A DNA stretch of 64,000 nt, from contig NZ_LMUF01000010.1 of the NCBI RefSeq assembly GCF_009766085.1, positions 530-64,529 on the forward strand, read 5' to 3'. Every line of letters starts with the position of its first letter. Position 1 is the stretch's first letter. Both the position numbers and the translations under genes were made by a program. Below the pieces are notes generated by a model. That model was not told where the DNA came from. It saw nothing but the letters and a program-made list of their open reading frames with translations, and made no database searches. Source of the DNA: Burkholderia sp. S171 (lineage in GTDB: Bacteria > Pseudomonadota > Gammaproteobacteria > Burkholderiales > Burkholderiaceae). This document shows, one piece after another, positions 1-64,000 of the stretch.

Positions 1-735
1 AGCGGTGTGAATCACGAGTCCCGGCTTGTGTTTGGACGGATCGATCTGCCACAGCTCTTTGATGCCGAGGCCGTAGACTTGCGGATCGGCATCGCGGCCG
101 AGCTTGAATTTATCCATGAGCTGGCGGCCCAGGTTGCCGCGCGCGCCCTCGCAAAACAGCGTGTATTTGGCGTGCAGTTCCATGCCGAGCTGGAAGTTGC
201 CGGTCGGCTCGCCGTCCTTGCCCACGCCCATGTTGCCCGTCGCCACGCCGCGTACGGCGCCGGCTTCGGTGTAGAGCACTTCGGCCGCAGGAAAGCCCGG
301 GAATATTTCAACGCCCAGCGCTTCAGCTTGTTGTCCCAGCCAGCGCGTAACGTTCGCGAGACTCACGACATAGTTGCCGTGGTTCTTGAAGTTGTCCGGG
401 AGCAGCCAGTTCGGAACTTGCTTTGCGCTATCTTTGGACAAAAACAGGAAGCGGTCTTCGGTGACTTCCACATTAAGCGGCGCGCCCTGGGTCTTCCAGT
501 CGGGGAGCAGTTCGCTTAAACCCCGCGGGTCCATCACGGCGCCCGAGAGGATGTGCGCACCAATCTCTGAGCCTTTCTCCAGCACGCAGACGCCCAGTTC
601 GACGCCTTTTTCCTGCGCGAGCTGCTTCAGCCGGATCGCCGCCGAGAGCCCCGCGGGACCGCCGCCCACGATCACGACGTCGTACTCCATGGATTCACGG
701 GGACCGTGTTGTTTGATGAGCGCTTGGTTATCCAT
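1..735 (-). CDS. Electron-transfer flavoprotein:ubiquinone oxidoreductase (ETF-QO), C-terminus cut off by the window edge
   Basis: This membrane-associated FAD and Fe-S enzyme passes electrons from reduced ETF to ubiquinone. Only the first 245 codons lie in the window; the family is about 550 residues, so the FeS and quinone-binding parts lie beyond base 1. The N-terminus has the ETF-QO opening with GPRESMEYDVVIVGGGPAG (FAD Rossmann motif at residues about 16-30), followed by an LEKGSEIGAHILSGAVMDP stretch typical of the family. The start at 735 overlaps the HutD stop by 8 bp, so it is probably coupled to the upstream etfBA-hutD genes. Together they form an electron sink for a flavin dehydrogenase, most likely the DAO-family protein at 3061-4248 (inference). 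Confidence 0.9.
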   Translation of the reverse strand, partial: MDNQALIKQHGPRESMEYDVVIVGGGPAGLSAAIRLKQLAQEKGVELGVCVLEKGSEIGAHILSGAVMDPRGLSELLPDWKTQGAPLNVEVTEDRFLFLSKDSAKQVPNWLLPDNFKNHGNYVVSLANVTRWLGQQAEALGVEIFPGFPAAEVLYTEAGAVRGVATGNMGVGKDGEPTGNFQLGMELHAKYTLFCEGARGNLGRQLMDKFKLGRDADPQVYGLGIKELWQIDPSKHKPGLVIHTA

Positions 736-1333
736 GGCGTACGTGATCTATCGCTATCGACACAAGCTGTGCACCCGGGCCGTGCGGCTTCATATCGATG
801 TCTTCGTGCAAGCCATCAAGCCAGATACCCGTGAGCGGACGCAGCGAGACGTCGCGTAACAACGCGCTTTCCATCGACCATTGTCCGGCTACGCAAAACA
901 GGATCTGCGATGACGCGGACGTAATGCGCGCCGAATGCGTTGCTACGCTCACGCGGGAGCCGCATGTGTTGCGGCGAGTCATGACGTTCAATACGTTGAC
1001 GGGACGCGCGGGCACCGTGACCCAGACATGGAGGTCGCCCGAAAAATGCACGGGCTGTCCCGCGCGGGCGTTTAACTGGCCGTCTTGCGAGTGAAGATCG
1101 ACAGTCTCATCGTCGAGCAGGGTCAGGGTGCGATCGAAGCCCGCGAACTGCGAGAACTTCGCCGCACCGCTCAGTTCGGCAAGGCTCACGCGCCATGCGC
1201 CGTCCATTCCGCGCGCGATGGTACGGGTCGTTCCCGCACCGTTCGCCCACGCTTCCGGTGCGATCCGCGAGCAATCGAAGAAGCGCACGGATGCCTGCTC
1301 CTCGAAACGTTCTTCAGCGAAAACCGCATTCAT
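728..1333 (-). CDS. hutD: HutD/Ves family cupin protein
   Basis: This 201-residue protein has the HutD/Ves features: an N-terminal [13 protein letters not shown] motif (residues about 29-41), then [19 protein letters not shown] and [10 protein letters not shown], which form the bicupin core. HutD is normally encoded in histidine-utilisation operons and has no proven enzymatic activity. Here it lies between etfA and ETF-QO, overlapping etfA by 4 bp and ETF-QO by 8 bp, so it appears translationally coupled to an electron-transfer operon. No hutU, hutI or hutG is adjacent. Family membership is clear; the role in this operon is unknown. Confidence 0.85.
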
Positions 1334-2262
1334 AGAGCGTCCCCCTTTGCGCGCGCGTGAGCATTGAGTTCGCCCATGACATCGAAAAGATCGCCAACAA
1401 TGCCGTAATCCGCCACTGAAAAAATCGGGGCGTCGGGGTCCTTGTTCACGGCCACGATGATCTGCGAATCCTTCATCCCGGCCAGATGCTGGATTGCACC
1501 GGAGATGCCGAACGCGAGGTAGATCTCGGGCGCCACGGTCTTGCCTGTTTGCCCGACCTGCGCAGCGTTAGGCGCATAACCTGCATCCACGGCCGCACGC
1601 GACGCACCGAGCGCGGCGCCCATGTTGCGGGCTAACGCGCCTAGCGCGTCCATGTTTTCCTTCGACGCCAACCCGCGTCCTCCCGCTACCACGACGCGGG
1701 CGCTCGATAGATCACGCCCGTCCTGCGGTGCGGTCTGCCTATCTACCAGAACGGTTGCGGTGAACGGCGTGATGGCATCGAGCGCTACGATTGAAGCCGC
1801 GCCGCCGGTTGAGCAAGCAGGCGCGAACGATGATGTCCGGATAGTGGCAAAGAGCGTGGCGCTCGTACTTTCGATTGTCGCGACCACGCTGCCTGCGTAG
1901 AGGCCGCGCACAAAACGCTGTGCCGTCACAACACGCGTGATGTCCGCGAGAAACGCGTTGCCGGTCAACCCAGCGGCTCGGGGAAGGGCTGCGCGTCCCG
2001 CTGTGCGATGGCTCGCGGCGACCATAGAGTAGTCCGAAGCAATACGCTGAAGAAGTGCAGCAAGTGTTTCGGGGTTGGGTACGTCGCTCAATGCCAGCAG
2101 CACGCGCTCAACGCCGTCAACGCACGCAGCCGCATTCGCCATGGTGGACGAAAACGTGAGCATGTCCACTGGTACGCCACGCTCGCTCACGGCCCTGATT
2201 ACACGCAAGGTTGAATCGGCGATCGTACCGTCTTCCCATTCCCCTACGACAAGACTTCTCAT
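1330..2262 (-). CDS. etfA: Electron transfer flavoprotein alpha subunit
   Basis: EtfA binds FAD in its C-terminal half and, with EtfB, carries electrons from dehydrogenases to ETF-QO. The C-terminal FAD domain is clear: [18 protein letters not shown], then [36 protein letters not shown] and [12 protein letters not shown]. Two in-frame ATGs exist, at 2268 (ATGA overlap with the etfB stop) and 2262. A GGGAG ribosome site sits only 1 nt before the first but 7 nt before the second, so I prefer 2262 (310 residues). The N-terminal half is rather diverged from housekeeping EtfA, so this is probably a substrate-dedicated paralogue (inference). Confidence 0.92.
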
Positions 2263-2264
2263 GG

Positions 2265-3032
2265 TCATGCTCCCACGTTCTGAAACAGCCGCCCGCTACC
2301 AATGGCGCCCAGCAGTGCGGCGGTATCGGCGACTTTGATACCGGCCTGGCGGACCGCCGGCTCGGCCATCTCCACAATCCGGATTTGCGTGTCGAGTGCG
2401 ACGTCGAACGTGGTGGCATCGAGCATGCGCAGCGGCTTTTGTTTCGCCTTCACGATGCTCGGCAACGTGACGCGGCGAGGCTCGGCCAAGCGCAGGTCCG
2501 CACTGACCACGGCAGGCCCGTCAAGGCGCCAGGTGGCCGTGCCCGCGTCGTCGCCGCAGGTGACCAGCCAGCCGTTTGCGGCCGCTTCAATCGCGGATGC
2601 ATTGAGTGCCTGTGGCCAGCCGAGCAACCCGGCGAGCATGGCTGCCACGCCGCCGATATCGTCGTCGATTGCCTGCTTGCCGCACAGCACCAGACCGTAA
2701 GCATCAGCTTCGGCGATCATGAACGCATGCAGCAGACGCGCTATGCCGAGCGAGTCCGGCGAAGCACCGGCCATATCGATCAACACGGCATTGTCCGCGC
2801 CCATCGCCAATGCGGTGCGCAGCACGTCCTGACAAACGGGCAGGCCACACGTGAGCACGGTCACGCTCGACGCCACGCCGGCGTCGCGTAGACGCAAGGC
2901 CTGCTCGACCGCACATTCGTCGAACGGATTCAGCGACATTTTCAGGCCTGCCGTATCGACGCTGCCAGCGGATCCGATGCGAACGCGCACGTTGGCATCG
3001 ACGACCCGTTTCACGGGGACGAGAATTTTCAT
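2265..3032 (-). CDS. etfB: Electron transfer flavoprotein beta subunit
   Basis: EtfB pairs with EtfA to form the soluble electron carrier. The protein opens with [19 protein letters not shown], the classical EtfB start, and has the [16 protein letters not shown] motif that follows it. [19 protein letters not shown] is the AMP-binding beta-ETF region, and the [12 protein letters not shown] loop is the recognition segment for partner dehydrogenases. The start is set at 3032; an in-frame ATG at 3038 is an alternative. The 5' end lies just beyond the stop of the DAO-family gene (3061), which suggests one transcript: DAO, etfB, etfA, hutD, ETF-QO. Confidence 0.93.
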
Positions 3033-3060
3033 GGTCATCTTAGGGTTACAGTCGAAGGGA

Positions 3061-4248
3061 TCAGGAGACCGCGCCTGAACCGTATTTGCCGACCAGCAAC
3101 GCACCGCTCGCGAAACGATCGAGCGAGTAGGGTGCGAGCGAGACGTCGGTAGCCTGGCCCAGCGCGTGCTGCGCGAGAATCTTGCCGATGCCCGGCGACA
3201 GCTTGAAGCCGTGCCCAGAGAAGCCGAACCCCACCGTCAATCCTTCTATGTCGCTAACCGGGCCGAGCACGGGGTTCCAGTCCGGGGTGACGTCGTACAC
3301 GCCGGTCCACGATGAAGCGAGCCCAGCCATTTCGTACGCCGTAAAACGTTCTGCAACCTGGGCACCGACTTCGCCCACGTAGTCGAGCGAGATATCGCCT
3401 TGCTCGGTCTCCGGGACGTTCAGTGTTTCGCCTACCACGCCTTCGGACACGAGCATCTGGCTACCGCCGTAACTGCGGAAATAGAGCATGCCCGGCGAGC
3501 CGAGATCCTTGAAGGCCGGCATGCGGAATGTATAGGGCGCGGCGTCGCACTCCAGAGCGAGCACCGTATGGCGTTCCGGCTTGACGGGCAAAGGCACACC
3601 AATCCACCCAGCGAGCTCTGGCGTCCAGATGTTCTGCGTGCTGATCAGCGCGCCGCAACTGAAGGTGCCAGCCGATGTTTCGATGCCCGTCACGCGGCGG
3701 CCATCACGCACGAGTCCGGTCACGGTCGTGTTCTCCATGATCTTTACGCCGCGCCTGCGAGCCGAGCGCGCGAAGCCGGTTGCGACCAGGTAAGCATCGG
3801 CGAAACCCGCCTCGGGTTCGTAGCCGATCAACGCGGCGTCGTCGAAATGAGCGATCGGCAAACGCTCGCGGGCTTCAGCCTTCGAGAGCAGTTGCACCTC
3901 GATGCCCATGCCTTGCTGCGCATCGAGCGAAGCTTGCAGCGGCGCGAGCTTGTCGCCTTCCGGCGCGCAGATCATATAGCCGCATTTCACGAGACCGCAC
4001 GACGCTTCATCGTCGTCCACATAAGCCGCAAAGTTGTTGAACGCATGCCACGACGAACGCGCGAGTTCCACGTTCTGCCGCACGGAATAGTGCGTGCGCA
4101 ACAGCCCCGACGACTGCGACGTGGTGCCCGCACCGATCGTGCCGCGGTCCACGACCAGCACGCTTTTGGCGCCCAGGGCAGCAAGATGATGGGCAACCGA
4201 CGCGCCGATGACCCCGGCGCCGATCACGATGAAGTCGTAATGGCTCAT
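3061..4248 (-). CDS. DAO-family FAD-dependent oxidoreductase (sarcosine oxidase beta/dimethylglycine dehydrogenase-like)
   Basis: This 395-residue flavoenzyme begins with a Rossmann FAD motif (IVIGAGVIGASVAHHLAALG, residues about 7-26). It keeps the DAO-family C-terminal GFSGHGFKLSPGIGK motif that contacts FAD. The family oxidises C-N bonds of N-methyl or secondary amino acids such as sarcosine, dimethylglycine or N-methylglutamate. The TSQSSGLLR loop lacks the His used for covalent FAD in DMGDH. Adjacent EtfBA and ETF-QO suggest a dehydrogenase rather than an O2-using oxidase, and RidA next door would hydrolyse imine products. The substrate cannot be read from the sequence; the nearby glnT-glxBCD makes an N-alkylglutamate an attractive guess. 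Confidence 0.85.
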   Translation of the reverse strand: MSHYDFIVIGAGVIGASVAHHLAALGAKSVLVVDRGTIGAGTTSQSSGLLRTHYSVRQNVELARSSWHAFNNFAAYVDDDEASCGLVKCGYMICAPEGDKLAPLQASLDAQQGMGIEVQLLSKAEARERLPIAHFDDAALIGYEPEAGFADAYLVATGFARSARRRGVKIMENTTVTGLVRDGRRVTGIETSAGTFSCGALISTQNIWTPELAGWIGVPLPVKPERHTVLALECDAAPYTFRMPAFKDLGSPGMLYFRSYGGSQMLVSEGVVGETLNVPETEQGDISLDYVGEVGAQVAERFTAYEMAGLASSWTGVYDVTPDWNPVLGPVSDIEGLTVGFGFSGHGFKLSPGIGKILAQHALGQATDVSLAPYSLDRFASGALLVGKYGSGAVS

Positions 4249-4408
4249 GGCACTTCCTGAAAGAAGATCGATGAGCGGATTGTAGGAAGGGGAAATGCTA
4301 AGCCGCTTTGTATTAGGAAAACTTATGCGGACCGCGCGGATTGATGCAGACTTTCAGGTGAAGAGATCAATCGCAATGACCACGCCTGCGGGCGCCGCCC
4401 AATCTGCT

Positions 4409-4801
4409 TCAAACGGCTGCGATGCAATCAATCTCTATGTCGAACTTTCCTGCCCATGCGGGAACGCAGACAAAGATCCGAGCGGGCGGGTCGTGGGGAA
4501 AGTAGCGTATGTAGACCGCATTGATGGCCGCAAATTTCTCGACCGACGTGCAATACACATTGCACTTCAACACGTTCTCCAACGACGACCCTGCTGTTTC
4601 GAGGCAGAGCTTCATTTGTTCGAGAGCTAATTCGGTCTGACGTTCGATCGTTGCGATGACGACCTCGCCCGTGTCGGGATCAAACGGAGGAAGGCCCGAA
4701 ACATACAGGGTATCGCCATGCCGGGTCATGACGGAGGCTGGCGCTTTCCATCTTTCCAGATACGAGGAAAGGGGCTCGACGCGGATGATTTGCCGTTTCA
4801 T
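4409..4801 (-). CDS. RidA (YjgF/YER057c/UK114) family enamine/imine deaminase
   Basis: This 130-residue RidA-family protein shows the family order: TLYVSGLPPFDPDTGE (residues about 31-46), then QTELALEQMKLCLETAGSSL. The C-terminal block around PPARIFVCVPAW carries the conserved Arg that binds the substrate carboxylate. RidA proteins hydrolyse reactive imines and enamines to keto acids and ammonia. The gene runs in the same direction as the FAD oxidoreductase, with about 160 bp between them. It probably clears imines released by that enzyme (inference). ATG at 4801 is preceded by an AGGAGCG-like site. Confidence 0.88.
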   Translation of the reverse strand: MKRQIIRVEPLSSYLERWKAPASVMTRHGDTLYVSGLPPFDPDTGEVVIATIERQTELALEQMKLCLETAGSSLENVLKCNVYCTSVEKFAAINAVYIRYFPHDPPARIFVCVPAWAGKFDIEIDCIAAV

Positions 4802-5156
4802 TGGAACGCTCCTGCGGTTGGGGCTTTGGATGAAAGCAGCGTACCCCCCACCTGGCGACTAACGTTTCAGCGTGTGATGAAATGAGAGTGCCGCTGAGGG
4901 CGCAGACACATCTTCAGATGCATTGCGCACTTTGCATAAGGGCCAATGATGAACTTTATAAGCCGCCCACCCGTCAGCGTGCGTCGACGCACCAAGCAGG
5001 GAAAACAGCGCACCGATGTAAGGCGGTCGCGCTTCCGCGCTGCGGCCGATGCCCCGTTTCTCGCTCATCAAATGGTTTCCTGTCATGAACTTTTAGTTCT
5101 CAAGGGGAAACGTGGCACGATCATTGCATTGGTATGTCGAGGAATCTGCGGAGCCT
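4802..5156. other. 355-bp intergenic region carrying a sigma-54 promoter and a dyad
   Basis: No convincing gene lies here. It contains an imperfect dyad (ATGCA at 4918-4922 and TGCAT at 4933-4937) and a consensus sigma-54 element at 5113-5128, listed separately. The stretch also supplies the promoter of the minus-strand ridA gene. Short open frames in both directions have no ribosome site or recognisable similarity. Confidence 0.5.
5113..5128 (+). promoter_or_regulatory. Sigma-54 (-24/-12) promoter element
   Basis: TGGCACGATCATTGCA matches the sigma-54 consensus TGGCACG-N4-TTGCA at every fixed position, with correct GG-to-GC spacing. It points rightward, so transcription would start near 5140 and run antisense through the XRE regulator (5157-5759) toward glnT (5983). 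Sigma-54 control suits nitrogen-assimilation genes such as glnT-glxBCD, but the implied leader of about 840 nt is unusual. No clear NtrC-type enhancer was found; the dyad at 4918-4937 is the best upstream candidate. Confidence 0.6.
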
Positions 5157-5759
5157 TTATTCGGCTGCGGCAGGCGGGTACAGGATGATTGACAGAAACT
5201 GAATCGGCATCTTGATGAGCTTCTCCGGACCGTGCGGAACATCGCCCTGGAACGTGAGGGTGTCGCCTGGATGCAGGACGTAGGTCTGCTGGCCGTGCCG
5301 GTATTCAATCACACCTTTTAGCATGTGGATGAACTCGGTGCCGGGATGCTCGAAGATCGGAAATCGTTCAGCTTCGTCATCCATTGTGATGAGGAACGGT
5401 TCGAAGATTTTCCTGGGACCCTGGTCGTAGGCAAGCAGGTGGTAGGTGTGGCCGCGTTTCGTCCCCTTACGGACCACCTCCATGCCGGCCCCTTTTTTGA
5501 CGAACTGGGCACCACCGTCGGGAGTGTCGTAATTGCGAAACAGGGCCGACATTGACACGCCGAGGGCCTGGGCAATCCGGTTGAGAACATCGAGTCCGGT
5601 CGACGTCTGGGCATTTTCGATCTTCGACAGCATGCCGCGGCTGATGCCGGCCTGCTCGCAAACCTGGGCAATGGTCAAGCCATGGCGCTGGCGAAGTTCG
5701 CGGATGGTCGCGCCAAGGTAATGCTCGAGCGGATTCTTGCGGTCATCCTCGGTTTGCAT
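5157..5759 (-). CDS. XRE-family transcriptional regulator with C-terminal cupin (PuuR-type)
   Basis: Residues about 14-70 form a lambda-repressor-like helix-turn-helix (IRELRQRHGLTIAQVCEQAG, then SRGMLSKIENAQTSTGLDVL). The C-terminal half is a cupin sensor domain (FEHPGTEFIHMLKGVIEY, then LHPGDTLTFQGDVPHGPEKL). Such regulators (PuuR, SutR types) usually repress amine or amino-acid catabolic genes until an effector binds the cupin. I chose ATG at 5759 because GAGG lies 6 nt upstream; an ATG at 5771 would add four residues. It is divergent from glnT-glxBCD and probably controls that operon and/or the ridA-DAO-etf genes (inference). Confidence 0.88.
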   Translation of the reverse strand: MQTEDDRKNPLEHYLGATIRELRQRHGLTIAQVCEQAGISRGMLSKIENAQTSTGLDVLNRIAQALGVSMSALFRNYDTPDGGAQFVKKGAGMEVVRKGTKRGHTYHLLAYDQGPRKIFEPFLITMDDEAERFPIFEHPGTEFIHMLKGVIEYRHGQQTYVLHPGDTLTFQGDVPHGPEKLIKMPIQFLSIILYPPAAAE

Positions 5760-5982
5760 TGCACGCCTCATGAGAAAACGGCAGGTTAGCAGATCAGTTG
5801 GGGGCAGTACGCGTCACATGTTTCATGGCAGGAATTATTGTTGCATATCAATAAATTCATGCACATACTACGAACTTGCTTGGCAGCGCGCCGGGACGGG
5901 TGATTTTCGAGCGGGTCGTAGTCGGGTCGTGCAAAAGAGGCATGGCTTTTTCAACCAACGATAGACGATGCAAGGAGTCACG

Positions 5983-7383
5983 ATGAACCTGAACGATGGC
6001 GGCAACGCGCCGGTCGCCGAGCTTGGCACCGAGCTTGGCACGGTCCCGCGCTTTGAATCCGCGCAGGATGCGCAAAGCTGGCTCGTGCAACAAGGCGTGA
6101 AATACGTACTGGCGCAGTTCGTCGATATTCACGGCGTGGCCAAGGCCAAGTCAGTGCCGGTCGCGCATCTCAACAGCATTCTCACCGCAGGCGCCGGCTT
6201 CGCGGGTTTTGCGATCTGGGGCGTGGGCATCGAGCCGAACGGCCCGGACTTCATGGCCGTCGGCGATCTCTCGACCCTCACCACCGTGCCTTGGCAACGC
6301 GGCACGGCGCGCATTGTTTGCGAAGGACACGTCAAGGGCGAACCCTGGGCCTACGACGCACGCGTGACGCTGAAAAAGCAGATCGCCCGCCTGACGGAGC
6401 GCAAATGGACCTTGTTTACCGGGCTTGAACCGGAGTTCTCGCTGGTCAAGCGGTCGGTGACGGGTGTTATCGAGCCGTGCGACTCCAGCGATACGCTCGC
6501 CAAACCCTGCTACGACTACAAGGGTTTGTCGCGTACCCGCGCGTTCCTGGAAAAGCTCACCGAGTCGATGCGCGCGGCGGGGATCGATGTCTATCAGATC
6601 GATCACGAGGACGCGAACGGCCAGTTCGAAATCAACTATACGTACACGGATTGCCTGACCTCTTGCGATCACTACGTGTTCTTCAAGATGGCGGCCTCCG
6701 AGATCGCGAACGAGATGGGCCTGATCTGCTCGTTCATGCCCAAGCCGTTCGCGAACCGGCCAGGCAACGGCATGCACATGCACATGTCGATTGGCGATGG
6801 CGTGAGCAATCTTTTCTCAGACAAAAGCGATCCGTCGGGCATGGGCTTGTCGAAGCTCGCGTATCACTTCACGGCCGGGTTGCTGGCCCACGCGCCGGCG
6901 CTCACCGCGCTGTGCAACCCGACCGTAAATTCGTACAAGCGGCTGGTAGTGGGCCGTTCGCTGACCGGCGCAACCTGGGCGCCCGCGTATATCAGCTACG
7001 GCGACAACAACCGCTCGACCATGGTGCGCGTGCCAGGCGAGCGCATTGAACTGCGTCTGCCCGACGGCGCGTGCAATCCGTATCTGGCAACTGCTGCGGT
7101 GATCGCGGCGGGTCTCGACGGTGTGGAGCGCGAACTGTCACCCGGCGCACCGGCCAACGAAAACCTCTACGAGTGGTCGCCGGCCAAGCTGAAGGAACAT
7201 GGCATTGGCGTCTTGCCGCAGAACCTTGAGCATGCGCTGGACGCACTGGAGGCCGACCGTCTGATCTGCGACGCGCTGGGTCCTGTCGCCGATGAATTCC
7301 TCAAGCTCAAGCGGATGGAATGGCTCGAATACATGCGGCATGTGTCTGATTGGGAAATGAAAAGTTATCTGGAATTTTTCTGA
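5983..7383 (+). CDS. glnT: Glutamine synthetase-like protein (GlnT / gamma-glutamylmethylamide synthetase-type)
   Basis: This 466-residue GS-fold ligase shows [10 protein letters not shown] (metal-binding Glu), [19 protein letters not shown], the [14 protein letters not shown] ammonia/glutamate block and an [18 protein letters not shown]-terminal motif. The family joins glutamate to ammonia or to an amine such as methylamine, using ATP. An AAGGAG site at 5972-5977 selects ATG 5983 over the upstream ATG at 5968. It is followed after 11 bp by glxB, then glxC and glxD, the same set seen in rhizobial glnT-glxBCD and in methylotroph gmaS-mgsABC. The GMAS versus true GS choice cannot be settled by eye. 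Confidence 0.88.
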
Positions 7384-7394
7384 GGAGAAGCACG

Positions 7395-8303
7395 ATGTGC
7401 GGAATCGTAGGTTTGCTGGTGAAAACGCCGGCACTGCGCGAGCAGCTTGGAGCATTGATGGTGCCAATGCTGATCGGCATGACCGAGCGCGGCCCGGACT
7501 CGGCCGGCTTGGCGGTGTTCAGCCAGCCGCTGGATGGAGCCAAGCGAAAACTCAGCCTGTATTCGGGCTTCACCCCCGAGGGCGACCGGTTCGACTGGAG
7601 CGGGCTGGCGGCTGGATTGAACGGCGCCATGAATGCGGGCGCGCAGGTGGACGCGCAAGGCAATCACGCGATCCTGACTTTGGCAGGTGACCCTGAGGCC
7701 GTGAAGACTTGGTTGCGCACCGCGTTTCCGAAGGTGTACCTGCTTTCCACGGGACGTTCGATCGATCTGTTCAAGGACATCGGTACACCAGCTCAGGTGG
7801 CCGCACGTTACGACTTCGCGAATCTGAAGGGCTCGCATCTCGTGGGCCATACACGCATGGCTACCGAGTCGGCGGTGACGCCCGATCGCGCGCATCCGTT
7901 CACGGCCGGAGAGGACTTTTGCTTGGTGCATAACGGTTCGCTGTCGAATCCCTATGGCGTGCGCCGCATGCTCGAACCGCAAGGCATTCACTTCGATACC
8001 GACAACGATACCGAAGCCGCATGCCGCTTTCTCGAATGGCGGCTGCGCGAAGGCGACGAATTGCCGGTCGCGCTGCAAAAGGGTTTCGAAGAGCTCGACG
8101 GTTTCTACACCTTCCTGATGGGGACATCGACGGAACTGGCGTTGATTCGCGATCCGTTTGCGTGCAAGCCGGCGGTCGTGGCCGAGACCGATGACTACGT
8201 TGCAATCGCATCGGAGTTCCGCTCGCTGGCGCATTTGCCTGATATCAAGCATGCCAAAGTGTTTGAACCTGCACCCGAGGAGATGTATGTATGGAAAGCG
8301 TGA
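7395..8303 (+). CDS. glxB: Class II glutamine amidotransferase subunit (GlxB/MgsA-like)
   Basis: The protein starts MCGIVGLL; Cys2 becomes the N-terminal nucleophile of an Ntn-type glutaminase. Family marks include MTERGPDSAG (residues about 33-42), HTRMATESAVTPDRAHPF and HNGSLSNPYGVRR, which form the glutamine-binding pocket. It is the amidotransferase third of a split glutamate synthase or N-methylglutamate synthase and would release ammonia or alkylamine from a gamma-glutamyl donor. Start at 7395 with GAGGAG upstream. The 3' end overlaps glxC by 13 bp, suggesting coupling and fixed stoichiometry. Confidence 0.9.
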   Translation: MCGIVGLLVKTPALREQLGALMVPMLIGMTERGPDSAGLAVFSQPLDGAKRKLSLYSGFTPEGDRFDWSGLAAGLNGAMNAGAQVDAQGNHAILTLAGDPEAVKTWLRTAFPKVYLLSTGRSIDLFKDIGTPAQVAARYDFANLKGSHLVGHTRMATESAVTPDRAHPFTAGEDFCLVHNGSLSNPYGVRRMLEPQGIHFDTDNDTEAACRFLEWRLREGDELPVALQKGFEELDGFYTFLMGTSTELALIRDPFACKPAVVAETDDYVAIASEFRSLAHLPDIKHAKVFEPAPEEMYVWKA

Positions 8304-8980
8304 TTTTTGACCTGGAGAAAGCCACGGTCCGCGAGGTCAACCAGTTTCTTCACGGTGCGTCCGAGACGCTCGAAGGCCGGCACGTGACGGTCGTTTCGCC
8401 GAACGGCGCTCACAGTCTCGCAGTCGGCGTGGATGCCCCGGTGCAGGTCCTGATCGACGGACACGCCGGCTATTACGCGGGCGGCATGAACAAACACGCG
8501 ACCATCATTGTGGAAGGCAGCGCGGGCACGGGCGTCGCGGAAAACATGATGAGCGGCAAGGTTCATGTGAAGGGCTTCGCGTCGAATGGCGCGGGGGCAT
8601 CGGCGCATGGCGGCCTGCTCGTGATCGACGGTGACGCCGGCCTGCGCTGCGGAATCTCGCTTAAAGGGGGCGACATTGTGGTCGGCGGGTCGGTCGGCAG
8701 CTTCTCGGCGTTCATGGCGCAGGCGGGCCGCATGGTCATCTGCGGCGACGCGGGCGATGCTCTTGGCGACTCCCTCTACGAAGCGGTGCTTTATGTGCGC
8801 GGTTCGGTGAAGTCGCTCGGTGCCGACGCGCAGTACGAAGAGATGACCGACGCCGATGTCTCGGCCGTTCGCGACCTGCTGAAAGCCGCGGGACTGAATC
8901 ACGATCCGATGTCGTTCAGACGCATTGCTTCGGCGCGCACCCTCTACCACTGGAACGCCGACGCGAACCAGGAATATTGA
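8291..8980 (+). CDS. glxC: GXGXG-domain glutamate synthase subunit (GlxC/MgsB-like)
   Basis: This 229-residue protein is a right-handed beta-helix of Gly-rich repeats (YYAGGMNKHATIIVEGSAGT, KVHVKGFASNGAGASAHGG, then RCGISLKGGDIVVGGSVGSF). It corresponds to the C-terminal domain of large glutamate synthase subunits. In split enzymes it links amidotransferase and FMN subunits and helps form the ammonia channel. GAGGAG at 8278-8283 precedes ATG 8291 inside glxB. It is encoded between the two catalytic subunits, as in glxBCD and mgsABC. Confidence 0.88.
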   Translation: MESVIFDLEKATVREVNQFLHGASETLEGRHVTVVSPNGAHSLAVGVDAPVQVLIDGHAGYYAGGMNKHATIIVEGSAGTGVAENMMSGKVHVKGFASNGAGASAHGGLLVIDGDAGLRCGISLKGGDIVVGGSVGSFSAFMAQAGRMVICGDAGDALGDSLYEAVLYVRGSVKSLGADAQYEEMTDADVSAVRDLLKAAGLNHDPMSFRRIASARTLYHWNADANQEY

Positions 8981-9006
8981 CATTCCGTTCTTCTGAGAAG
9001 GTCCCC

Positions 9007-10365
9007 ATGGAAGCCAAACCGGTTCATTTCGCCCGGCTGCAGCAAGAAGAGTCAGCAGGTTATGACCGCAGCACGATCGACTATATTCACACCGCCGCAC
9101 AGCGCGGCTTGTACGAAATTCGCGGCCTTGGCGCCAAGCGCAAGGTGCCCCATTTCGATGATTTGCTGTTTCTCGGCGCATCACTTTCGCGTTATCCGCT
9201 TGAGGGCTATCGCGAGAAATGCGCGACAAAGACCGTGCTCGGTACGCGCTTCGCAAAGAAGCCAGTCGTGCTGGATATCCCCATCACAATTGCAGGGATG
9301 AGCTTCGGCGCGCTCTCGGCTAACGTGAAGGAAGCGCTCGGCCAGGCTGCTACGGCGATGGGCACGTCCACCACGACGGGTGACGGTGGCATGACCCAGG
9401 AAGAGCGCCGCTCGTCGAAGACGCTGGTTTATCAGTGCCTGCCGTCACGCTATGGCTGGAATCCCGACGATGTGCGCCGCGCCGATGCAATCGAAATAGT
9501 CATCGGGCAGGGTGCGAAGCCGGGTGGCGGAGGCATGTTGCTCGGGCAAAAGGTCAACCCGCGCGTGGCTGCCATGCGCACGCTCCCCGCCGGTATCGAC
9601 CAGCGTTCGGCGAGCCGTCATCCCGATTGGACCGGTCCCGACGACCTCTTGATCAAGATTCAGGAACTGCGCGAGATCACGGATTGGGAAAAGCCGATCT
9701 ATGTGAAGGTCGGCGCAACGCGCACGTTCAACGACGTGAAGCTTGCCGTCCATGCGGGCGCCGACGTAGTCGTGATCGATGGCATGCAGGGCGGCACGGC
9801 CGCGACGCAGACGTGTTTTATCGAGAACGTCGGCATTCCGACGCTGGCGGCTGTTCGTCAGGCGGTGGACGCACTTGAAGACCTGAACATGAAGGGGCAG
9901 GTGCAGTTGATCGTGTCGGGCGGGATTCGCACCGGCGCGGACATTGCCAAGGCCCTGGCGATGGGTGCGGATGCCGTGGCGATCGGGCAAGGCATGTTGA
10001 TGGCGCTGGGGTGCAACAGCGATACGTATTTCCAGCACGGTGGCCTGCATTCGGCAGCGGCGGATTATGCGGCGCTGGGTACATCGCCGGGGTTTTGCCA
10101 TCATTGTCATACCGGCAAATGCCCGGTCGGTGTCACGACCCAGGATACGTTGCTTGAACAGCGCGTGCAGCCGGAAGAAGGCTCGCGCCGGGTACGCAAT
10201 TATCTGAAGACGCTGAACATGGAACTGACAACCATCGCGCGGGCTTGCGGCAAGCAGAATGTGCACCACCTGGAGCCTGAGGATCTGGTGGCGCTAACGG
10301 TCGAAGCAGCGGCCATGGCGCGCGTGCCGTTGGCTGGTACGTCGTGGATTCCGGGTTTGACCTGA
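9007..10365 (+). CDS. glxD: FMN-binding glutamate synthase domain protein (GlxD/MgsC-like)
   Basis: This 452-residue FMN and Fe-S subunit shows ITIAGMSFGALSANVKEALG, the GQGAKPGGGGMLLGQKV flavin/2-oxoglutarate motif, VIDGMQGGTAATQ, and an iron-sulfur segment around FCHHCHTGKCPVG. It would condense ammonia or alkylamine with 2-oxoglutarate to give glutamate or an N-alkylglutamate. The ATG at 9007 has GAGAAGG upstream; an earlier in-frame TTG at 8977 has no ribosome site. It ends 16 bp before the convergent LysR gene. No GltD-type NADPH subunit is encoded nearby, which argues against an assimilatory GltBD. Confidence 0.9.
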   Translation: MEAKPVHFARLQQEESAGYDRSTIDYIHTAAQRGLYEIRGLGAKRKVPHFDDLLFLGASLSRYPLEGYREKCATKTVLGTRFAKKPVVLDIPITIAGMSFGALSANVKEALGQAATAMGTSTTTGDGGMTQEERRSSKTLVYQCLPSRYGWNPDDVRRADAIEIVIGQGAKPGGGGMLLGQKVNPRVAAMRTLPAGIDQRSASRHPDWTGPDDLLIKIQELREITDWEKPIYVKVGATRTFNDVKLAVHAGADVVVIDGMQGGTAATQTCFIENVGIPTLAAVRQAVDALEDLNMKGQVQLIVSGGIRTGADIAKALAMGADAVAIGQGMLMALGCNSDTYFQHGGLHSAAADYAALGTSPGFCHHCHTGKCPVGVTTQDTLLEQRVQPEEGSRRVRNYLKTLNMELTTIARACGKQNVHHLEPEDLVALTVEAAAMARVPLAGTSWIPGLT

Positions 10366-10381
10366 ATAGAAATAGAACGCA

Positions 10382-11287
10382 TCAGTCGAGACACGTTGGA
10401 TCTTGAATCGCCGTTATCAGCAGCTCGAGAAACGCGTTCACGGCCTTGGGCAAGGTTCGCCCAGCCATGGTCTGAACCTGAAGTGTCCGCTGATGCAACT
10501 CAGGATTACTGATGGGCACAGCCGCCAGATTGTCCGGCTTGAGGCGGCTGCGCACCGTCAGGTAACCGACCAGTGTGACGGCCTTCGTTTGCTGCACGAA
10601 GGTCTGCAGGGCGCTGCCATAGTTGCTCACGAACACGGGGTCGAAGGTCAGGCCTTCCAGGCTGCAGGCAATATCGAATAATTGTCTGACGGTTACGCCC
10701 TCGTGATAGATCGCAAGCGGCCACGGTTTCAGATCGGCGAGCGAGACGGATTGCTGTTGCGCTAAAGGATGGTCTTGCGCGACCAGCGCAAAGATCGGTG
10801 CGCGCTGTGCGTAATGCACGTTGACGTCCTTTTCCGGCGCGACGCTGAAACACACGGCAATGTCGGCCGTGCCGTCGCGTACCCGCTGCGTGGCTTCGGA
10901 CGGCCCATCTACATCGAGTTGAAAATGGGCCGCCGGCCAGGTCTTCAGGAAATGCACAAACACCTGCGGCAGGAAATCCCGCGCGACGCCTTCGGAACTC
11001 GCTAGGCGGATCGTGGCGCGGCGATCCGTCGTCAGTCCGCGAATCTCCTCGGTCACCCGATCCTGCTCCATCAGGCTGCGATGCGCATGCGCGGCCAGGA
11101 GGCGTCCCGCCTCGCTCAGCACCATGCCTCGCGGCCGCCGCTCGAACAGCGGCACGCCCATCTCATCCTCCAGCTTTGCAATCTGCCGGCTCAGTGCCGA
11201 TACGGCGACGAACAGGCGCTCGGACGCTCGGCTTAGCGACCCGCTTCGGGCGACCTCAAGGAAATAACGCAGCGCGGTGGTTTGCAT
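10382..11287 (-). CDS. LysR-family transcriptional regulator
   Basis: The N-terminal winged HTH is clear (residues 1-60: LRYFLEVARSGSLSRASERL, then AVSALSRQIAKLEDEMG, PLFERRPRGMVLSEAG). A periplasmic-binding-like effector domain follows (about 85-295). The start at 11287 (301 residues) is the canonical LysR start; the frame stays open a further 16 codons upstream without a ribosome site. It is divergent from the M20 peptidase operon (11439) and most likely its activator. The gap holds an ATATT-N13-AATAT dyad (11336-11358) as a possible binding site. Confidence 0.9.
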   Translation of the reverse strand: MQTTALRYFLEVARSGSLSRASERLFVAVSALSRQIAKLEDEMGVPLFERRPRGMVLSEAGRLLAAHAHRSLMEQDRVTEEIRGLTTDRRATIRLASSEGVARDFLPQVFVHFLKTWPAAHFQLDVDGPSEATQRVRDGTADIAVCFSVAPEKDVNVHYAQRAPIFALVAQDHPLAQQQSVSLADLKPWPLAIYHEGVTVRQLFDIACSLEGLTFDPVFVSNYGSALQTFVQQTKAVTLVGYLTVRSRLKPDNLAAVPISNPELHQRTLQVQTMAGRTLPKAVNAFLELLITAIQDPTCLD

Positions 11288-11335
11288 GATGCAGCCTCGT
11301 GGGAGCTTTGCCTTTTCGGCAACGGAAAGTGGCAA

Positions 11336-11358
11336 ATATTGTCATTGTCCATAAATAT
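11336..11358. promoter_or_regulatory. Possible LysR operator dyad
   Basis: ATATT (11336-11340) and AATAT (11354-11358) form an inverted repeat with a 13-nt spacer in the divergent region between the LysR gene and the M20 peptidase gene. LysR proteins often bind interrupted AT-rich dyads (T-N11-A) here. This is a pattern match only. Confidence 0.3.
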
Positions 11359-11438
11359 CGGCGGTATCAAGATCGCGTCATCGATTTCCTGGATCAGAAG
11401 ACCCCACGCCTTTGGCATGCTTCATCGGAGATAAATAC

Positions 11439-12854
11439 GTGACACGCGAGTCCGCTATTCAAGCTGCAGCCGATCTGTACGATTCCGGCATTTTTCTCGA
11501 AGACCTGCGTCGCCGCGTGGCCATGCGAACGGAGAGCCAGGAGCCTGAAAGCGGTCCGTTGTTAATCGCTTACCTCAACGAGGAGATCGCGCCTGCGCTG
11601 GCCGGACTCGGTTTCACTTCCCGGCTGGTCGACAATCCCGCGAAGGGCGCGGGCCCGTTCCTGGTCGCTCATCGTCACGAAAGCGATGACCTGCCGACGG
11701 TCCTGACCTATGGGCATGGCGACGTTGTACGAGGCTACGACGCGCAGTGGCGCGATGGGTTGTCGCCGTGGGACGTCACCGTCGCCGGCGATCACTGGTA
11801 CGGCCGCGGCACCGCCGACAACAAAGGCCAGCACAGCATCAACCTGGCCGCGCTCAAGGCCGTGCTCGACGCACGGGGCGGACGGCTCGGCTTCAATCTG
11901 AAGCTGTTGGTCGAAACCGGCGAAGAGGTGGGCTCGCCCGGCCTGCATGCGGTATGCGAGATGCTTCGCGACGAATTGAGCGCCGACGTATTGATTGCGT
12001 CCGACGGCCCGCGTCTGGGCGCCGCGCACCCAACGATCTTTCTCGGCTCCCGCGGCGTGGTGAACTTCAAGCTCGATGTGAACCTGCGCGAAGGCGGTCA
12101 TCACTCGGGCAACTGGGGCGGCTTGTTGCGCAATCCCGGCGTGGTGCTGGCCAGCGCGGTTGCATCAATGGTCGATGCCAACGGGCGCATCTCCGTTGAA
12201 GGTCTCAGGCCGCCCGAGGTGCCGCAGGCGGTGCGTCGCGCGCTGGAGGGTATCAGCGTTGGCGGCAATCCAGGCGAGCCGGAGGTCGACACAGGTTATG
12301 GCGAGCCCGGTCTCACGCCGGCTGAGCGTGTATTCGGCTGGAACAACATAGAGGTACTGGCGTTCCGGACGGGCAATCCCGAGAAGCCGGTCAATGCCAT
12401 TCCGCCGCACGCATTCGCCTACATGCAGATCCGCTTCGTGGTCGGAACGGACTGGAAAAATCTTGAGCAGATCGTGCGTCGCCATCTGGATGAACGGGGC
12501 TTTGAGAGCGTCACTGTCGAGGTGGACAGAGGCACGCCGGCCACGCGCGTGGACCCTGACAACGCCTGGGTGAAGTGGGCCGTGCGCTCGCTCAAGCAGA
12601 CCACCGGGCGGGCGCCCGTGCTCCTGCCGAACCTTGGCGGCACGCTGCCCAATGATGTCTTCGCGGACATCCTCGGCATGCCCACGTTATGGGTGCCGCA
12701 TTCATATCCCGGTTGCTCGCAGCATGCTCCCGACGAGCATATGCTTGGACCCGTCGTGCGGGAGGGGCTGCAAATCATGGCCGGGCTGTTCTGGGATCTG
12801 GGCCAACCCGGTGAATCTGAGCGCCCCGCCTTCGAGCGGAGGTCTGCCCGATGA
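11439..12854 (+). CDS. M20-family metallopeptidase (ArgE/DapE/CNDP-like)
   Basis: This zinc-dependent amidohydrolase/dipeptidase carries the M20 metal ligands in order: TYGHGDVV (His), GRGTADNKGQ (bridging Asp), ETGEEVGSPG (base Glu plus metal Glu), ASDGPR (Asp) and a C-terminal PHSYPGCSQHAPDEH (His). The 190-residue insert with EGGHHSG is the lid/dimerisation domain. I chose GTG 11439 (471 residues) because CGGAG lies 8 nt upstream. It overlaps the downstream MFS gene by 4 bp (ATGA). The substrate is probably a dipeptide or N-acyl amino acid taken up by that transporter (inference). Confidence 0.88.
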   Translation: MTRESAIQAAADLYDSGIFLEDLRRRVAMRTESQEPESGPLLIAYLNEEIAPALAGLGFTSRLVDNPAKGAGPFLVAHRHESDDLPTVLTYGHGDVVRGYDAQWRDGLSPWDVTVAGDHWYGRGTADNKGQHSINLAALKAVLDARGGRLGFNLKLLVETGEEVGSPGLHAVCEMLRDELSADVLIASDGPRLGAAHPTIFLGSRGVVNFKLDVNLREGGHHSGNWGGLLRNPGVVLASAVASMVDANGRISVEGLRPPEVPQAVRRALEGISVGGNPGEPEVDTGYGEPGLTPAERVFGWNNIEVLAFRTGNPEKPVNAIPPHAFAYMQIRFVVGTDWKNLEQIVRRHLDERGFESVTVEVDRGTPATRVDPDNAWVKWAVRSLKQTTGRAPVLLPNLGGTLPNDVFADILGMPTLWVPHSYPGCSQHAPDEHMLGPVVREGLQIMAGLFWDLGQPGESERPAFERRSAR

Positions 12855-14134
12855 GCACTGACGCCACCACCGTTTTGCCAGCAGCACGACCCCATGCCAG
12901 CATCTACAAGCTGATTGTCGCGACATCGATAGGCAATGCGCTCGAGTTCTACGATCTCGTGGTGTATGGCTATTTCGCATCGACGTTATCGAAACTGTTC
13001 TTTCCGACCACCGATAAAACGGTGTCGTTGCTGCTGACGCTCGGCACTTTCGCGCTGTCGTATCTTGCGCGTCCGGTGGGTGCGTTCGTGCTGGGGTCGT
13101 ACAGCGACCGCAAAGGCCGCAAGGCTTCGTTGACGCTTTCCATCGCCATGATGACGCTCGGCACCGGCATGGTGGCGCTGATGCCCGGCTACGCGACCAT
13201 TGGCGTGCTTGCGCCCATTGGCATCTTCGCGTCGCGGCTATTGCAGGGGTTTTCGGCGGGCGGTGAGTTCGGCAGTTCCACGGCTTTCCTCACCGAGCAT
13301 GCGCCAGCGCGCAGCGGTTTCATGGCGAGTTGGCAGTTCGCGAGCCAGGGAGCAAGCGTGCTGGTTGCATCGGCGTTCGGCGCGGTCCTGACGAGCACGC
13401 TCACGCCGGCGCAACTCGAAGGCTGGGGCTGGCGCATCCCGTTTCTGTTCGGCCTCCTGATTGGCCCGGTGGGGTGGTATATCCGCCGCAACGTCGATGA
13501 AACCCCGGAGTTTGAACGCACGGAACGCTCCGCTTCGCCCATTCGCGAAGTCATGGCTACGCAGAAGGAACGGCTGCTGGTCTGCATCGGTTCGCTGGTG
13601 CTGACGACGACCGCCAACTACATGCTGCTCTACATGCCGACGTACGCAAGCAGGCAGCTTGGGCTTGCGCCATCGTATGGATTTATCGCGACGCTGGCGG
13701 CGGGTTTTATCGTCATGGTGCTGACGCCGATGGTCGGCCACTGGTCCGACAAAGTGGGCCGCACTCGCATCATGCTGGGCGCGGGATCGATATTTTTCGT
13801 GACTATCTATCCGGCGTTCATGTTCATGAATGCGCATCCCTCGCTGCTGACATTGCTGGCCGCGGTCATTTGGGTCGCATTACTGAAGGCCATCTATTTC
13901 GCGCCTATTCCTGCGTTGATGTCGGACCTGTTTCCGGTCCGTACGCGTACCACCGGCATGGCGGTGGGCTACAACGTGGGCACTACCGTCTTTGGCGGGT
14001 TCACACCGCTCGCAGTCGCTTCGCTGATCGCGGTCACCGGCAATAACCTGGCGCCCGGCCTCTATCTGATGCTCGCGGCCATCATCAGTCTCTTCACGCT
14101 GCTGTGGGCGCGAACGCGCCTGAAAGTGCATTAA
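12851..14134 (+). CDS. MFS transporter, metabolite:H+ symporter (MHS) type
   Basis: This 427-residue protein has 12 predicted membrane segments. It opens with the MHS signature SIGNALEFYDLVVYGYFAS, followed by the loop-2 motif GSYSDRKGRKASLTLS and a second copy GHWSDKVGRTRIML in the loop between helices 8 and 9. MHS transporters import organic acids, betaine-like compounds or dipeptide derivatives with protons. It is coupled to the M20 peptidase by a 4-bp overlap and followed after 21 bp by a serine hydrolase. The three genes look like an uptake-and-hydrolysis unit. Confidence 0.9.
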   Translation: MSTDATTVLPAARPHASIYKLIVATSIGNALEFYDLVVYGYFASTLSKLFFPTTDKTVSLLLTLGTFALSYLARPVGAFVLGSYSDRKGRKASLTLSIAMMTLGTGMVALMPGYATIGVLAPIGIFASRLLQGFSAGGEFGSSTAFLTEHAPARSGFMASWQFASQGASVLVASAFGAVLTSTLTPAQLEGWGWRIPFLFGLLIGPVGWYIRRNVDETPEFERTERSASPIREVMATQKERLLVCIGSLVLTTTANYMLLYMPTYASRQLGLAPSYGFIATLAAGFIVMVLTPMVGHWSDKVGRTRIMLGAGSIFFVTIYPAFMFMNAHPSLLTLLAAVIWVALLKAIYFAPIPALMSDLFPVRTRTTGMAVGYNVGTTVFGGFTPLAVASLIAVTGNNLAPGLYLMLAAIISLFTLLWARTRLKVH

Positions 14135-14155
14135 CCGCTGGATGAACAACTGGAC

Positions 14156-15217
14156 ATGACCGACATGAAGGATTTGCAGCAAGCCATACAGTTCTCGATA
14201 GATCATGAAAGCCTCTGGGATCGCAATGTGGATGGCGCCTGGGGCGTGCATGTGAATGACCCGCCGCCGTGGAACCGGCTGCTGGGTCCCGTGCATGATC
14301 GCGGTCCCGTTTCCGGTGCGATTTCCATCGATGGCAAGGTGCTCACGACATGGGGTGAGCCTGATCGCGCTGACCTTACGTTCAGCATTGCCAAGACCTA
14401 TCTCGCCTTGCTGGCGGGCGTGGCGTTTGATCGCGGCTTGCTGCCGAACGTGAGCGAGCCGGTGCATATACGCGTACCGGGTATCGGTTTCGATGATGAG
14501 CACAATGTCCGCATTACCTGGGCGCATCTGCTTCAGCAGACCAGTGAATGGCGGGGCGAATGTTTCGGACTGTCGGATCAGGCGGACCACTCTCGCGCGG
14601 TGACGTTCGGCCGTGCGCCCGATGGCAAGAAGGGCGACCTGCGGCGGGTGCAGGCGCCTGGAACGTACTGGGAATACAACGACGTCCGCATCAACCAGTT
14701 TTCGCTGGCGCTGCTGCATTTGTTCGGCCGGCCGTTGTCCGAGGTGTTTCGCGAGGCGATCATGCAGCCGCTTGGCGCCAGTGAAGACTGGCAATGGGTT
14801 GGGTACGACAACGCGTGGATCGAACTCAACGGACGACGCATGCAGTCGGTTCCGGGCGGAACGCATTGGGGCGGTGGCCTGTCGATCAGCGCGAACGATC
14901 AGCTCAAGGTGGCGCGTCTTTTCGTCGATGACGGGATCGTTGATGGCCGCCGGATCATCTCGAGTGAATGGCTCGCGCGCATGCGAACGCCTTGCGCGCT
15001 TGCGCCGTACTACGGTTATCTCGTGTGGCTCAATCACGAACGCCGCGTGTTTCCGAGCGTGCCGGCGTCGAGCTACTTCGCAATTGGCGCGGGTAGTGCA
15101 TTCACGTGGATCGAACCCGAGCGAAAGATGGCGGTGGTGGTCCGCTGGCTGAATTCCGCTCACGCTAATGAGTTTTTCGGGCTCGTGTTGAAGGGGGTTG
15201 ATGGGGTAATGGCGTAG
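14156..15217 (+). CDS. Serine hydrolase of the beta-lactamase (class C/EstB/NylB-like) superfamily
   Basis: The catalytic SxxK motif is visible as FSIAKTY (residues about 78-84). A Tyr-Asn element occurs at WEYNDVRIN and a Gly-rich HWGGGLS near residue 240 replaces the KTG box. Enzymes of this fold cleave amides or esters, including lactams, D-amino acid peptides and 6-aminohexanoate dimers. No signal peptide is seen, so it should act in the cytoplasm on material brought in by the MHS transporter. ATG 14156 is used; ATG 14165 is possible. Substrate unknown. Confidence 0.8.
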   Translation: MTDMKDLQQAIQFSIDHESLWDRNVDGAWGVHVNDPPPWNRLLGPVHDRGPVSGAISIDGKVLTTWGEPDRADLTFSIAKTYLALLAGVAFDRGLLPNVSEPVHIRVPGIGFDDEHNVRITWAHLLQQTSEWRGECFGLSDQADHSRAVTFGRAPDGKKGDLRRVQAPGTYWEYNDVRINQFSLALLHLFGRPLSEVFREAIMQPLGASEDWQWVGYDNAWIELNGRRMQSVPGGTHWGGGLSISANDQLKVARLFVDDGIVDGRRIISSEWLARMRTPCALAPYYGYLVWLNHERRVFPSVPASSYFAIGAGSAFTWIEPERKMAVVVRWLNSAHANEFFGLVLKGVDGVMA

Positions 15218-15290
15218 TGGGACGTTGATCCGGTTTGCCGCGCCCACGCAATATCGTACGATCTGGGCGACGACAACAAAGGAGACCGCC

Positions 15291-16274
15291 GTGAGACTCG
15301 TCGCCGTGATCATCACCCTTTTTGCCCTGCTTGCCGCGCCGGCTCACGCCGCCGATGTCGGCTTCCAGGAGGTCAAGATAGCGAATGGCGTGGAGCCGCC
15401 GCTAACGGCCGGGATCTGGTATCCGACTAACGCATCGGCGACGCCGCATTCCCTGGGAGATTCCACCCAGACCGTGGCGCTGGGCGGTCTGGTCGCGGGC
15501 CGTGGCCTGCCGCTTATCGTGATGTCGCATGGCGGCGGTGGATGGTACGACGGCCACTACGACACAGCGCTCGCTTTGGCTCATGCGGGCTTCGTGGTGG
15601 CGTCGGTTAGTCACGTCGGCGATACTTTCAATGACCATACCCGAGTCTTGCAACTGTGGCGCCGTCCTGCGCAGCTTCATCAACTAGTGGACTACATGCT
15701 TGACGCATGGCCTTCGCATGCGCGGCTGAATGCGGGCCGCGTTGGCGCGTTCGGTTTTTCCAACGGCGGGTTCACCGTGCTCGTGGCTGCGGGTGGGATT
15801 CCGGATCTTTCGAAGATCGCTCCGTATTGCGAGGCCCACCCGGATCATGACCTGTGCGAGACCCTGAAGCAGGCCGGCGTCGATCCTCATGCCGGCAACG
15901 AGATTCCGGCCGGCGCCTGGATCCACGATCCGCGTATCAAGGCCGTAGTCATCGCCGCGCCGGCGTTTGGCTTCGCCTTCGGCCGCGCGGGGTTAAGCCA
16001 CGTGCGCGCCCCCATCCAGCTCTGGCGTGCAGCCGATGATCATCATCAGCCCGATCCCTACTACGAGGAGGCGGTACGCGCCGACCTGCCTCGCGCGCCC
16101 GACTATCACGTGGTCGCTAACGCCGGGCACTACGATTTCCTGCCGCCCTGTAGTACGCGCCTGTCGCGGAAGATGCCGGACATCTGCAACAGCGAACCGG
16201 GCTTCGACCGTGCGGCGTTCCATGAACAATTCAACTCGGAAGTGGTGCGGTTTTTCCAGGCAACGCTGCGATAG
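15291..16274 (+). CDS. Secreted alpha/beta-hydrolase (dienelactone hydrolase/PAF-acetylhydrolase-like)
   Basis: The protein (327 residues) starts at GTG 15291, 6 nt after AAGGAG, with a signal peptide ending in APAHA near residue 20. The fold shows LPLIVMSHGGGGWYDGHYD (oxyanion region) and GRVGAFGFSNGGFT with nucleophile Ser in GFSNG. A late RAADDHHQPDPYYEE element and ANAGHYDFLPPC supply the probable Asp and His. Such exported hydrolases cleave small esters or lactones. It follows the serine hydrolase by 73 bp on the same strand and may or may not belong to that operon. Confidence 0.8.
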   Translation: MRLVAVIITLFALLAAPAHAADVGFQEVKIANGVEPPLTAGIWYPTNASATPHSLGDSTQTVALGGLVAGRGLPLIVMSHGGGGWYDGHYDTALALAHAGFVVASVSHVGDTFNDHTRVLQLWRRPAQLHQLVDYMLDAWPSHARLNAGRVGAFGFSNGGFTVLVAAGGIPDLSKIAPYCEAHPDHDLCETLKQAGVDPHAGNEIPAGAWIHDPRIKAVVIAAPAFGFAFGRAGLSHVRAPIQLWRAADDHHQPDPYYEEAVRADLPRAPDYHVVANAGHYDFLPPCSTRLSRKMPDICNSEPGFDRAAFHEQFNSEVVRFFQATLR

Positions 16275-16692
16275 GGCGCTCTAGTCTCTCGTGCGCTGGC
16301 TCCGGGAGTCATGAAGTCCTGAATCGTCGCTTTGCGGGGACACGGCTGGCGGTCGTTTCTTGCGGCCGCCTATTGTCCGGCGTGGTTGACTGAGTTCGAC
16401 CCATAGCCGTCCTTCGACACCACGCAGCCTAGACGGCTGGTCCCGGGATATACCGGCCGTTCGCGCGGCCGCGTCGGGCGGCTCGAGAGGCTTTTTGCTC
16501 GTCAGAGTTGTAATCGGAAATGATGCTTGGCGATCAGCACACTTCGCTCTTGCCGAAACCCTGCAAGGCGAACGGTGTCGGGTCTTTTCCTTTCTGCGGG
16601 CTTTGTGTGGAAGCGTGTGCCCAATCGCTCTCCACCTGTCGCTGCGACAAAATCGAGCTAACCCCTCTCTGATTTATTGGCGGCCTCTTAAT
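16275..16692. other. 418-bp gene-free region between convergent genes
   Basis: I see no supported gene. There is an inverted repeat AGCCGTC (16405-16411) / GACGGCT (16432-16438) with a 20-nt loop that could terminate transcription, although no T-run follows. Base composition appears less GC-biased than the neighbours toward 16500-16690. An 80-codon plus-strand frame at 16495-16737 runs into the ModA-like gene and has no family features. Confidence 0.4.
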
Positions 16693-17451
16693 TCACTTCG
16701 CGCCATTTTCGGCGAAAGTCGCCCTCGCATCTGGTGACACCAGGAACTTGATGAACCCTTCGGCTGTATCGCGTTGTGAGGTGTTCGCGATGAGCACAGC
16801 GGTGTACGTAAGAGTGCTCTGAAGATCGCCGGGAAGCGGGCCAAGGAACTTTATGCCGGGTGTCGTCGCGATGAGCGGTATCGTCCCGGCCACTATATCG
16901 TTGCCGTTGCCTTTCAGCACAGGTTCAAAAATCCCATTGGGCGTCGTGCGTACAATTTTAGGCTTGAGCATTTCTGCAATTCCCAGCCGTTCAAGAGTGC
17001 TTTCAAATGCCTGTCCCGATTTAACACTGTTAAAGACAAGGAGGTCCGCGCCGAGCAGAGTGTTCTTGAATTTTTCAACAGTGGAAATGTCGTACGCCGG
17101 ACTGTCCTTGCGGTTGCCGAGGCCGACGCCAACGTGAGCGATTATCGGTCTGTCGCCGGCACTCGCCTTGCCTGATTTCGTAAGGTCCTCAGCAAAGTCC
17201 GGCTGAACGATAACGACGTCGGCCGCTTCGCCGTCTTCAATCCTTTTCTTCACAACGGGCGATGGATCGAACACCAAGCTGACCTGGTTATGTGTCTGCT
17301 GGCGATAAAGATCGACCACCTTGGTCAACGCAGGCTCGAGGGGGCTATCGCTAATGACCTTGATGTCGGCCGCTTGAACTATCGCTGCGAACATAGACAA
17401 TGAGCCGGCCAGAAAAGTGCTTAGGCTGATGCGCTTAAGTTTTGCGTTCAT
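16693..17451 (-). CDS. ModA-like (molybdate-type) periplasmic substrate-binding protein
   Basis: This 252-residue exported protein has a signal peptide (KRISLSTFLAGSLSMFAAIV, cleavage after VQA near residue 27). The type II binding-protein core reads DIKVISDSPLEPALTKVVDL, then DPSPVVKKRIEDGEAADVVI and a KFLVSPDARATF end, as in the ModA/tungstate group. No modB or modC gene is near, so it is either an orphan binding protein or has another sensing role. ATG 17451 has AAGGG upstream. It is transcribed after the periplasmic cupin gene (63 bp gap) and probably forms a two-gene operon with it. Confidence 0.8.
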   Translation of the reverse strand: MNAKLKRISLSTFLAGSLSMFAAIVQAADIKVISDSPLEPALTKVVDLYRQQTHNQVSLVFDPSPVVKKRIEDGEAADVVIVQPDFAEDLTKSGKASAGDRPIIAHVGVGLGNRKDSPAYDISTVEKFKNTLLGADLLVFNSVKSGQAFESTLERLGIAEMLKPKIVRTTPNGIFEPVLKGNGNDIVAGTIPLIATTPGIKFLGPLPGDLQSTLTYTAVLIANTSQRDTAEGFIKFLVSPDARATFAENGAK

Positions 17452-17513
17452 GGTTTGCCCTTGTGAGGGGACCGCCGGTGTTGGTCGTTGCGCGTTAACG
17501 CGAACGCCACCGC

Positions 17514-18113
17514 TCACGGTAAGTTTGCGGGAGATGAAAACGGTTTGGTGGCGTCGAGCACGAACATCACTAGGGCGTGCAGATCCGTCGAGCCGGTGGA
17601 CAAGACTTGCATCGGAATACCAGGGCCGTGGCCGGGCTCGGCATGGCCCGCTTTGACGACCATCACCCCGTCTGGGGTATGAACGCTTTGTGCTCCGGTA
17701 AGTACGAAGAAAGTCTCCGAGCCAGGATGACTGTGCACAGGAGTCGTGCTGTCAGGAGCACCACTAGCCGCATTGATCCTGAGTAGGTACTGCGGCGCAT
17801 CAAACCTGGGGATGGGCCCAACCTCGGCAACCTTCGTGCCGCCCGCTGACAATCCGCCCACCGGGCCGAGCGTGAAAAGCCAGGCTTTGCCCGCCGACTC
17901 GGCTACGAGTGCCCAGGCGCCTGCAGCGGATTGTGCCTGCTCACGTGTCGGAAAGCTTTCTATTCGCCAGAAAAGTTGTCCAGGTGGTAATTCCGTGACC
18001 TTTTTCTCGGCCAACGACTTGATGACCAATGTTCCCTGCGCGACGGCCGCCGACGGCAGCAAGCACTGTCCCAACGTCAAAGCCAACAGCAAACTGAAAA
18101 GAAAACGTGTCAT
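17514..18113 (-). CDS. Exported cupin-domain protein
   Basis: This 199-residue protein has a hydrophobic signal peptide (FLFSLLLALTLGQCLLPSA, cleavage near AVAQG). Its C-terminal cupin barrel has TTPVHSHPGSETFFVLTGA (HxH and Glu metal ligands) and a second motif VVKAGHAEPGHGPGIPMQV. Such periplasmic cupins have no general function. The gene precedes the ModA-like protein on the minus strand. ATG 18113 is preferred over an open extension to 18143, because the signal sequence starts there. Confidence 0.75.
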   Translation of the reverse strand: MTRFLFSLLLALTLGQCLLPSAAVAQGTLVIKSLAEKKVTELPPGQLFWRIESFPTREQAQSAAGAWALVAESAGKAWLFTLGPVGGLSAGGTKVAEVGPIPRFDAPQYLLRINAASGAPDSTTPVHSHPGSETFFVLTGAQSVHTPDGVMVVKAGHAEPGHGPGIPMQVLSTGSTDLHALVMFVLDATKPFSSPANLP

Positions 18114-18610
18114 GAGAACACCGCCGTTCGAGCATTGATACAAGCCTCTCTGGAGCGTCAGCTTGCGAGAAAGAAGCGCTTCTAACGTAAGAACCCTAGG
18201 GCACGAAGCGTGCCTTCGTCAGGCTCGTTTTCCCGCATCGCGAGTGACCGTTAACCAAACCGCAACCGCCGCCGAGGTCCCTGAACAATGAGGCGGTTGA
18301 CGGTCGCTTCCTGGCCGAACGGAGCCGCACGGCACCTCTCTCATCGCAAATGTAGGCCTCCACGCGCTCTCAGCAGCTCTTGGCCGCACTGCCGGCTCCC
18401 GGCACCTGCGCTCAAACCGCGCGCCGGCGCATCAAGCTGAAAAAATAAAATGCATGTCACGCGTGCGCATTTGGGCTTCGGGAGGCCATGCGTTGGACGA
18501 TGCGGCGCTTGATGACGCTTTTGTTTCTGGCGCCAATACCATCAAATCGAAAGAGCCGTGCGCTCAACTGGCCGCATCATCAGCGCGACTAGCAAACGAA
18601 ATTTGCCTGT
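18114..18610. other. 497-bp gene-poor region upstream of the exported cupin gene
   Basis: No gene is well supported. The proximal 100 bp must carry the promoter of the minus-strand cupin/ModA pair. A 55-codon plus-strand frame (18454-18621, starting MSRVRIWASGG) converges on the HNH gene and overlaps its end by 11 bp. It lacks a ribosome site and any family resemblance, so I do not call it. Confidence 0.4.
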
Positions 18611-19549
18611 TTATCGTCTGAACCGCGACGCATAGTCCAGCAGTTCCTGGTTGAGGTTTTCCTTGTCCGGGCTGTAATGTGCTTCTGTATGGCAATTCGG
18701 GCAGATGGCTACACAGTTCCACGGGCGGTCACCGTTCCTGATCCCGAGGATATGATGGACTTCTAGAAAGCCTGCAAAGCGCTGCTTTTCACCGCACCCA
18801 TCGCGCTCACATCGTTCGGTGCGCGCGAGCACGGCCTTCCGGGTGTCCGCACGGCGCTTATACTGTTTCACGGTCCGAATCTGCTGTTCAGCATTGTCGC
18901 TGCCGATTTCACCGCGGTCATGCAGATCGTCAAAGGTGGTGTCATCGACATCGTTGTCATCGCGCTCGGCTTCATCAGTTTTAGTCTGGTTTGACGGCCA
19001 GCTGCGAGCGTGAACTTGGGCAGCTTCCCGGTCGCCCTTGAACTTGATGAAAGAGGATGTCTGCGTTACCGCAGTGCCTCTCACAACGCCGAGCGCTGCG
19101 CATTCACTGTAAATCTGTTCCTTGACCGACGGGGGCACCTCCGGCTGGGAAAAATCTATGTGACGACCGCAGACGTCCCAGACTGCTTCGACCGGACGGT
19201 GATTGGTAGAGCGCTGACTTTCACTCCTGCCCTTGTCGACCAGCCGGAAGATGTACTGTTTGCCGTCGTCCCCCGTCCACACATGAGTCGCGCCCGCGCT
19301 CGCAGCATGCCGCTCTTTCAGTTCGCCCCGAAAGCGGATGTGCCGTGTTTCCTGCAGGCCGTCGAGACCGAGCGTGCGCGCCGCATGGGCCACGCTCTTG
19401 TATCGGGTAGTTATGCCATCTACAGTGACCTCGGCAGCATGATGTTCGCCACGCGCGCGAGCAATTTCCGGATTATTCCACGAAGCCTTCACGCCCTCAC
19501 TGACACTTTGACGAGGCGACCGGGAACCTCTTTTGGGTAGACGGCTCAT
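18611..19549 (-). CDS. HNH endonuclease domain protein with homing-endonuclease-like N-terminus
   Basis: The C-terminal third is a zinc-framed HNH nuclease: C247 and C252, E263-VHH-I (H265/H266), N278, then C283-x2-C286-H287. The N-terminus (residues about 12-60) reads SVSEGVKASWNNPEIARAR and then YKSVAHAARTLGL. This resembles the NUMOD DNA-binding modules of phage and intron homing endonucleases. The middle (residues 180-215) is acidic and low complexity. The gene stands alone in an accessory-looking stretch. A 17-bp palindrome lies 44 bp upstream. No ribosome site is obvious before ATG 19549. Target and role are unknown. Confidence 0.75.
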   Translation of the reverse strand: MSRLPKRGSRSPRQSVSEGVKASWNNPEIARARGEHHAAEVTVDGITTRYKSVAHAARTLGLDGLQETRHIRFRGELKERHAASAGATHVWTGDDGKQYIFRLVDKGRSESQRSTNHRPVEAVWDVCGRHIDFSQPEVPPSVKEQIYSECAALGVVRGTAVTQTSSFIKFKGDREAAQVHARSWPSNQTKTDEAERDDNDVDDTTFDDLHDRGEIGSDNAEQQIRTVKQYKRRADTRKAVLARTERCERDGCGEKQRFAGFLEVHHILGIRNGDRPWNCVAICPNCHTEAHYSPDKENLNQELLDYASRFRR

Positions 19550-19592
19550 TTTGTATTTCGGGATCGTGCCCGCTTCGATTAAGAGATAAGTC

Positions 19593-19609
19593 TCGTTTCT
19601 AAGAAACGA
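19593..19609. promoter_or_regulatory. 17-bp perfect palindrome upstream of the HNH gene
   Basis: TCGTTTCT-A-AGAAACGA is a perfect inverted repeat (8-bp arms, 1-nt centre). It lies 44 bp upstream of the HNH start codon, where it could overlap the promoter as an operator. The short centre fits a dimeric repressor site better than a terminator hairpin. Confidence 0.45.
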
Positions 19610-19826
19610 AAAGCACTATAGCCAAAATTAGCCGAGAGTTGATTCCCTCCCTTGCCGTGCGTCCGTTGTTCGATGAGGAACGGTCACTCAGATGTTCAAC
19701 GCTCGTCGACGCGAATGACAGCTCCTGGCCGATTTCTGCCTGACGCGGTCGGCGCAGTTCGACCCTGAGCCGACGCTCGTGCGAATTTTGTGCAGATTCG
19801 CTCACTACCCAGCATGAGACCCGCTG

Positions 19827-20321
19827 CTACCAAACTGCCCGCCCGCTCACGAGTGGCAGTCCTGCTGCGGGACTGTCCACCAGGTACGCATAGTGACAAT
19901 AGCCGCTGTTGTCGTGCGTATAGACAAAGCCTGCGCGCTCGTAGAGAGCCCGTGCCGGATTGTCAGGCTTCACACCGAGTGTGAGCGTTGCGAAACCCTG
20001 CGTGCGTGCGTCGGTTATGAACTCTGTCAGGAGTCGTCGACCGAGTCCGGCGCCGCGCCTATCACGAAGAACGTAAATCGACGCGAGGACGGCGGCGTCG
20101 CCGTGTGCCTCCCAGAAGCAGTACCCTATAAACTCCCCACTACATTCCGCAATGAACATGCGATCGAGATCGTTGCTCCATTGCTTAATGTGCCAATACA
20201 GTCCATCCCTCCAGCGCACTTCCTGTTCTGGCTCGATCTGCCGAATATAGTCGAGTTCGCCGGCATATATCGCCGGGAGGTCAGTAGCATGGGCACGGCG
20301 AATCGCATAAACGTCTGTCAT
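19827..20321 (-). CDS. GNAT-family N-acetyltransferase
   Basis: This 164-residue protein has the GNAT order: IRRAHATDLPAIY at the N-terminus, an AVLASIYVLRDRRGAGLGRRL stretch that includes the acetyl-CoA pyrophosphate loop (R-R-G-A-G-L-G), and the C-terminal NPARALYERAGFVYTHDN. It transfers an acyl group from acyl-CoA to an unidentified amine. It has no operon partner; about 110 bp separate it from the upstream LysR gene. The ribosome site is weak. The acceptor cannot be deduced. Confidence 0.85.
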   Translation of the reverse strand: MTDVYAIRRAHATDLPAIYAGELDYIRQIEPEQEVRWRDGLYWHIKQWSNDLDRMFIAECSGEFIGYCFWEAHGDAAVLASIYVLRDRRGAGLGRRLLTEFITDARTQGFATLTLGVKPDNPARALYERAGFVYTHDNSGYCHYAYLVDSPAAGLPLVSGRAVW

Positions 20322-20431
20322 CGTTTAGAGAAAGGCTGCAAAAAGTTAAGTACGCTCACACTACCGTATCCAGGCCGCTTAATAACGGCCTGTTGCGTAT
20401 TGAGATTGCATCGTGGATGCTTCGCTACGCC

Positions 20432-21322
20432 TCACCCCGCCCCAATCCCCAGCAGCCACGCCAGCAGCGGTTTCAATTTCTCTCGATACTCATTACGCGG
20501 CGGATGCACGAGGTAATACCCCGAACCCGTTTCAAGCACGCGTTCAAACGGCGCCACGAGCGCACCGCTCGCCAGGTTCTCCTGCACCAAGTTCAAGTCC
20601 CCCAGCGCCACGCCATGACCGCGCACTGCTGCGCCAAACGCGAGGTCGAGCGTGTCAAACACCTGCTCGCGATAGGTATGCGACGCGAGTTCATCGCTTT
20701 CCTGCTGCAGCCATAACATCCACCCGCGCCTGCCAAAGCTGGAATGCAGCAGGGTGTGATGTTTCAAATCCGCGGCCTCCGCCAACGGATGCGGACCATG
20801 CGCCGTTTGCGGTGAACACACGGGCGTCAATCGTTCGCGCATCAGGCTGGTCGCCTCGAGTCCTTCCCATCGTCCATTGCCGAAAAGAATTGCCGCGTCC
20901 AGCGTGCCTTCGCCGAAATTGGTCGGCAGGAACCACGCGGTATCGATATTTAACTGCGTGCCCGGCACCTCGGCATAGAAGTCGGGAAGGCGCGGCAGCA
21001 GCCAGCGTGCGGCCAGCGTAGGCGTGACCCGCAGCGTGATGGTCTGGCCGCCCGTGCTGATGATATGCATCGACCGCCGCGCGGTGGCAAGCAACTCTTC
21101 CACGATAGGCACAAGCCGTTGGCACTCCGCCGTTGGCACCACCATCCGCGTGTGCCGCACGAATAACGCGCAGCCGAAATACTCCTCGATCTGCTGGATA
21201 TGCCGGCTCACCGCGCTCTGGCTGAGGAACAACTGCTGCGATGCAGCCGTGAAATTGCCGCAACGGGCCACCACCAGCAGCGATTGCAGCACGTTGAACG
21301 GCGGATAGCGTTCGATTTTCAT
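20432..21322 (-). CDS. LysR-family regulator, GcvA-like
   Basis: The HTH (PPFNVLQSLLVVARCGNFTA, then SQSAVSRHIQQIEEYFGCAL) is of the GcvA/AmpR subgroup. The effector domain contains LRVTPTLAARWLLPRLPDFY, as in GcvA. It is divergent from the argH-ABC operon (start 21529) and is likely its regulator. A near-perfect dyad at 21332-21353, just upstream of its own ATG (21322), is a likely autoregulatory site. The effector may be the amino compound imported by that operon (inference). Confidence 0.9.
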   Translation of the reverse strand: MKIERYPPFNVLQSLLVVARCGNFTAASQQLFLSQSAVSRHIQQIEEYFGCALFVRHTRMVVPTAECQRLVPIVEELLATARRSMHIISTGGQTITLRVTPTLAARWLLPRLPDFYAEVPGTQLNIDTAWFLPTNFGEGTLDAAILFGNGRWEGLEATSLMRERLTPVCSPQTAHGPHPLAEAADLKHHTLLHSSFGRRGWMLWLQQESDELASHTYREQVFDTLDLAFGAAVRGHGVALGDLNLVQENLASGALVAPFERVLETGSGYYLVHPPRNEYREKLKPLLAWLLGIGAG

Positions 21323-21331
21323 TTATGCGAG

Positions 21332-21353
21332 ATCTGCATGGTAACCATGAGAT
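21332..21353. promoter_or_regulatory. Candidate LysR binding dyad
   Basis: ATCT-g-CATGGT-a-ACCATG-AGAT is an inverted repeat with 10-bp arms broken by a single unpaired G. It lies about 10 bp upstream of the GcvA-like regulator start and about 175 bp before the argH-like gene, a usual place for LysR autoregulation. Pattern evidence only. Confidence 0.4.
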
Positions 21354-21528
21354 TTTACCGTTTGTCGCTTAAAAATTGGCGTTCATAAAATCACCTCGAA
21401 AGTTAAGGCTTCTTGCCCGCTCGAAAGCGCGAGAAGCCTGCAAGAAGCCTTTCAACGAGCAGGGCGCCGAGCGACATACCGCTTCAATAAGCCCGCATTC
21501 AAACCATCCACTTCCAGGGAGTTTTCAC

Positions 21529-22926
21529 ATGACCCAACATTCAGACCGGCTGTGGGGTGGACGCTTCAAGACTGGCCCGGCACCCGCACTAACCGCGTTG
21601 TCGCGTTCCGATCCAAGCTTCTTCCGGCTCGCGCCTTATGACCTCGCGGGCTCACGCGCGCATGCGCAGGAGCTTAGACGCGCCGAAATCCTGACGGCCG
21701 ACGAGCTGCAGCAACTGCTCAGCGAAATGGACCGGCTGGAAGCGCAGTTCCTGGCGGGCGAAGTCGGCCCGACCCTCGACGATGAAGACGTGCATACCTT
21801 CCTCGAGCGCGAATTGACGCAGCGCCTGGGCGCAACCGGCGGCAAATTGCGGGCTGGCCGTTCGCGCAACGATCAGGCGGCGAACGACTTGCGCCTCTTC
21901 CTGCGCGACAAGGCGCGCATGCTGGCCCAAGCGGTCATCGATTTGCAGAATGCATTAATCGAACAAGCGAATGCGCATGTGAATAGCGTGAGCGCAGGGT
22001 TCACGCATTTGCAGCCGGCGCAACCGATTGTGTTCGCGCATCACTTGCTCGCGCATGCGCAGTCGATCTATCGCGACATCGATCGTTTGGTGGATTGGGA
22101 TCGCCGCAGCGCGCGTTCGCCACTGGGCGCAGCGGCGCTCGCGGGGTCCGCAATATGCCGGCGGCCGGAGTTGTCGGCGGCGGAACTCGGTTATGACGGT
22201 CCGTGCGAAAACTCCATCGATGCCGTCGCCTCGCGGGACCACGTTGCCGAGTTCGTGTTTATCGCGAGCATGCTGTCGGTGAACCTGTCGCGGCTCTCGG
22301 AGGAAATCATTCTCTGGACGTCGCGGCAGTTCGGCTGGGTTGTGCTCGACGACGGTTATGCGACCGGTAGCTCGATCATGCCGCAGAAGAAAAACTCGGA
22401 TATAGCAGAGCTCACGCGTGGAAAGGCGGGGCGGTTGATCGGCAACCTGAGCGGCTTGCTCGCCACGCTCGCGTCGCTGCCGTTGGCTTACAACCGCGAT
22501 CTCGCGGAAGACAAGATTGCAGCGTTCGATTGCATCGATACCCTCGCGCTCGTGCTGCCCGCGATGGCCGGCATGATCCGCACGATGCACGTGAACGTAG
22601 ATGAAATGCGGCGTCAGGCGCCGCTCGGGTTCACGCTCGCCACCGAAGTTGCCGACTGGCTCGCGCTGCGTGGCGTGCCGTTCAGCGAAGCGCATGAGAT
22701 TACCGGCGCGTTGGTGCAGGTCTGCGAGGAGCAGGGCATCGAACTGTCCGAGGTATCGGTGGCGACGCTGGCAAAGGTCGATGCACGGCTGGAGCCCGCG
22801 GTGCTGGACCACGTGACGCTCGACGCAGCCGTGGCGGCGCGCAGCGGTTACGGCGGCACTGCACCGGTGCGTGTGGCGGAGCAGATCACGCGTTTGCAGA
22901 CTGCGCTCGATAAGCAATTGGCATAG
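21529..22926 (+). CDS. Argininosuccinate lyase-type C-N lyase (ArgH paralogue)
   Basis: This 465-residue fumarase/aspartase-superfamily enzyme shows WGGRF at the start, GRSRNDQAANDLRLFLRD, FTHLQPAQPIVFAHHLLAHA and the flexible catalytic loop GSSIMPQKKN (residues 280-289). ArgH cleaves argininosuccinate to arginine and fumarate; related lyases cleave EDDS or iminodisuccinate. The sequence looks closer to actinobacterial ArgH than to E. coli ArgH (my recollection, unaligned). It heads an amino-acid ABC and catabolic operon rather than an arginine biosynthetic one, so a catabolic lyase is plausible. ATG 21529 with AGGGAG upstream; an open extension to 21376 is ignored. Confidence 0.85.
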   Translation: MTQHSDRLWGGRFKTGPAPALTALSRSDPSFFRLAPYDLAGSRAHAQELRRAEILTADELQQLLSEMDRLEAQFLAGEVGPTLDDEDVHTFLERELTQRLGATGGKLRAGRSRNDQAANDLRLFLRDKARMLAQAVIDLQNALIEQANAHVNSVSAGFTHLQPAQPIVFAHHLLAHAQSIYRDIDRLVDWDRRSARSPLGAAALAGSAICRRPELSAAELGYDGPCENSIDAVASRDHVAEFVFIASMLSVNLSRLSEEIILWTSRQFGWVVLDDGYATGSSIMPQKKNSDIAELTRGKAGRLIGNLSGLLATLASLPLAYNRDLAEDKIAAFDCIDTLALVLPAMAGMIRTMHVNVDEMRRQAPLGFTLATEVADWLALRGVPFSEAHEITGALVQVCEEQGIELSEVSVATLAKVDARLEPAVLDHVTLDAAVAARSGYGGTAPVRVAEQITRLQTALDKQLA

Positions 22927-22949
22927 GCCACTTCATACGGCGGACCGAC

Positions 22950-23825
22950 ATGCTGAGCGTTTCCAAGGACGTCACACCTGCCGATGCGATCGAAGCTGAT
23001 TCCACGCAACTGGAATATGTGCGCCGACGTCATTGGGGCCGTTATGCAGCGTCAGCCGTGATTCTGGCGATGATAGTTTATATCGGGCGGGCGTTCGCGC
23101 ATGGGCAGATCGAATGGCGTTATGTCGCGCGCTTCCTGACGGCTAAATCGATCCTCACGGGCCTCGTCAACACAATCGTCATGACCGTGCTTGCAATGGC
23201 GCTGGGTGTCGCGCTGGGCGTCATCACAGCGATCATGCGGTTGTCGACCAACCCGGTGCTGCAGACAGTCGCGCAAGCTTATGTATGGCTTTTTCGCGGC
23301 ACGCCGGTGATCCTGCAACTGCTGCTGTGGTTCAACCTCGCGCTAGTGTTTCCGTCGATAGGCATCCCCGGTTTCTTCGAGTTTCGCACCGTCGATGTGA
23401 TGACGCCGTTCCTTGCCGCATTGCTTGGGCTCGGCATCAACCAGGGCGCGTATACATCGGAAGTGGTACGCGCCGGTTTGCTCTCGGTAGACACCGGCCA
23501 GTACGAAGCGGCGAAGTCTATCGGCATGCCGAGGCTGCAGGCGCTGCGCCGCGTGATCCTGCCGCAGGCGATGCGCGTGATCGTGCCGCCTATCGGCAAT
23601 GAACTGGTCGGCATGGTCAAGCTCACGTCGCTCGCGAGCGTGATCCAGTACGCGGAGATGCTGCACAACGCGGAGAACATCTACTATGCCAACGCTCGCG
23701 TGATCGAGCTGCTGATGGTCGCGGGTATCTGGTATCTCGTGGTGGTGACGGTGCTGTCGTTCATGCAGTCGCGCGTGGAGCGGTTTTATGCACGCGGCGC
23801 GGGTCGTCCGTCGGGCCGGCAATAA
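22950..23825 (+). CDS. Polar amino-acid ABC transporter permease (HisM/GlnP family)
   Basis: This 291-residue inner-membrane protein has a hydrophilic N-terminus (about 45 residues), then five or more membrane helices. [20 protein letters not shown] starts the transport domain, and the EAA loop reads [20 protein letters not shown] followed by PQAMRV. It works with the ATPase at 23855 and the binding proteins at 24693 and/or 28780. Only one permease gene is present, implying a homodimeric channel. It starts 23 bp after the lyase gene, in the same operon. Confidence 0.9.
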
Positions 23826-23854
23826 ACCCGGCCACTGAAAAGGAAAACCATCGT

Positions 23855-24628
23855 ATGAGTTCAATCGATTCAATCGTTCGGGCCGTCGACGTGCGCAAGT
23901 CCTACGGCGATTTCAAGGCATTGCAAGGCATCACGCTTGATATTCCGAAAGGCGAAGTGCTGTGCGTGATCGGACCGTCCGGTTCGGGCAAGAGCACATT
24001 CCTGCGCTGTATCAACCAGCTTGAAGAGATCAACGACGGCGCGTTGTGGGTCAACGGCGAACGAGTCGGTTACCGGCGTGTCGGGAACAAGCTGTATGCG
24101 TTGTCCGAGAAACAGGTCGCGCGTCAGCGGTTGGCGACCGGCATGGTGTTCCAGCGCTTCAATTTGTTTCCGCACAAGACCGTGCTGGAGAACGTGATTG
24201 AAGGGCCGGTGCAGGTGCTCAAGCGGCGTCGCTCGGAGGCAATTGAAGAAGCCCGTGCGCTGCTCGAACGCGTCGGCCTTGCTCACAAGTGCGATGCGTT
24301 CCCGGTGGAACTATCGGGTGGACAGCAACAGCGCGTGGCCATTGCCCGGGCGCTTGCCATGCATCCGCAACTCATGCTCTTCGATGAACCCACCTCTGCG
24401 CTTGACCCGGAACTGGTGGGTGAAGTGCTCGCCGTGATGCGTGACCTCGCCAAGAGCGGTATGACGATGATCGTAGTCACGCATGAACTCGGATTCGCTC
24501 GCGAAGTGGCGAATCGCATTGTGTTCATGGATCAAGGGCAAGTGGTGGAGAGCGGCACGCCGGAACAAGTGCTCTCGAATCCTAAGCATCGACGCACGCA
24601 GGATTTCATTTCCGCCGTGCTGTCCTGA
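23855..24628 (+). CDS. Polar amino-acid ABC transporter ATP-binding protein
   Basis: This 257-residue ATPase has Walker [10 protein letters not shown], a Q-loop in [12 protein letters not shown], the signature [17 protein letters not shown] and Walker [15 protein letters not shown], with H-loop [13 protein letters not shown]. It is of the GlnQ/HisP/OccP type. It powers the permease encoded 29 bp upstream. AAAAGGAAAA precedes ATG 23855. Confidence 0.93.
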
Positions 24629-24692
24629 TTTTTTTGTTCGTGGTTCCGGCGTCGCTGGAACCCGGTCTGACTTTTATCTTCAGTGAGTTTCC

Positions 24693-25538
24693 ATGAATGT
24701 TTCTCTTCGCGTTCGCCAGCTTGCCGCGCTCGTAACCGGCGCGATGGCGTTGCACATGCCTCTGGCGCATGCCGGGACACCACCGTCTCCGTCTATTGGC
24801 AAGAGCACGCTGGTTGCGGCTATCGTGCCGAACTATCCGCCGTTCGAATACAAGGACCCGGCCACTGACAAGCTGATGGGTTTCGATGTCGACTTAGGCG
24901 AAGCGATTGCCGCGAAACTTGGCGTCAAGTTGCAGTGGGAAGAGACCGGCTTCGACCAGATGATGAGCGCACTGACCACGCATCGTGTCGATGTGATCCT
25001 GTCAGGCATGACCGACCTGCCGTCACGCCGCGAGGCGGTCAACTTCCTCGACTATGTCACGGGCGGTCCGCAGTTCTACACCGTCAAGGCGCGTATCGGC
25101 GAATTCGCCAGCATGGACGCGTTGTGCGGGAAAGCAGTGGGCGCGAGCCGCCGTACGTCGTGGCCCGACGACATCGCGACGTGGAGCAACGAGCATTGCC
25201 TCAAGGCGGGCAAGAAGCCGATCAATGTGAGTGGCACGAACGGCTCAGCGGATGCACGCGTCCAGTTGCGTCAGGGCCGTATCGACGCAGCGGTGCAGGG
25301 CGGCGAAACGCTGCCGTATCAGAACTCGGTGGAGGAGAACGCGTACGCGCCGATCGGCAAGCCGTTCCTGTCGCAGTACAACGGCATTGGCATGGCGAAG
25401 GGCAACGCGGCGTTGAATGCGGGACTGACGGAAGCGTTGAACCAGCTGATTGCTGATGGCACGTATCACAAGATTCTGGTGAAGTGGGGCTTGCAGGAAC
25501 ACGCAGTTCAAAAGGCGTTGATCGATGCCAGCAACTGA
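24693..25538 (+). CDS. Amino-acid ABC transporter substrate-binding protein (SBP family 3), copy 1
   Basis: This exported 281-residue protein has a signal peptide ending near LAHAG (residue about 28). The family 3 core shows YPPFEYKDPATDKLMGFDVD, an ALTTHRVDVILSGMTDLPSR domain-1 block and GETLPYQ in domain 2. It is clearly paralogous to the binding protein at 28780, sharing YPPxEYKDP, the ILSGM block and GETLPY. It belongs to the argH-like operon; its stop overlaps the next gene by 14 bp. Ligand unknown, probably an amino acid or amino-polycarboxylate. Confidence 0.9.
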   Translation: MNVSLRVRQLAALVTGAMALHMPLAHAGTPPSPSIGKSTLVAAIVPNYPPFEYKDPATDKLMGFDVDLGEAIAAKLGVKLQWEETGFDQMMSALTTHRVDVILSGMTDLPSRREAVNFLDYVTGGPQFYTVKARIGEFASMDALCGKAVGASRRTSWPDDIATWSNEHCLKAGKKPINVSGTNGSADARVQLRQGRIDAAVQGGETLPYQNSVEENAYAPIGKPFLSQYNGIGMAKGNAALNAGLTEALNQLIADGTYHKILVKWGLQEHAVQKALIDASN

Positions 25539-26430
25539 CATTCATCAAGCCGCCCCGCGCTGGCCTGAGGGCCATCGGTCCTGCGTCGCGCTGGCCTTCG
25601 ACCTCGATGGCCCGACCGGCGACGCCATGCTCGACGGCTCGATCTGGCGCAATCCTGCGTACTTTACGCTGGGCAGCTATGGCCCATGGCGCGCGCTAGG
25701 ACGGTTGCTCGACATGCTTGACGAGCGTCACGTGCCGGCCACGTTCTTCGTGCCTGCGTGGGTCATTGAAAACTGGCCGGAGCAGTGCGCGGCGATCGTT
25801 GCGCGCGGTCACGAGATTGGCTACCACGGCTATAAACACGAAGCGTTCTGGACGCTCGATGCCGACGGCCAACGCGCGGTGATGGAGCGTTCGGCGCAAG
25901 TGTTCGACAAGTATCTCGGCATGCGCCCGGTCGGTTTTCGCACGCCGTCGGGCGACTGGGGGCCGGACACGATCCGCGTATTGATGGAAGCGGGCGTACG
26001 GTATTCGAGTTCCATGCGTGGCGACGACCGTCCGTATCTGCTGCACGCACCGGGTATAGCCGAACCCATGGTCGAGATTCCCGGCCGCTGGGAAATGGAC
26101 GATTACGCGTCGCTCGCGTATCACCGCAATCCGAATTTTCCGGCGAGCCTGGATCGTATTGCGAGCTACGACACGACACTCGATAACTGGCGGCGCGAGT
26201 TCGATGGTTCACATCGCGATGGCCTTTGCCTGACGACGCTGTTTCATCCGAAGGTGTCGGGCAAGCCAGGCAGGATCGCGTTGCTGGAAAGCCTGATCGA
26301 TCACATGCAGGCACAGGGCGGCGTGTGGTTCGCCACGTGTCGCGACGTCGCGCAATGGTGGCGTGACAATCACAGTGATATTCACAGTGACACCCATGCC
26401 TCACCGACTCCGCAGGAAGCTCCCAGATGA
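25525..26430 (+). CDS. Polysaccharide deacetylase (NodB-fold) family hydrolase, metal ligands intact
   Basis: This 301-residue NodB-fold hydrolase is of the PuuE/allantoinase-like group. It keeps the metal/catalytic set: D26 and D28 in FDLDGPTG, and H101 and H105 in GYHGYKHEAF. It continues with GFRTPSGDWGPDTIRVL. Members hydrolyse C-N bonds of acetamides or cyclic amides/imides. It has no signal peptide. It is coupled to the binding-protein gene upstream and, by ATGA overlap, to a paralogue downstream that has lost these ligands. Given its operon, a small imported amide is a likelier substrate than a polysaccharide (inference). Confidence 0.85.
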   Translation: MPATDIHQAAPRWPEGHRSCVALAFDLDGPTGDAMLDGSIWRNPAYFTLGSYGPWRALGRLLDMLDERHVPATFFVPAWVIENWPEQCAAIVARGHEIGYHGYKHEAFWTLDADGQRAVMERSAQVFDKYLGMRPVGFRTPSGDWGPDTIRVLMEAGVRYSSSMRGDDRPYLLHAPGIAEPMVEIPGRWEMDDYASLAYHRNPNFPASLDRIASYDTTLDNWRREFDGSHRDGLCLTTLFHPKVSGKPGRIALLESLIDHMQAQGGVWFATCRDVAQWWRDNHSDIHSDTHASPTPQEAPR

Positions 26431-27329
26431 ACTCTTTACGCTGGCCGCAGAACGCGCGTTGCGCGGTCGTTGTCACGGTCGACTTCAACGACGAACACGG
26501 CATCCTCACGCAAGAACCCAAGATTGCGGGGCGCGAGAAATCTCTATCCGTATGGCGCTATGGCGCGAAGCGCGGGGTCGATCGCGTGCTCGATGCACTC
26601 GAGGAATTCGAGGTACGTTCAAGCTGGTTCGTGCCCGGGCGTGTGGCTGAAACGCACGCGGATCTGGTGACACGCATTGATGCGCAGAAGCATGAGATAG
26701 CCAACAGCGGTTACGTCTGCGAAGACTTCGATACGCTCACGCTCGATGCGCAAAAAGATGCGTTCAGAAGAGGACAAGCCGCGCTTTCTCAAGTGCTGGG
26801 GCGACGTGCACAAGGTTTCCGTTCATTCACCGGCAACTGGGCGCCGGGCTTCGCGGACTTCCTGCGCGATGAAGGTGTGACGTGGTCATCATCGTGGCGT
26901 GGGGATGATCTGCCGTACTTTCATCTTCCCGATACAGATACGTTGGCTACGGGATCGCCCCTGGTGGAACTACCGTTGCACTACGAGCTGGAAGACGAAC
27001 CGTACTTCGCTTACAACCTGTCACCGGCAGTTCCGGTTGGGCAGCCGCGCATTCCTTCGTATCGCGAAGTGCTGAGGAACTGGAAGCATGATTTCGCGGC
27101 GTTTCATCGATTCGGATTGTGCTTCGTGCTGAGGCTGCATCCGGAGATTATCGGCACGGCGGGGCGCATTGATGTGCTGCGCGAACTACTCGCCGAAATC
27201 CGCTCACGCGACGACGTCTGGTTCGCCACCGGATCGGAGATCGCCGCATGGTGGAATCAGAACGTTGAAACCAACGAGCCCGGTCATCCGGTCGAAGTGT
27301 ATGCGCGGCATCGGCGGGAGGAAGCGTGA
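26427..27329 (+). CDS. NodB-fold deacetylase paralogue lacking metal-binding residues
   Basis: This 300-residue protein aligns throughout with its upstream neighbour: VTVDFNDEHG against AFDLDGPTG, HEIANSGYVCEDF against HEIGYHGYKHEAF, GFRSFTGNWAPGF against GFRTPSGDWGPDT, and SSSWRGDDLPY against SSSMRGDDRPY. The metal ligands are replaced: D28 by N21, H101 by S94 and H105 by C98. It is therefore probably not an active metallohydrolase and may be a regulatory or structural partner. It overlaps both neighbours by 4 bp. Alternatively it uses a different metal site including the Cys. Confidence 0.8.
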   Translation: MNSLRWPQNARCAVVVTVDFNDEHGILTQEPKIAGREKSLSVWRYGAKRGVDRVLDALEEFEVRSSWFVPGRVAETHADLVTRIDAQKHEIANSGYVCEDFDTLTLDAQKDAFRRGQAALSQVLGRRAQGFRSFTGNWAPGFADFLRDEGVTWSSSWRGDDLPYFHLPDTDTLATGSPLVELPLHYELEDEPYFAYNLSPAVPVGQPRIPSYREVLRNWKHDFAAFHRFGLCFVLRLHPEIIGTAGRIDVLRELLAEIRSRDDVWFATGSEIAAWWNQNVETNEPGHPVEVYARHRREEA

Positions 27330-28720
27330 ACGCGTCGTCGTTATCGTTATCGCAGCGCTTGGCTGCGTTTGTTGCTGAGACTCCCTTTGACGCGCTTTCC
27401 GCACCGGTCGTGCACAAGGCGAAGCGCCATATCCTCGATACTCTCGGCGCTTCGTTGGGCGGCGCGACGGCGGTGGAAGCACGCAGTGTCCGCACTGTCA
27501 TGGGCATGGGCAGCAGCGGTGACGTAACCGCGTGGGGCACGTCCCACACGTTCAACGCCCGCGACGCAGCGTTCGTCAACGGCGTGGCGGCGCACGCGCT
27601 TGAACTCGATGACGCCGGCGGCTGCGATCATTCCGGCGCGGTCGTGCTACCCGCCGCATTCGCCGCGCTTAGCTGCACGCAAAGGCCCGTATCGGGCCGC
27701 GAGTTCCTGATGGCGGTCGTGCTCGGCTACGACGTCGGCCGCCGCGTGCTGGAAGCGTGCGGGGGTTATTCGCCTCATAACAACTTTGGCTGGCACTCGA
27801 CCATGACGTGCGGCGTGTTCGGCTCGGCCGCCGCCTGCTCACGTCTGCTCGGTCTCGATGCCGCGCAGACCGCAGCAGCGTTCGGCCACGCGGCAAGTTT
27901 CAGTGGCGGGTTGTGGGGTTTTATCCATGATGCATCGCAGACCAAGCGCATGCATACGGGTCGTGCGGCTGAAGGTGGCTTGCTCGCAGCGCTGCTTGCG
28001 CAGCAGGGCGTGAGTGGCCCGACGCAAGTGTTCGAGGACGTGTGGGGCGGTTTCTTCAACGCGTTTGCACGAGACACGCAAACGCCGGATGCGCTGCTTG
28101 CAGACCTGGGCGTTATCTGGAAACTCATGCGCTGCTCGATCAAGCCGCACGCGGCGTGCCGCAGCACGCACGCGGCCGTGGATGCCACGCTCGACCTGCT
28201 GCACGGACGCGCGGCGGATCTGGACAAGCTCGTTGGGGTGCACGTCAGCCTCAGCGCCTTCGTGAACCAGATGTGCGGTGGCCGAGACCTCCACACGCTC
28301 GCTTCCGCGCAGATGAGTCTGCCTTACGCAATCGCCACTGTGCTGGTGAATGGCCATGCAGGAATCGGTGCCTATCTAATCGCGCAGCGTCACGACCCGC
28401 GCATCGCAGCGGCAATGCAACGCGTCACGCTCGAAATTGATCCGTCGATGTCCGATCTCGATGAGCCCGTCATCACGCTCGCGCTGTCCGATGCCGAACC
28501 GCGTTCGCAGCAAATCAACGTGCCGCTTGGCGACCCGCGCAATCCGGTTTCGGATGCAGCCCTCGCCGATAAATATCGCACGCTGGCCGCCATGACGATT
28601 CCGGAAGCGTCAGTGAATGCGCTTGAAACTGCCGTACTCGACCTGGACAATCTCGCCGACGCGCGAACGCTGGCGCAATGGCTGCAAGGCGACGCCGACA
28701 CAAGACCTGTAGTGCGTTAA
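27326..28720 (+). CDS. MmgE/PrpD family protein
   Basis: This 464-residue member of the 2-methylcitrate dehydratase/cis-aconitate decarboxylase/iminodisuccinate epimerase fold starts with GTG 27326 (4-bp overlap with the previous gene). Family marks are KRHILDTLGASLGGA (residues about 32-46), DAAFVNGVAAHALELDDAGG, FGWHSTMTCGVFGSAAACSR, IKPHAACRSTHAAVDATL and HTLASAQMSLPYAIA. Iminodisuccinate epimerase of Agrobacterium belongs to this family. With an ArgH-type lyase in the same operon, an epimerase role on an amino-polycarboxylate is an option; a hydratase/dehydratase role is equally possible. Confidence 0.85.
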   Translation: MNASSLSLSQRLAAFVAETPFDALSAPVVHKAKRHILDTLGASLGGATAVEARSVRTVMGMGSSGDVTAWGTSHTFNARDAAFVNGVAAHALELDDAGGCDHSGAVVLPAAFAALSCTQRPVSGREFLMAVVLGYDVGRRVLEACGGYSPHNNFGWHSTMTCGVFGSAAACSRLLGLDAAQTAAAFGHAASFSGGLWGFIHDASQTKRMHTGRAAEGGLLAALLAQQGVSGPTQVFEDVWGGFFNAFARDTQTPDALLADLGVIWKLMRCSIKPHAACRSTHAAVDATLDLLHGRAADLDKLVGVHVSLSAFVNQMCGGRDLHTLASAQMSLPYAIATVLVNGHAGIGAYLIAQRHDPRIAAAMQRVTLEIDPSMSDLDEPVITLALSDAEPRSQQINVPLGDPRNPVSDAALADKYRTLAAMTIPEASVNALETAVLDLDNLADARTLAQWLQGDADTRPVVR

Positions 28721-28779
28721 TCAATACCCCGACCCTCGACCCCGACCTTCCACAAGACCTTTATAAAGGTACGTCTTCC

Positions 28780-29637
28780 ATGAACAAGCTGAACCCGATC
28801 CGTGCCGTTTCCAGCCTGATGGCACTGTGTCTGTCGACGTTTCTCTTCGCGAGCGGCGCGCATGCGCAGGCCTTGCCTGATGCCATCGCCAAGTCGAAAG
28901 TGATCAAGGTCGCGGTGAATTCCATCTATCCGCCGATGGAATACAAGGATCCGGAAAGCGGCGACCTGGTCGGTTTCGATATCGATCTGGGTAATGCGAT
29001 TGCCAAGGAACTGGGCGTAAAAATGGACTGGCAGGAGTCGGCGTTCGAGCAACTGTTGCCGTCGCTGGCAACGGGCCGTGTCGATATGATCCTGAGCGGC
29101 ATGAGCGATGTCCCGGGCCGTCGTGACACTGCCGATTTTCTCGACTACCTGAATTCGGGCGCGCAGTTTTATATCCTCTCGTCGCGTGCGAACGAGATCA
29201 AGCAGGCCGTGGATCTCTGCGGCAAGTCGGTTGGCACAAGCCGCAGCACGTCCTTCCCGGCGGACACGGCCGCGTGGAGTACGCAAAATTGCGAGGCGGC
29301 CGGCAAGGCCGCCATTACCGTATCCGGGACTGAAGATACCTCCGCTGCACGCATGCAGCTAAAGCAAGGGCGGATCATGGCGGGCGTGCAAGGCAGTGAG
29401 ACGCTGCCGTATGCCATGAAGCTCGAGCCGAATACCTACAGGCCGATCGGCGAGCCGTTCGCGACGTCGCCCGAAGGCATCGCGTTCGCGAAGTCGAATC
29501 CGAAATTGCGTGATGCGGTGCATGGCGCGCTGAATAAACTGATCGCGAACGGGAGCTATGCCGCGATTGTTGCCAAGTGGAATCTGCAATCGAGTGCGGT
29601 CAAGCAGGTGACGCTGAACGCGGCAGCACTCAAGTAA
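28780..29637 (+). CDS. Amino-acid ABC transporter substrate-binding protein (SBP family 3), copy 2
   Basis: The 285-residue precursor has a signal peptide ending at GAHAQA (residue about 28). Core motifs are YPPMEYKDPESGDLVGFDID, RVDMILSGMSDVPGRRDT and GSETLPYAMKLE. It is a close paralogue of the protein at 24693 and the last gene of the lyase/ABC operon, 59 bp after the MmgE/PrpD gene. ATG 28780 has AAAGGT upstream; frames beginning earlier run inside the previous gene. Two binding proteins for one permease suggest two related ligands. Confidence 0.9.
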   Translation: MNKLNPIRAVSSLMALCLSTFLFASGAHAQALPDAIAKSKVIKVAVNSIYPPMEYKDPESGDLVGFDIDLGNAIAKELGVKMDWQESAFEQLLPSLATGRVDMILSGMSDVPGRRDTADFLDYLNSGAQFYILSSRANEIKQAVDLCGKSVGTSRSTSFPADTAAWSTQNCEAAGKAAITVSGTEDTSAARMQLKQGRIMAGVQGSETLPYAMKLEPNTYRPIGEPFATSPEGIAFAKSNPKLRDAVHGALNKLIANGSYAAIVAKWNLQSSAVKQVTLNAAALK

Positions 29638-29700
29638 TCAACTCCCCAATAAATGCGGGTGGCATCGGAGCACCGCGTGAAGTTCATGGTACGTTTAGCG

Positions 29701-29718
29701 CCTGTCAGAACCTGTCAG
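29701..29718 (+). promoter_or_regulatory. Tandem CCTGTCAG repeat at the WYL regulator start
   Basis: CCTGTCAG occurs at 29701-29708 and again at 29711-29718, a 10-bp period of one helical turn. The second copy runs into the AGGAG ribosome site of the GTG 29727 start. Such placement suits autorepression by the regulator encoded immediately downstream. Inference from position and periodicity. Confidence 0.4.
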
Positions 29719-29726
29719 GAGTCAGG

Positions 29727-30419
29727 GTGTCCCGAACTACTCGTTTATTGACCTTGCTGGAGATGCTTCGCGCGAAGCGTGTGCCGGTGACTGCGTCCGA
29801 ACTCGCGGCGGACCTTGGCGTGTCCGAGCGCACGCTGTATCGCGACATCGCGACGTTGATTGAACAGGGCGCGCCAATACACGGCGAAGCGGGAATAGGG
29901 TATGTGCTTAAGCCGGGGTTGTTCCTGCCGCCGCTGATGTTGAGCGAAGACGAGATCGACGCCGTGGTGCTGGGCCTGCGGTACGTGGACCAGCGCGGCG
30001 ATGATGTTTTGCGTAGGGCCGCCGCTCAGGCGCTAGCGAAGATTGATGCGGTATTGAACGCGTCGGGCAAGGATGCCATGCGTGCTCCGACCGTCCATTC
30101 CGGCCCGCCTGTGCCGGACTTTCCCGTTAACGCCGTGCCGCTCGCGAGCTTGCGCGCGGCCATTCGTGGCCAGTGCAAACTGCGGATAGGGTATCTGGAC
30201 GGGCAAGGCGAGCCGACAGATCGTGTCGTCTGGCCGGTCGTGCTGGGCTTCCTCGACAATGTCCGGATTCTTGGCGCATGGTGCGAAAAGCGCCAGGATT
30301 TCCGCAGTTTTCGCACCGACAGGATCGCGTCAGCGGATGAAACCGGCGAGCAATATCCGGGGGCGAGGGCGGTGCTATTGAGTCGGTACCGGACGCATCT
30401 GGCGAAGTCGTCGCCTTAG
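29727..30419 (+). CDS. YafY/DeoR-type HTH regulator with WYL domain
   Basis: Residues 1-60 hold a winged HTH (LLEMLRAKRVPVTASELAAD, then LGVSERTLYRDIATLIEQGA). The C-terminal half is a WYL effector domain, seen in LRAAIRGQCKLRIGYLDGQG and VVWPVVLGFLDNVRILGAWC with DFRSFRTDRI. GTG 29727 (230 residues) is chosen because AGGAG lies 5 nt upstream; the open frame extends to 29577 inside the previous gene. The last gene of the ABC operon ends 89 bp before. Its target is not evident. Confidence 0.88.
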   Translation: MSRTTRLLTLLEMLRAKRVPVTASELAADLGVSERTLYRDIATLIEQGAPIHGEAGIGYVLKPGLFLPPLMLSEDEIDAVVLGLRYVDQRGDDVLRRAAAQALAKIDAVLNASGKDAMRAPTVHSGPPVPDFPVNAVPLASLRAAIRGQCKLRIGYLDGQGEPTDRVVWPVVLGFLDNVRILGAWCEKRQDFRSFRTDRIASADETGEQYPGARAVLLSRYRTHLAKSSP

Positions 30420-30456
30420 TAGCCAAGCAGCAATTAGCTCAAGGGTAGTGCTTCGT

Positions 30457-31182
30457 TTACCTATCCCCCGCGCTGATCGCCCGCACCACCTCTTCCGCGC
30501 TTTGCGCAACCTGCCCGAAATAAAGTCCGAAGTTCATCATGGCTGCGTCGTGCATTGCCGGGATGCAATCGGCGCACGCGTCCGACACCAGCATGCAACC
30601 GAAGCCACGATCCGCCGCGTCCCTCGCCGTGGTCTCCACGCAGCAGCTTGTCACCACGCCTGCGAACACCAGGTTCCTGATCCCCGCCCGGTCCAGCACA
30701 TTCTGAATCTCGCTGCCATTGAATGCGCCCTGCGTTGTCTTGCGGATCACGGTTTCGCCTTCCAGCGGCGCGACCTCCTCGCGAAATGCATAGTCGGGGT
30801 TTCCGGTCCACCAGAGGTCATCGATACCGGCCGCCTGTTCCAGCCTGTGCGTCCAGTCGCGAAACCGCGACGGGCAATCGCGCATGTCGCGGTAAGCGGA
30901 GCCGGTTGAAATATGCACGACCGGCATGCCGGCCGCGCGGAAGGCGTCGAGTAACTGGCGAATGGAGGGGATCGTAGTCTGCTCCAGACGCTCCAGGTAA
31001 TAACGCATCGAACCGGGCTCCACGGCTTCGCATGCCTTCACCCAGCCGCGGCCCGGCGCGGCATCGCTGTATTGGACGTCGACGACGACCAGCGCCGTCG
31101 TTTTGCGATCCGTCAGATCGACGAACGGAATGGTCGATGAAAGATCTTCGAAAGCAGTGGATGGTTTCTCTCGCGGGTTCAT
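30457..31182 (-). CDS. Isochorismatase-like cysteine hydrolase
   Basis: This 241-residue cysteine hydrolase shows the family triad: D35 in LVVVDVQYSD, K148 in VIRKTTQGAF and C181 in VVTSCCVETTARDAA. A cis-peptide VVTSC element precedes the nucleophile. Members hydrolyse small amides (nicotinamide, ureidoacrylate, N-carbamoyl compounds, biuret). It is convergent with the WYL regulator and divergent from choX. The relation to choline genes is uncertain; an amide-hydrolysis role would suit this nitrogen-scavenging region. Confidence 0.88.
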   Translation of the reverse strand: MNPREKPSTAFEDLSSTIPFVDLTDRKTTALVVVDVQYSDAAPGRGWVKACEAVEPGSMRYYLERLEQTTIPSIRQLLDAFRAAGMPVVHISTGSAYRDMRDCPSRFRDWTHRLEQAAGIDDLWWTGNPDYAFREEVAPLEGETVIRKTTQGAFNGSEIQNVLDRAGIRNLVFAGVVTSCCVETTARDAADRGFGCMLVSDACADCIPAMHDAAMMNFGLYFGQVAQSAEEVVRAISAGDR

Positions 31183-31452
31183 GCTGGACGATCCTCGGTC
31201 GGGGTTAACGTCATGTCATTGTGAATACGCGCATCCTCGATCATCAACACCAAAGCGACGCCCGTTTGCGTTCCGGCGACGCGTCCCGATGCACTCATTC
31301 ATCGCTAGTGATAAGACGCGCGCGCCGGTGTCGCGAAACATCAAGTGCGCGATTTATGACTCAGTAAATTGAATGGGTCGCGCTTGTGCAAACCGACTCT
31401 GAAAGCCTGCCCCGCCGGTCACCCCGACATCGATTTGCCTGGAGAAGAAACG

Positions 31453-32400
31453 ATGAACGTCCCTGCACGCCTCGCTTGTTTGATATTGACTGCCTGTTGC
31501 AGCATGACCGCCCACGCGCAAGACCCGGAGGTGTGCCGGACCGTTCATTTTGCGGACATCGGCTGGACCGATATTGCCGCCACCACCGCGCTTGCATCGA
31601 CCGTGTTCGACGGGCTGGGCTACAAGCCGGTGAAGACCGTGGCATCCATTCCTATCGCGCTCACCGGCATCAAGTCGAAGCAGATCGATGTCTTCCTGGG
31701 AGACTGGCAGCCTTCCATGGATCCGGTCGCCGATCCCTTCGTCAAGGCGGGTGCCGTGAAGGTCCTGAGCGCGCCGAACCTCACCGGCGCGAAATATACG
31801 CTGGCTGTACCGACCTATGAATACGATGCCGGTCTCAAGTCCTTCGCTGACATTGCCAAGTTCGGCGATAAATTGCAGCACAAGATCTACGGCATCGAAC
31901 CGGGCAACGACGGCAACGCGCTGGTCAAGAAGATGATCGACGGCAACCAGTTCAACCTGAAGGATTTCAAACTGGTCGAGTCGAGCGAAGCGGGCATGCT
32001 GGTCGAAGTGAATCGCGCGGTCAGGAGCCACGAATGGGTGGTCTTTCTCGGTTGGGACCCGCACCCGATGAACATCCAGTTGAAGATGACCTATCTCTCG
32101 GGCGGTGACGAAGTATTCGGACCCAACTACGGCGAGGCCAAGGTCTACACGATGGTGCCGCCGGACTATCTCACGCGCTGTCCTAACGCGGGGCAGGTGG
32201 TGACGAACCTGAAGTTCACGCCGGGTATTGAGAACCAGGTCATGCAGTCGATCACGACCGACAAGAAGGAACCAAACGTCGCAGCGAAAGAATGGCTGAA
32301 GAAAAACTCAGGTGTGCTGACGCAATGGCTCGCGGGCGTGAAGACGTTCGACGGCAAGGATGCGTTACCCGCGATGAAGTCTTACCTCGCTGCACAGTGA
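31453..32400 (+). CDS. choX: Choline/betaine ABC transporter substrate-binding protein (ChoX-like)
   Basis: This 315-residue precursor has a signal peptide ending at AHAQ (residue about 22). The mature part matches ChoX/ProX for quaternary ammonium ligands: DIGWTDI (W38, D40), FLGDWQPSMDP (W85), VPTYEYDAG (aromatic), GIEPGNDGN (Asn) and FLGWDPHPMN (Trp). In S. meliloti ChoX the aromatic box and an Asp and Asn at these places hold choline. No choW/choV genes lie in this window, so it must share a transporter encoded elsewhere. GGAGAAG 5 nt upstream fixes ATG 31453. Convergent with the AraC gene. Confidence 0.9.
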   Translation: MNVPARLACLILTACCSMTAHAQDPEVCRTVHFADIGWTDIAATTALASTVFDGLGYKPVKTVASIPIALTGIKSKQIDVFLGDWQPSMDPVADPFVKAGAVKVLSAPNLTGAKYTLAVPTYEYDAGLKSFADIAKFGDKLQHKIYGIEPGNDGNALVKKMIDGNQFNLKDFKLVESSEAGMLVEVNRAVRSHEWVVFLGWDPHPMNIQLKMTYLSGGDEVFGPNYGEAKVYTMVPPDYLTRCPNAGQVVTNLKFTPGIENQVMQSITTDKKEPNVAAKEWLKKNSGVLTQWLAGVKTFDGKDALPAMKSYLAAQ

Positions 32401-32411
32401 GACTGGATGCG

Positions 32412-32433
32412 CAGCCGGCGATTCATCCGGCTG
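32412..32433. terminator. Bidirectional terminator-like hairpin between choX and araC-type gene
   Basis: CAGCCGG (32412-32418) and CCGGCTG (32427-32433) are perfect 7-bp arms around an 8-nt loop. They lie in the 22-bp gap between the convergent choX and regulator genes and overlap the regulator's last codons. There is no strong T-run, so factor-independent termination is uncertain. Confidence 0.45.
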
Positions 32434-33457
32434 GCGTAGACGCCGCTACCCGCTGCCGCATCACCGGCGCCTCCCACGATTGCGACCGGTCGCGGCTCGG
32501 CGGGCAACCGAACTTCGTTTTATAGACCCGCGAGAAATGTTCGAGTGAATCGAAGCCCGTTGCGGCCGCGACTTGCGACACGCTAAGCTCGGTCTGCTGC
32601 AACAGCTTATGCGCGGTGGCGAGTCGCAAGCTGACGTAATAACGAAGCGGGGCGGTCGCGGTGTACTGCTTGAACTGCCGCTCGAGTTGTCGTTTGGACA
32701 AACCGACTGCTGCCGCGAGATCTTCACACGAGACCGGCGTGGCGACGGATTCATGCATCAATCGGATTGCCTCGCTGACCTGTTCGTTCATCGGCGCGGC
32801 GTCGAGATCGGTTCGGGCAAGCTGGACTTCACTGGTTCCGCGAATGCGCGCGTGCAGCAGATGCTGCGCGATCTCCGCCGCGAGGTCGGTCCCAGCATGC
32901 TGCCCGATCCATTCGAGCATCATGTCGATGATCCCGCTGCCGCCCGCGCAAGTGATCAAGCGCGGCTCGATGGTGTAAAGCTGAGTCGTTGCCTTGACGT
33001 TGGGATAGGCTTCCTGAAACCCTTCGAGGTTGTCCCAGTGCACGGCAGCCGGGCGGCCGTCGAGAAGCGATGCCGCCGCAAGCATTTCAGTGCCGGTTTC
33101 AATCCCGCCAATTTGCGCACCGAACACGCTTTCGCGCCTGAGCCATGCCTTGACCTTGCGATTCTTCGCATGCTTCTTGGGCTCGAAGCTCGCGACCACG
33201 AAGATGGTCGAGAACTCGCCGGTCTCGTTCGACACCGGCCGCGTGGGCGCGATCATGCCGTTGGTCGCCTGGACCTGTTCGCCATCAATTGAAAGCACGG
33301 TCCATTCGTAGAGCGTGCGTTGACTGAGCCAGTTGGCAATAGCCATCGGCTCGATCACGAGCGCAAGCCCGAGGTTCGAAAACTGCGGCAACACGAGGAT
33401 GCCCACGCGCCGTGGTGCGGGATGTGTTTGCGAAGCGGACTTGCTCAGCGTGCTCAT
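32423..33457 (-). CDS. GlxA/GbdR-type AraC-family transcriptional regulator
   Basis: The 344-residue protein combines an N-terminal DJ-1/GATase1-like domain (residues about 17-190: VGILVLPQFSNLGLALVIEP, a GGIETGTEMLAAA elbow and ITCAGGSGIIDMM) with a C-terminal double AraC HTH. The HTH reads CEDLAAAVGLSKRQLERQFK, then LSVSQVAAATGFDSLEHFSR. GbdR, CdhR and ArgR of pseudomonads share this architecture and activate betaine, carnitine and arginine catabolism. It lies between choX and the choline dehydrogenase/Rieske genes, so it is probably their activator (inference). Confidence 0.9.
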   Translation of the reverse strand: MSTLSKSASQTHPAPRRVGILVLPQFSNLGLALVIEPMAIANWLSQRTLYEWTVLSIDGEQVQATNGMIAPTRPVSNETGEFSTIFVVASFEPKKHAKNRKVKAWLRRESVFGAQIGGIETGTEMLAAASLLDGRPAAVHWDNLEGFQEAYPNVKATTQLYTIEPRLITCAGGSGIIDMMLEWIGQHAGTDLAAEIAQHLLHARIRGTSEVQLARTDLDAAPMNEQVSEAIRLMHESVATPVSCEDLAAAVGLSKRQLERQFKQYTATAPLRYYVSLRLATAHKLLQQTELSVSQVAAATGFDSLEHFSRVYKTKFGCPPSRDRSQSWEAPVMRQRVAASTPAG

Positions 33458-33544
33458 GGGGACCCCGAGTCTCTTGCCGGATGATCGGATGCACGGGCAA
33501 AGCCTGACAATAACGCGTGTAATACGTCGTCAGAGCTACAGGTC

Positions 33545-33570
33545 GAGCACGAGCCGTGCAGATCGTGCTC
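33545..33570. terminator. Hairpin downstream of the GMC dehydrogenase / upstream of the AraC regulator
   Basis: GAGCACGA (33545-33552) and TCGTGCTC (33563-33570) are perfect 8-bp arms with a 10-nt loop. The element is about 107 bp past the stop of the minus-strand GMC gene and about 90 bp upstream of the regulator start. It may terminate the former or act in the leader or promoter of the latter. No T-run follows. Confidence 0.35.
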
Positions 33571-33677
33571 TCGATACGCAGACGTAAATTACCGTATTTT
33601 GATTTTTTTCGGCATCGGTTTGAACCATGTCACGATGATCAGCTTCTCCCGGGAGCAGCGTCACCGGGCAGGTGGAT

Positions 33678-35408
33678 TCAGGTTTGACATGCATGTTCCT
33701 TCACCGCGCTATGACTCTCCCTCTGTTGCGCACGCCAGTCGGCCGGCACCCAGACCGCGGCGCCGGAGGGCGGCAGCGGCGTGCGTCCCATCACGAGGTC
33801 GCTGCCCTTCTCGCCGATCATCACGGTCGGCGCGTTAGTGTTGCCGCTCACGATGGTTGGCATGATGGACGCATCGATTACGCGTAGACGGTCCAGGCCA
33901 TGCACGCGCAGATCGGGTCCTACAACCGCTTCTGCATCGCTTGCCGGTCCCATCTTGCAGGTGCCTGCCGCGTGATAACCCGTCTCCGTGACTTGCCGCG
34001 CCCAGGCGTCGAGCGATGCATCGTCATAGGCGGTCGGACCCGGCGTAAGTTCATCGCCTGCGAGTTCGCGCATCGCGTTTTGCGCAATGATCTCCCGCAC
34101 GAGTCTAGCGCCGGCACGCATGTCCGCGCGATCACGATCAGTCTGCAGATAGTTGAAGATAATCCTGGGTGCAAGGCCCGGATCGTTCGACGCAAGCGTC
34201 ACCGAGCCGAGACTCGTTGGCCGCATCAGGTCGATATGAACCTGGAACGCATGGGCCGGCACGCTCGACACGCTGCCGGGCTGAACGGCGAGTGGCATGA
34301 AGGTGAGTTGCAGGTCAGGATGCTCGACCCCGGCGCGCGAGCGTATAAACGCGCCCGCTTCGAAGTGATTGCTGGCGGCAAAGCCGGAGCGGTTCATGAA
34401 CCACTGCGCGCCGACCCACCATTTACGCGGCGCGATGGTCCACGGGAAAATCGATACCGGTTTTTTGCACAGGTACTGCACCACCGTATCCGGATGATCT
34501 GATAAGCGCCTTCCAACGCCCGGCAGATCGTGGACCGGACGCACACATGCACGGCTGAGTTCATCGGCGGGGCCGATGCCTGAGAGCTGCAACAACTGCG
34601 GCGTGTTAATCGCGCCACCGCACAGAAGGACTTCCACGTCCGCGTGGACCTTGACGGTCTCGCCATTGCACGCATACTCGATGCCCGTCGCGCGGTTGTT
34701 GCTTACGAGCACACGCAACGCGAGCGCGCCCGTTACAACGGTCACGTTACTCCGTGTCAACGCTTCGGCGAGGTAACCCCGCGCCGTGCTCCAGCGCTCG
34801 CCTTTCCACGTGGTTCTATCGACGCGTCCGAAGCCTTCCTGGCGATACCCGTTGACGTCATCGGTACGGCCGTAGCCTGCTTCAACGCCCGCATTGATGA
34901 ACGCACGTGTCAGCACGGTGTCTGTATTGCCCGCTGTAACGCGTAGATGGCCGCTGTCGCCGTGATAAGCATCCGCGCCGAGCTCATGCTTCTCAGACCG
35001 GATGAAGTACGGCAGCACATCGCGATAACGCCAGCCCGTGCAGCCTTGTTCGGCCCAAGCATCGTAGTCGCGGGCGTGGCCACGTATGTACACCATGCCG
35101 TTGATCGACGATGAACCGCCGAGCACGCGGCCGCGCGGCGTACCTATGCGGCGCTGGTTAAGGAACGGTTCCGGCTCCGACTGATACTGCCAGTTATAAC
35201 GGTCTCCGCCGACCACGATACCCATCGCCGAGGGCATGTCGATCGACCAGTTTCGGTTCACCGGACCGGCCTCGAGCAGCAATACCCGCACTTGCGGATC
35301 GGCGCTCAGGCGGTTAGCCAACACACAACCGGCCGAGCCCGCGCCGACAATCACATAGTCGTAGCCGCGGCGAATGCTTTGCGTGGACATCGATGGCTTT
35401 GCGCTCAT
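33678..35408 (-). CDS. GMC-family FAD oxidoreductase, choline dehydrogenase-like
   Basis: This 576-residue GMC flavoenzyme has [20 protein letters not shown] (FAD motif, residues about 17-36), [20 protein letters not shown] (GMC signature 1) and a [19 protein letters not shown] stretch (signature 2). At the C-terminus are [11 protein letters not shown] with the catalytic His and [15 protein letters not shown]. It oxidises choline or another alcohol to the aldehyde. AAGGA before ATG 35408 sets the start. It follows the Rieske gene by 31 bp on the same strand. BetA function is plausible, but the family also oxidises many other alcohols. Confidence 0.85.
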
Positions 35409-35439
35409 TGGATTCCTTGATAGGGCGGAGACAACGTGT

Positions 35440-36606
35440 TCATTGGCCGTGGATGCCGCTATGGACAAGCGTATGAAAGTGATGCACAAGGTGCTCGCTT
35501 TCATTGCTGCGCTCTGCATCGATCACATAGCGCCCCTGGTTATAGCCGACAGAATGCAGGCCCTTTTGTACCGAGATATTCAGCGCGATGTCTTCAGGGC
35601 CGAGGTCCGTGTTCATCCAGTCCATGCAGGCCTTCGTGACGTCCGGAACGGTATCGTGCTGGGTGTAGTAGCCGAAGCGCAGCAGCGTCTTTTCCGCTTC
35701 CAGGGGGATGATCAGGAAGGTCGCGAGGAACTCGGAAAAGGGGAATGTGTAGAACGTGTTGTGCGGCCAGATACCGATGTTGAAGAAACATTCGTCCGGA
35801 TTTTTATCGCCGGTCAGTGGCACGCCGTACGCGCTGGTTGCCTGCTTGTTTGCCGGCGCGGCATAGGTCCACCACTTGTCGCGTTGTGTCAGCTTGTAGC
35901 CGTCGAAATCGATCAGATCGGCGAGCTCGACATGGCACGGACCCGAGAGCGAAAAGTGATAACCCTCGATGGAGTTATCCATGATGACCTTCCAGTTCGC
36001 AGCAACAACCACGTCCTTCTCTTCGAGCAGACGGTAGTTGTCGAGCTTCGGGAATACGCGCTTCATTTCAGCGTCGGCGCCGGGGAAGAGCTCGCTCATC
36101 GACGGCGCAAGCGGATCGAGGTTGAAGTAGTAGAAGCCGCCCATTTCCTCAACACGTACGGTCGGGATGTTGTAGCTGCCTGCGTCGAAACCCTTCACCC
36201 GATCGCTGCGCGGCGCGTGGCGAAGATTGCCGTCCATTCCGTAGCACCACGAGTGATACGCGCATCGGAACACGCCTATTTGCGTGCCGCGCCGTTCTTC
36301 GACCAGACGATTGCCTCGATGCTGGCATACGTTGTGAAACGCATGGACGACGCCATCGGTGCCGCACGCGGCAATCACGCTTTGATCGAAGATATCGGTC
36401 ATCACGAACTGGCCGGGCTTGCTCAGTTCGCTTGTATGACCGATCACGTGCCATGCCGACATGAAGATCCGGTCGCGCTCCGAGCGGAAGAGGGTGTCGT
36501 CGAAGAAATAGCGTGAGGGGAGCGTGAGCGCTTCTTCCGGCTTTTGCTCAAGCCAGCTTTCCGGCGCGACTATGTCTGCTTTCTTCACTACACGAATGGT
36601 TTCCAT
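35440..36606 (-). CDS. Rieske non-heme iron oxygenase, quaternary-amine (choline/betaine/carnitine) monooxygenase-like alpha subunit
   Basis: The 388-residue protein has a Rieske [2Fe-2S] site (C94, H96, C115, H118) and a mononuclear iron region [14 protein letters not shown] with H217 and a second His at 225. The residue three before H217, which links the two metal centres, is Glu214 rather than the usual Asp. The same Glu occurs in carnitine oxygenase CntA. Glycine betaine (GbcA), choline and carnitine oxygenases are the nearest families known to me. No ferredoxin reductase gene (GbcB/CntB type) is in the window. It is probably co-transcribed with the GMC dehydrogenase. Confidence 0.85.
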
Positions 36607-36880
36607 GTGCAGGTTTCCTGTCGGTTTATGGGGGGATGAGGCAAGTGGCGAGCCGCCGTTAGATGAAACTGTAGGGCGGCAAATTCGCGTTGACTTGATT
36701 GAAGGCGACATTCGAATGACGCTTTTGATCGTTTATTCGCACCCGTCTGGAATTGACTCGAAATGATTAAATGCGTCTCCGTTAAGTCGCTTTCGATCAT
36801 GTAGCCGGAAAATGGCCACCTTATAGTCCGCTAGGAATACCGGCATTTGGTTGACCACAACGCGCCCTTACGGAGACTTC

Positions 36881-38344
36881 ATGAATTCCAAACTGCTCTA
36901 TATAAACGGCGAGTGGACCGAGGCTGGCAGCGGCCGTCGCCGGGACGTCATTGACCCCGCGACCGGCGAAGCAATAGCAAGCGTCGCGCATGCATCGGCG
37001 GAGGATGCGCAGCAGGCAATCAGCGCAGCACGCTACGCCTTCGATCACGGCCCGTGGCCTGCTCTGAGCGGCAGCGAACGCGCAGCCCACCTTCGATCGC
37101 TGATTGCCGCGCTGAGGGATCACGCTGGCGAGATCGCGGAACTCGAAGCGCTGAACACAGGGAAAACCCTCACGGAGGGCCAGTCGGATGTGAACGACGC
37201 GATTGCCGCATTCGATTACTTCGCGCGGTTGATCGGCACGGACTCCGGTGCACTGAACGACGCTGCGCCGAATGTGATCAGCATGACTTTGCGCGAACCG
37301 GTGGGCGTATGCGGACTCATTACGCCGTGGAACTATCCGATCCTGCAGGCCGCCTGGAAGCTTGGGCCGGCGCTTGCGGCAGGCAATACCGTTGTGATCA
37401 AACCAGCAAGTCTCACACCGCTTTCCACGCACCGCATAGCCGAACTGATCCATGCCTGTGGTTTCCCTAAAGGGGTTTTCAATCTGGTGACCGGAGGCGC
37501 GGACGTGGGTGAAGTCTTGGCGTCCAGTATGAGCGTCGATCTGATTTCCCTGACCGGCAGCAATGCAGCAGGCGCGAGCGTGATGAAGGCGGCCACGTCA
37601 AACTTCAAACGAATATCGCTGGAACTGGGTGGCAAGAATCCGAACATTGTCTTCGCCGATGCGAACCTTGAGGCAGCCGTCGACCAGGCGCTGAACGCAG
37701 CCTTTTTCAACGCTGGGCAAATGTGCTCCGCGGGCTCGCGCCTGTTGCTGGAGCGGCCGATATACGACGCGTTCGTCGAAGCATTGAGTGCACGTATCAA
37801 CGCGATTCGGCTGGGACACGGATCCCTGGAGAGCACCCAGATGGGCCCCGTTATATCGGCTCAGCAACGCGACCGCGTGTTGGCGCTGGTCGAGGGTGCG
37901 GTCGAGGAGGGCGCGCGCGTGTTGTGCGGCGGCAAGTCGCCGTCTGGCATCCCGTTCGATAAAGGCTTCTGGGTAGAGGCCACCTTGCTGGTTGATGTGC
38001 ACGCATCCATGCGCATCGCCCGTGAGGAGATCTTCGGCCCGGTGATAACCGTGGAATGTTTCGACGGTGAAGACGAGGCGGTTGCGCTCGCCAACGACAC
38101 CGAATTCGGCCTTGCAAGTGCGTTGTGGACGCAGGACTTCGCCCGAGCGAATCGCGTGTTGCGCCGCTTGCGCGCCGCCACCGTCTGGGTCAACGACTTC
38201 AATGTCACGCTCCCGCATGCGCCGTGGGGTGGTTATAAAGCGAGCGGAATTGGCCGCGAACTCTCGCGTGCAGGACTCGATGAATACACCGAATTGAAGC
38301 ACGCCTATATCAATTTCGAACCCAAGGCCATGGGCTGGTTTTGA
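36881..38344 (+). CDS. NAD(P)-dependent aldehyde dehydrogenase, betaine-aldehyde dehydrogenase-like
   Basis: This 487-residue ALDH has VGVCGLITPWNYPILQAAWK, GNTVVIKPASLTPLS, catalytic base E248 in SLELGGKNPNIVF and nucleophile C282 in FFNAGQMCSAGSR. The C-terminal PWGGYKASGIGRELS is typical of betaine- and aminobutyraldehyde dehydrogenases. It would oxidise the aldehyde formed by the nearby GMC dehydrogenase. It is divergent from the Rieske gene (274-bp gap). CGGAGA precedes ATG 36881. Substrate assignment is by context only. Confidence 0.88.
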   Translation: MNSKLLYINGEWTEAGSGRRRDVIDPATGEAIASVAHASAEDAQQAISAARYAFDHGPWPALSGSERAAHLRSLIAALRDHAGEIAELEALNTGKTLTEGQSDVNDAIAAFDYFARLIGTDSGALNDAAPNVISMTLREPVGVCGLITPWNYPILQAAWKLGPALAAGNTVVIKPASLTPLSTHRIAELIHACGFPKGVFNLVTGGADVGEVLASSMSVDLISLTGSNAAGASVMKAATSNFKRISLELGGKNPNIVFADANLEAAVDQALNAAFFNAGQMCSAGSRLLLERPIYDAFVEALSARINAIRLGHGSLESTQMGPVISAQQRDRVLALVEGAVEEGARVLCGGKSPSGIPFDKGFWVEATLLVDVHASMRIAREEIFGPVITVECFDGEDEAVALANDTEFGLASALWTQDFARANRVLRRLRAATVWVNDFNVTLPHAPWGGYKASGIGRELSRAGLDEYTELKHAYINFEPKAMGWF

Positions 38345-38387
38345 TCGGCCTCAGAGGGTTTGACAACGCTTGAAAGGAGAGCTTGCC

Positions 38388-39116
38388 ATGCTGGAACATC
38401 GTCAGCAACGCGTGGATCTGGCGTGTGTCTTTCGCTGGGCGGTACGCCTCGGCATGCACGAATCCATTGCCAATCACTTCAGCGTCGCGGTCTCAAAGGA
38501 CGGCGCGCAATTCCTGATTAACCCTCGTGGCAGGCACTTTTCGCGCATCAAGGCGAGCGACCTGCTGCTGGTGGACGCGCACGACACGCAAACTATCGAT
38601 CGCCCCGACGCGCCCGATATCACCGCATGGGCGCTTCACTCGGCGATCCACAGGCGGCATCGCGAAGCGCGTTGCATTCTGCACGTTCACTCGAAATACG
38701 CGACCGTGCTGTCGTGTCTGCAAGACCCGGTGCTGCCACCGCTTGACCAAAACTGCATGCGTTTCTTTGAGCGCGTGGCGATCGATACGGAGTTCGACGG
38801 CATGGGCCTGGGCGATGAAGCCGAGCGAGTAAGCGGTGCGCTTGCGGGCAAGCCGGTGCTGCTGATGGGGCAGCATGGCGTGCTGGTGGCCGGGCCGACG
38901 ATCGCGCAGGCGTTTGACGATCTCTATTACTTCGAGCGTTCATGCGAGACCTACATCACCGCGCTGATGACCGGGCAGCCGTTGCGAATTGCATCGGCTC
39001 GCGTGGCGCACAAGACCATGCGTCAATGGGTCGAGGATTATGAAGGTTTCGCGGATCAGCACCTCAGCGAGCTGAAGGCGATACTCGATGAAGAGGGGTC
39101 TTCATACGCGCAGTAG
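38388..39116 (+). CDS. Class II aldolase/adducin family protein
   Basis: This 242-residue member of the fuculose-phosphate aldolase/adducin fold shows HESIANHFSVAVS at the active site, ILHVHSKYATVLSC (zinc HxH) and LMGQHGVLVAGPTIAQAFDD with a third His. Members act as aldolases, epimerases or decarboxylases of small hydroxy or keto acids. AAAGGAG lies 8 nt before ATG 38388. It follows the aldehyde dehydrogenase by 43 bp and probably shares its transcript. Its place in a choline-like pathway is not obvious. Confidence 0.85.
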   Translation: MLEHRQQRVDLACVFRWAVRLGMHESIANHFSVAVSKDGAQFLINPRGRHFSRIKASDLLLVDAHDTQTIDRPDAPDITAWALHSAIHRRHREARCILHVHSKYATVLSCLQDPVLPPLDQNCMRFFERVAIDTEFDGMGLGDEAERVSGALAGKPVLLMGQHGVLVAGPTIAQAFDDLYYFERSCETYITALMTGQPLRIASARVAHKTMRQWVEDYEGFADQHLSELKAILDEEGSSYAQ

Positions 39117-39432
39117 GGCGGTGTGGTTGGGTGCCTGGTCGCGGTTATGTCTACTACCAGCTTGCGCGCGCAACAAGCCCTTCTTCATCCGGCGCCCGCC
39201 CCCGGCGAGCCTAGATTCCCCAGACCGGATGCTCGCGGCTGGGTGTATCGGCGAGACGGGGGACGGGTTCATTCGCGAACAGGCACGCGCGCGCTGCCTG
39301 GTCTGAAGCGCTGAGCACGCAAGCGATGACCCATGTTTAACAACCCGCTTAATTTGCCAATGCGAAACCGATCCGCGCGTGTTATTTTCCAGGAAAACGT
39401 AATTCATAAACCTTACTTCCAGGAGAACGCCG
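39117..39432. other. 316-bp intergenic region before the LysE exporter
   Basis: No gene is supported. The distal end has a direct repeat TTCCAGGA (39387-39394 and 39417-39424, 30 bp apart, followed by RAACG in both). The second copy contains the ribosome site of the LysE gene. Short open frames on both strands show no family features. Confidence 0.4.
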
Positions 39433-40071
39433 ATGACCGCCTTAGCCGCCGTTGCCGCCATACTTGCCGCGTTATTAATGGGGGCGATGAGCCCGGGTCC
39501 AAGCTTTGTACTAGTCGCACGCAACGCGATCGGCTTGTCGCGTGCAGACGGATTGGCGACCGCACTCGGCATGGGTGTGGGCGGCGTTTTCTTCAGCGGC
39601 GTCGCGCTTGCGGGGCTTTATACGCTGCTATCCGCAGTTGAATGGCTGTATGTCGGCTTGAAAGTGGCCGGTGGGCTTTACCTGATCTACATCGCCTCGA
39701 AGATCTGGCGCGGAGCGGCTAGTCCGCTGGTCGTAGACGACGGGCGCGACGCGCAAAACCACAACCTGCGTAAATCATTCTGGATTGGCCTCACGACGCA
39801 ACTCAGCAACCCGAAGACTGCGATCTGGTACGGCAGTATCTTTGCCGCATTGTTGCCGCAACATCCGCCGCTCTGGTGTTACCTGATCCTGCCGCCCATG
39901 ATCTTCGCGATTGAAGCAGGGTGGTACACCGTTGTCGCCTTGAGTTTCTCCAGCCGTCGTCCGCGTGAGCTTTATCTGCGCGCCAAGAAATGGATCGATC
40001 GTTTTGCCGCAGGCGCCATTACTGCGCTTGGCCTTCGATTGATTTTCACCGCGCATAAAGCGGGTATCTGA
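39433..40071 (+). CDS. LysE/RhtB-family amino-acid exporter
   Basis: This 212-residue membrane protein has about six helices and the family start ALLMGAMSPGPSFVLVARNA. GLKVAGGLYLIYIASKIWRG and LTTQLSNPKTAIWYGSIFAA follow, both typical of LysE/RhtB. It exports amino acids or related amines with the proton gradient. AGGAG precedes ATG 39433. It stands alone on the plus strand and converges on fmdB. Its substrate cannot be read; a role as overflow valve for imported amino compounds fits the region. Confidence 0.9.
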   Translation: MTALAAVAAILAALLMGAMSPGPSFVLVARNAIGLSRADGLATALGMGVGGVFFSGVALAGLYTLLSAVEWLYVGLKVAGGLYLIYIASKIWRGAASPLVVDDGRDAQNHNLRKSFWIGLTTQLSNPKTAIWYGSIFAALLPQHPPLWCYLILPPMIFAIEAGWYTVVALSFSSRRPRELYLRAKKWIDRFAAGAITALGLRLIFTAHKAGI

Positions 40072-40089
40072 CGGCTACGCAATAACAGC

Positions 40090-40113
40090 CACTAGCGGAC
40101 CTTGAGGCTAGTG
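40090..40113. terminator. Terminator-like hairpin between lysE-type gene and fmdB
   Basis: CACTAGC (40090-40096) and GCTAGTG (40107-40113) are perfect 7-bp arms with a 10-nt loop in the 36-bp gap between convergent genes. They overlap the fmdB stop codon. It may serve both genes; no long T-run is present. Confidence 0.4.
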
Positions 40114-40434
40114 ACTGATCATCCACGGCCGGCCAGCGGCTGTACGCGGCGCCGCTTGCGATTCGGCGGAACGCGGCAGTTTGATCTTGCCCGAGCAGCA
40201 ACCGCAACCCGCTCCGTGAGCAGACGAACGAACCGGCTCATGCGCTGAACGCTCATTCACTGCATGTGCGGACCGGTTGGCGCCGGAAAGTGAGGATAAC
40301 TGCGGCGCACTTCGCATGACCCGTATCGACAGGGTGTCGCACGTCGGGCAGCTTGCGGGCGTGTCGCGTTCTGCAATGGTGCGCCTTGCGTCGAAGGGAC
40401 CGCAATAAGCACATTCAAATTCATACGTTGGCAT
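40108..40434 (-). CDS. fmdB: FmdB-family zinc-ribbon regulatory protein
   Basis: This 108-residue protein begins MPTYEFECAYCG and continues with ASCPTCDTLSIRVMRSAP, the CxxC...CxxC zinc ribbon of the FmdB/CxxC_CXXC_SSSS family. The tail is Ser/Ala/His-rich with a GAGCGCCSGK cluster. FmdB is linked to formamidase expression in Methylophilus. It lies 65 bp downstream of fmdA on the same strand, the usual arrangement. Its mechanism is not established. Confidence 0.9.
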   Translation of the reverse strand: MPTYEFECAYCGPFDARRTIAERDTPASCPTCDTLSIRVMRSAPQLSSLSGANRSAHAVNERSAHEPVRSSAHGAGCGCCSGKIKLPRSAESQAAPRTAAGRPWMISH

Positions 40435-40499
40435 GCAAGGTCCTCTTGATCGTGATTCCCGACTTGCCGTTGCTCGCCGGGAATCAGGAGAAAAAACGG

Positions 40500-41729
40500 C
40501 TAAAGATCCAGCGACAACGGCAGGTCAATCCCCCCCTTGATATGCTTGATCGGGCCAGCCGAATTCGGGCTGATGTCGAAGTCAAAGATTTGCGTGGGCA
40601 GCCATAGTGTTGCGCACGCATTCGGAATGTCAACTACACCGCTTATATGCCCCTGCACTGGCGCCGTGCCAAGTATCGAATAGGCCTGTGCGCGCGAGTA
40701 GCCGAACTTGGTCATGTATTCGATCGCGTTCAGACAGGCTTGCCGATACGCCACGTGCACATCGAGATAATGCTGCTGTCCGGCTTCATCGACGGAAATG
40801 CCTTCGAAGATCAGGTAGTCGTTATAGTGAGGCGTGATCGGGCTCGGCTTGAAGATCGGGTTCTTGATGCCGTACATCGCCATGCCGCCTTTGATCAGGT
40901 TCACTCTCATGTGCACCCAGCCCGCCATTTCAATCGCGCCGCAGAACGTAATCTCGCCATCGCCCTGACTGAAATGCAGGTCGCCGACAGACAAGCCCGC
41001 GCCATCCACATACACCGGGAAGTAGATCTTCGAACCACGTGAGAGATCCTTGATGTCGCAATTGCCGCCGTGTTCGCGCGGGGGCACCGTGCGTGCGCCC
41101 GTTGCGGCGGCGGTGTCCCGCGCGGACCCTTGAAGCTTGCCCATGTGAGCGGTCGGCGCGAACGGCGCATTCGCGAGCGGCGGCACACGGTCAGGTTGCG
41201 TCGCGATAAAACCGATCTCGCGGTCGTTCCAGGTTTCAAGCAGCTTCGGGTCCGGCAGGCAACCGATCAGCCCCGGATGAATCAGCCCTGCGAAACTGAC
41301 GCCGGGAATATGACGCGAGTCGGTAAAGAGTCCGTGAAAATCCCAGATACTTTTCTGCGCGTGCGGGAAATGCTCGGTCAAGAAACCGCCGCCATTCTGC
41401 TTCGAAAAAAAGCCGTTGAAACCCCATTGGCTTTCCGCCTTGGTGCCTATATCGAGCAGGTCGACCACCAGCAGATCGCCCGGTTCGGCACCGTGAACAC
41501 CGACTGGTCCGGAGAGAAAGTGGACGATCGACAAGTCGATGTCGCGCACGTCATCAGCGGAGTCGTCGTTCTTGATGAAACCGCCGGTCCAATCGTAGGT
41601 TTCCAGAACGAAGTCGTCGCCGGGTTTGACCCAGCACGCCATTGGAATATCCGGATGCCAGCGGTTGTGAACCTGCTCGTTGTCGAACGCGGACTGTTTC
41701 AGGTCGACCTTGATGAGCGTATCGGGCAT
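40500..41729 (-). CDS. fmdA: Formamidase (acetamidase/formamidase family)
   Basis: FmdA hydrolyses formamide to formate and ammonia in the cytoplasm. The 409-residue protein matches the family from MPDTLIKVDLKQSAFDNEQV through HNRWHPDIPMACWVKPGDDF and ETYDWTGGFIKNDDSADDVR. Internal blocks such as FSKQNGGGFLTEHFPHAQKS and PPREHGGNCDIKDLSRGSKI are also present, the latter probably forming part of the metal site. AAGGAGAG precedes ATG 41729. It is the first gene after urtE (82-bp gap), so the transporter operon very likely feeds short-chain amides or urea to it. Confidence 0.95.
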   Translation of the reverse strand: MPDTLIKVDLKQSAFDNEQVHNRWHPDIPMACWVKPGDDFVLETYDWTGGFIKNDDSADDVRDIDLSIVHFLSGPVGVHGAEPGDLLVVDLLDIGTKAESQWGFNGFFSKQNGGGFLTEHFPHAQKSIWDFHGLFTDSRHIPGVSFAGLIHPGLIGCLPDPKLLETWNDREIGFIATQPDRVPPLANAPFAPTAHMGKLQGSARDTAAATGARTVPPREHGGNCDIKDLSRGSKIYFPVYVDGAGLSVGDLHFSQGDGEITFCGAIEMAGWVHMRVNLIKGGMAMYGIKNPIFKPSPITPHYNDYLIFEGISVDEAGQQHYLDVHVAYRQACLNAIEYMTKFGYSRAQAYSILGTAPVQGHISGVVDIPNACATLWLPTQIFDFDISPNSAGPIKHIKGGIDLPLSLDL

Positions 41730-41811
41730 GTAACTCTCCTTTTATAAGTACCGGCTGCACCGGCGAACAAATGGTTTTCTCTTCAGTCTTCAACACCGCT
41801 TTGGGTCGATC

Positions 41812-42501
41812 TCAAACGGACAGGAACTGCCGGATGCGGGTCGTATCGATAGCATCGCGCGGGCTTTCATGCACCAGCCGGCCGCCTTCGATCACGAAGA
41901 GCCGGTCCGCCACGTCCATCGCGAAGCTCAAAACCTGCTCGGAGACCACGATCGTGATCTCGCGCAGCTTGCGGATCTCGTGCAGCGCCCGCGCAATGTC
42001 CTTGATGACCGATGGCTGAATGCCTTCGGTCGGTTCGTCGAGCAGCAGCACCTTGGGTTCGCTGACAAGCGCGCGGGCTATGGCGAGCTGCTGTTGTTGC
42101 CCACCTGACAAATTGCCGCCCTTGCGGTTGCGCATTTCATAGAGCACGGGGAAGAGCGCGTAGATTTCATCGGGAATCCTTCGCGTTTTTATCTGCTCCA
42201 TCCCGGTCCGGATGTTCTCCTCCACGCTCAGCGAAGAAAATATCTGCCGTCCTTGCGGCACATAAGCCAGTCCTTTGGCGACGCGCCGGAAGCTTTCATC
42301 CTTCGATACATCCGCGCCGTCCAGTTCAATCGCGCCGCCTTTCACGGGCAACACGCCCATCAGCGCCTTGAAGAGCGTGGTCTTGCCCATGCCGTTGCGG
42401 CCCATGATCGCCACGATCTCGTTACGGGCCGCCTCAAACGAGACGCCATGCAGCGCTTCGCTTTGTCCGTAGCTCACGAATATGTCTTTTACGTGCAACA
42501 T
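41812..42501 (-). CDS. urtE: Urea/short-chain amide ABC transporter ATPase UrtE
   Basis: This 229-residue LivF-type ATPase has Walker A GRNGMGKTTLFKALM, signature LSGGQQQQLAIARALVSEP and Walker B KVLLLDEPTEGIQPS. The EGIQPSVIKDI stretch is common in UrtE. ATG 42501 is chosen because GAGGAGG is well placed upstream; the frame extends to 42525. With UrtABCD it imports urea or amides. It is the last transporter gene before fmdA. Confidence 0.92.
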   Translation of the reverse strand: MLHVKDIFVSYGQSEALHGVSFEAARNEIVAIMGRNGMGKTTLFKALMGVLPVKGGAIELDGADVSKDESFRRVAKGLAYVPQGRQIFSSLSVEENIRTGMEQIKTRRIPDEIYALFPVLYEMRNRKGGNLSGGQQQQLAIARALVSEPKVLLLDEPTEGIQPSVIKDIARALHEIRKLREITIVVSEQVLSFAMDVADRLFVIEGGRLVHESPRDAIDTTRIRQFLSV

Positions 42502-42528
42502 GGCCGAAGCCTCCTCAGTCACCAATCC

Positions 42529-43275
42529 TCAATGTCCCAGATACACGTCGATCACGCGCGGGTCGTTCTGCACCTGGTCCATCGGACCTTCGGCGAGAAT
42601 CTTTCCCTGATGCATTACGGTGACCTTGTGCGCGATCCTCGCGACGAACTCCATGTCGTGTTCTATGACGATCATCGACCGGTTCTGGCAGATTTTTGTA
42701 AGTAGCTCCGCCGTGATTTCCCGTTCACGCACGCTCATTCCCGCGATAGGTTCGTCAAGCATCAACAACTCAGGGTCCTGCATCAGCAACATGCCGATCT
42801 CGAGCCATTGCTTCTGACCATGCGAAAGCAGCCCGGCTTCGGTCGGCAACAACGCAGCCAGTCCGATCTCCTCAGCCACTTCCTGCACCCGCTCGCGAAC
42901 GTCCTCGGTGCAGCGGAAAGTCAGCGCGCCGAACACGCCGCGTCCACGCGGAAACGACACCTCCAGGTTCTGGAACACGCTCAGGTTTTCATAGATGGAG
43001 GGCGTCTGGAACTTGCGCCCGATACCCGCCCGCACGATACGGAACTCGGCCATCGAGGTCATCTCGACGTTCTTGAATTTGATCGATCCGGCGCTTGCTG
43101 CGGTACGCCCGCAGATCAGGTCGAGCAAGGTCGTCTTGCCCGCGCCATTCGGTCCGATCACGACCCGCAGTTCGCCGCGATCCACATAAAGATTGAGGGC
43201 ATCGATAGCCTTGAACCCGTCGAAGGAGACGCTCAGGTCTTCGACCGCTAGCAGGAAGTCGGTATTGCTCATCAC
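42529..43275 (-). CDS. urtD: Urea/short-chain amide ABC transporter ATPase UrtD
   Basis: This 248-residue LivG-type ATPase has Walker A GPNGAGKTTLLDLICGRT, the UrtD-typical LSHGQKQWLEIGMLLMQDP signature and Walker B ELLMLDEPIAGMSVRE, with H-loop VIEHDMEFV. Its start overlaps the urtC stop by 4 bp. It drives the UrtBC channel together with UrtE. Confidence 0.94.
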   Translation of the reverse strand: MMSNTDFLLAVEDLSVSFDGFKAIDALNLYVDRGELRVVIGPNGAGKTTLLDLICGRTAASAGSIKFKNVEMTSMAEFRIVRAGIGRKFQTPSIYENLSVFQNLEVSFPRGRGVFGALTFRCTEDVRERVQEVAEEIGLAALLPTEAGLLSHGQKQWLEIGMLLMQDPELLMLDEPIAGMSVREREITAELLTKICQNRSMIVIEHDMEFVARIAHKVTVMHQGKILAEGPMDQVQNDPRVIDVYLGH

Positions 43276-44444
43276 GGGCTCCCGAGGGTGGAGCGACTGC
43301 GGCTATTTCTACCGAGCCGGCGCAACAAGTTGGCCAGGCGCGGTTTCACATGCGTCTCGTACAGACCCGCGAGGCCATCGGGGAAAGCCATCACCACGCC
43401 TATGTAGAGCGCCGCCATCAGCAGAAGCCACAGGTTCGGAAAGCTCTCGGAAAAGTAGGTCCGCCCGAAGTTCACGAGCAGCGTGCCGTACACCGCGCCG
43501 ACCAGCGACATGCGCCCGCCAACAGCCGCATAGATCACCATTTCGACCGACGGCACGATGCCGACGAACGACGGTGACATGAACCCGACCTGCAGCGTGA
43601 ACATCGCGCCACCGATAGCGGAGAGCAGCGCGGCGAGACAGAACGCGAAGACCTTGAACATGGCGACGTCGTAGCCGGAGAAGCGCACGCGGTCTTCCTT
43701 GTCGCGCATCGCGAGCAGCAGCGTGCCGAGTTTGCTCGTCTGCACCAGCCGGCAGAACAGGATGGCGACCAACAGAAGCACGGCATTGACGAAGTACAGG
43801 ATGATCTTTGCGGAGTCGGGACGGATGTCCCAGCCGAGCATGGTCTTGAGGTCGGTGATGCCGTTTACGCCGCCCGTATAACCCTGCTGGCCGATGATCA
43901 GCACCGAGAGAATCAGCGCGATGGCCTGCGTGATGATCGCGAAATACACGCCGCCCACGCGACGCTTGAACATTGCGAAGCCGATCACAAAAGCGAGCGC
44001 GGTCGGAATGATCAGCACGGCTGCAATCGCGAAAGGCAAATGCTCGAAGGGCTTCCAGAACCACGGCAACGCCTTGAGCTGGTTCCAGTCCATGAAGTCG
44101 GGAATGCCGGGTGTCGACTGTATTTTCGTGCTGACGGGGTCCGAGGCTTCGAGCTTGAGAAACATCGCCATGCAGTAGCCGCCGAGCCCGAAAAATACGC
44201 CTTGGCCGAGACTCAGTACTCCGGCGTATCCCCACGCCATGACGAGGCCGATAGCGACAAATGCATAGGTCAGGTACTTGCCGACCAGGTTGAGACGGAA
44301 AACGTCGAGCATCAGCGGCATGACCACCAGCAGAACGAGTGCCAGCAGCACAAAGCTGCCGAAGCCCCTGTAGGCCAGCCAGTCACGCAGCGCAGCGAGT
44401 CGCGATGGAGCGGCAGCGGGTGGCGAATCGGTAACGCGGTTCAT
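43272..44444 (-). CDS. urtC: Urea/short-chain amide ABC transporter permease UrtC
   Basis: This 390-residue LivM-type permease has about ten membrane helices. GYAGVLSLGQGVFFGLGGYC is the conserved entry motif, followed by the UrtC-specific GFAMFKRRVGGVYFAIITQA and a cytoplasmic loop DKEDRVRFSGYDVAMFKVFA. A basic tail follows the last helix. CGGAGTTC precedes ATG 44444. It forms the membrane pore with UrtB. Confidence 0.94.
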   Translation of the reverse strand: MNRVTDSPPAAAPSRLAALRDWLAYRGFGSFVLLALVLLVVMPLMLDVFRLNLVGKYLTYAFVAIGLVMAWGYAGVLSLGQGVFFGLGGYCMAMFLKLEASDPVSTKIQSTPGIPDFMDWNQLKALPWFWKPFEHLPFAIAAVLIIPTALAFVIGFAMFKRRVGGVYFAIITQAIALILSVLIIGQQGYTGGVNGITDLKTMLGWDIRPDSAKIILYFVNAVLLLVAILFCRLVQTSKLGTLLLAMRDKEDRVRFSGYDVAMFKVFAFCLAALLSAIGGAMFTLQVGFMSPSFVGIVPSVEMVIYAAVGGRMSLVGAVYGTLLVNFGRTYFSESFPNLWLLLMAALYIGVVMAFPDGLAGLYETHVKPRLANLLRRLGRNSRSRSTLGSP

Positions 44445-44480
44445 GGCGAACTCCGGTAAGAGGGGGCAGGTTCAGCAGGC

Positions 44481-45398
44481 TTAGACACGCCGCACCTTTG
44501 AAGCGAAAAGTCCCTGCGGACGTGCCATGAGGATCAGCACGACGGTGAGCAACGTAACCACACGAGCCGACGAACCAGAGAGGAAAAACTCGCTGATGGA
44601 TTGGGTCTGCGCGATGCCGAAGGCGGACGCAACGGTCCCAAGCAAGCTGGCCGCGCCGCCGAATGTCACTACGAGGAAAGAGTCGACTATGTACAGCGAG
44701 CCGCTCGTGGGACCCGTCGAGCCGATGGTCGTGAACGCCGCGCCGGCGACTCCCGCCATGCCGCAACCAATCGCGAACGTGAGCCGGTCAGTGCGTTTCG
44801 TATCGATGCCGGCGGCGTTGGCCATCGTCCGGTTGTTGACGGTAGCGCGCACCCGTAAGCCCCAGCGTGAGCGATACATCGCGATCAGCACACCGCTCGT
44901 CAGCACGATGGCGAGGCACATCACGAACAGGCCGTTGATCGGGATGTCGAGACCCGGTGCCGGTGACCACGATCCCATCAGCCAGTCGGGCAGCGTCGGG
45001 CTGACTTCCTTCGGGCCGAAGGTCGAGCGGAACATCTGTTGCATCGCGAGGCTCAGGCCCCAGGTCGCGAGCAGGGTGTCCAATTGACGCCGGTACAAGT
45101 GCCGGATCAGCAGCCATTCCACGATCCACCCGAACACGAACGCAATCGCGAACGCAGCCACAATGGCGAGTGGCAGGAACGTATTGGTGGCGACGACGCC
45201 CATCAACTCGGCCCACTTCGAGAAGACGTACACCGTGTACGCGCCGATAGTCATGAACTCGCCGTGCGCCATGTTGATGACGCCCATCTGCCCGAAGATC
45301 ACGGCGAGCCCGAGTCCCATCAACAGCAACACGCTAAAAAGGCTCAGGCCGGCGAAGCCCTGCATCAGCGTAATGTTCAGAATATCGGTGGCCGACAT
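44481..45398 (-). CDS. urtB: Urea/short-chain amide ABC transporter permease UrtB
   Basis: This 305-residue LivH-type permease has eight or more helices. Marks are LGLAVIFGQMGVINMAHGEF near the N-terminus, the RVRATVNNRTMANAAGIDTK cytoplasmic loop and ADSFLVV-like YIVDSFLVVTFGGAASLLGT near the end. AAGGATTCCGCC precedes ATG 45398; a longer frame reaches 45452 without a ribosome site. It is preceded by urtA (82 bp away) on the same strand. Confidence 0.94.
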   Translation of the reverse strand: MSATDILNITLMQGFAGLSLFSVLLLMGLGLAVIFGQMGVINMAHGEFMTIGAYTVYVFSKWAELMGVVATNTFLPLAIVAAFAIAFVFGWIVEWLLIRHLYRRQLDTLLATWGLSLAMQQMFRSTFGPKEVSPTLPDWLMGSWSPAPGLDIPINGLFVMCLAIVLTSGVLIAMYRSRWGLRVRATVNNRTMANAAGIDTKRTDRLTFAIGCGMAGVAGAAFTTIGSTGPTSGSLYIVDSFLVVTFGGAASLLGTVASAFGIAQTQSISEFFLSGSSARVVTLLTVVLILMARPQGLFASKVRRV

Positions 45399-45480
45399 GG
45401 CGGAATCCTTGGTAGCAACTTGGCCGGTGTGGCACACCTGTTCGTGCGCCACACAGACGACTAACGACTGAGGGATTGAC

Positions 45481-46773
45481 TTACTGGTAACCCTTCGGGA
45501 ACGGATTCGGTTCGATCAGATCCGGCGACTCCGCGACCACCTTGAACTGCCCGTCCGGTTGCGCCATGCCAATGCGCGTGCGGCTCCACAAGTGATGGTT
45601 CGGGTGGATCTTCACGTAGCCTTCGGGCGCTGTTTTCAATTCGATGCCGGGGGACGCGGCCACGACCTTGTCGACATCGAAACTGCCCGCTTTTTCGCAC
45701 CCGGCTTTCCATAGCCAAGGCCCCAGATAGGCCGCCTGCGTGACGTCGCCAATCACGGACTTGGGTCCGTACTTCGCCTTGAACGCGGAGACGAACGCCT
45801 TGTTATTGGCGTTGTCGAGCGACTCGAAATACTTCATTGCCGAATAGAAACCGGCGAAGTTTTCCCCGCCGATGCCGAGCACTTCGTCCTCGGTCACCGA
45901 GATGGTCAGCAGGAATTGTTTGTCGGCGGTAATGCCGGCCGCTTTCAATTGTTTATAGAACGCGACGTTCGAACCGCCGACGATAATTGCGTAGATGCAA
46001 TCGGGCTTGGCGATCTTGATCTTGTTGATGAGTGAGTTGAAATTCGTCTGACCGAGCGGGTAATACTCTTCACCGACGACCTTGAGGTGCAGATGGTCCT
46101 CAATATGTTTGCGGGCAATTTTGTTCGACGTGCGCGGCCAGATGTAATCCGATCCGATCAGGAAAAACGACTTCGCTTTTTTCGTCTCCGATGCCCAGTT
46201 AAGTCCCCACAGAATTTGCTGGGTCGCTTCCTGGCCGGTGTAGAAGACGTTCTTCGATTGTTCGAGCCCTTCGTAGAATGTCGGGTAATACAGCAGGCCG
46301 TTGTCACGCTCGAAGATCGGCAGTACAGCCTTTCGCGACGCCGATGTCCAGCAGCCGAACACGCACGCAACGTGATCGTTCTCCAGCAGCTTCTTCGACT
46401 TCTCCGCAAAGGTCGGCCAGTCGGACGCGCCATCTTCCTGAATGATCTTGATCTTGCGGCCCAGCACGCCGCCCGCTGCGTTGATCTGGTCGATCGCGAG
46501 ACGCTCGGCCTGGATCGAGCCGGTCTCGGAGATCGCCATGGTGCCCGTGGCGGAATGGAGCTGGCCGACGGTGACTTCGGTATCGGTGACGGCGAGCTTG
46601 GTCGTGTTCACCTGGGCAGTCGACATCGACTGGCCGAAGGCGAAAGCGGGCGCGGCAAGAGCCGGCGCGGCGGCAAGCCCGAGCAGCAGCTTGCGGCGGC
46701 GCTGGGAGATCATCTCCCTGCTGTCGGGTGAGCTGGCTGCATCGGGTGCGTCGTGCTGGTCGTCAAAAGGCAT
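45481..46773 (-). CDS. urtA: Urea/short-chain amide ABC transporter substrate-binding protein UrtA
   Basis: This 430-residue precursor has a twin-arginine-like leader (SQRRRKLLLGLAAAPALAAP) starting near residue 23. The Leu/Ile/Val-type I binding core reads VTVGQLHSATGTMAISETGS, HVACVFGCWTSASRKAVLPI, GLLYYPTFYEGLEQSKNVFY and GSDYIWPRTSNKIA. These are the ligand motifs of UrtA and the amide-binding AmiC/FmdD group. It is the first gene of urtABCDE-fmdAB; AAGGAG precedes ATG 46773. The upstream gap to the kinase gene holds a 16-bp palindrome at 46882-46897. Confidence 0.94.
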   Translation of the reverse strand: MPFDDQHDAPDAASSPDSREMISQRRRKLLLGLAAAPALAAPAFAFGQSMSTAQVNTTKLAVTDTEVTVGQLHSATGTMAISETGSIQAERLAIDQINAAGGVLGRKIKIIQEDGASDWPTFAEKSKKLLENDHVACVFGCWTSASRKAVLPIFERDNGLLYYPTFYEGLEQSKNVFYTGQEATQQILWGLNWASETKKAKSFFLIGSDYIWPRTSNKIARKHIEDHLHLKVVGEEYYPLGQTNFNSLINKIKIAKPDCIYAIIVGGSNVAFYKQLKAAGITADKQFLLTISVTEDEVLGIGGENFAGFYSAMKYFESLDNANNKAFVSAFKAKYGPKSVIGDVTQAAYLGPWLWKAGCEKAGSFDVDKVVAASPGIELKTAPEGYVKIHPNHHLWSRTRIGMAQPDGQFKVVAESPDLIEPNPFPKGYQ

Positions 46774-46881
46774 GGGTCATTCTCCTTGGAGGCTCGGGGT
46801 AGGCGGCGTGGGTTTGTTCCGACGCGGGTGACGTCGCGCTGGCATGGGGCAGAAGTTAAGTGGCCGATACGCGCACCGAAA

Positions 46882-46897
46882 TACGTCTTTTGACGTA
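46882..46897. promoter_or_regulatory. Palindrome TACGTC-TTTT-GACGTA in the urtA/kinase divergent promoter
   Basis: Perfect 6-bp arms flank a 4-nt spacer, 109 bp upstream of urtA and 142 bp upstream of the NCS1-kinase gene. NarL/FixJ-type regulators commonly bind short dyads like this. The LuxR-type response regulator at 50463 is the obvious candidate ligand for this site. Inference from position and symmetry. Confidence 0.45.
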
Positions 46898-47038
46898 CAG
46901 CGCGGGTATTTATGGATCGCTAGACTCATGACGCGAGATCGTGACGCGACGCGTGCAAGGTGAGGTTCAGGACTTCATCGCCGTGTCATCACGCACTGCT
47001 TTCCTGTTCAACGCACCCAACCGGCGTCCGCGAGAGTC

Positions 47039-50000
47039 ATGCATCCATCCGATTCCCCCGCCGCCTCGCCCGCACCTGCACCCGCGCTCGGCACCCAGCG
47101 CATCGTCAAGATCCGGCGCGACTACAACGCCTGGGTCGCCGACGAAACGCTAGAGGACTACGCGCTGCGCTTCACGCCCCGGTCGTTTCGAAAGTGGAGC
47201 GAATTCCGGGTCGCGAACACGGCGTTGGGTGCGATTTCGTTCCTCGCGCTGGAAGCGATTGGCGGCTCGCTTGCGCTGAATTACGGCTTCGCCAATACGG
47301 TGTGGGCGATCGTGGTGACGTCCGTGCTGATCTTCCTGACCGGCTTGCCCATCAGCTATTACGCCGCGAATTGCGGTGTCGACATGGACCTGCTGACGCG
47401 AGGCGCGGGGTTTGGTTATCTCGGCTCGACGGTCACGTCGTTGATCTATGCGGGCTTCACCTTTATTTTCTTCGCGCTCGAAGCGGCCATCATGTCGCTC
47501 GCGCTGGAGATGTATTTCCACATGCCGATCGCGGTCGCGTATCTCATCAGCGCCTTCGCGATCGTGCCGTTCGTGACGTTCGGCATTACGCTGATCAACC
47601 GCTTGCAGAGCTGGACGCAGCCCGTGTGGATCGTGCTGCTGGTGGCCCCGTATATCGCCATCCTGATCCGCGAGCCGCATCTTTTTTCCGACTGGGCGAC
47701 CTTCGCGGGCTATGCGCAAGGCGGCCGGGAATTTGGCCTGATGCCGTTCGGCGCCGCTTGCACGGTGATTTTTGCGCTGGTGGTGCAGATTGGTGAACAG
47801 GTCGATTTCCTGCGTTTCCTGCCGCCGCGCACGGCGAAGAACCGGGTGCGCTGGTGGTGCGCGATGCTTGCCGCCGGTCCCGGATGGATCGTGCCGGGCG
47901 CGCTGAAAATGCTCGGCGGTGCGTTCCTGATGTTCCTTGCATTGCAGAATCAGATCGATCCGTCACGGGCCACCGAGCCCACGCAAATGTATCTGGTCGC
48001 GTTCCGCTATGTCTTCGATTCCCCCGGCTTTGCGCTGGCGGCCACCACGCTTTTCGTGATCGTCTCGCAGGTCAAGATCAACGTGACCAACGCGTATGCG
48101 GGTTCGCTCGCATGGTCGAATTTTTTTGCGCGTCTCACGCACAGTCACCCGGGCCGGGTGGTCTGGCTGGTGTTCAACGTGCTGATCGCGTTGATGCTGG
48201 TCGAACTTGGCGTGTTCGGTGCAATCGGCAAGGTGCTGGCGTTGTATTCGAACGTCGCGATTGCCTGGATTGGCGCGCTCGTCGGCGACCTCGTGATCAA
48301 CAAGCCGCTGGGTTACAGCCCGAAGGACGTCGAGTTCAAGCGCGCTCATCTCTACGACGTCAATCCGGTCGGCATCGGCGCGATGCTGGTGGCGTCGATT
48401 GCAGCGGCGCTATCGCAAGCGGGGTATCTCGGCGAAATTGCGCAGGCGTTGGCGCCGTTCATTGCGTTGGCGGTTGCGTTTGTGTGTGCACCGTTGATCG
48501 CGTTCGCTACCCGTGGGCGCTTTTATCTCGCCCGGGGCAGTGAGGATCTCGAAGCGGGGTCGGTGCTGCGTTGCGTGATCTGCGAGAACCAGTTCGAACG
48601 CGAGGACATGGCGTCGTGCCCGGCCTATGCGGGCGCTATCTGTTCGTTGTGCTGTTCGCTCGATTCACGTTGTGGCGACACCTGCAAGCCGCACGCGCGC
48701 TTCTCTTCGCAATTGACGGCCGCTCTCAAACGCGCGTTCCCTACGCTGGAGCCCACGTCGCAGACGTTGCGGGTAGGGCGCTATTTGATCTATCTAACCG
48801 TGACCTTGTCGCTGCTTGGCGCGATGCTTTACCTCTCATATAGCCAGACCGCACTGACACTCGCCACCAGCAACGAGAGCGCGCTGGATACGTTGCTGCG
48901 CGGTTATCTCAAGGCATTCTTCGCGCTGGCGCTGGTCGGTTGCATCGGCGTGTGGTGGCTCGTGCTTGCAAAAGAGAGCCGCGCGGTGACGCAGGAGGAA
49001 TCGAAACGGCAGACCTTGCTGCTGATGCAGGAGATCGAGGCGCACCGTCTGACCGATGCTCGTCTGCAGCAAGCCAGCGCCGCCGCCGATGCCGCCAATC
49101 GCGCAAAGAGCCGCTACGTGACCGGCCTGAGCCACGAGTTGCGCACACCGCTCAACAGTATCCTGGGCTACGCGCAGTTGCTGCTGCGTGGCTCCGGCGC
49201 GGTCGATGCACCGCAACGCGATGCGCTCGCGACTATCTACCGCAGCGGCGAACATCTGCTTGCGCTCGTAGACGGCCTGCTCGACGTCGCACGGATAGAA
49301 GCCGGCAAGTTGCAGCTCGATGTGTCCGAGGTGGCGCTGCCCGACCTTCTGACGCAACTCGGCGCAATGATGGAACCGCAGGCGGCGGAGAAGGGCCTAG
49401 CGTTCCATCTGGAGACAAGCGGCCGCATACCGGAGGTAGTTCGCGCCGATGAAAAACGCGTGCGTCAGATCCTGATCAATTTGCTTGGCAACGCGGTCCG
49501 CTTCACGTCGCATGGCTCGGTCAGGTTGCGGACAAGTCATGCGTGGGGACTGGCGACCTTCGAGATAGAAGACACCGGATCGGGTATTCCTGACGAGCAA
49601 CTGGAAGCCATCTTCCTTCCCTTCGAGCGTGGCGAGGCGGCGCGTCACAACGATCATGGCACCGGCCTGGGCCTGACCATCTGCCGCTTGCTGACGGAAA
49701 TGATGGGCGGGCGGCTGGACGTGCAGAGCCGGGTCGGGTCTGGCACACGCTTCGTCTTGCAACTGTTTCTTCCGGAAGTGCGCGATCCGCGCGTGCTCAT
49801 TACGCGCCCTCGCGACGTGCTGGGATATCCGGGGCGGCGCCGCTCGATCCTGGTAGCAGACGACCTCACGGACCAGCGCCGCATTGTCACCAGCGTGCTC
49901 GAACCGCTCGGCTTCACCATGATCGAAGCGAGCAGTGGGCCGCAGGCGCTGCAACTTCTCGCAACGCATAACGTCGACCTGATCGTGATGGACGTCGCCA

Positions 50001-50488
50001 TGCCATCGATGGACGGCTTTGAGGCCAGCAAGCTCATTCGCGAACATAGGCTGAGCGAGGCGCCCATCCTGATCCTGTCGGCCAACGCATTCGCGGGCGA
50101 TCTGGAGAAGGGCGCGGCGGCTGGTTGTGATGATTACCTCGCCAAACCGCTGCACTTGCCGCTTCTGCTCGACAAGGTCGCCGCCTTGCTCGAGATCGAA
50201 TGGCTGACTGAGGCGGTCGGACCAGCTGACGATACCTCCGCGTCGTCGCAAACCGCATTGCCGCTGCCTGCGAAGCTGGCGCTCGAACTTCGTCGCTTCC
50301 TCGAACTCGGGTACATGGAAGGCTTCGTCGCACAGCTCGATGAAGCCGGGCAGAACCATCCCGAACTCGCCGATACCCTCGCGCCGTTGCGCGAATCGGC
50401 ACGCCGTTTCATGCTTGACGACCTCGACCGGCAATTGCGCGCGGTTGATGGAGCCCTACCCGATGCAGCGACACCCAATGCAGCCTGA
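47039..50488 (+). CDS. NCS1-transporter / hybrid sensor histidine kinase fusion
   Basis: The protein is 1149 residues. About residues 40-490 form an NCS1-type permease of roughly twelve helices (ITLINRLQSWTQPVWIVLLV, IVSQVKINVTNAYAGSLAWS and others). Residues 512-549 hold eight cysteines in CxxC-type spacing (C512, 515, 527, 535, 538, 539, 545, 549). Two more helices follow, then a HisKA with H699 in SHELRTPLNSILGY, a HATPase with DTGSGIP and HGTGLGLTICRLL, and a receiver domain with D985. It probably senses, and may transport, a urea/amide or nucleobase-like ligand. It is divergent from urtA and overlaps the response regulator gene by 26 bp. Confidence 0.92.
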   Translation: MHPSDSPAASPAPAPALGTQRIVKIRRDYNAWVADETLEDYALRFTPRSFRKWSEFRVANTALGAISFLALEAIGGSLALNYGFANTVWAIVVTSVLIFLTGLPISYYAANCGVDMDLLTRGAGFGYLGSTVTSLIYAGFTFIFFALEAAIMSLALEMYFHMPIAVAYLISAFAIVPFVTFGITLINRLQSWTQPVWIVLLVAPYIAILIREPHLFSDWATFAGYAQGGREFGLMPFGAACTVIFALVVQIGEQVDFLRFLPPRTAKNRVRWWCAMLAAGPGWIVPGALKMLGGAFLMFLALQNQIDPSRATEPTQMYLVAFRYVFDSPGFALAATTLFVIVSQVKINVTNAYAGSLAWSNFFARLTHSHPGRVVWLVFNVLIALMLVELGVFGAIGKVLALYSNVAIAWIGALVGDLVINKPLGYSPKDVEFKRAHLYDVNPVGIGAMLVASIAAALSQAGYLGEIAQALAPFIALAVAFVCAPLIAFATRGRFYLARGSEDLEAGSVLRCVICENQFEREDMASCPAYAGAICSLCCSLDSRCGDTCKPHARFSSQLTAALKRAFPTLEPTSQTLRVGRYLIYLTVTLSLLGAMLYLSYSQTALTLATSNESALDTLLRGYLKAFFALALVGCIGVWWLVLAKESRAVTQEESKRQTLLLMQEIEAHRLTDARLQQASAAADAANRAKSRYVTGLSHELRTPLNSILGYAQLLLRGSGAVDAPQRDALATIYRSGEHLLALVDGLLDVARIEAGKLQLDVSEVALPDLLTQLGAMMEPQAAEKGLAFHLETSGRIPEVVRADEKRVRQILINLLGNAVRFTSHGSVRLRTSHAWGLATFEIEDTGSGIPDEQLEAIFLPFERGEAARHNDHGTGLGLTICRLLTEMMGGRLDVQSRVGSGTRFVLQLFLPEVRDPRVLITRPRDVLGYPGRRRSILVADDLTDQRRIVTSVLEPLGFTMIEASSGPQALQLLATHNVDLIVMDVAMPSMDGFEASKLIREHRLSEAPILILSANAFAGDLEKGAAAGCDDYLAKPLHLPLLLDKVAALLEIEWLTEAVGPADDTSASSQTALPLPAKLALELRRFLELGYMEGFVAQLDEAGQNHPELADTLAPLRESARRFMLDDLDRQLRAVDGALPDAATPNAA

Positions 50489-51419
50489 TATTCCACTGGG
50501 ACGCCCAGTAGTGCTGATTGTCGATGACACGCCGGATAATCTCGCCATGCTCTCCAGCGCCCTCGTGGCGGCCGGTTACGCGGTGCTGGTGGCGCTGGAC
50601 GGTGCTTCGGCGCTTGAACGTATCGCGCGCCTCACGCCTGACGTGATCCTGCTCGATGCCATCATGCCCGGCATGGATGGCTTCGAGACCTGCGAGCAAA
50701 TCAAGAGCAATGATTTATACAAGCACATTCCGGTGATCTTCATGACCGCGCTGGCCGACACCCAGCATGTGGTGCAGGGCTTCAGGGTAGGCGGTATCGA
50801 CTATGTGACGAAGCCGATTCGTCCCGATGAAGTGGTCGCGCGGATTGCCGCCCACGTGCGCCGGGCGGCGAGCCAGCGCCATGCGGACATCGTGCTTGAA
50901 CTGAACTCGCGGGCGGCGGTGATTGCGACGGCTCAGGGCGAGGTGCACTGGCATAGCGCGCTTGCCCCGCAGCGGTTGGCGCATTTCTACGGCAACGATA
51001 GCAACGTGGCGATGGCGGCCGGTCCGTTGACGAGGCTGCCGGGAGCGTTGACGAACTGGCTGCTGGATTATTCCGCCGCTCCGGACGAGGACCGGGCGCA
51101 AACCGTCGAGATCCTGCCCGGTGGCGAGCGGCTGGTGTCGCGCATTGCGGGTGCGGCGAATCGCGGCACCTGGATCGTGGTTTTCGAGGAGCATGCCGAC
51201 GGGCGCGATACAGAAGATCTGGCGCTGCGATTTGGGCTCACGCAGCGCGAGGCGGAGGTGTTGCTGTGGTTGTCGCGAGGCAAGACGAATCGCGATATCA
51301 GCGAGATTCTGGGGATGAAACCGCGCACGGTGAACAAGCACCTCGAGCACATCTTCGAGAAGCTGGGCGTGGAAACGCGCACGGCCGCTGCGGCTACGGC
51401 GTTGAGTGGAGGGCGCTGA
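50463..51419 (+). CDS. Two-component response regulator, REC + LuxR-type HTH
   Basis: The N-terminal receiver (residues about 14-130) has VVLIVDDTPDN and the phosphoacceptor D65 in LLDAIMPGMDGFE, with VTKPIRPDEV. A middle segment (about 135-250) of no known fold separates it from the C-terminal LuxR HTH (LTQREAEVLLWLSRGKTNRD, ILGMKPRTVNKHLEHIFEKL). The start at 50463 has GGAG 9 nt upstream; ATGs at 50448 and 50478 are alternatives. It is coupled to the NCS1-kinase gene and is its likely output, probably acting on urtA and/or the kinase promoter. Confidence 0.88.
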   Translation: MQRHPMQPDIPLGRPVVLIVDDTPDNLAMLSSALVAAGYAVLVALDGASALERIARLTPDVILLDAIMPGMDGFETCEQIKSNDLYKHIPVIFMTALADTQHVVQGFRVGGIDYVTKPIRPDEVVARIAAHVRRAASQRHADIVLELNSRAAVIATAQGEVHWHSALAPQRLAHFYGNDSNVAMAAGPLTRLPGALTNWLLDYSAAPDEDRAQTVEILPGGERLVSRIAGAANRGTWIVVFEEHADGRDTEDLALRFGLTQREAEVLLWLSRGKTNRDISEILGMKPRTVNKHLEHIFEKLGVETRTAAAATALSGGR

Positions 51420-51429
51420 ATTTGTGTCG

Positions 51430-51441
51430 TGGTATAGACAG
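51430..51441. promoter_or_regulatory. HutC-type operator candidate 1
   Basis: TGGTATAGACAG fits the shared 12-mer YNGTATAKACNG found six times in this part of the window. It lies 260 bp upstream of the hutH start, just after the response regulator gene. Its distance makes it the least certain of the three sites before hutH. Confidence 0.4.
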
Positions 51442-51617
51442 CATCGGGCGTTGCTGTTTATTACAGGCTTGTTCTTGGTCAGAGCCTTAGAAATTCCGGA
51501 TTAAGCCAAATAAGCATTTATGTAAGCTGAATTCCTCGAATGGTCCTCGTGGTTGTCCGGCCATGCTGCCGCCTGCCGCTAAAAACGTCGCTCGTCATCC
51601 GGACCCTAAAAAATCTC

Positions 51618-51629
51618 TTGTATATACCG
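51618..51629. promoter_or_regulatory. HutC-type operator candidate 2 (hutH promoter)
   Basis: TTGTATATACCG is close to the known HutC core TTGTATATACAA and lies 72 bp before the hutH ATG. It is 43 bp (about four helical turns) from the site at 51661, a spacing suited to cooperative binding. Confidence 0.65.
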
Positions 51630-51660
51630 ATTTTGTTGTCCTAGACTCAAGGCTATTCTC

Positions 51661-51672
51661 TTGTATAGACAA
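51661..51672. promoter_or_regulatory. HutC-type operator candidate 3 (hutH promoter)
   Basis: TTGTATAGACAA, extended to CTTGTATAGACAAG (51660-51673), is a near-perfect palindrome 28 bp before the hutH ATG. It closely resembles HutC/GntR operators. Binding here would block the promoter or early elongation of hutH. Confidence 0.7.
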
Positions 51673-51700
51673 GATAGCGCGCAAGCAAAAGGACGACCCG

Positions 51701-53230
51701 ATGATCAAGCTCACCCCCGGCACACTTACCCTGCCCCAACTTCGCCGCATCGCGCGCGAACGCGTCCAGCTGACGCTGGATCCGGCAAGCCACGCAGTCA
51801 TCGACGCATGCGCGAAAGCGGTGGAGGATATCGCTGCAAAGGGTCTGCCGGCCTATGGCATCAATACCGGTTTCGGGCGGCTGGCGAATACCCACATTCC
51901 TGCGGATCAGCTTGAACTCCTACAACGCAATCTGGTGTTGTCTCATGCGGTGGGAGTAGGTGAGCCCATGTCGCCGCCGGTCGTCCGCTTGCTAATGGCG
52001 TTGAAACTATCGAGCCTCGGACGCGGCCACTCGGGGATCAGGCGCGTTGTAATGGACGCCATGATCACGTTGTTCAACGCGGATATCCTGCCGGTCATTC
52101 CGGTGAAAGGTTCCGTTGGTGCATCGGGAGATCTCGCGCCGCTCGCGCATATGTCGGGTGTGTTGCTGGGTATTGGCGAGGTGTTTATCGACGGCAAGCA
52201 AGTCCCTGCACTTGATGGACTGAAAGCCGCGGGCCTCGAACCGCTGACGCTGCAGGCTAAGGAAGGTCTCGCGCTGCTCAACGGCACGCAGGCTTCGACC
52301 GCGCTTGCCTTGTACAACATGTTCGCGATCGAAGACCTGTATCGCACGGGGCTGGTGTCGGGCGCGCTGTCGGTGGATGCCGCCGAAGGTTCGGTAAAAC
52401 CCTTCGATGCCCGCATTCACTCGCTGCGCGGTCATGCCGGACAGATTGATGCGGCTGCTGCTTATCGCACCTTGCTGGAAGGCTCCGGCATCAACATCTC
52501 GCATGCAGATTGCGACAAAGTTCAGGACCCGTACAGCTTGCGTTGCCAGCCGCAAGTCATGGGCGCATGCCTCGACCAGATGCGCCATGCAGCGAATGTC
52601 TTGTTGATCGAAGCGAATGCCGTATCGGACAATCCGCTGATCTTCCCGGACACGGGCGAAGTGCTGTCGGGCGGCAACTTTCACGCTGAACCCGTTGCGT
52701 TCGCCGCCGATAACCTCGCCATTGCCGCAGCAGAAATTGGTGCGTTGGCCGAGCGACGGATCGCGTTGCTGATCGATGCGACGCTCTCCGGTTTGCCACC
52801 GTTTCTCGTGCGCGATGGCGGCGTGAATTCGGGCTTCATGATCGCGCATGTGACTGCTGCGGCGCTGGCGTCGGAGAACAAGACCTACGCGCATCCGGCG
52901 TCGGTCGATTCGTTGCCGACATCGGCGAATCAGGAAGATCACGTCTCCATGGCGACGTTCGCCGCGCGCAAGCTTGGTTATATTGCGGAGAACGTAGCGC
53001 ATATTCTCGCTATTGAATTGCTGGCGGCGGCGCAAGGTGTGGACCTTCGCGCGCCGCATCAGACAAGTCCGCGTCTGCAGCCGGTCATGCGATCGATTCG
53101 CGCGGACGTCGAACATTACTCGCTCGATCATTACTTCGCACCGGACATCGTGGCGGTGGCGAAGCAGGTAACGAGCGGAGTGATTGCTGCATTCTGTCCG
53201 CTGCATTTCGCATCGGAAGGCGTGGCTTAA
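51701..53230 (+). CDS. hutH: Histidine ammonia-lyase (aromatic amino-acid lyase family)
   Basis: HutH deaminates histidine to urocanate using an MIO prosthetic group formed from A141-S142-G143 in [17 protein letters not shown]. The 509-residue protein has all HAL marks: [64 protein letters not shown] and [18 protein letters not shown] precedes ATG 51701. No hutU, hutI or hutF/G follows; it is convergent with hutC (22-bp gap). Two HutC-type operators lie in its promoter. It is probably a second, specialised hut copy; activity on a histidine analogue is possible. Confidence 0.94.
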
Positions 53231-53252
53231 ATGGGGGCAACAGCAGCGGCGA

Positions 53253-54014
53253 TCAACTTTGCCGCTGCATGTTGTCGGCGCTGAACCTGCATCCCAACCG
53301 ATACCGCGTGCCCGGATGCACGAAGCGCGCGAACGTCACCGCCACGTTATTCGCCCAGGTCCGCCGCACGAGCGTGAGACACGGCTGGTCCGGACCGATC
53401 TCAAGCAGTTTCGCATCTGCACGTGAGGGCAGCACCGCGTCAACCACGTGCTCAACCTCGTGCGCCGGCACGGTATTGAACAGATACTCCGAGGGCCGCA
53501 CCGCTGCGAAATCCTGCTCGAGAAAATGCGGTGCGACATCGGGGTTCACGTAACGGTCTTCAAGTTGAACCGGCACGCCGTTCTCGCGATGCACGCACAC
53601 CACATGGAACACTGACGCGCCCGGCGCAAGTCCGAGCGCCGCCGATACATCGCTGGCCGCCGCCTCGCGTGCAGCGTGCACGATCGTATAACCGTACTCG
53701 TGCCCACGAGCGCGGATTTCATCGCCTATGTGCGCGATCATCAGCAGCGTTGACTGCGGTTTTTCTTCGGCTATAAATGTCCCCACGCCTGAGAAGCGTG
53801 TCAGCACGCCTTGCTCGGTGAGTTCGCGCAACGCCCGGTTGATCGTCATGCGCGAGACGCCCAGTTCGCCGACCAGGGTCATCTCCGATGGAATCCGGTC
53901 GCCGGGCTGCCATTCGCCGGAGACAATGCGCGTGCGGATATGTTCCTTCACACGCTCGTAGCGCGCGAGTGGCGCGGTGGCGGATGCCGGGTTCGAAAGG
54001 CTGGTTGTATTCAT
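53253..54014 (-). CDS. hutC: GntR-family repressor, HutC type (UTRA domain)
   Basis: The N-terminal winged HTH (residues about 18-85) reads VKEHIRTRIVSGEWQPGDRI, PSEMTLVGELGVSRMTINRA and LRELTEQGVLTRFSGVGTFI. A UTRA effector domain follows, with VCVHRENGVPVQLEDRYVNP and ALVRRTW-like CLTLVRRTWANNVAV, the HutC signature end. HutC represses hut genes until urocanate binds. It lies 29 bp after the ABC ATPase on the same strand and may be the last gene of the transporter operon, giving autoregulation through the site at 57295. The GTATAKAC sites are its presumed targets. Confidence 0.9.
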   Translation of the reverse strand: MNTTSLSNPASATAPLARYERVKEHIRTRIVSGEWQPGDRIPSEMTLVGELGVSRMTINRALRELTEQGVLTRFSGVGTFIAEEKPQSTLLMIAHIGDEIRARGHEYGYTIVHAAREAAASDVSAALGLAPGASVFHVVCVHRENGVPVQLEDRYVNPDVAPHFLEQDFAAVRPSEYLFNTVPAHEVEHVVDAVLPSRADAKLLEIGPDQPCLTLVRRTWANNVAVTFARFVHPGTRYRLGCRFSADNMQRQS

Positions 54015-54043
54015 GTCTCGCTCGGGTATGGCGCAGGTATGGC

Positions 54044-54931
54044 TCAGGTTTCGTTGTATCCCGCTGGTTCTGTACTCACGTGGACCGCACTCGCCGACGG
54101 TTCCTCACGTCGCGCCCAAAACGCATTCCGGTCGAGATAGTTCTGCAGGAACTGCTTAAGCCTCGGTTGCTGCGCGTTGTGAAACACGTCCTCGGGCGAT
54201 CCTTGCGCCTCGATTTTGCCATGATCGATGAAGACGACCGTATCTGCGACCTGCGCAGCGAAGCCCATTTCATGCGTAACGATCACCATCGTCATGCCGT
54301 CGTTCGCAAGGTTCTTCATCACTTGCAGCACTTCGCCGACCAGCTCGGGATCGAGCGCGGAGGTGGGTTCGTCGAACAGCATGATGTGCGGTTCCATGGC
54401 CAGCGCGCGGGCAATCGCCACACGTTGCTGCTGCCCGCCGGAGAGTCGCGCCGGATGATTGTCCGCGCGGTCGGCGAGACCGACCTTGTCGAGCATGGCC
54501 AGTGCCCGCTTGCGAGCCTCGGCCTTGGAGAGCTTCCGCACGCGCACCAGCGCCTCGGCCACGTTTTCAACGGCCGTCATATGCGGCCATAGATTGAACT
54601 GCTGGAACACCATGCCCACATTGCGCCGCACGCGGTTGATCTCGGCTTGCGGCGCACGCACGCGCCGGCCGTTGCGATCGGTGACATAACCGATCAATTC
54701 GCCTTCAATATAGATCTCGCCTTCGCTGTATTCCTCGAGGAACGCAAGCGAACGCAGCAGGGTGCTTTTCCCCGAACCCGAAGGTCCGATGATGCAGGTC
54801 ACCTCCGACTTGCGCACGGCGAGCGAGACATCGTCGAGTACTTTCAGCGCGCCAAAATGCTTGCCGACATGCCGTGCATCGACAAGATATTCAGCGGGCG
54901 TTAGCGTGTTGCCAGAATTCGGTTTCTTCAT
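54044..54931 (-). CDS. Histidine-type ABC transporter ATP-binding protein
   Basis: This 295-residue GlnQ/HisP-type ATPase has Walker [20 protein letters not shown]-loop [14 protein letters not shown], signature [19 protein letters not shown] and Walker [16 protein letters not shown]. About 15 extra residues precede the nucleotide-binding domain and a roughly 30-residue tail follows it. It serves the two permeases directly upstream in the transcript. Substrate is probably histidine or a relative, from the linked hutH/hutC. Confidence 0.92.
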
Positions 54932-54981
54932 GACGGGTTCTTCATGATTCAGCGCTCAGTTTGATGGGGGCCAACGCGCGT

Positions 54982-55650
54982 TCACCGCGTGAGGAAGCGG
55001 CCTACGCGGATCTCGACCCACTGTCCGGCTCGCGACGCTACTTCCACGAGCACGAGATAACACACGCACAGCGCGAGCAAGGTTTCGACGAACGCAAACC
55101 GCTCCGAGCCGATACCGGTCAGCACGAACGTCAGCTCCGGCACGGTGACGACCGACAGCACCGCGGTTTCCTTGCTCAGCACAATGATCAGGTTGGTCAG
55201 CGCCGGTACGATGATGACGAGCATCTGCGGCAACTGTACGCGCATGATGACTTGCAGGCGCGTGAAGCCCAGGCACTCAGCGGCTTCTATATGACCGCGC
55301 GGCACCGACGTAAAGCCGGAGCGGAATGCTTCCGCGAAATACGCGCTGCCATAGAGCCCCAGTCCAACAATACCGGCCGTCAGCGGTTCAAGCGAAAGCC
55401 CGAGCGACGGCCCGCCGTAATACAGCACGAAAAGCTGCACGAGAAACGGCGTTCCCCGGAACACCTCTATGTAAGCGCGCAAGAATCCGCGTACCCATTT
55501 GCCGCAGAATATCTGCAGCAACGCGACGGCGAAACCGATCGCCATGCCGATCAACACGCCGCCGATCCACACGGCGATGGTTGTCGCGAACCCTTCGGCC
55601 AGGGCGGGAAGGGAGTCGGTAAGAACTGTGGGGTCGAATTGAAGAGCCAT
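54982..55650 (-). CDS. Histidine-type ABC transporter permease 2
   Basis: This 222-residue HisM/HisQ-type permease has five helices. GFATTIAVWIGGVLIGMAIG opens the domain, and FRSGFTSVPRGHIEAAECLG followed by FTRLQVIMRVQLPQ is the EAA loop. It is 2 bp downstream of the other permease gene, giving a heterodimeric channel. It is part of the SBP-permease-permease-ATPase operon on the minus strand. Confidence 0.92.
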   Translation of the reverse strand: MALQFDPTVLTDSLPALAEGFATTIAVWIGGVLIGMAIGFAVALLQIFCGKWVRGFLRAYIEVFRGTPFLVQLFVLYYGGPSLGLSLEPLTAGIVGLGLYGSAYFAEAFRSGFTSVPRGHIEAAECLGFTRLQVIMRVQLPQMLVIIVPALTNLIIVLSKETAVLSVVTVPELTFVLTGIGSERFAFVETLLALCVCYLVLVEVASRAGQWVEIRVGRFLTR

Positions 55651-55652
55651 GC

Positions 55653-56303
55653 TTATGCCCGTTCCATACGGCGTTCTGCGCGATGCCCGGCCAGCGACAA
55701 CGCCCCGTTGATGACCAGGTACACCAGCCCGGCGGCAACATACGCCTCCAGAGGCCGATACGTGCTGGCCGCAATATTCTGCGCGGTGCGCGTGATATCG
55801 GCGACACCGACCACTGAAATCAACGACGACGCTTTCACCAGCATTACCATCTCATTGACGAGCGAAGGCATGGTCGTGCGCAGCGCCTGAGGCACCTGAA
55901 TACGCAGCACGGCATGCAGCCGCGATAAACCAAGCAACTGCGCCGCTTCGAGTTGCCCATGCGGAATACCGATAAATCCACCCCGCAGGATCTCGGCAAG
56001 ATAAGCGGCTTCGCATAGCGAAACGGCGGTAGCGGCGGCCACGAGCGGCGGCACGTTGATGCCGAGGAAAGGCAGGAAATAGTAGGTCAGCAGAAGCTGC
56101 ACGAGCAGCGGCACGCCGCGGAAGAAGCCGACATACGCGCCGCCCAGCTTCGAGACGAAGCGGCTCTTCGAGAGCCGGGCACTGCACACGGCGATTGCAA
56201 CAATGAAGCCGGCCACCAACCCCACGAGCGAAATCAGGACCGTGGCTTGGGCGGCCTTGATCAGATAGGGAAGGGCATCGAGCAACGCGTGAAGGCTGAA
56301 CAT
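55653..56303 (-). CDS. Histidine-type ABC transporter permease 1
   Basis: This 216-residue permease of the same family has AAQATVLISLVGLVAGFIVA, FFRGVPLLVQLLLTYYFLPF and the EAA loop LRGGFIGIPHGQLEAAQLLG. ATG 56303 is used because the open frame upstream starts only with TTG. It is 83 bp downstream of the binding-protein gene and 2 bp before the second permease. Confidence 0.92.
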   Translation of the reverse strand: MFSLHALLDALPYLIKAAQATVLISLVGLVAGFIVAIAVCSARLSKSRFVSKLGGAYVGFFRGVPLLVQLLLTYYFLPFLGINVPPLVAAATAVSLCEAAYLAEILRGGFIGIPHGQLEAAQLLGLSRLHAVLRIQVPQALRTTMPSLVNEMVMLVKASSLISVVGVADITRTAQNIAASTYRPLEAYVAAGLVYLVINGALSLAGHRAERRMERA

Positions 56304-56386
56304 GGGCTGTCCGGCAAGGAGCAAGGCGCTAATGCGCCTTGCAAGGCATCAATGGTTCGCTGAATCAGCAGTTCAATAGTTAATAG

Positions 56387-57214
56387 TTAATAGTTCGGTG
56401 ACGGCATGGTCGTAGGCGTGTCCATCGTTACGCCGAACCACTTCTTCTGCAAAGCAGCGAGACGACCATCACCGTGCATCTTGACGATTGCCTGATTGAT
56501 CGCGTCGATAAGCGGCTTGCTGTCCGCGTCCTTGCGGCCGAGGTAAGCAAAATATACCTTCGTGCCGAACGGTGGCTGAACGACCGCAAATGTGTCCGGA
56601 CGCTGGCGCGCCACGTAAGCGATATTCGGCAGCGAATTGCCCACGGCAACAATCCGGCCCGCAGCCAGGTCCGCATAGGCCTGGTTGTTGTCGATGTATT
56701 CACGCACGCTCGTCTTGCCCGGCAGCGTGGCAACGTACTGCTTCAACTGATCGAGCTGCGCCGAACCCTTGCCGCCGCCCACTGCTTTGCCGGCAACGTC
56801 CGCGTTCGTCTTGATGCTGGTGTCGTTCGCGCGCTTGAGCAACGCAACCGTGCCGTCGGCAATCGGCAGGGTGAATTCGTAGCGTTCCATGCGCGCCTTG
56901 GTGATGGTCACCGGGCCGCTGACAATATCGAACTTGCCGGCTTCGAGGCCCGGCAGCACGCTGGGCCACGGCAGGTCGATAGAGCGTACTTTCACACCCA
57001 GCTCCTTCGACAACTCGGCGAAGAAGTCCTTGTTAAAGCCCTGTTGCTGGCCGTTTTCCAGGAAGTCGAACGGTGCGAACTGCATCTCGGTTCCGACCAC
57101 CAGTTCGCCCGCCTTCTTGACCTTCGCCAACTGGTCTTCCGCGTGCGCCGAAACCGCTGTCGCGACCAGTGCGGCCACGAGCAGACGACCCTTCCACTTC
57201 GAGAAAAAATTCAT
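56387..57214 (-). CDS. Amino-acid ABC transporter substrate-binding protein (SBP family 3, histidine-type)
   Basis: This 275-residue precursor has a signal peptide ending at SAHAED (residue about 25). The core shows VGTEMQFAPFDFLENGQQQG, an FDIVSGPVTITKARMERYEF domain-1 block and YIDNNQAYADLAAGRIVA in domain 2. GGGAG precedes ATG 57214; the frame stays open to 57310 through the operator region. It is the first gene of the transporter operon. A palindromic GTATATAC site lies 81 bp upstream. Confidence 0.92.
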   Translation of the reverse strand: MNFFSKWKGRLLVAALVATAVSAHAEDQLAKVKKAGELVVGTEMQFAPFDFLENGQQQGFNKDFFAELSKELGVKVRSIDLPWPSVLPGLEAGKFDIVSGPVTITKARMERYEFTLPIADGTVALLKRANDTSIKTNADVAGKAVGGGKGSAQLDQLKQYVATLPGKTSVREYIDNNQAYADLAAGRIVAVGNSLPNIAYVARQRPDTFAVVQPPFGTKVYFAYLGRKDADSKPLIDAINQAIVKMHGDGRLAALQKKWFGVTMDTPTTMPSPNY

Positions 57215-57294
57215 TGTTGAACTCCCCTGGTTAAAAGTGCACCCGGCTTGGGCAAATGTGCGAACCGGTGCGCCGACCTGCATGTGGTGCGATT

Positions 57295-57306
57295 CAGTAT
57301 ATACCG
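57295..57306. promoter_or_regulatory. HutC-type operator candidate 4 (transporter promoter)
   Basis: CAGTATATACCG contains the perfect palindrome GTATATAC (57297-57304), 81 bp upstream of the binding-protein start. It matches the sites upstream of hutH. Confidence 0.6.
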
Positions 57307-57404
57307 TCAATTTGCATTGCCAAGCGTGTCAAAAATACTTCTTGCCACACCATTTCAAGGCTTACAGACTTCGCGAAAACGCCGGGTTGCGCTCGGCTAA
57401 TTGG

Positions 57405-57416
57405 CGGTATATACAG
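57405..57416. promoter_or_regulatory. HutC-type operator candidate 5
   Basis: CGGTATATACAG contains GTATATAC (57407-57414). It lies 110 bp from candidate 4 and about 240 bp upstream of the oxygenase start, centrally in the divergent region. It could control either side. Confidence 0.6.
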
Positions 57417-57622
57417 ACACTTGATCTGGATTCCGGCAGGCGCTTACGGCTTATCTGCAGACGCTTGCGGCCAGGCCGGGGCAGCGGAACGTTAGTCATG
57501 ACAAGCCCCGTGCAGACATTGCATGGCGGCGCGCAGTAAAACGTTTTTTGGGTCGGCCGCGCGTCTTGCGCCCGTTCGGCATGATGTTCGTCACACACGT
57601 GCAAAGGCTCGTTCGAGTCGCA

Positions 57623-57634
57623 CGGTATAGACGG
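57623..57634. promoter_or_regulatory. HutC-type operator candidate 6 (oxygenase promoter)
   Basis: CGGTATAGACGG lies 22 bp upstream of the 2OG-oxygenase ATG. It has the same GTATAGAC core as the hutH-proximal palindrome at 51661. At this position a bound repressor would block transcription of the oxygenase operon. Confidence 0.55.
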
Positions 57635-57656
57635 CATAAAACTTCGGAGCATCTGG

Positions 57657-58628
57657 ATGACCTCGACTTCTCACATCCCCGTCGTCGATCTGGCGGCCGT
57701 TCGTGCGTTGGATCCCGCCGGCTTGCGCGAAGCCGCCGCCGCGATCCGCGACGCGTGCACGAGCATCGGATTTTTCTACGTTAGCAACCATGGCGTGCCA
57801 ATCGATGTGCTCGACGGCGCGGTGAAAGCGGCGCGCGAATTCTTTGCGTATCCACCGGAAGTGAAGCGGCGTGCTGCGGTGAATCATCGGCATCGCGGCT
57901 TTAATGCCCTTGGAGACGCCGTCATGTATCAGGCCACCAAACCTGACTACAAGGAGTTTTTCAGCATCGGCCTGGAGTTGCCGGAAAACGATCCGAGCGT
58001 GCTTGCTGGTGAAGCGCTGCGCGGCCCGAACAACTGGCCTGACTTCATGCCGTCGCTGCAACCGGCGCTTTATGGGTACTACGAAGCGATCGGCGAATGT
58101 GGCGCGGATTTGTTGCGGGCTGTTGCGGTGAGCCTGGATATCGACGAAATGTTTTTCGTCAGTAAATACACGAAGCGCATGCAGCGCACACAGATGGTGT
58201 ATTACCCGCCGCAAGCGCCCAAGTCGGACGCGGATCAGTTCGGTGTCGCGCCGCATACAGACTACGGGTGCATCACGCTGCTGTGGCAGGACAACGTGGG
58301 CGGTCTGCAGGTGAAGGAGCTTGCAACCGATAGCTGGATTGACGCGCCGCCGATTCCGGGAACGCTGGTGGTGAACGTGGGTGATCTGCTGGCGCGCTGG
58401 TCGAACGATCGCTTTCGTTCGACGCTGCATCGCGTAATCAATCGTTCGGGCCAGGAGCGATATTCGATCGCGACCTTCTACGATCCGACTTACGGTGCAA
58501 GCGTGGACCCGCGCGATCTTGGTCTTGCGGGCCAGCAGCCGCTGTATGAACCGGTGGCGGCGGGTGACTACATCCTGGGGCGGATCAACGATTCCATGGG
58601 TTATAGAAAGAAGCGCGCGAATGGCTGA
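57657..58628 (+). CDS. 2-Oxoglutarate/Fe(II)-dependent dioxygenase, isopenicillin-N-synthase family
   Basis: The 323-residue enzyme has the iron triad H200, D202 (APHTDYG) and H258 (STLHRVIN) and the 2OG-binding R268-S270. The N-terminus IPVVDLAAVRALDPAG and GFFYVSNHGVP is classic for the family. Members hydroxylate, desaturate or cyclise small molecules. GGAG precedes ATG 57657. It leads a coupled three-gene operon and faces a histidine-type ABC operon with shared operator sites, so its substrate may be an imported imidazole amino acid or derivative (inference). Confidence 0.9.
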   Translation: MTSTSHIPVVDLAAVRALDPAGLREAAAAIRDACTSIGFFYVSNHGVPIDVLDGAVKAAREFFAYPPEVKRRAAVNHRHRGFNALGDAVMYQATKPDYKEFFSIGLELPENDPSVLAGEALRGPNNWPDFMPSLQPALYGYYEAIGECGADLLRAVAVSLDIDEMFFVSKYTKRMQRTQMVYYPPQAPKSDADQFGVAPHTDYGCITLLWQDNVGGLQVKELATDSWIDAPPIPGTLVVNVGDLLARWSNDRFRSTLHRVINRSGQERYSIATFYDPTYGASVDPRDLGLAGQQPLYEPVAAGDYILGRINDSMGYRKKRANG

Positions 58629-60057
58629 GCATACGATGAAACCCATAATACAAACGCTGATTGATGCACTTGGTGCCGAGTCCGTGCGTGTCGGCGATGC
58701 CATCGAACCACGCTATCTCGGCGACTGGAGTGGGAGCTCACCAGTGCCTCCGTTAGCGGTCGTGCTGCCGCGTTCAACCGATGAAGTCGCCACCGTGCTG
58801 CGCCTGTGCAACGAAGCGCGTCAGAGCGTTGTCCCGCAGGGTGGCATGACCGGGCTGGCCGGCGGCGCCATTCCTTCCGGCGGCGATATTTGCCTGTCGC
58901 TCGAACGACTGGTGGGCATCGAAGAGGTTGATCGTGCGGCCGCGACCATGACGGTGCTTGCCGGGACCACATTGCAAACCGTGCAGGACGCCGCGCAGGA
59001 AGCGGGTTTCGAATTTGCGCTCGACCTCGGTGCACGCGGTTCATGTCAGATCGGCGGCAACCTCGCTACGAACGCCGGCGGCGTGCGCGTGCTGCAGTCC
59101 GGCACGGCCCGCGACCAAGTGCTCGGACTCGAAGCCGTGCTCGCCGACGGCAGCGTGCTCAGTTCGATGAACAAGATGGTCAAGAACAATACGGGCTACG
59201 ACCTGCGCAACCTGTTCATCGGTTCAGAAGGGACGCTTGGGGTTATCACGCGTGCGGTGTTACGTTTGAAACCACGCCGCGCCGCGCGCAATACCGCGTT
59301 GTGCGCGCTGAAGGATTACGACGGTGCAGTAGCGTTGCTGCGCTCGCTACAAGCCACTTTTGGCGATGAAATCGGCGCATTCGAAATCATGTGGCCGGAG
59401 TTCTACGACTTTGGTGTTGGACTGACACGCTCCCGGCAGTCGCCGCTTGGCCAGGCGTATCCGCTCTACGCATTGATCGAACAGGCCGGGTTCTCTGACG
59501 ATCACGGCGAACGATTCGCCGCAGCGCTCAACGCACAGCTTGAAGCGGGCGTCGTGACGGATGCGGTTGTTGCGCAGTCGCAAGCGGAGACTCAGGCGTT
59601 GTGGGCGATTCGCGAGGCGACGGCCGAATTGCCGGTGAAGATCGAGCCGATCAATTTGGATGTGAGCTTGCCCATAGGCGAGATCGGTCATTTCGTCGAT
59701 GCCTGCCGCAAGGACTTCACTGCACGCTGGCCGACGCACTACGGTTTGTATTTCGGTCATATCGGCGACTCGAATCTGCATGTCACGCTCGATGCCCGTT
59801 CTATCCCCGGCGTGACGGTGGAAGAGGTCGACCATGCGGTGTATGGCATGGTTCGCGACTACAGCGGGTCCATATCGGCGGAACACGGGATTGGCGTGCT
59901 TAAGCGGCCGTTCCTGGGCTACTCGCGCAGTCCCGCCGAACTTGCTTGTATGCAAGCGATCAAGCATGCCCTCGATCCGCACGGCATCCTGAATCCCGGC
60001 AAGGTGCTGCCTGCCGCGGGCGATCAAGACGCTCGAAACGAACAAGGAACTCAATGA
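58621..60057 (+). CDS. FAD-linked oxidase, GlcD/D-2-hydroxyglutarate dehydrogenase-like
   Basis: The 478-residue flavoprotein has a PCMH-type FAD domain (PLAVVLPRSTDEVATVLRLC, VPQGGMTGLAGGAIPSGGDI, GSCQIGGNLATNAGGVRVLQ) and a GlcD-type C-terminal domain. The latter includes HYGLYFGHIGDSNLHVTLDA and AEHGIGVLKRPFLGYSRSPA. The family oxidises D-2-hydroxyacids to 2-oxoacids, passing electrons to ETF or quinones. ATG 58621 overlaps the oxygenase stop by 8 bp; ATG 58636 is possible. Paired with an aminotransferase, it would interconvert a hydroxyacid, its oxoacid and an amino acid. Confidence 0.9.
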   Translation: MAEHTMKPIIQTLIDALGAESVRVGDAIEPRYLGDWSGSSPVPPLAVVLPRSTDEVATVLRLCNEARQSVVPQGGMTGLAGGAIPSGGDICLSLERLVGIEEVDRAAATMTVLAGTTLQTVQDAAQEAGFEFALDLGARGSCQIGGNLATNAGGVRVLQSGTARDQVLGLEAVLADGSVLSSMNKMVKNNTGYDLRNLFIGSEGTLGVITRAVLRLKPRRAARNTALCALKDYDGAVALLRSLQATFGDEIGAFEIMWPEFYDFGVGLTRSRQSPLGQAYPLYALIEQAGFSDDHGERFAAALNAQLEAGVVTDAVVAQSQAETQALWAIREATAELPVKIEPINLDVSLPIGEIGHFVDACRKDFTARWPTHYGLYFGHIGDSNLHVTLDARSIPGVTVEEVDHAVYGMVRDYSGSISAEHGIGVLKRPFLGYSRSPAELACMQAIKHALDPHGILNPGKVLPAAGDQDARNEQGTQ

Positions 60058-61178
60058 GCGTGACTGCTTTTATAGAAAGCCTGCGTGCCGAAGTGCGCGG
60101 CCTGCCTGTTTACAACGCGGGGTTATCGGGGGAATTCGTGCGGGCGCGTTATTGCGTCTCGCATGTCGCCAAGCTCGGCAGCAATGAAAATCCACGTGGG
60201 GCGAGCGCGGCCGTGCTTGCGCATCTTGCCCAGTTCACCACGGCCGGCACGCTCGCGCTGTATCCCGATCCTTCATGCAGCGCGTTGCGTACGCTGATTG
60301 CTGAACGGCTCGAAGTCAATCAGGAGCAGTTGTTGTTCGGCAACGGCTCCGAGGACTTGCTCGCCATTGCAGCCCATACGTTCCTCGCGCCCGGCGATGA
60401 AGTGATCACCGTGATTCCGTCGTTTGGCTTACACATCATCTATCCGCAAAGTGTTGGCGCAATGGTGACCACGGTACCGATGCGGCCGGACTTCGAATTC
60501 GATGTCGACGCATTAGCCGCGGCTATCTCGCCGCGAACGCGGATGTTAATTATTAGTAATCCTAGTAATCCAGTTGGTTGCGCGATGGACGCTGCTGAAA
60601 TGCATCGGCTATTGGGCGCGGTGTCGCCGGGGACACTGGTGCTGTGGGACGAGGCCTATTTCGAATATGCCTCCAATGAAAACGGTTACCCGGACAGTCT
60701 TGCTGTGCTGCGTGAATCAGGTTTGCCGTGGCTGTTGCTGCGTACCTTTTCGAAGGCGTATGGATTGGCGGCGTTGCGGGTGGGATACGGCGTGGCGTCG
60801 GCGCCAGAACTCGCCGGGCTGATGAACCGCGTGCGTACGCCGTTTAATATCAACCAGATTGCGCAGGAGGCCGCGGCGGTGGCGTTCGGCGATCAGGCGC
60901 ATGTTGCGGCTAGCGTGGAGCAGGCTCGAGCGGGGCGTGAATGGATGCGCGCTGCGTTGATCGGGCTGGGTGTGAATCCGGCATGCTCGCGCGCCAATTT
61001 TGTGTTCTTCGATTGCGGAGAGGACGCAGCCAAGCTCGCGGGGAGGATGCTTGAGGACGGGGTGATTGTGAAGCCCTGGCGCGAGCCGGGTTATGAAACC
61101 TGCATGCGCGTGAGCGTTGGGAGCGTGGCAGATAACGCTTTGTTTATCGAGTCGTTCGAACGTCGCCGCGGCAAGTGA
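60054..61178 (+). CDS. HisC-like class I/II aminotransferase
   Basis: This 374-residue PLP enzyme resembles histidinol-phosphate aminotransferase. It has LGSNENPRGASAAVLAHLAQ at the N-terminus, NPSNPVGC (N169-P170), WDEAYFEY (D199) and the PLP lysine K234 in RTFSKAYGLAALRVGYG. AAGGAA precedes ATG 60054, which overlaps the upstream stop by 4 bp. Housekeeping hisC should be elsewhere with the his operon, so this is a paralogue. Together with hutH and the histidine-type transporter it could act on histidine/imidazolepyruvate or an aromatic analogue. Confidence 0.88.
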   Translation: MSVTAFIESLRAEVRGLPVYNAGLSGEFVRARYCVSHVAKLGSNENPRGASAAVLAHLAQFTTAGTLALYPDPSCSALRTLIAERLEVNQEQLLFGNGSEDLLAIAAHTFLAPGDEVITVIPSFGLHIIYPQSVGAMVTTVPMRPDFEFDVDALAAAISPRTRMLIISNPSNPVGCAMDAAEMHRLLGAVSPGTLVLWDEAYFEYASNENGYPDSLAVLRESGLPWLLLRTFSKAYGLAALRVGYGVASAPELAGLMNRVRTPFNINQIAQEAAAVAFGDQAHVAASVEQARAGREWMRAALIGLGVNPACSRANFVFFDCGEDAAKLAGRMLEDGVIVKPWREPGYETCMRVSVGSVADNALFIESFERRRGK

Positions 61179-61183
61179 TGGCT

Positions 61184-61220
61184 TCGCGCCGGTTGAACGT
61201 TAATCCATTCACCGGCGCGA
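61184..61220. terminator. Stem-loop terminator-like element between convergent genes
   Basis: TCGCGCCGGT (61184-61193) and ACCGGCGCGA (61211-61220) are perfect 10-bp GC-rich arms around a 17-nt loop, whose ends can pair further (GAA/TTC). They lie in the 50-bp gap between the convergent aminotransferase and permease genes. No T-run follows the stem on the plus strand, so rho-independent action is uncertain. Confidence 0.5.
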
Positions 61221-61228
61221 GCGAAAAC

Positions 61229-62770
61229 TTACTCCACGTTCTCTTCCAACTGCGCTTCAAGCCCGACGATCTTTTCTCGCCGTTCTTTTGACAGATTGCC
61301 TACTGGCGGCCCGGCAAAACTCTTGCGTACACCTGCGCCGTACCAGATCAGCATCAGCACCGCGAGCATCCCGACAATCACATAAATCACTTTTTCATTC
61401 GGCGGCTGGATGCCGACATAAGCGAGAATCAACGCACCAATAACGGCCGCCACCGCAAACGGCTTCGACCACATCCCCAACTGGAAGGGTCCTTTCTCGG
61501 TCCACGTCTTGCCTTCGGCGAAGATCCCTGCCGCGACCGGCATGGCGTACGAGATGAACAGAAACACCGCGCTGCCTGCGCTCAACACCGAGAAGGCATC
61601 GCCATATAACGTGATGACAATGGCAAGCACCGCCGACACCCAGATCGCAATACCCGGCGTCCGGTGCGCATTGACCTTGCGCAGGAACTTCGACCCGGGC
61701 AAGCCACCGTCACGTGCAAACGCAAACATCATTCGCGATGTTGACGTCACCGCGGCAAGTCCGCATACGTAGTTGATGAAAAACAGCAGCAACTCGATCA
61801 CGATCCGCAGCGGTCCCGGAATCGGCGCGAGGATCGCTTCAAAGAATCCGGTGCCCTGTTTGATCGCCGCTCCAATGTCCGGCATCACGAGCACGAACGA
61901 GCAGACCAGCACATATCCAAACAAAGTCGACCAGAGCACCGACTTGACGATCCCGCGTGGCACGTTACGCGCCGCATCGTGAGTTTCTTCGGACGTGTGC
62001 GCGGAGGCATCGAAACCGGTGATCGTATAGGCGGTCAGCAGCAGCCCCGAAAGGAACGCCATCGCCATGGTTTGTGCGGGCCATTGTCCGCCGTCCACGC
62101 CCGTGAAATTCTTGAAGGTCCAGAGTCGCGAAAAGTCCACCTTGACCGGGGAGTAGATCACCAGCGACGCAACCAGGATCACCGTCACGACAAAGATCAG
62201 GTAGCCCGACACATCGGTAATCTTGCTGGCGATGCGGATACCACGGTGATTCAGGAAAGCCTGCGACGCCGTAATCAACGTCAGAAATATGGTCTGATGC
62301 CACCAGCCGAGCGACTCGGGCTTGACGCCGAACATCGGCGCGATGAGGGTGCGAAAGAACGGGTCCCATGTGCCGAAGTTGATGGCGGCGACCACGAACA
62401 CGAGGCCCAGCAGATTGAACCAGGCGGTGAGCCAGCCCCAGGTCTTGCCGCCCAGGATCGAGCTCCAGTGATACAAACCACCGGCCGTCGGATAAGACGA
62501 GGCGATCTGCGCCATGGCGGCGGCAACCACCAGCGCGAAGACGGAGCCGAGCGGCCAGCCCAGTCCGATCGATGCGCCGCCGGCCGCGCTGAGTCCAAGC
62601 TGGAACGAGGTGATCCCGCCGGACAAAATGCAGATGAGCGAGAACGATACGGCGAAGTTCGAGAACGCGCCCATGCGACGGGACAGCTCCTGCGCGTACC
62701 CCATTTTGTGCAGCAATGAAACGTCGCTATCCGCGCTCTCTGGCGGCGGAACTGCCGTGTTGATGTCCAT
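61229..62770 (-). CDS. APC-superfamily amino-acid/amine permease
   Basis: This 513-residue transporter has about twelve helices. The N-terminal block QELSRRMGAFSNFAVSFSLI followed by CILSGGITSFQLGLSAAGGA is typical of the GABA/amino-acid (ACT-type) permeases. YPTAGGLYHWSSILGGKTWG and TSRMMFAFARDGGLPGSKFL are also family hallmarks. It imports an amino acid or amine by proton symport. It lies 98 bp downstream of the SDR gene on the same strand. The substrate is not evident. Confidence 0.9.
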   Translation of the reverse strand: MDINTAVPPPESADSDVSLLHKMGYAQELSRRMGAFSNFAVSFSLICILSGGITSFQLGLSAAGGASIGLGWPLGSVFALVVAAAMAQIASSYPTAGGLYHWSSILGGKTWGWLTAWFNLLGLVFVVAAINFGTWDPFFRTLIAPMFGVKPESLGWWHQTIFLTLITASQAFLNHRGIRIASKITDVSGYLIFVVTVILVASLVIYSPVKVDFSRLWTFKNFTGVDGGQWPAQTMAMAFLSGLLLTAYTITGFDASAHTSEETHDAARNVPRGIVKSVLWSTLFGYVLVCSFVLVMPDIGAAIKQGTGFFEAILAPIPGPLRIVIELLLFFINYVCGLAAVTSTSRMMFAFARDGGLPGSKFLRKVNAHRTPGIAIWVSAVLAIVITLYGDAFSVLSAGSAVFLFISYAMPVAAGIFAEGKTWTEKGPFQLGMWSKPFAVAAVIGALILAYVGIQPPNEKVIYVIVGMLAVLMLIWYGAGVRKSFAGPPVGNLSKERREKIVGLEAQLEENVE

Positions 62771-62830
62771 GATGGTCGATCCTTATCGCTGAAGCTGTTG
62801 GTGGACGTTGGCTTGGCGCTGCGAACTCAT

Positions 62831-62878
62831 GCGGCGATACTCACGCGGCGATACTCACGCGGCGATACTCACGCGGCG
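62831..62878. repeat. 14-bp tandem repeat (3.4 copies) at the SDR 3' end
   Basis: GCGGCGATACTCAC is repeated exactly at 62831-62844, 62845-62858 and 62859-62872, followed by a partial GCGGCG (62873-62878). The SDR stop codon (62869-62871 on the minus strand) lies in the third copy, so the rest of the array is untranslated. Copy-number change by slippage is likely. Confidence 0.9.
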
Positions 62879-63654
62879 GTAAAGCAGTTATCGACATAGA
62901 GATGCGCGCCGTTGATAAAACTGGCGTCGTCGCTGGCGAGAAAGAGTGCTGCCTTGGCCACTTCCTCGGGCGCGCAAAGCCGGCCCTGCTGAAGCGAGAG
63001 CGCCGCTTCGCTTGCATCGAAACCGTATTGCGCCAGCGCGGCGATTTCACGCTGCCCGTGCGGGGTATCAATGAACCCCGGACACACCGCATTGCAGCGA
63101 ATTCCACGCTCGCGATATTCCACGGCGATCGCCCGCGCGAACATCGCGCACGCACCCTTGGTCGTGCAATACAGCACTTCGAGCGGGGTGGCTGCCGTCG
63201 ACGAGATCGACGCCGTGCAGACAATCGAGCCACCGCCTGCCCCAAGCATGTGCGGCAGCACGGCGCGGGTCATCGTGAACATGCTCTTGACGTTGACGTC
63301 CATGAGCCACTGGTAGTCTTCGTCGGTGGTATCGAGGAACGGTTTGACGACGATGCTGCCCGCGTGATTGAACAGCACGTTGATCGTGCCGAAGCGCTCA
63401 ACTATTCGCGCCACGGCGGTCTCGACCTGATCGGTCTTCGCGACGTCCGCCTTGAAGAACTCCGCCACGCCGCCGTTCTCGCGAATTTGCGCGACGACTT
63501 GCGTGCCGGCGTCCGCATTGATATCGACAACCGCGACTTGCGCCCCCTCTTTGGCGAACAGCACGGAAGCCGCGCCGCCGCAACCGGTGGCGCCGCCCGA
63601 CACGATCGCGATCTTGCCCGCGAGTTTTCCGCCAATTGACTCGGATTTGCCCAT
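62869..63654 (-). CDS. Short-chain dehydrogenase/reductase (SDR) family oxidoreductase
   Basis: This 261-residue classical SDR has the nucleotide motif SGGATGCGGAA (residues 19-29), NHAGS (96-100), catalytic S149, Y162 and K166 (YCTTK) and a PGFIDTPHG segment. The C-terminal LASDDASFINGAHLYVDNCF is the usual end. Acidic D44 after the second strand suggests NAD preference. AGGTCAGGA precedes ATG 63654. The product of the reaction is unknown; the APC permease gene follows on the same strand. Confidence 0.9.
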   Translation of the reverse strand: MGKSESIGGKLAGKIAIVSGGATGCGGAASVLFAKEGAQVAVVDINADAGTQVVAQIRENGGVAEFFKADVAKTDQVETAVARIVERFGTINVLFNHAGSIVVKPFLDTTDEDYQWLMDVNVKSMFTMTRAVLPHMLGAGGGSIVCTASISSTAATPLEVLYCTTKGACAMFARAIAVEYRERGIRCNAVCPGFIDTPHGQREIAALAQYGFDASEAALSLQQGRLCAPEEVAKAALFLASDDASFINGAHLYVDNCFTAA

Positions 63655-63932
63655 TCCTGACCTCTCGTCGTTTTATCCTTTATTTAGGCTAGGCGCGATG
63701 CAATTTACGCACTATCCAAAATTGGCAATGGAGAGAGATAGAGCGAGAAAAAACTGCAAACGGTGGCGCATTGAGGCTCAAAGGCGCTCCGGGCAGGGTT
63801 TTCAGCGATGGGCGCGCACGCGCGCGGCGCTTACCGTGGCGCTCGGCGTGCGTCAGAATGACTGGCAGGCTTTTTGGTTGCTTTTTGGTCATTTACACTT
63901 TTTTGATGCGTACCGTCCGCCAAGGAGTCTTT

Positions 63933-64000
63933 ATGCAAGCGGTCCAACCGGTGCGTCCGGCCGTCGATATCCATTGCTGCCGGAGCATTGACGAGCAGGC
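63933..64000 (+). CDS. Start of an unidentified gene cut by the window edge
   Basis: An AAGGAG site at 63922-63927 lies 5 nt before ATG 63933, and the frame stays open for the remaining 22 codons (MQAVQPVRPAVDIHCCRSID...). The good ribosome site and the position divergent from the SDR gene support a real gene, possibly a regulator. Too little sequence is present to name a family. Confidence 0.5.
   Translation, partial: MQAVQPVRPAVDIHCCRSIDEQ

Follow-up and report, generated by a model that had tools for sequence, protein, structure and literature searches.

The HutC regulon of Proteobacteria (TIGR02018; PMC5343134, PMC12977541) combines, in the available text of these papers, a GntR/UTRA repressor, GTATA-centred dyads and hutH as a target, and a HisJMPQ-type importer is reported there as a HutC target in Burkholderia. 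Pseudomonas HutC binds TGTA-N2-TACA, forms tetramers and is released by urocanate (PMC12977541, available part), and the published HutC-subfamily consensus is NyGTMTAKACNy (PMC4494728, available part). The latter source also describes double-site divergons, in which two sites lie between divergent operons, one of them with the regulator gene. For lac loops of 6-8 turns, the available part of PMC5081198 describes repression that oscillates with operator spacing. Here, we analysed a 64,000-nt stretch of the Burkholderia sp. S171 genome (the window), in which a locus shares its repressor type, its dyads, its probable hutH target and an importer with the HutC regulon and its paired sites with the divergons. 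Unlike the known HutC regulon, however, this locus carries a HutC paralogue with C/R-flanked operators, and its likely targets additionally include a 2-oxoglutarate (2OG) oxygenase, an FAD enzyme and an aminotransferase (Table 1). The words "oxygenase" and "aminotransferase" are absent from the main text of PMC5343134; these targets may have been predicted earlier, for example in RegPrecise. The regulon is already known in kind, and this one is a variant.

Table 1 Genes and putative operators of the locus (positions in the window)
Feature	Position	Strand	Sequence, domains or remarks
Operator a of hutH	51430..51441	+	TGGTATAGACAG; variant flank on one side
Operator b of hutH	51618..51629	+	TTGTATATACCG; hybrid, one T-flanked half and one variant half
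Operator c of hutH	51661..51672	+	TTGTATAGACAA; T on both flanks, as at the genome's other hut loci
hutH, histidine ammonia-lyase	51701..53230	+	TIGR01225, 683.5 bits (cut-off 539.15)
HutC-type GntR/UTRA repressor	53253..54014	-	TIGR02018, 304.9 bits (cut-off 220)
ABC importer ATP-binding protein, polar amino acid type	54044..54931	-	PF00005
ABC importer permease 1	54982..55650	-	PF00528, TIGR01726
ABC importer permease 2	55653..56324	-	PF00528, TIGR01726
ABC importer binding protein, start at ATG 57217	56387..57217	-	PF00497
Operator 1, importer side	57295..57306	-	CAGTATATACCG; includes TATACT of minus-strand promoter-like site
Operator 2, oxygenase side	57405..57416	+	CGGTATATACAG; TATACA 17 bp past conserved TTGC element
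Operator 3	57623..57634	+	CGGTATAGACGG; ~28 bp upstream of oxygenase start
2-oxoglutarate/Fe(II) oxygenase	57657..58628	+	PF14226, PF03171
FAD-linked 2-hydroxy-acid oxidase/dehydrogenase-like enzyme	58618..60057	+	PF01565, PF02913
HisC-like aminotransferase	60048..61178	+	PF00155

The preliminary description had reported six matching 12-mers, and a window scan recovered all of them at their claimed starts (octamers from 51432, 51620, 51663, 57297, 57407 and 57625), three upstream of hutH and three between the ABC operon and the oxygenase genes. Three of the octamers are perfect dyads, GTATATAC, and the other three, GTATAGAC, are one mismatch short of a dyad. Overall, GTATAKAC gave 10 strand hits at seven places in the window, and dinucleotide shuffles of the window contained a mean of 0.47 hits, none of 100 reaching 10. 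The seventh place, GTATAGAC at 19918 within a GNAT acetyltransferase ORF (19827-20321), contradicts the earlier remark, based on inspection by eye, that the rest of the window lacks the motif. The six sites had also been called noncoding, which holds because the likely starts are ATG 51701 for hutH and ATG 57217 for the binding protein (the latter agreeing across an alignment of 19 relatives), making all six intergenic; it fails for the mechanical ORFs, which cover 51618, 51661 and 57295. In the proposed genome-wide scan, the bare octamer was dropped as an enriched motif, with 56+48 = 104 strand hits in 8.49 Mb versus 42+48 = 90 when it was reversed as a control, but the local cluster and its flanks stand out: six sites lie in 6.2 kb versus roughly one place per 95 kb genome-wide (an estimate, among the matches listed), and the extended form CRGTATATAC is found at just 5 places (6 strand hits), 3 of which belong to this cluster. 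The six near-palindromes are very probably genuine regulatory switch sites, given that related soil bacteria have a histidine-type repressor gene next to the same importer and oxidising enzymes, with similar sites in between whose spacing nearly always shifts by full helical turns.

The relatives were 80 Burkholderiaceae loci gathered with the oxygenase as the query. Every one of them carries GTATAKAC-type sites in the importer-oxygenase gap, two in 71 loci and three in 9, so that operator 3 is confined to few relatives. Across these loci, the site density is 6.1 per kb in the gap versus 0.031 per kb in the remaining locus, a roughly 200-fold difference. The regulator, the four importer genes and the FAD gene are likewise present at at least 50% identity in 80/80 loci. 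HutH reaches this identity in only 12 loci, and the aminotransferase was found in 16 (10 after the FAD gene, 5 within the importer operon and 1 moved). In the visible cases, a relocated aminotransferase or hutH gene either kept its boxes or was placed in a boxed operon; the moved aminotransferase (locus L048) has two boxes of its own, and in a Pandoraea locus (L058) the importer, aminotransferase, HutC, HutH and urocanase genes are consecutive on one strand. The Azospirillum locus L119 has an oxygenase of 54% identity clustered with hutG, formimidoylglutamate deiminase, hutC, hutI, hutH and hutU; no GTATAKAC lies upstream of this oxygenase, and no FAD or aminotransferase gene appears in its possibly incomplete gene table. 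A further GTATAGAC box, at positions 240-381 in 13/80 loci, was rejected as an operator, since by eye it resembles coding sequence of the neighbouring gene.

The protein encoded between the two site groups had been described as a HutC-type repressor, and its score on TIGR02018 bears this out (Table 1); it contains the GntR helix-turn-helix (PF00392) and UTRA (PF07702) domains, and is linked to hut genes through hutH in the window. Because it falls below the cut-off of the second HutC model, NF011575 (PRK14999; 241.3 vs 424 bits), we term it a HutC-type paralogue rather than an orthologue of characterised HutC. It is 41.5% identical to the hut-operon regulator of the same genome, and four genome proteins, itself included, reach 217-310 bits on TIGR02018, the two beyond these regulators scoring 254.7 and 217.3 bits. 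An alignment shows the group of this regulator and the hut-operon HutC group to be unlike each other in the recognition helix and the wing.

The window sites match NyGTMTAKACNy, and the GTATAKAC motif itself is not new, because its core fits this published consensus (PMC4494728, available part). The distinction lies in the flanks, the conserved importer-oxygenase sites reading CRGTATATAC and most other hut loci of the genome having T-flanked boxes. T occupies the outer half-site position in 14/14 halves at seven boxes adjoining hut-related genes, picked by hand, versus 5/12 in the window; this comparison omits a box near the C58 lyase (mixed G/T flanks, inside an upstream ORF) and boxes with no adjoining hut gene, such as the T-flanked C67:192880 and 192914. 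Among the relatives, 22/142 conserved half-sites have an outer T. The exact Pseudomonas form TGTA-N2-TACA is absent from all window sites; site 51661 has both of its outer bases, but GACA replaces TACA. The claim of a HutC-family regulon gains from the conservation of regulator, sites and gene linkage in 80/80 relatives and from the fit of the core to the subfamily consensus; in such a regulon this regulator would bind the sites, and a single effector, as proposed in the preliminary description, may govern lyase, importer and enzymes.

In the gap, operator 2 overlies a conserved promoter-like -10, with a conserved -35 seen on the oxygenase side and none on the importer side, and at operator 1 the two halves of the dyad are both conserved, roughly as gCGGTATATACTGc. 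Operators 1 and 2 are 110 bp apart in the window, and in 79 loci their spacings cluster at 98-100, 109-111, 121-124, 132-133 and 143-144 bp. The distinct values gave a periodicity of R = 0.785 near 11.35 bp, equalled in 0/3000 draws that treat the values as free. Four control distances in the same loci, which end at tblastn match ends rather than verified start codons, gave R of 0.26-0.32 with no clear period; among them the operator 1-to-oxygenase distance, of which the operator spacing forms part, was equalled by just 139/3000 draws. Because the 79 spacings come from related species, the counts are non-independent. On a tree, at least 10 changes of spacing class were counted, with one class off phase, and 9/10 changes were in phase (p ~0.004, a crude estimate that, like the tree count, uses classes and a ±2 bp phase window set after viewing the data). 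The exceptions are L048, out of phase at 136 bp, and L065, excluded from every spacing count, whose operators are 3.6 kb apart with one kept at each promoter; short-range looping is therefore not obligatory. A scan of 398 family genomes for spacings of 66-158 bp found 56 pairs, 55 within ~2 bp of the 11-bp series, from species that probably overlap the 80 loci. These ~11-bp steps suggest DNA-loop repression. Unlike in the divergons of PMC4494728, whose main text lacks "periodic" and "helix turn", the inter-site distance here shifts in helical steps, and compared with the lac loops (PMC5081198, available part) the loop is proposed from evolutionary spacing alone. For HutC with DNA looping, PMC4494728 was the only HutC-relevant paper among the matches listed.

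The hutH promoter combines both kinds of box with a hybrid one. TTGTATATACCG occurs in 8/9 hutH promoters examined (window counted), always 43 bp from operator c; the ninth, of L048, has two different boxes 39 bp apart. A box comparable to operator a is present in 7 close relatives with a three-box hutH promoter, 165-198 bp from b. The a-b spacings of 8 promoters (165, 168, 168, 176, 177, 188, 188 and 198 bp) roughly fit 11-bp steps except for 168, and a common helical phase was rejected here as merely suggestive because these promoters represent few events. A search for a sigma-70-like hutH promoter found none; the MIO triad ASG of HutH is intact. Since the promoter has a T-flanked box plus variant and hybrid boxes, and the genome encodes several HutC-model proteins, hutH is probably under two HutC paralogues, the local repressor and the main hut-operon HutC.

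From the sites, their conservation, the flank classes, the phased spacing and the gene linkage, all read from sequence, we infer repressor binding, looping, a ligand and a pathway as follows. The six sites would serve as operators for the HutC-type repressor whose gene lies at 53253-54014. Bound to operator 2, a dimer would mask the oxygenase promoter around its -10, and a second dimer, bound to operator 1, would probably mask the importer-repressor operon promoter likewise; with both divergent promoters covered, both would be shut, and the repressor would thereby curb its own synthesis. The two dimers, on one helix face, would probably be joined, looping roughly 100-145 bp of DNA, until urocanate or a related imidazole acid, as the histidine-type ligand, frees them. 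The enzymes most likely convert an imidazole compound to histidine: the FAD enzyme would oxidize a 2-hydroxy acid to a 2-oxo acid, the HisC-like aminotransferase would turn this into histidine, and HutH would then yield urocanate. The oxygenase (isopenicillin N synthase type) shows the HxD (H200/D202), His258 and RxS (R268-S270) motifs by pattern match, without structural alignment, and its nearest solved chains are 9ovh and 6jyv; the structures nearest to the FAD enzyme are 3pm9 and 6lpn, mitochondrial D-2-hydroxyglutarate dehydrogenase; the aminotransferase scores 489.1 bits on PRK05166, under the cut-off of 540. No account of such an oxygenase-FAD-aminotransferase imidazole pathway was found among the papers listed from the literature covered, which included few subscription papers. 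We consider this whole model, with the six operators, the loop, the dual hutH control and the imidazole-to-histidine enzymes, to be probable.

Several other explanations have to be weighed against it. Chance clustering of an AT-rich octamer would agree with the near-equal genome-wide counts of octamer and control, but the shuffles and the sites in all 80 relatives make it extremely improbable. The palindromes might be merely conserved -10 elements, AT-rich and symmetric by accident, given that TATACT and TATACA sit within operators 1 and 2. Conservation on both dyad sides of operator 1 is, however, needless for a -10, hutH and the moved aminotransferase each carry two or three boxes, and the core matches the HutC-subfamily consensus, so we regard this as very unlikely. 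The sites could also be real operators that serve a different paralogue, for instance the HutC of the hut operon on contig C45, with the adjacent regulator having another role. The four TIGR02018-scoring proteins and the hutH box T-flanked on both sides, like those of other hut loci, speak for this, whereas the retention of the adjacent regulator in every relative, the flank contrast with the seven chosen boxes and the differing recognition-helix and wing stretches speak against it, leaving it unlikely.

A more serious contender, though one we hold to be less probable than an even chance, concerns the loop: the operators may work independently, the 11-bp steps arising from divergent-promoter or supercoiling constraints or from descent. 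L065, whose two promoters each retain an operator at a separation of 3.6 kb, and the off-phase L048 fit such independence, and an independent class is among the double-site divergons already described (PMC4494728, available part). Against it, the operator-to-gene distances in these loci lack a clear periodicity, and nearly all pairs of the 398-genome scan, with its probable species overlap, fall near the 11-bp series. Returning to the looped repressor model, its furthest-reaching form, a HutC paralogue that uses a separate operator code, an imidazole branch not described before, a loop evolved in helical turns and a hybrid hutH operator wired to ordinary HutC, is put forward only tentatively and is rather doubtful.

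The operator pairs form a natural series across many species, with spacing classes that resemble evolved helical-phase mutants for looping, and the locus points to an oxygenase-FAD-aminotransferase branch joined to the breakdown of histidine by Burkholderiaceae that live in soil or with plants.

The six GTATAKAC boxes placed by the preliminary description before hutH and in the gap between the importer and oxygenase genes were all located exactly there in the window sequence (table below), three of them as perfect dyads and three with one mismatch. It noticed none elsewhere in the window by eye; the scan found a further GTATAKAC inside an acetyltransferase ORF. The window contains ten strand hits, compared with a mean of 0.47 in shuffled windows (0 of 100 shuffles reached ten). 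Across the 8.49-Mb genome (78 contigs), strand hits of the octamer without its flanks numbered 56+48, versus 42+48 for the reversed control, and the octamer alone is therefore no regulon marker; instead, the local cluster and the flanks of the boxes serve as markers.

Features of the window, of other loci of the same genome and of related loci (L, loci compared; C, contigs of the own genome)
Feature	Coordinates	Remarks
GTATAKAC outside the cluster	19918	inside acetyltransferase ORF
1149-residue protein and the receiver-LuxR regulator after it	47039-51419	histidine kinase and receiver domains in the first protein
Boxes before hutH	51430, 51618, 51661	
Histidine ammonia-lyase (hutH)	51701-53230	MIO triad present
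HutC-type GntR/UTRA protein	53253-54014	TIGR02018 (NCBIfam HutC), 304.9 bits vs cut-off 220; below cut-off of second HutC model NF011575, 241.3 vs 424 bits
Importer		polar amino acid type
Operator 1	57295-57306	importer side
Operator 2	57405-57416	oxygenase side
Operator 3	57623-57634	
First gene of trio	57657-58628	2-oxoglutarate/iron oxygenase
Second gene of trio	58618-60057	FAD enzyme; nearest solved structures are D-2-hydroxy-acid dehydrogenases
Third gene of trio	60048-61178	HisC-like aminotransferase
Triad-less HutH-like lyase	L023:6329-8017 (C67)	GSVGY---LSHMAH
Triad-less HutH-like lyase	L017 (C2)	GSVGY---LIATAH
Triad-less HutH-like lyase	L092:3097-4764	GSVGY---LSHMAH
Two perfect TTGTATATACAA boxes	L022:4881-4922 (C67:192880, 192914)	34 bp apart
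Two HutC-type boxes	L024:7314, 7465 (C49)	151 bp apart
Two variant boxes	L125:1501, 1577	76 bp apart

Relatives were taken as the best 80 of 128 loci from an oxygenase search of named genomes; most belong to Caballeronia, Paraburkholderia, Burkholderia-named strains and Pandoraea. All 80 carry genes for HutC, the FAD enzyme and the four importer components at ≥50% identity, and all have GTATAKAC in the importer-oxygenase gap, with two sites in 71 loci and three in nine; this minority includes the window, and its extra site lies near the oxygenase start. The gaps hold 169 sites (6.1 per kb), and the same loci outside them hold 49 hits in 1.6 Mb (0.031 per kb). The proposed HutC-family regulon is well supported by the comparison with relatives, a support that does not extend to the suggestion of one effector and one repressor for all targets. 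Directly upstream of hutH, the 1149-residue kinase, whose N-terminal part reads as long and hydrophobic, is followed by a receiver-LuxR regulator; the kinase occurs in four of the 80 relatives (L040, L041, L042 and L046).

The boxes differ in their flanks. At seven hand-picked boxes beside hut-related genes elsewhere in the genome (hutH at C50, importer-hutH2 and hutU at C67, permease at C49), the outer base is T in 14/14 halves, or 15/16 if the omitted mixed-flank box near the C58 lyase is included. It is T in 5/12 halves of the window cluster and in 22/142 halves (71 distinct sites) among relatives, whose conserved operator pair is CAGTATATACCG and GGCGGTATATACA. The variant CRGTATATAC gave six strand hits at five places genome-wide, three of these places in the cluster, and TTGTATAKACA gave 13, one at the window hutH. 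A three-box hutH promoter (variant, hybrid with one half of each type, and T-flanked) was found in eight of nine promoters with boxes, window counted; L048 has two boxes and lacks the hybrid, and the promoter is incomplete or absent in the sequence of L039, L044 and L045. Judged from these sequences, hutH is probably under two repressors rather than one. The window regulator is 41.5% identical to the hut-operon regulator and 64-85% identical to five aligned counterparts, and in the alignment the two groups diverge at the recognition-helix start and in the wing, residues that we infer may set the flank preference. On the oxygenase side, a conserved TTGC lies 17 bp (as hexamer) upstream of TATAC(A/C) within operator 2. 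The importer-side counterpart in the window is TTGGCA-16-TATACT, whose TATACT falls in operator 1; its -35 is not conserved among relatives.

The distance between operators 1 and 2 was compared in 79 loci (L065, with operators 3.6 kb apart, was excluded). It falls at 98-100 (42 loci), 109-111 (17) and 121-124 bp (14), more rarely at 132-133 (2), 136 (1) and 143-144 bp (3); only the 136-bp class, of the six, is out of phase. Over distinct spacings, the phase concentration was 0.785 near 11.35 bp, as high as in none of 3000 draws, and spacing class changed at least ten times on the tree. Four control distances gave 0.26-0.32, matched in 331 (operator 2-oxygenase), 180 (importer-operator 1), 636 (importer-operator 2) and 139 (operator 1-oxygenase) of 3000 draws, the last being the least comfortable control as it includes the operator spacing itself. 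When 398 family genomes were scanned for paired sites at spacings of 66-158, 54 of them yielded 56 pairs; this is not an independent sample, because its species probably overlap with those of the 80 loci. Of the pairs, 55 fit the 11-bp series to within roughly 2 bp, if spacings of 120 and a single spacing of 76 are counted as fitting. The 76-bp pair is that of L125, a family genome, where the boxes precede a second importer binding-protein gene; its spacing differs from the main classes by close to a whole number of 11-bp turns. Constant-distance double sites are already described as a class for the HutC subfamily (PMC4494728), Pseudomonas HutC is reported to assemble into tetramers (PMC12977541), and operator spacing is reported to make lac repression oscillate (PMC5081198).

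Other hut-type loci were also observed. The MIO triad is absent in 40/40 relatives whose HutH is 35-50% identical, as in the three lyases tabulated. The C67 lyase gene has an importer before it, a urocanase gene after it and HutC-type boxes. Ergothionase is a lyase releasing trimethylamine, and the C67 enzyme could do the same with hercynine or ergothioneine as substrate. The tabulated C67 box pair neighbours TonB-like and MFS genes, with no hut gene identified alongside, and the C49 pair is flanked by chemoreceptor and purine/cytosine-type permease genes. A COG1457 purine/allantoin-type transporter is reported in HutC regulons (PMC5343134). The hutH adjoining the best-scoring HutC appears split between the C50 end and C45 start of the draft assembly.

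Aminotransferase and hutH are variably linked to the locus. The aminotransferase was detected in 16/80 loci. Ten (L039-L047, L115) carry it downstream of the FAD gene and five (L058, L062, L064, L065, L077) between HutC and the ATPase gene; in L048 it lies separately, with two dedicated boxes in front, and hutH there is arranged in the same way. HutH of ≥50% identity occurs in 12/80 loci. L058 reads, on the minus strand, importer, aminotransferase, HutC, HutH, urocanase. A cluster in Azospirillum thermophilum combines an oxygenase of 54% identity with hutG, formimidoylglutamate deiminase, hutC, hutI, hutH and hutU, and its sole GTATAKAC box lies between hutC and hutI; the gene listing for this cluster contains no FAD or aminotransferase gene. 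These linkages tie the oxygenase to histidine catabolism, without naming its substrate. Two points are new, both of them predictions from sequence: the operator code specific to this HutC paralogue and the helical spacing of its operators.
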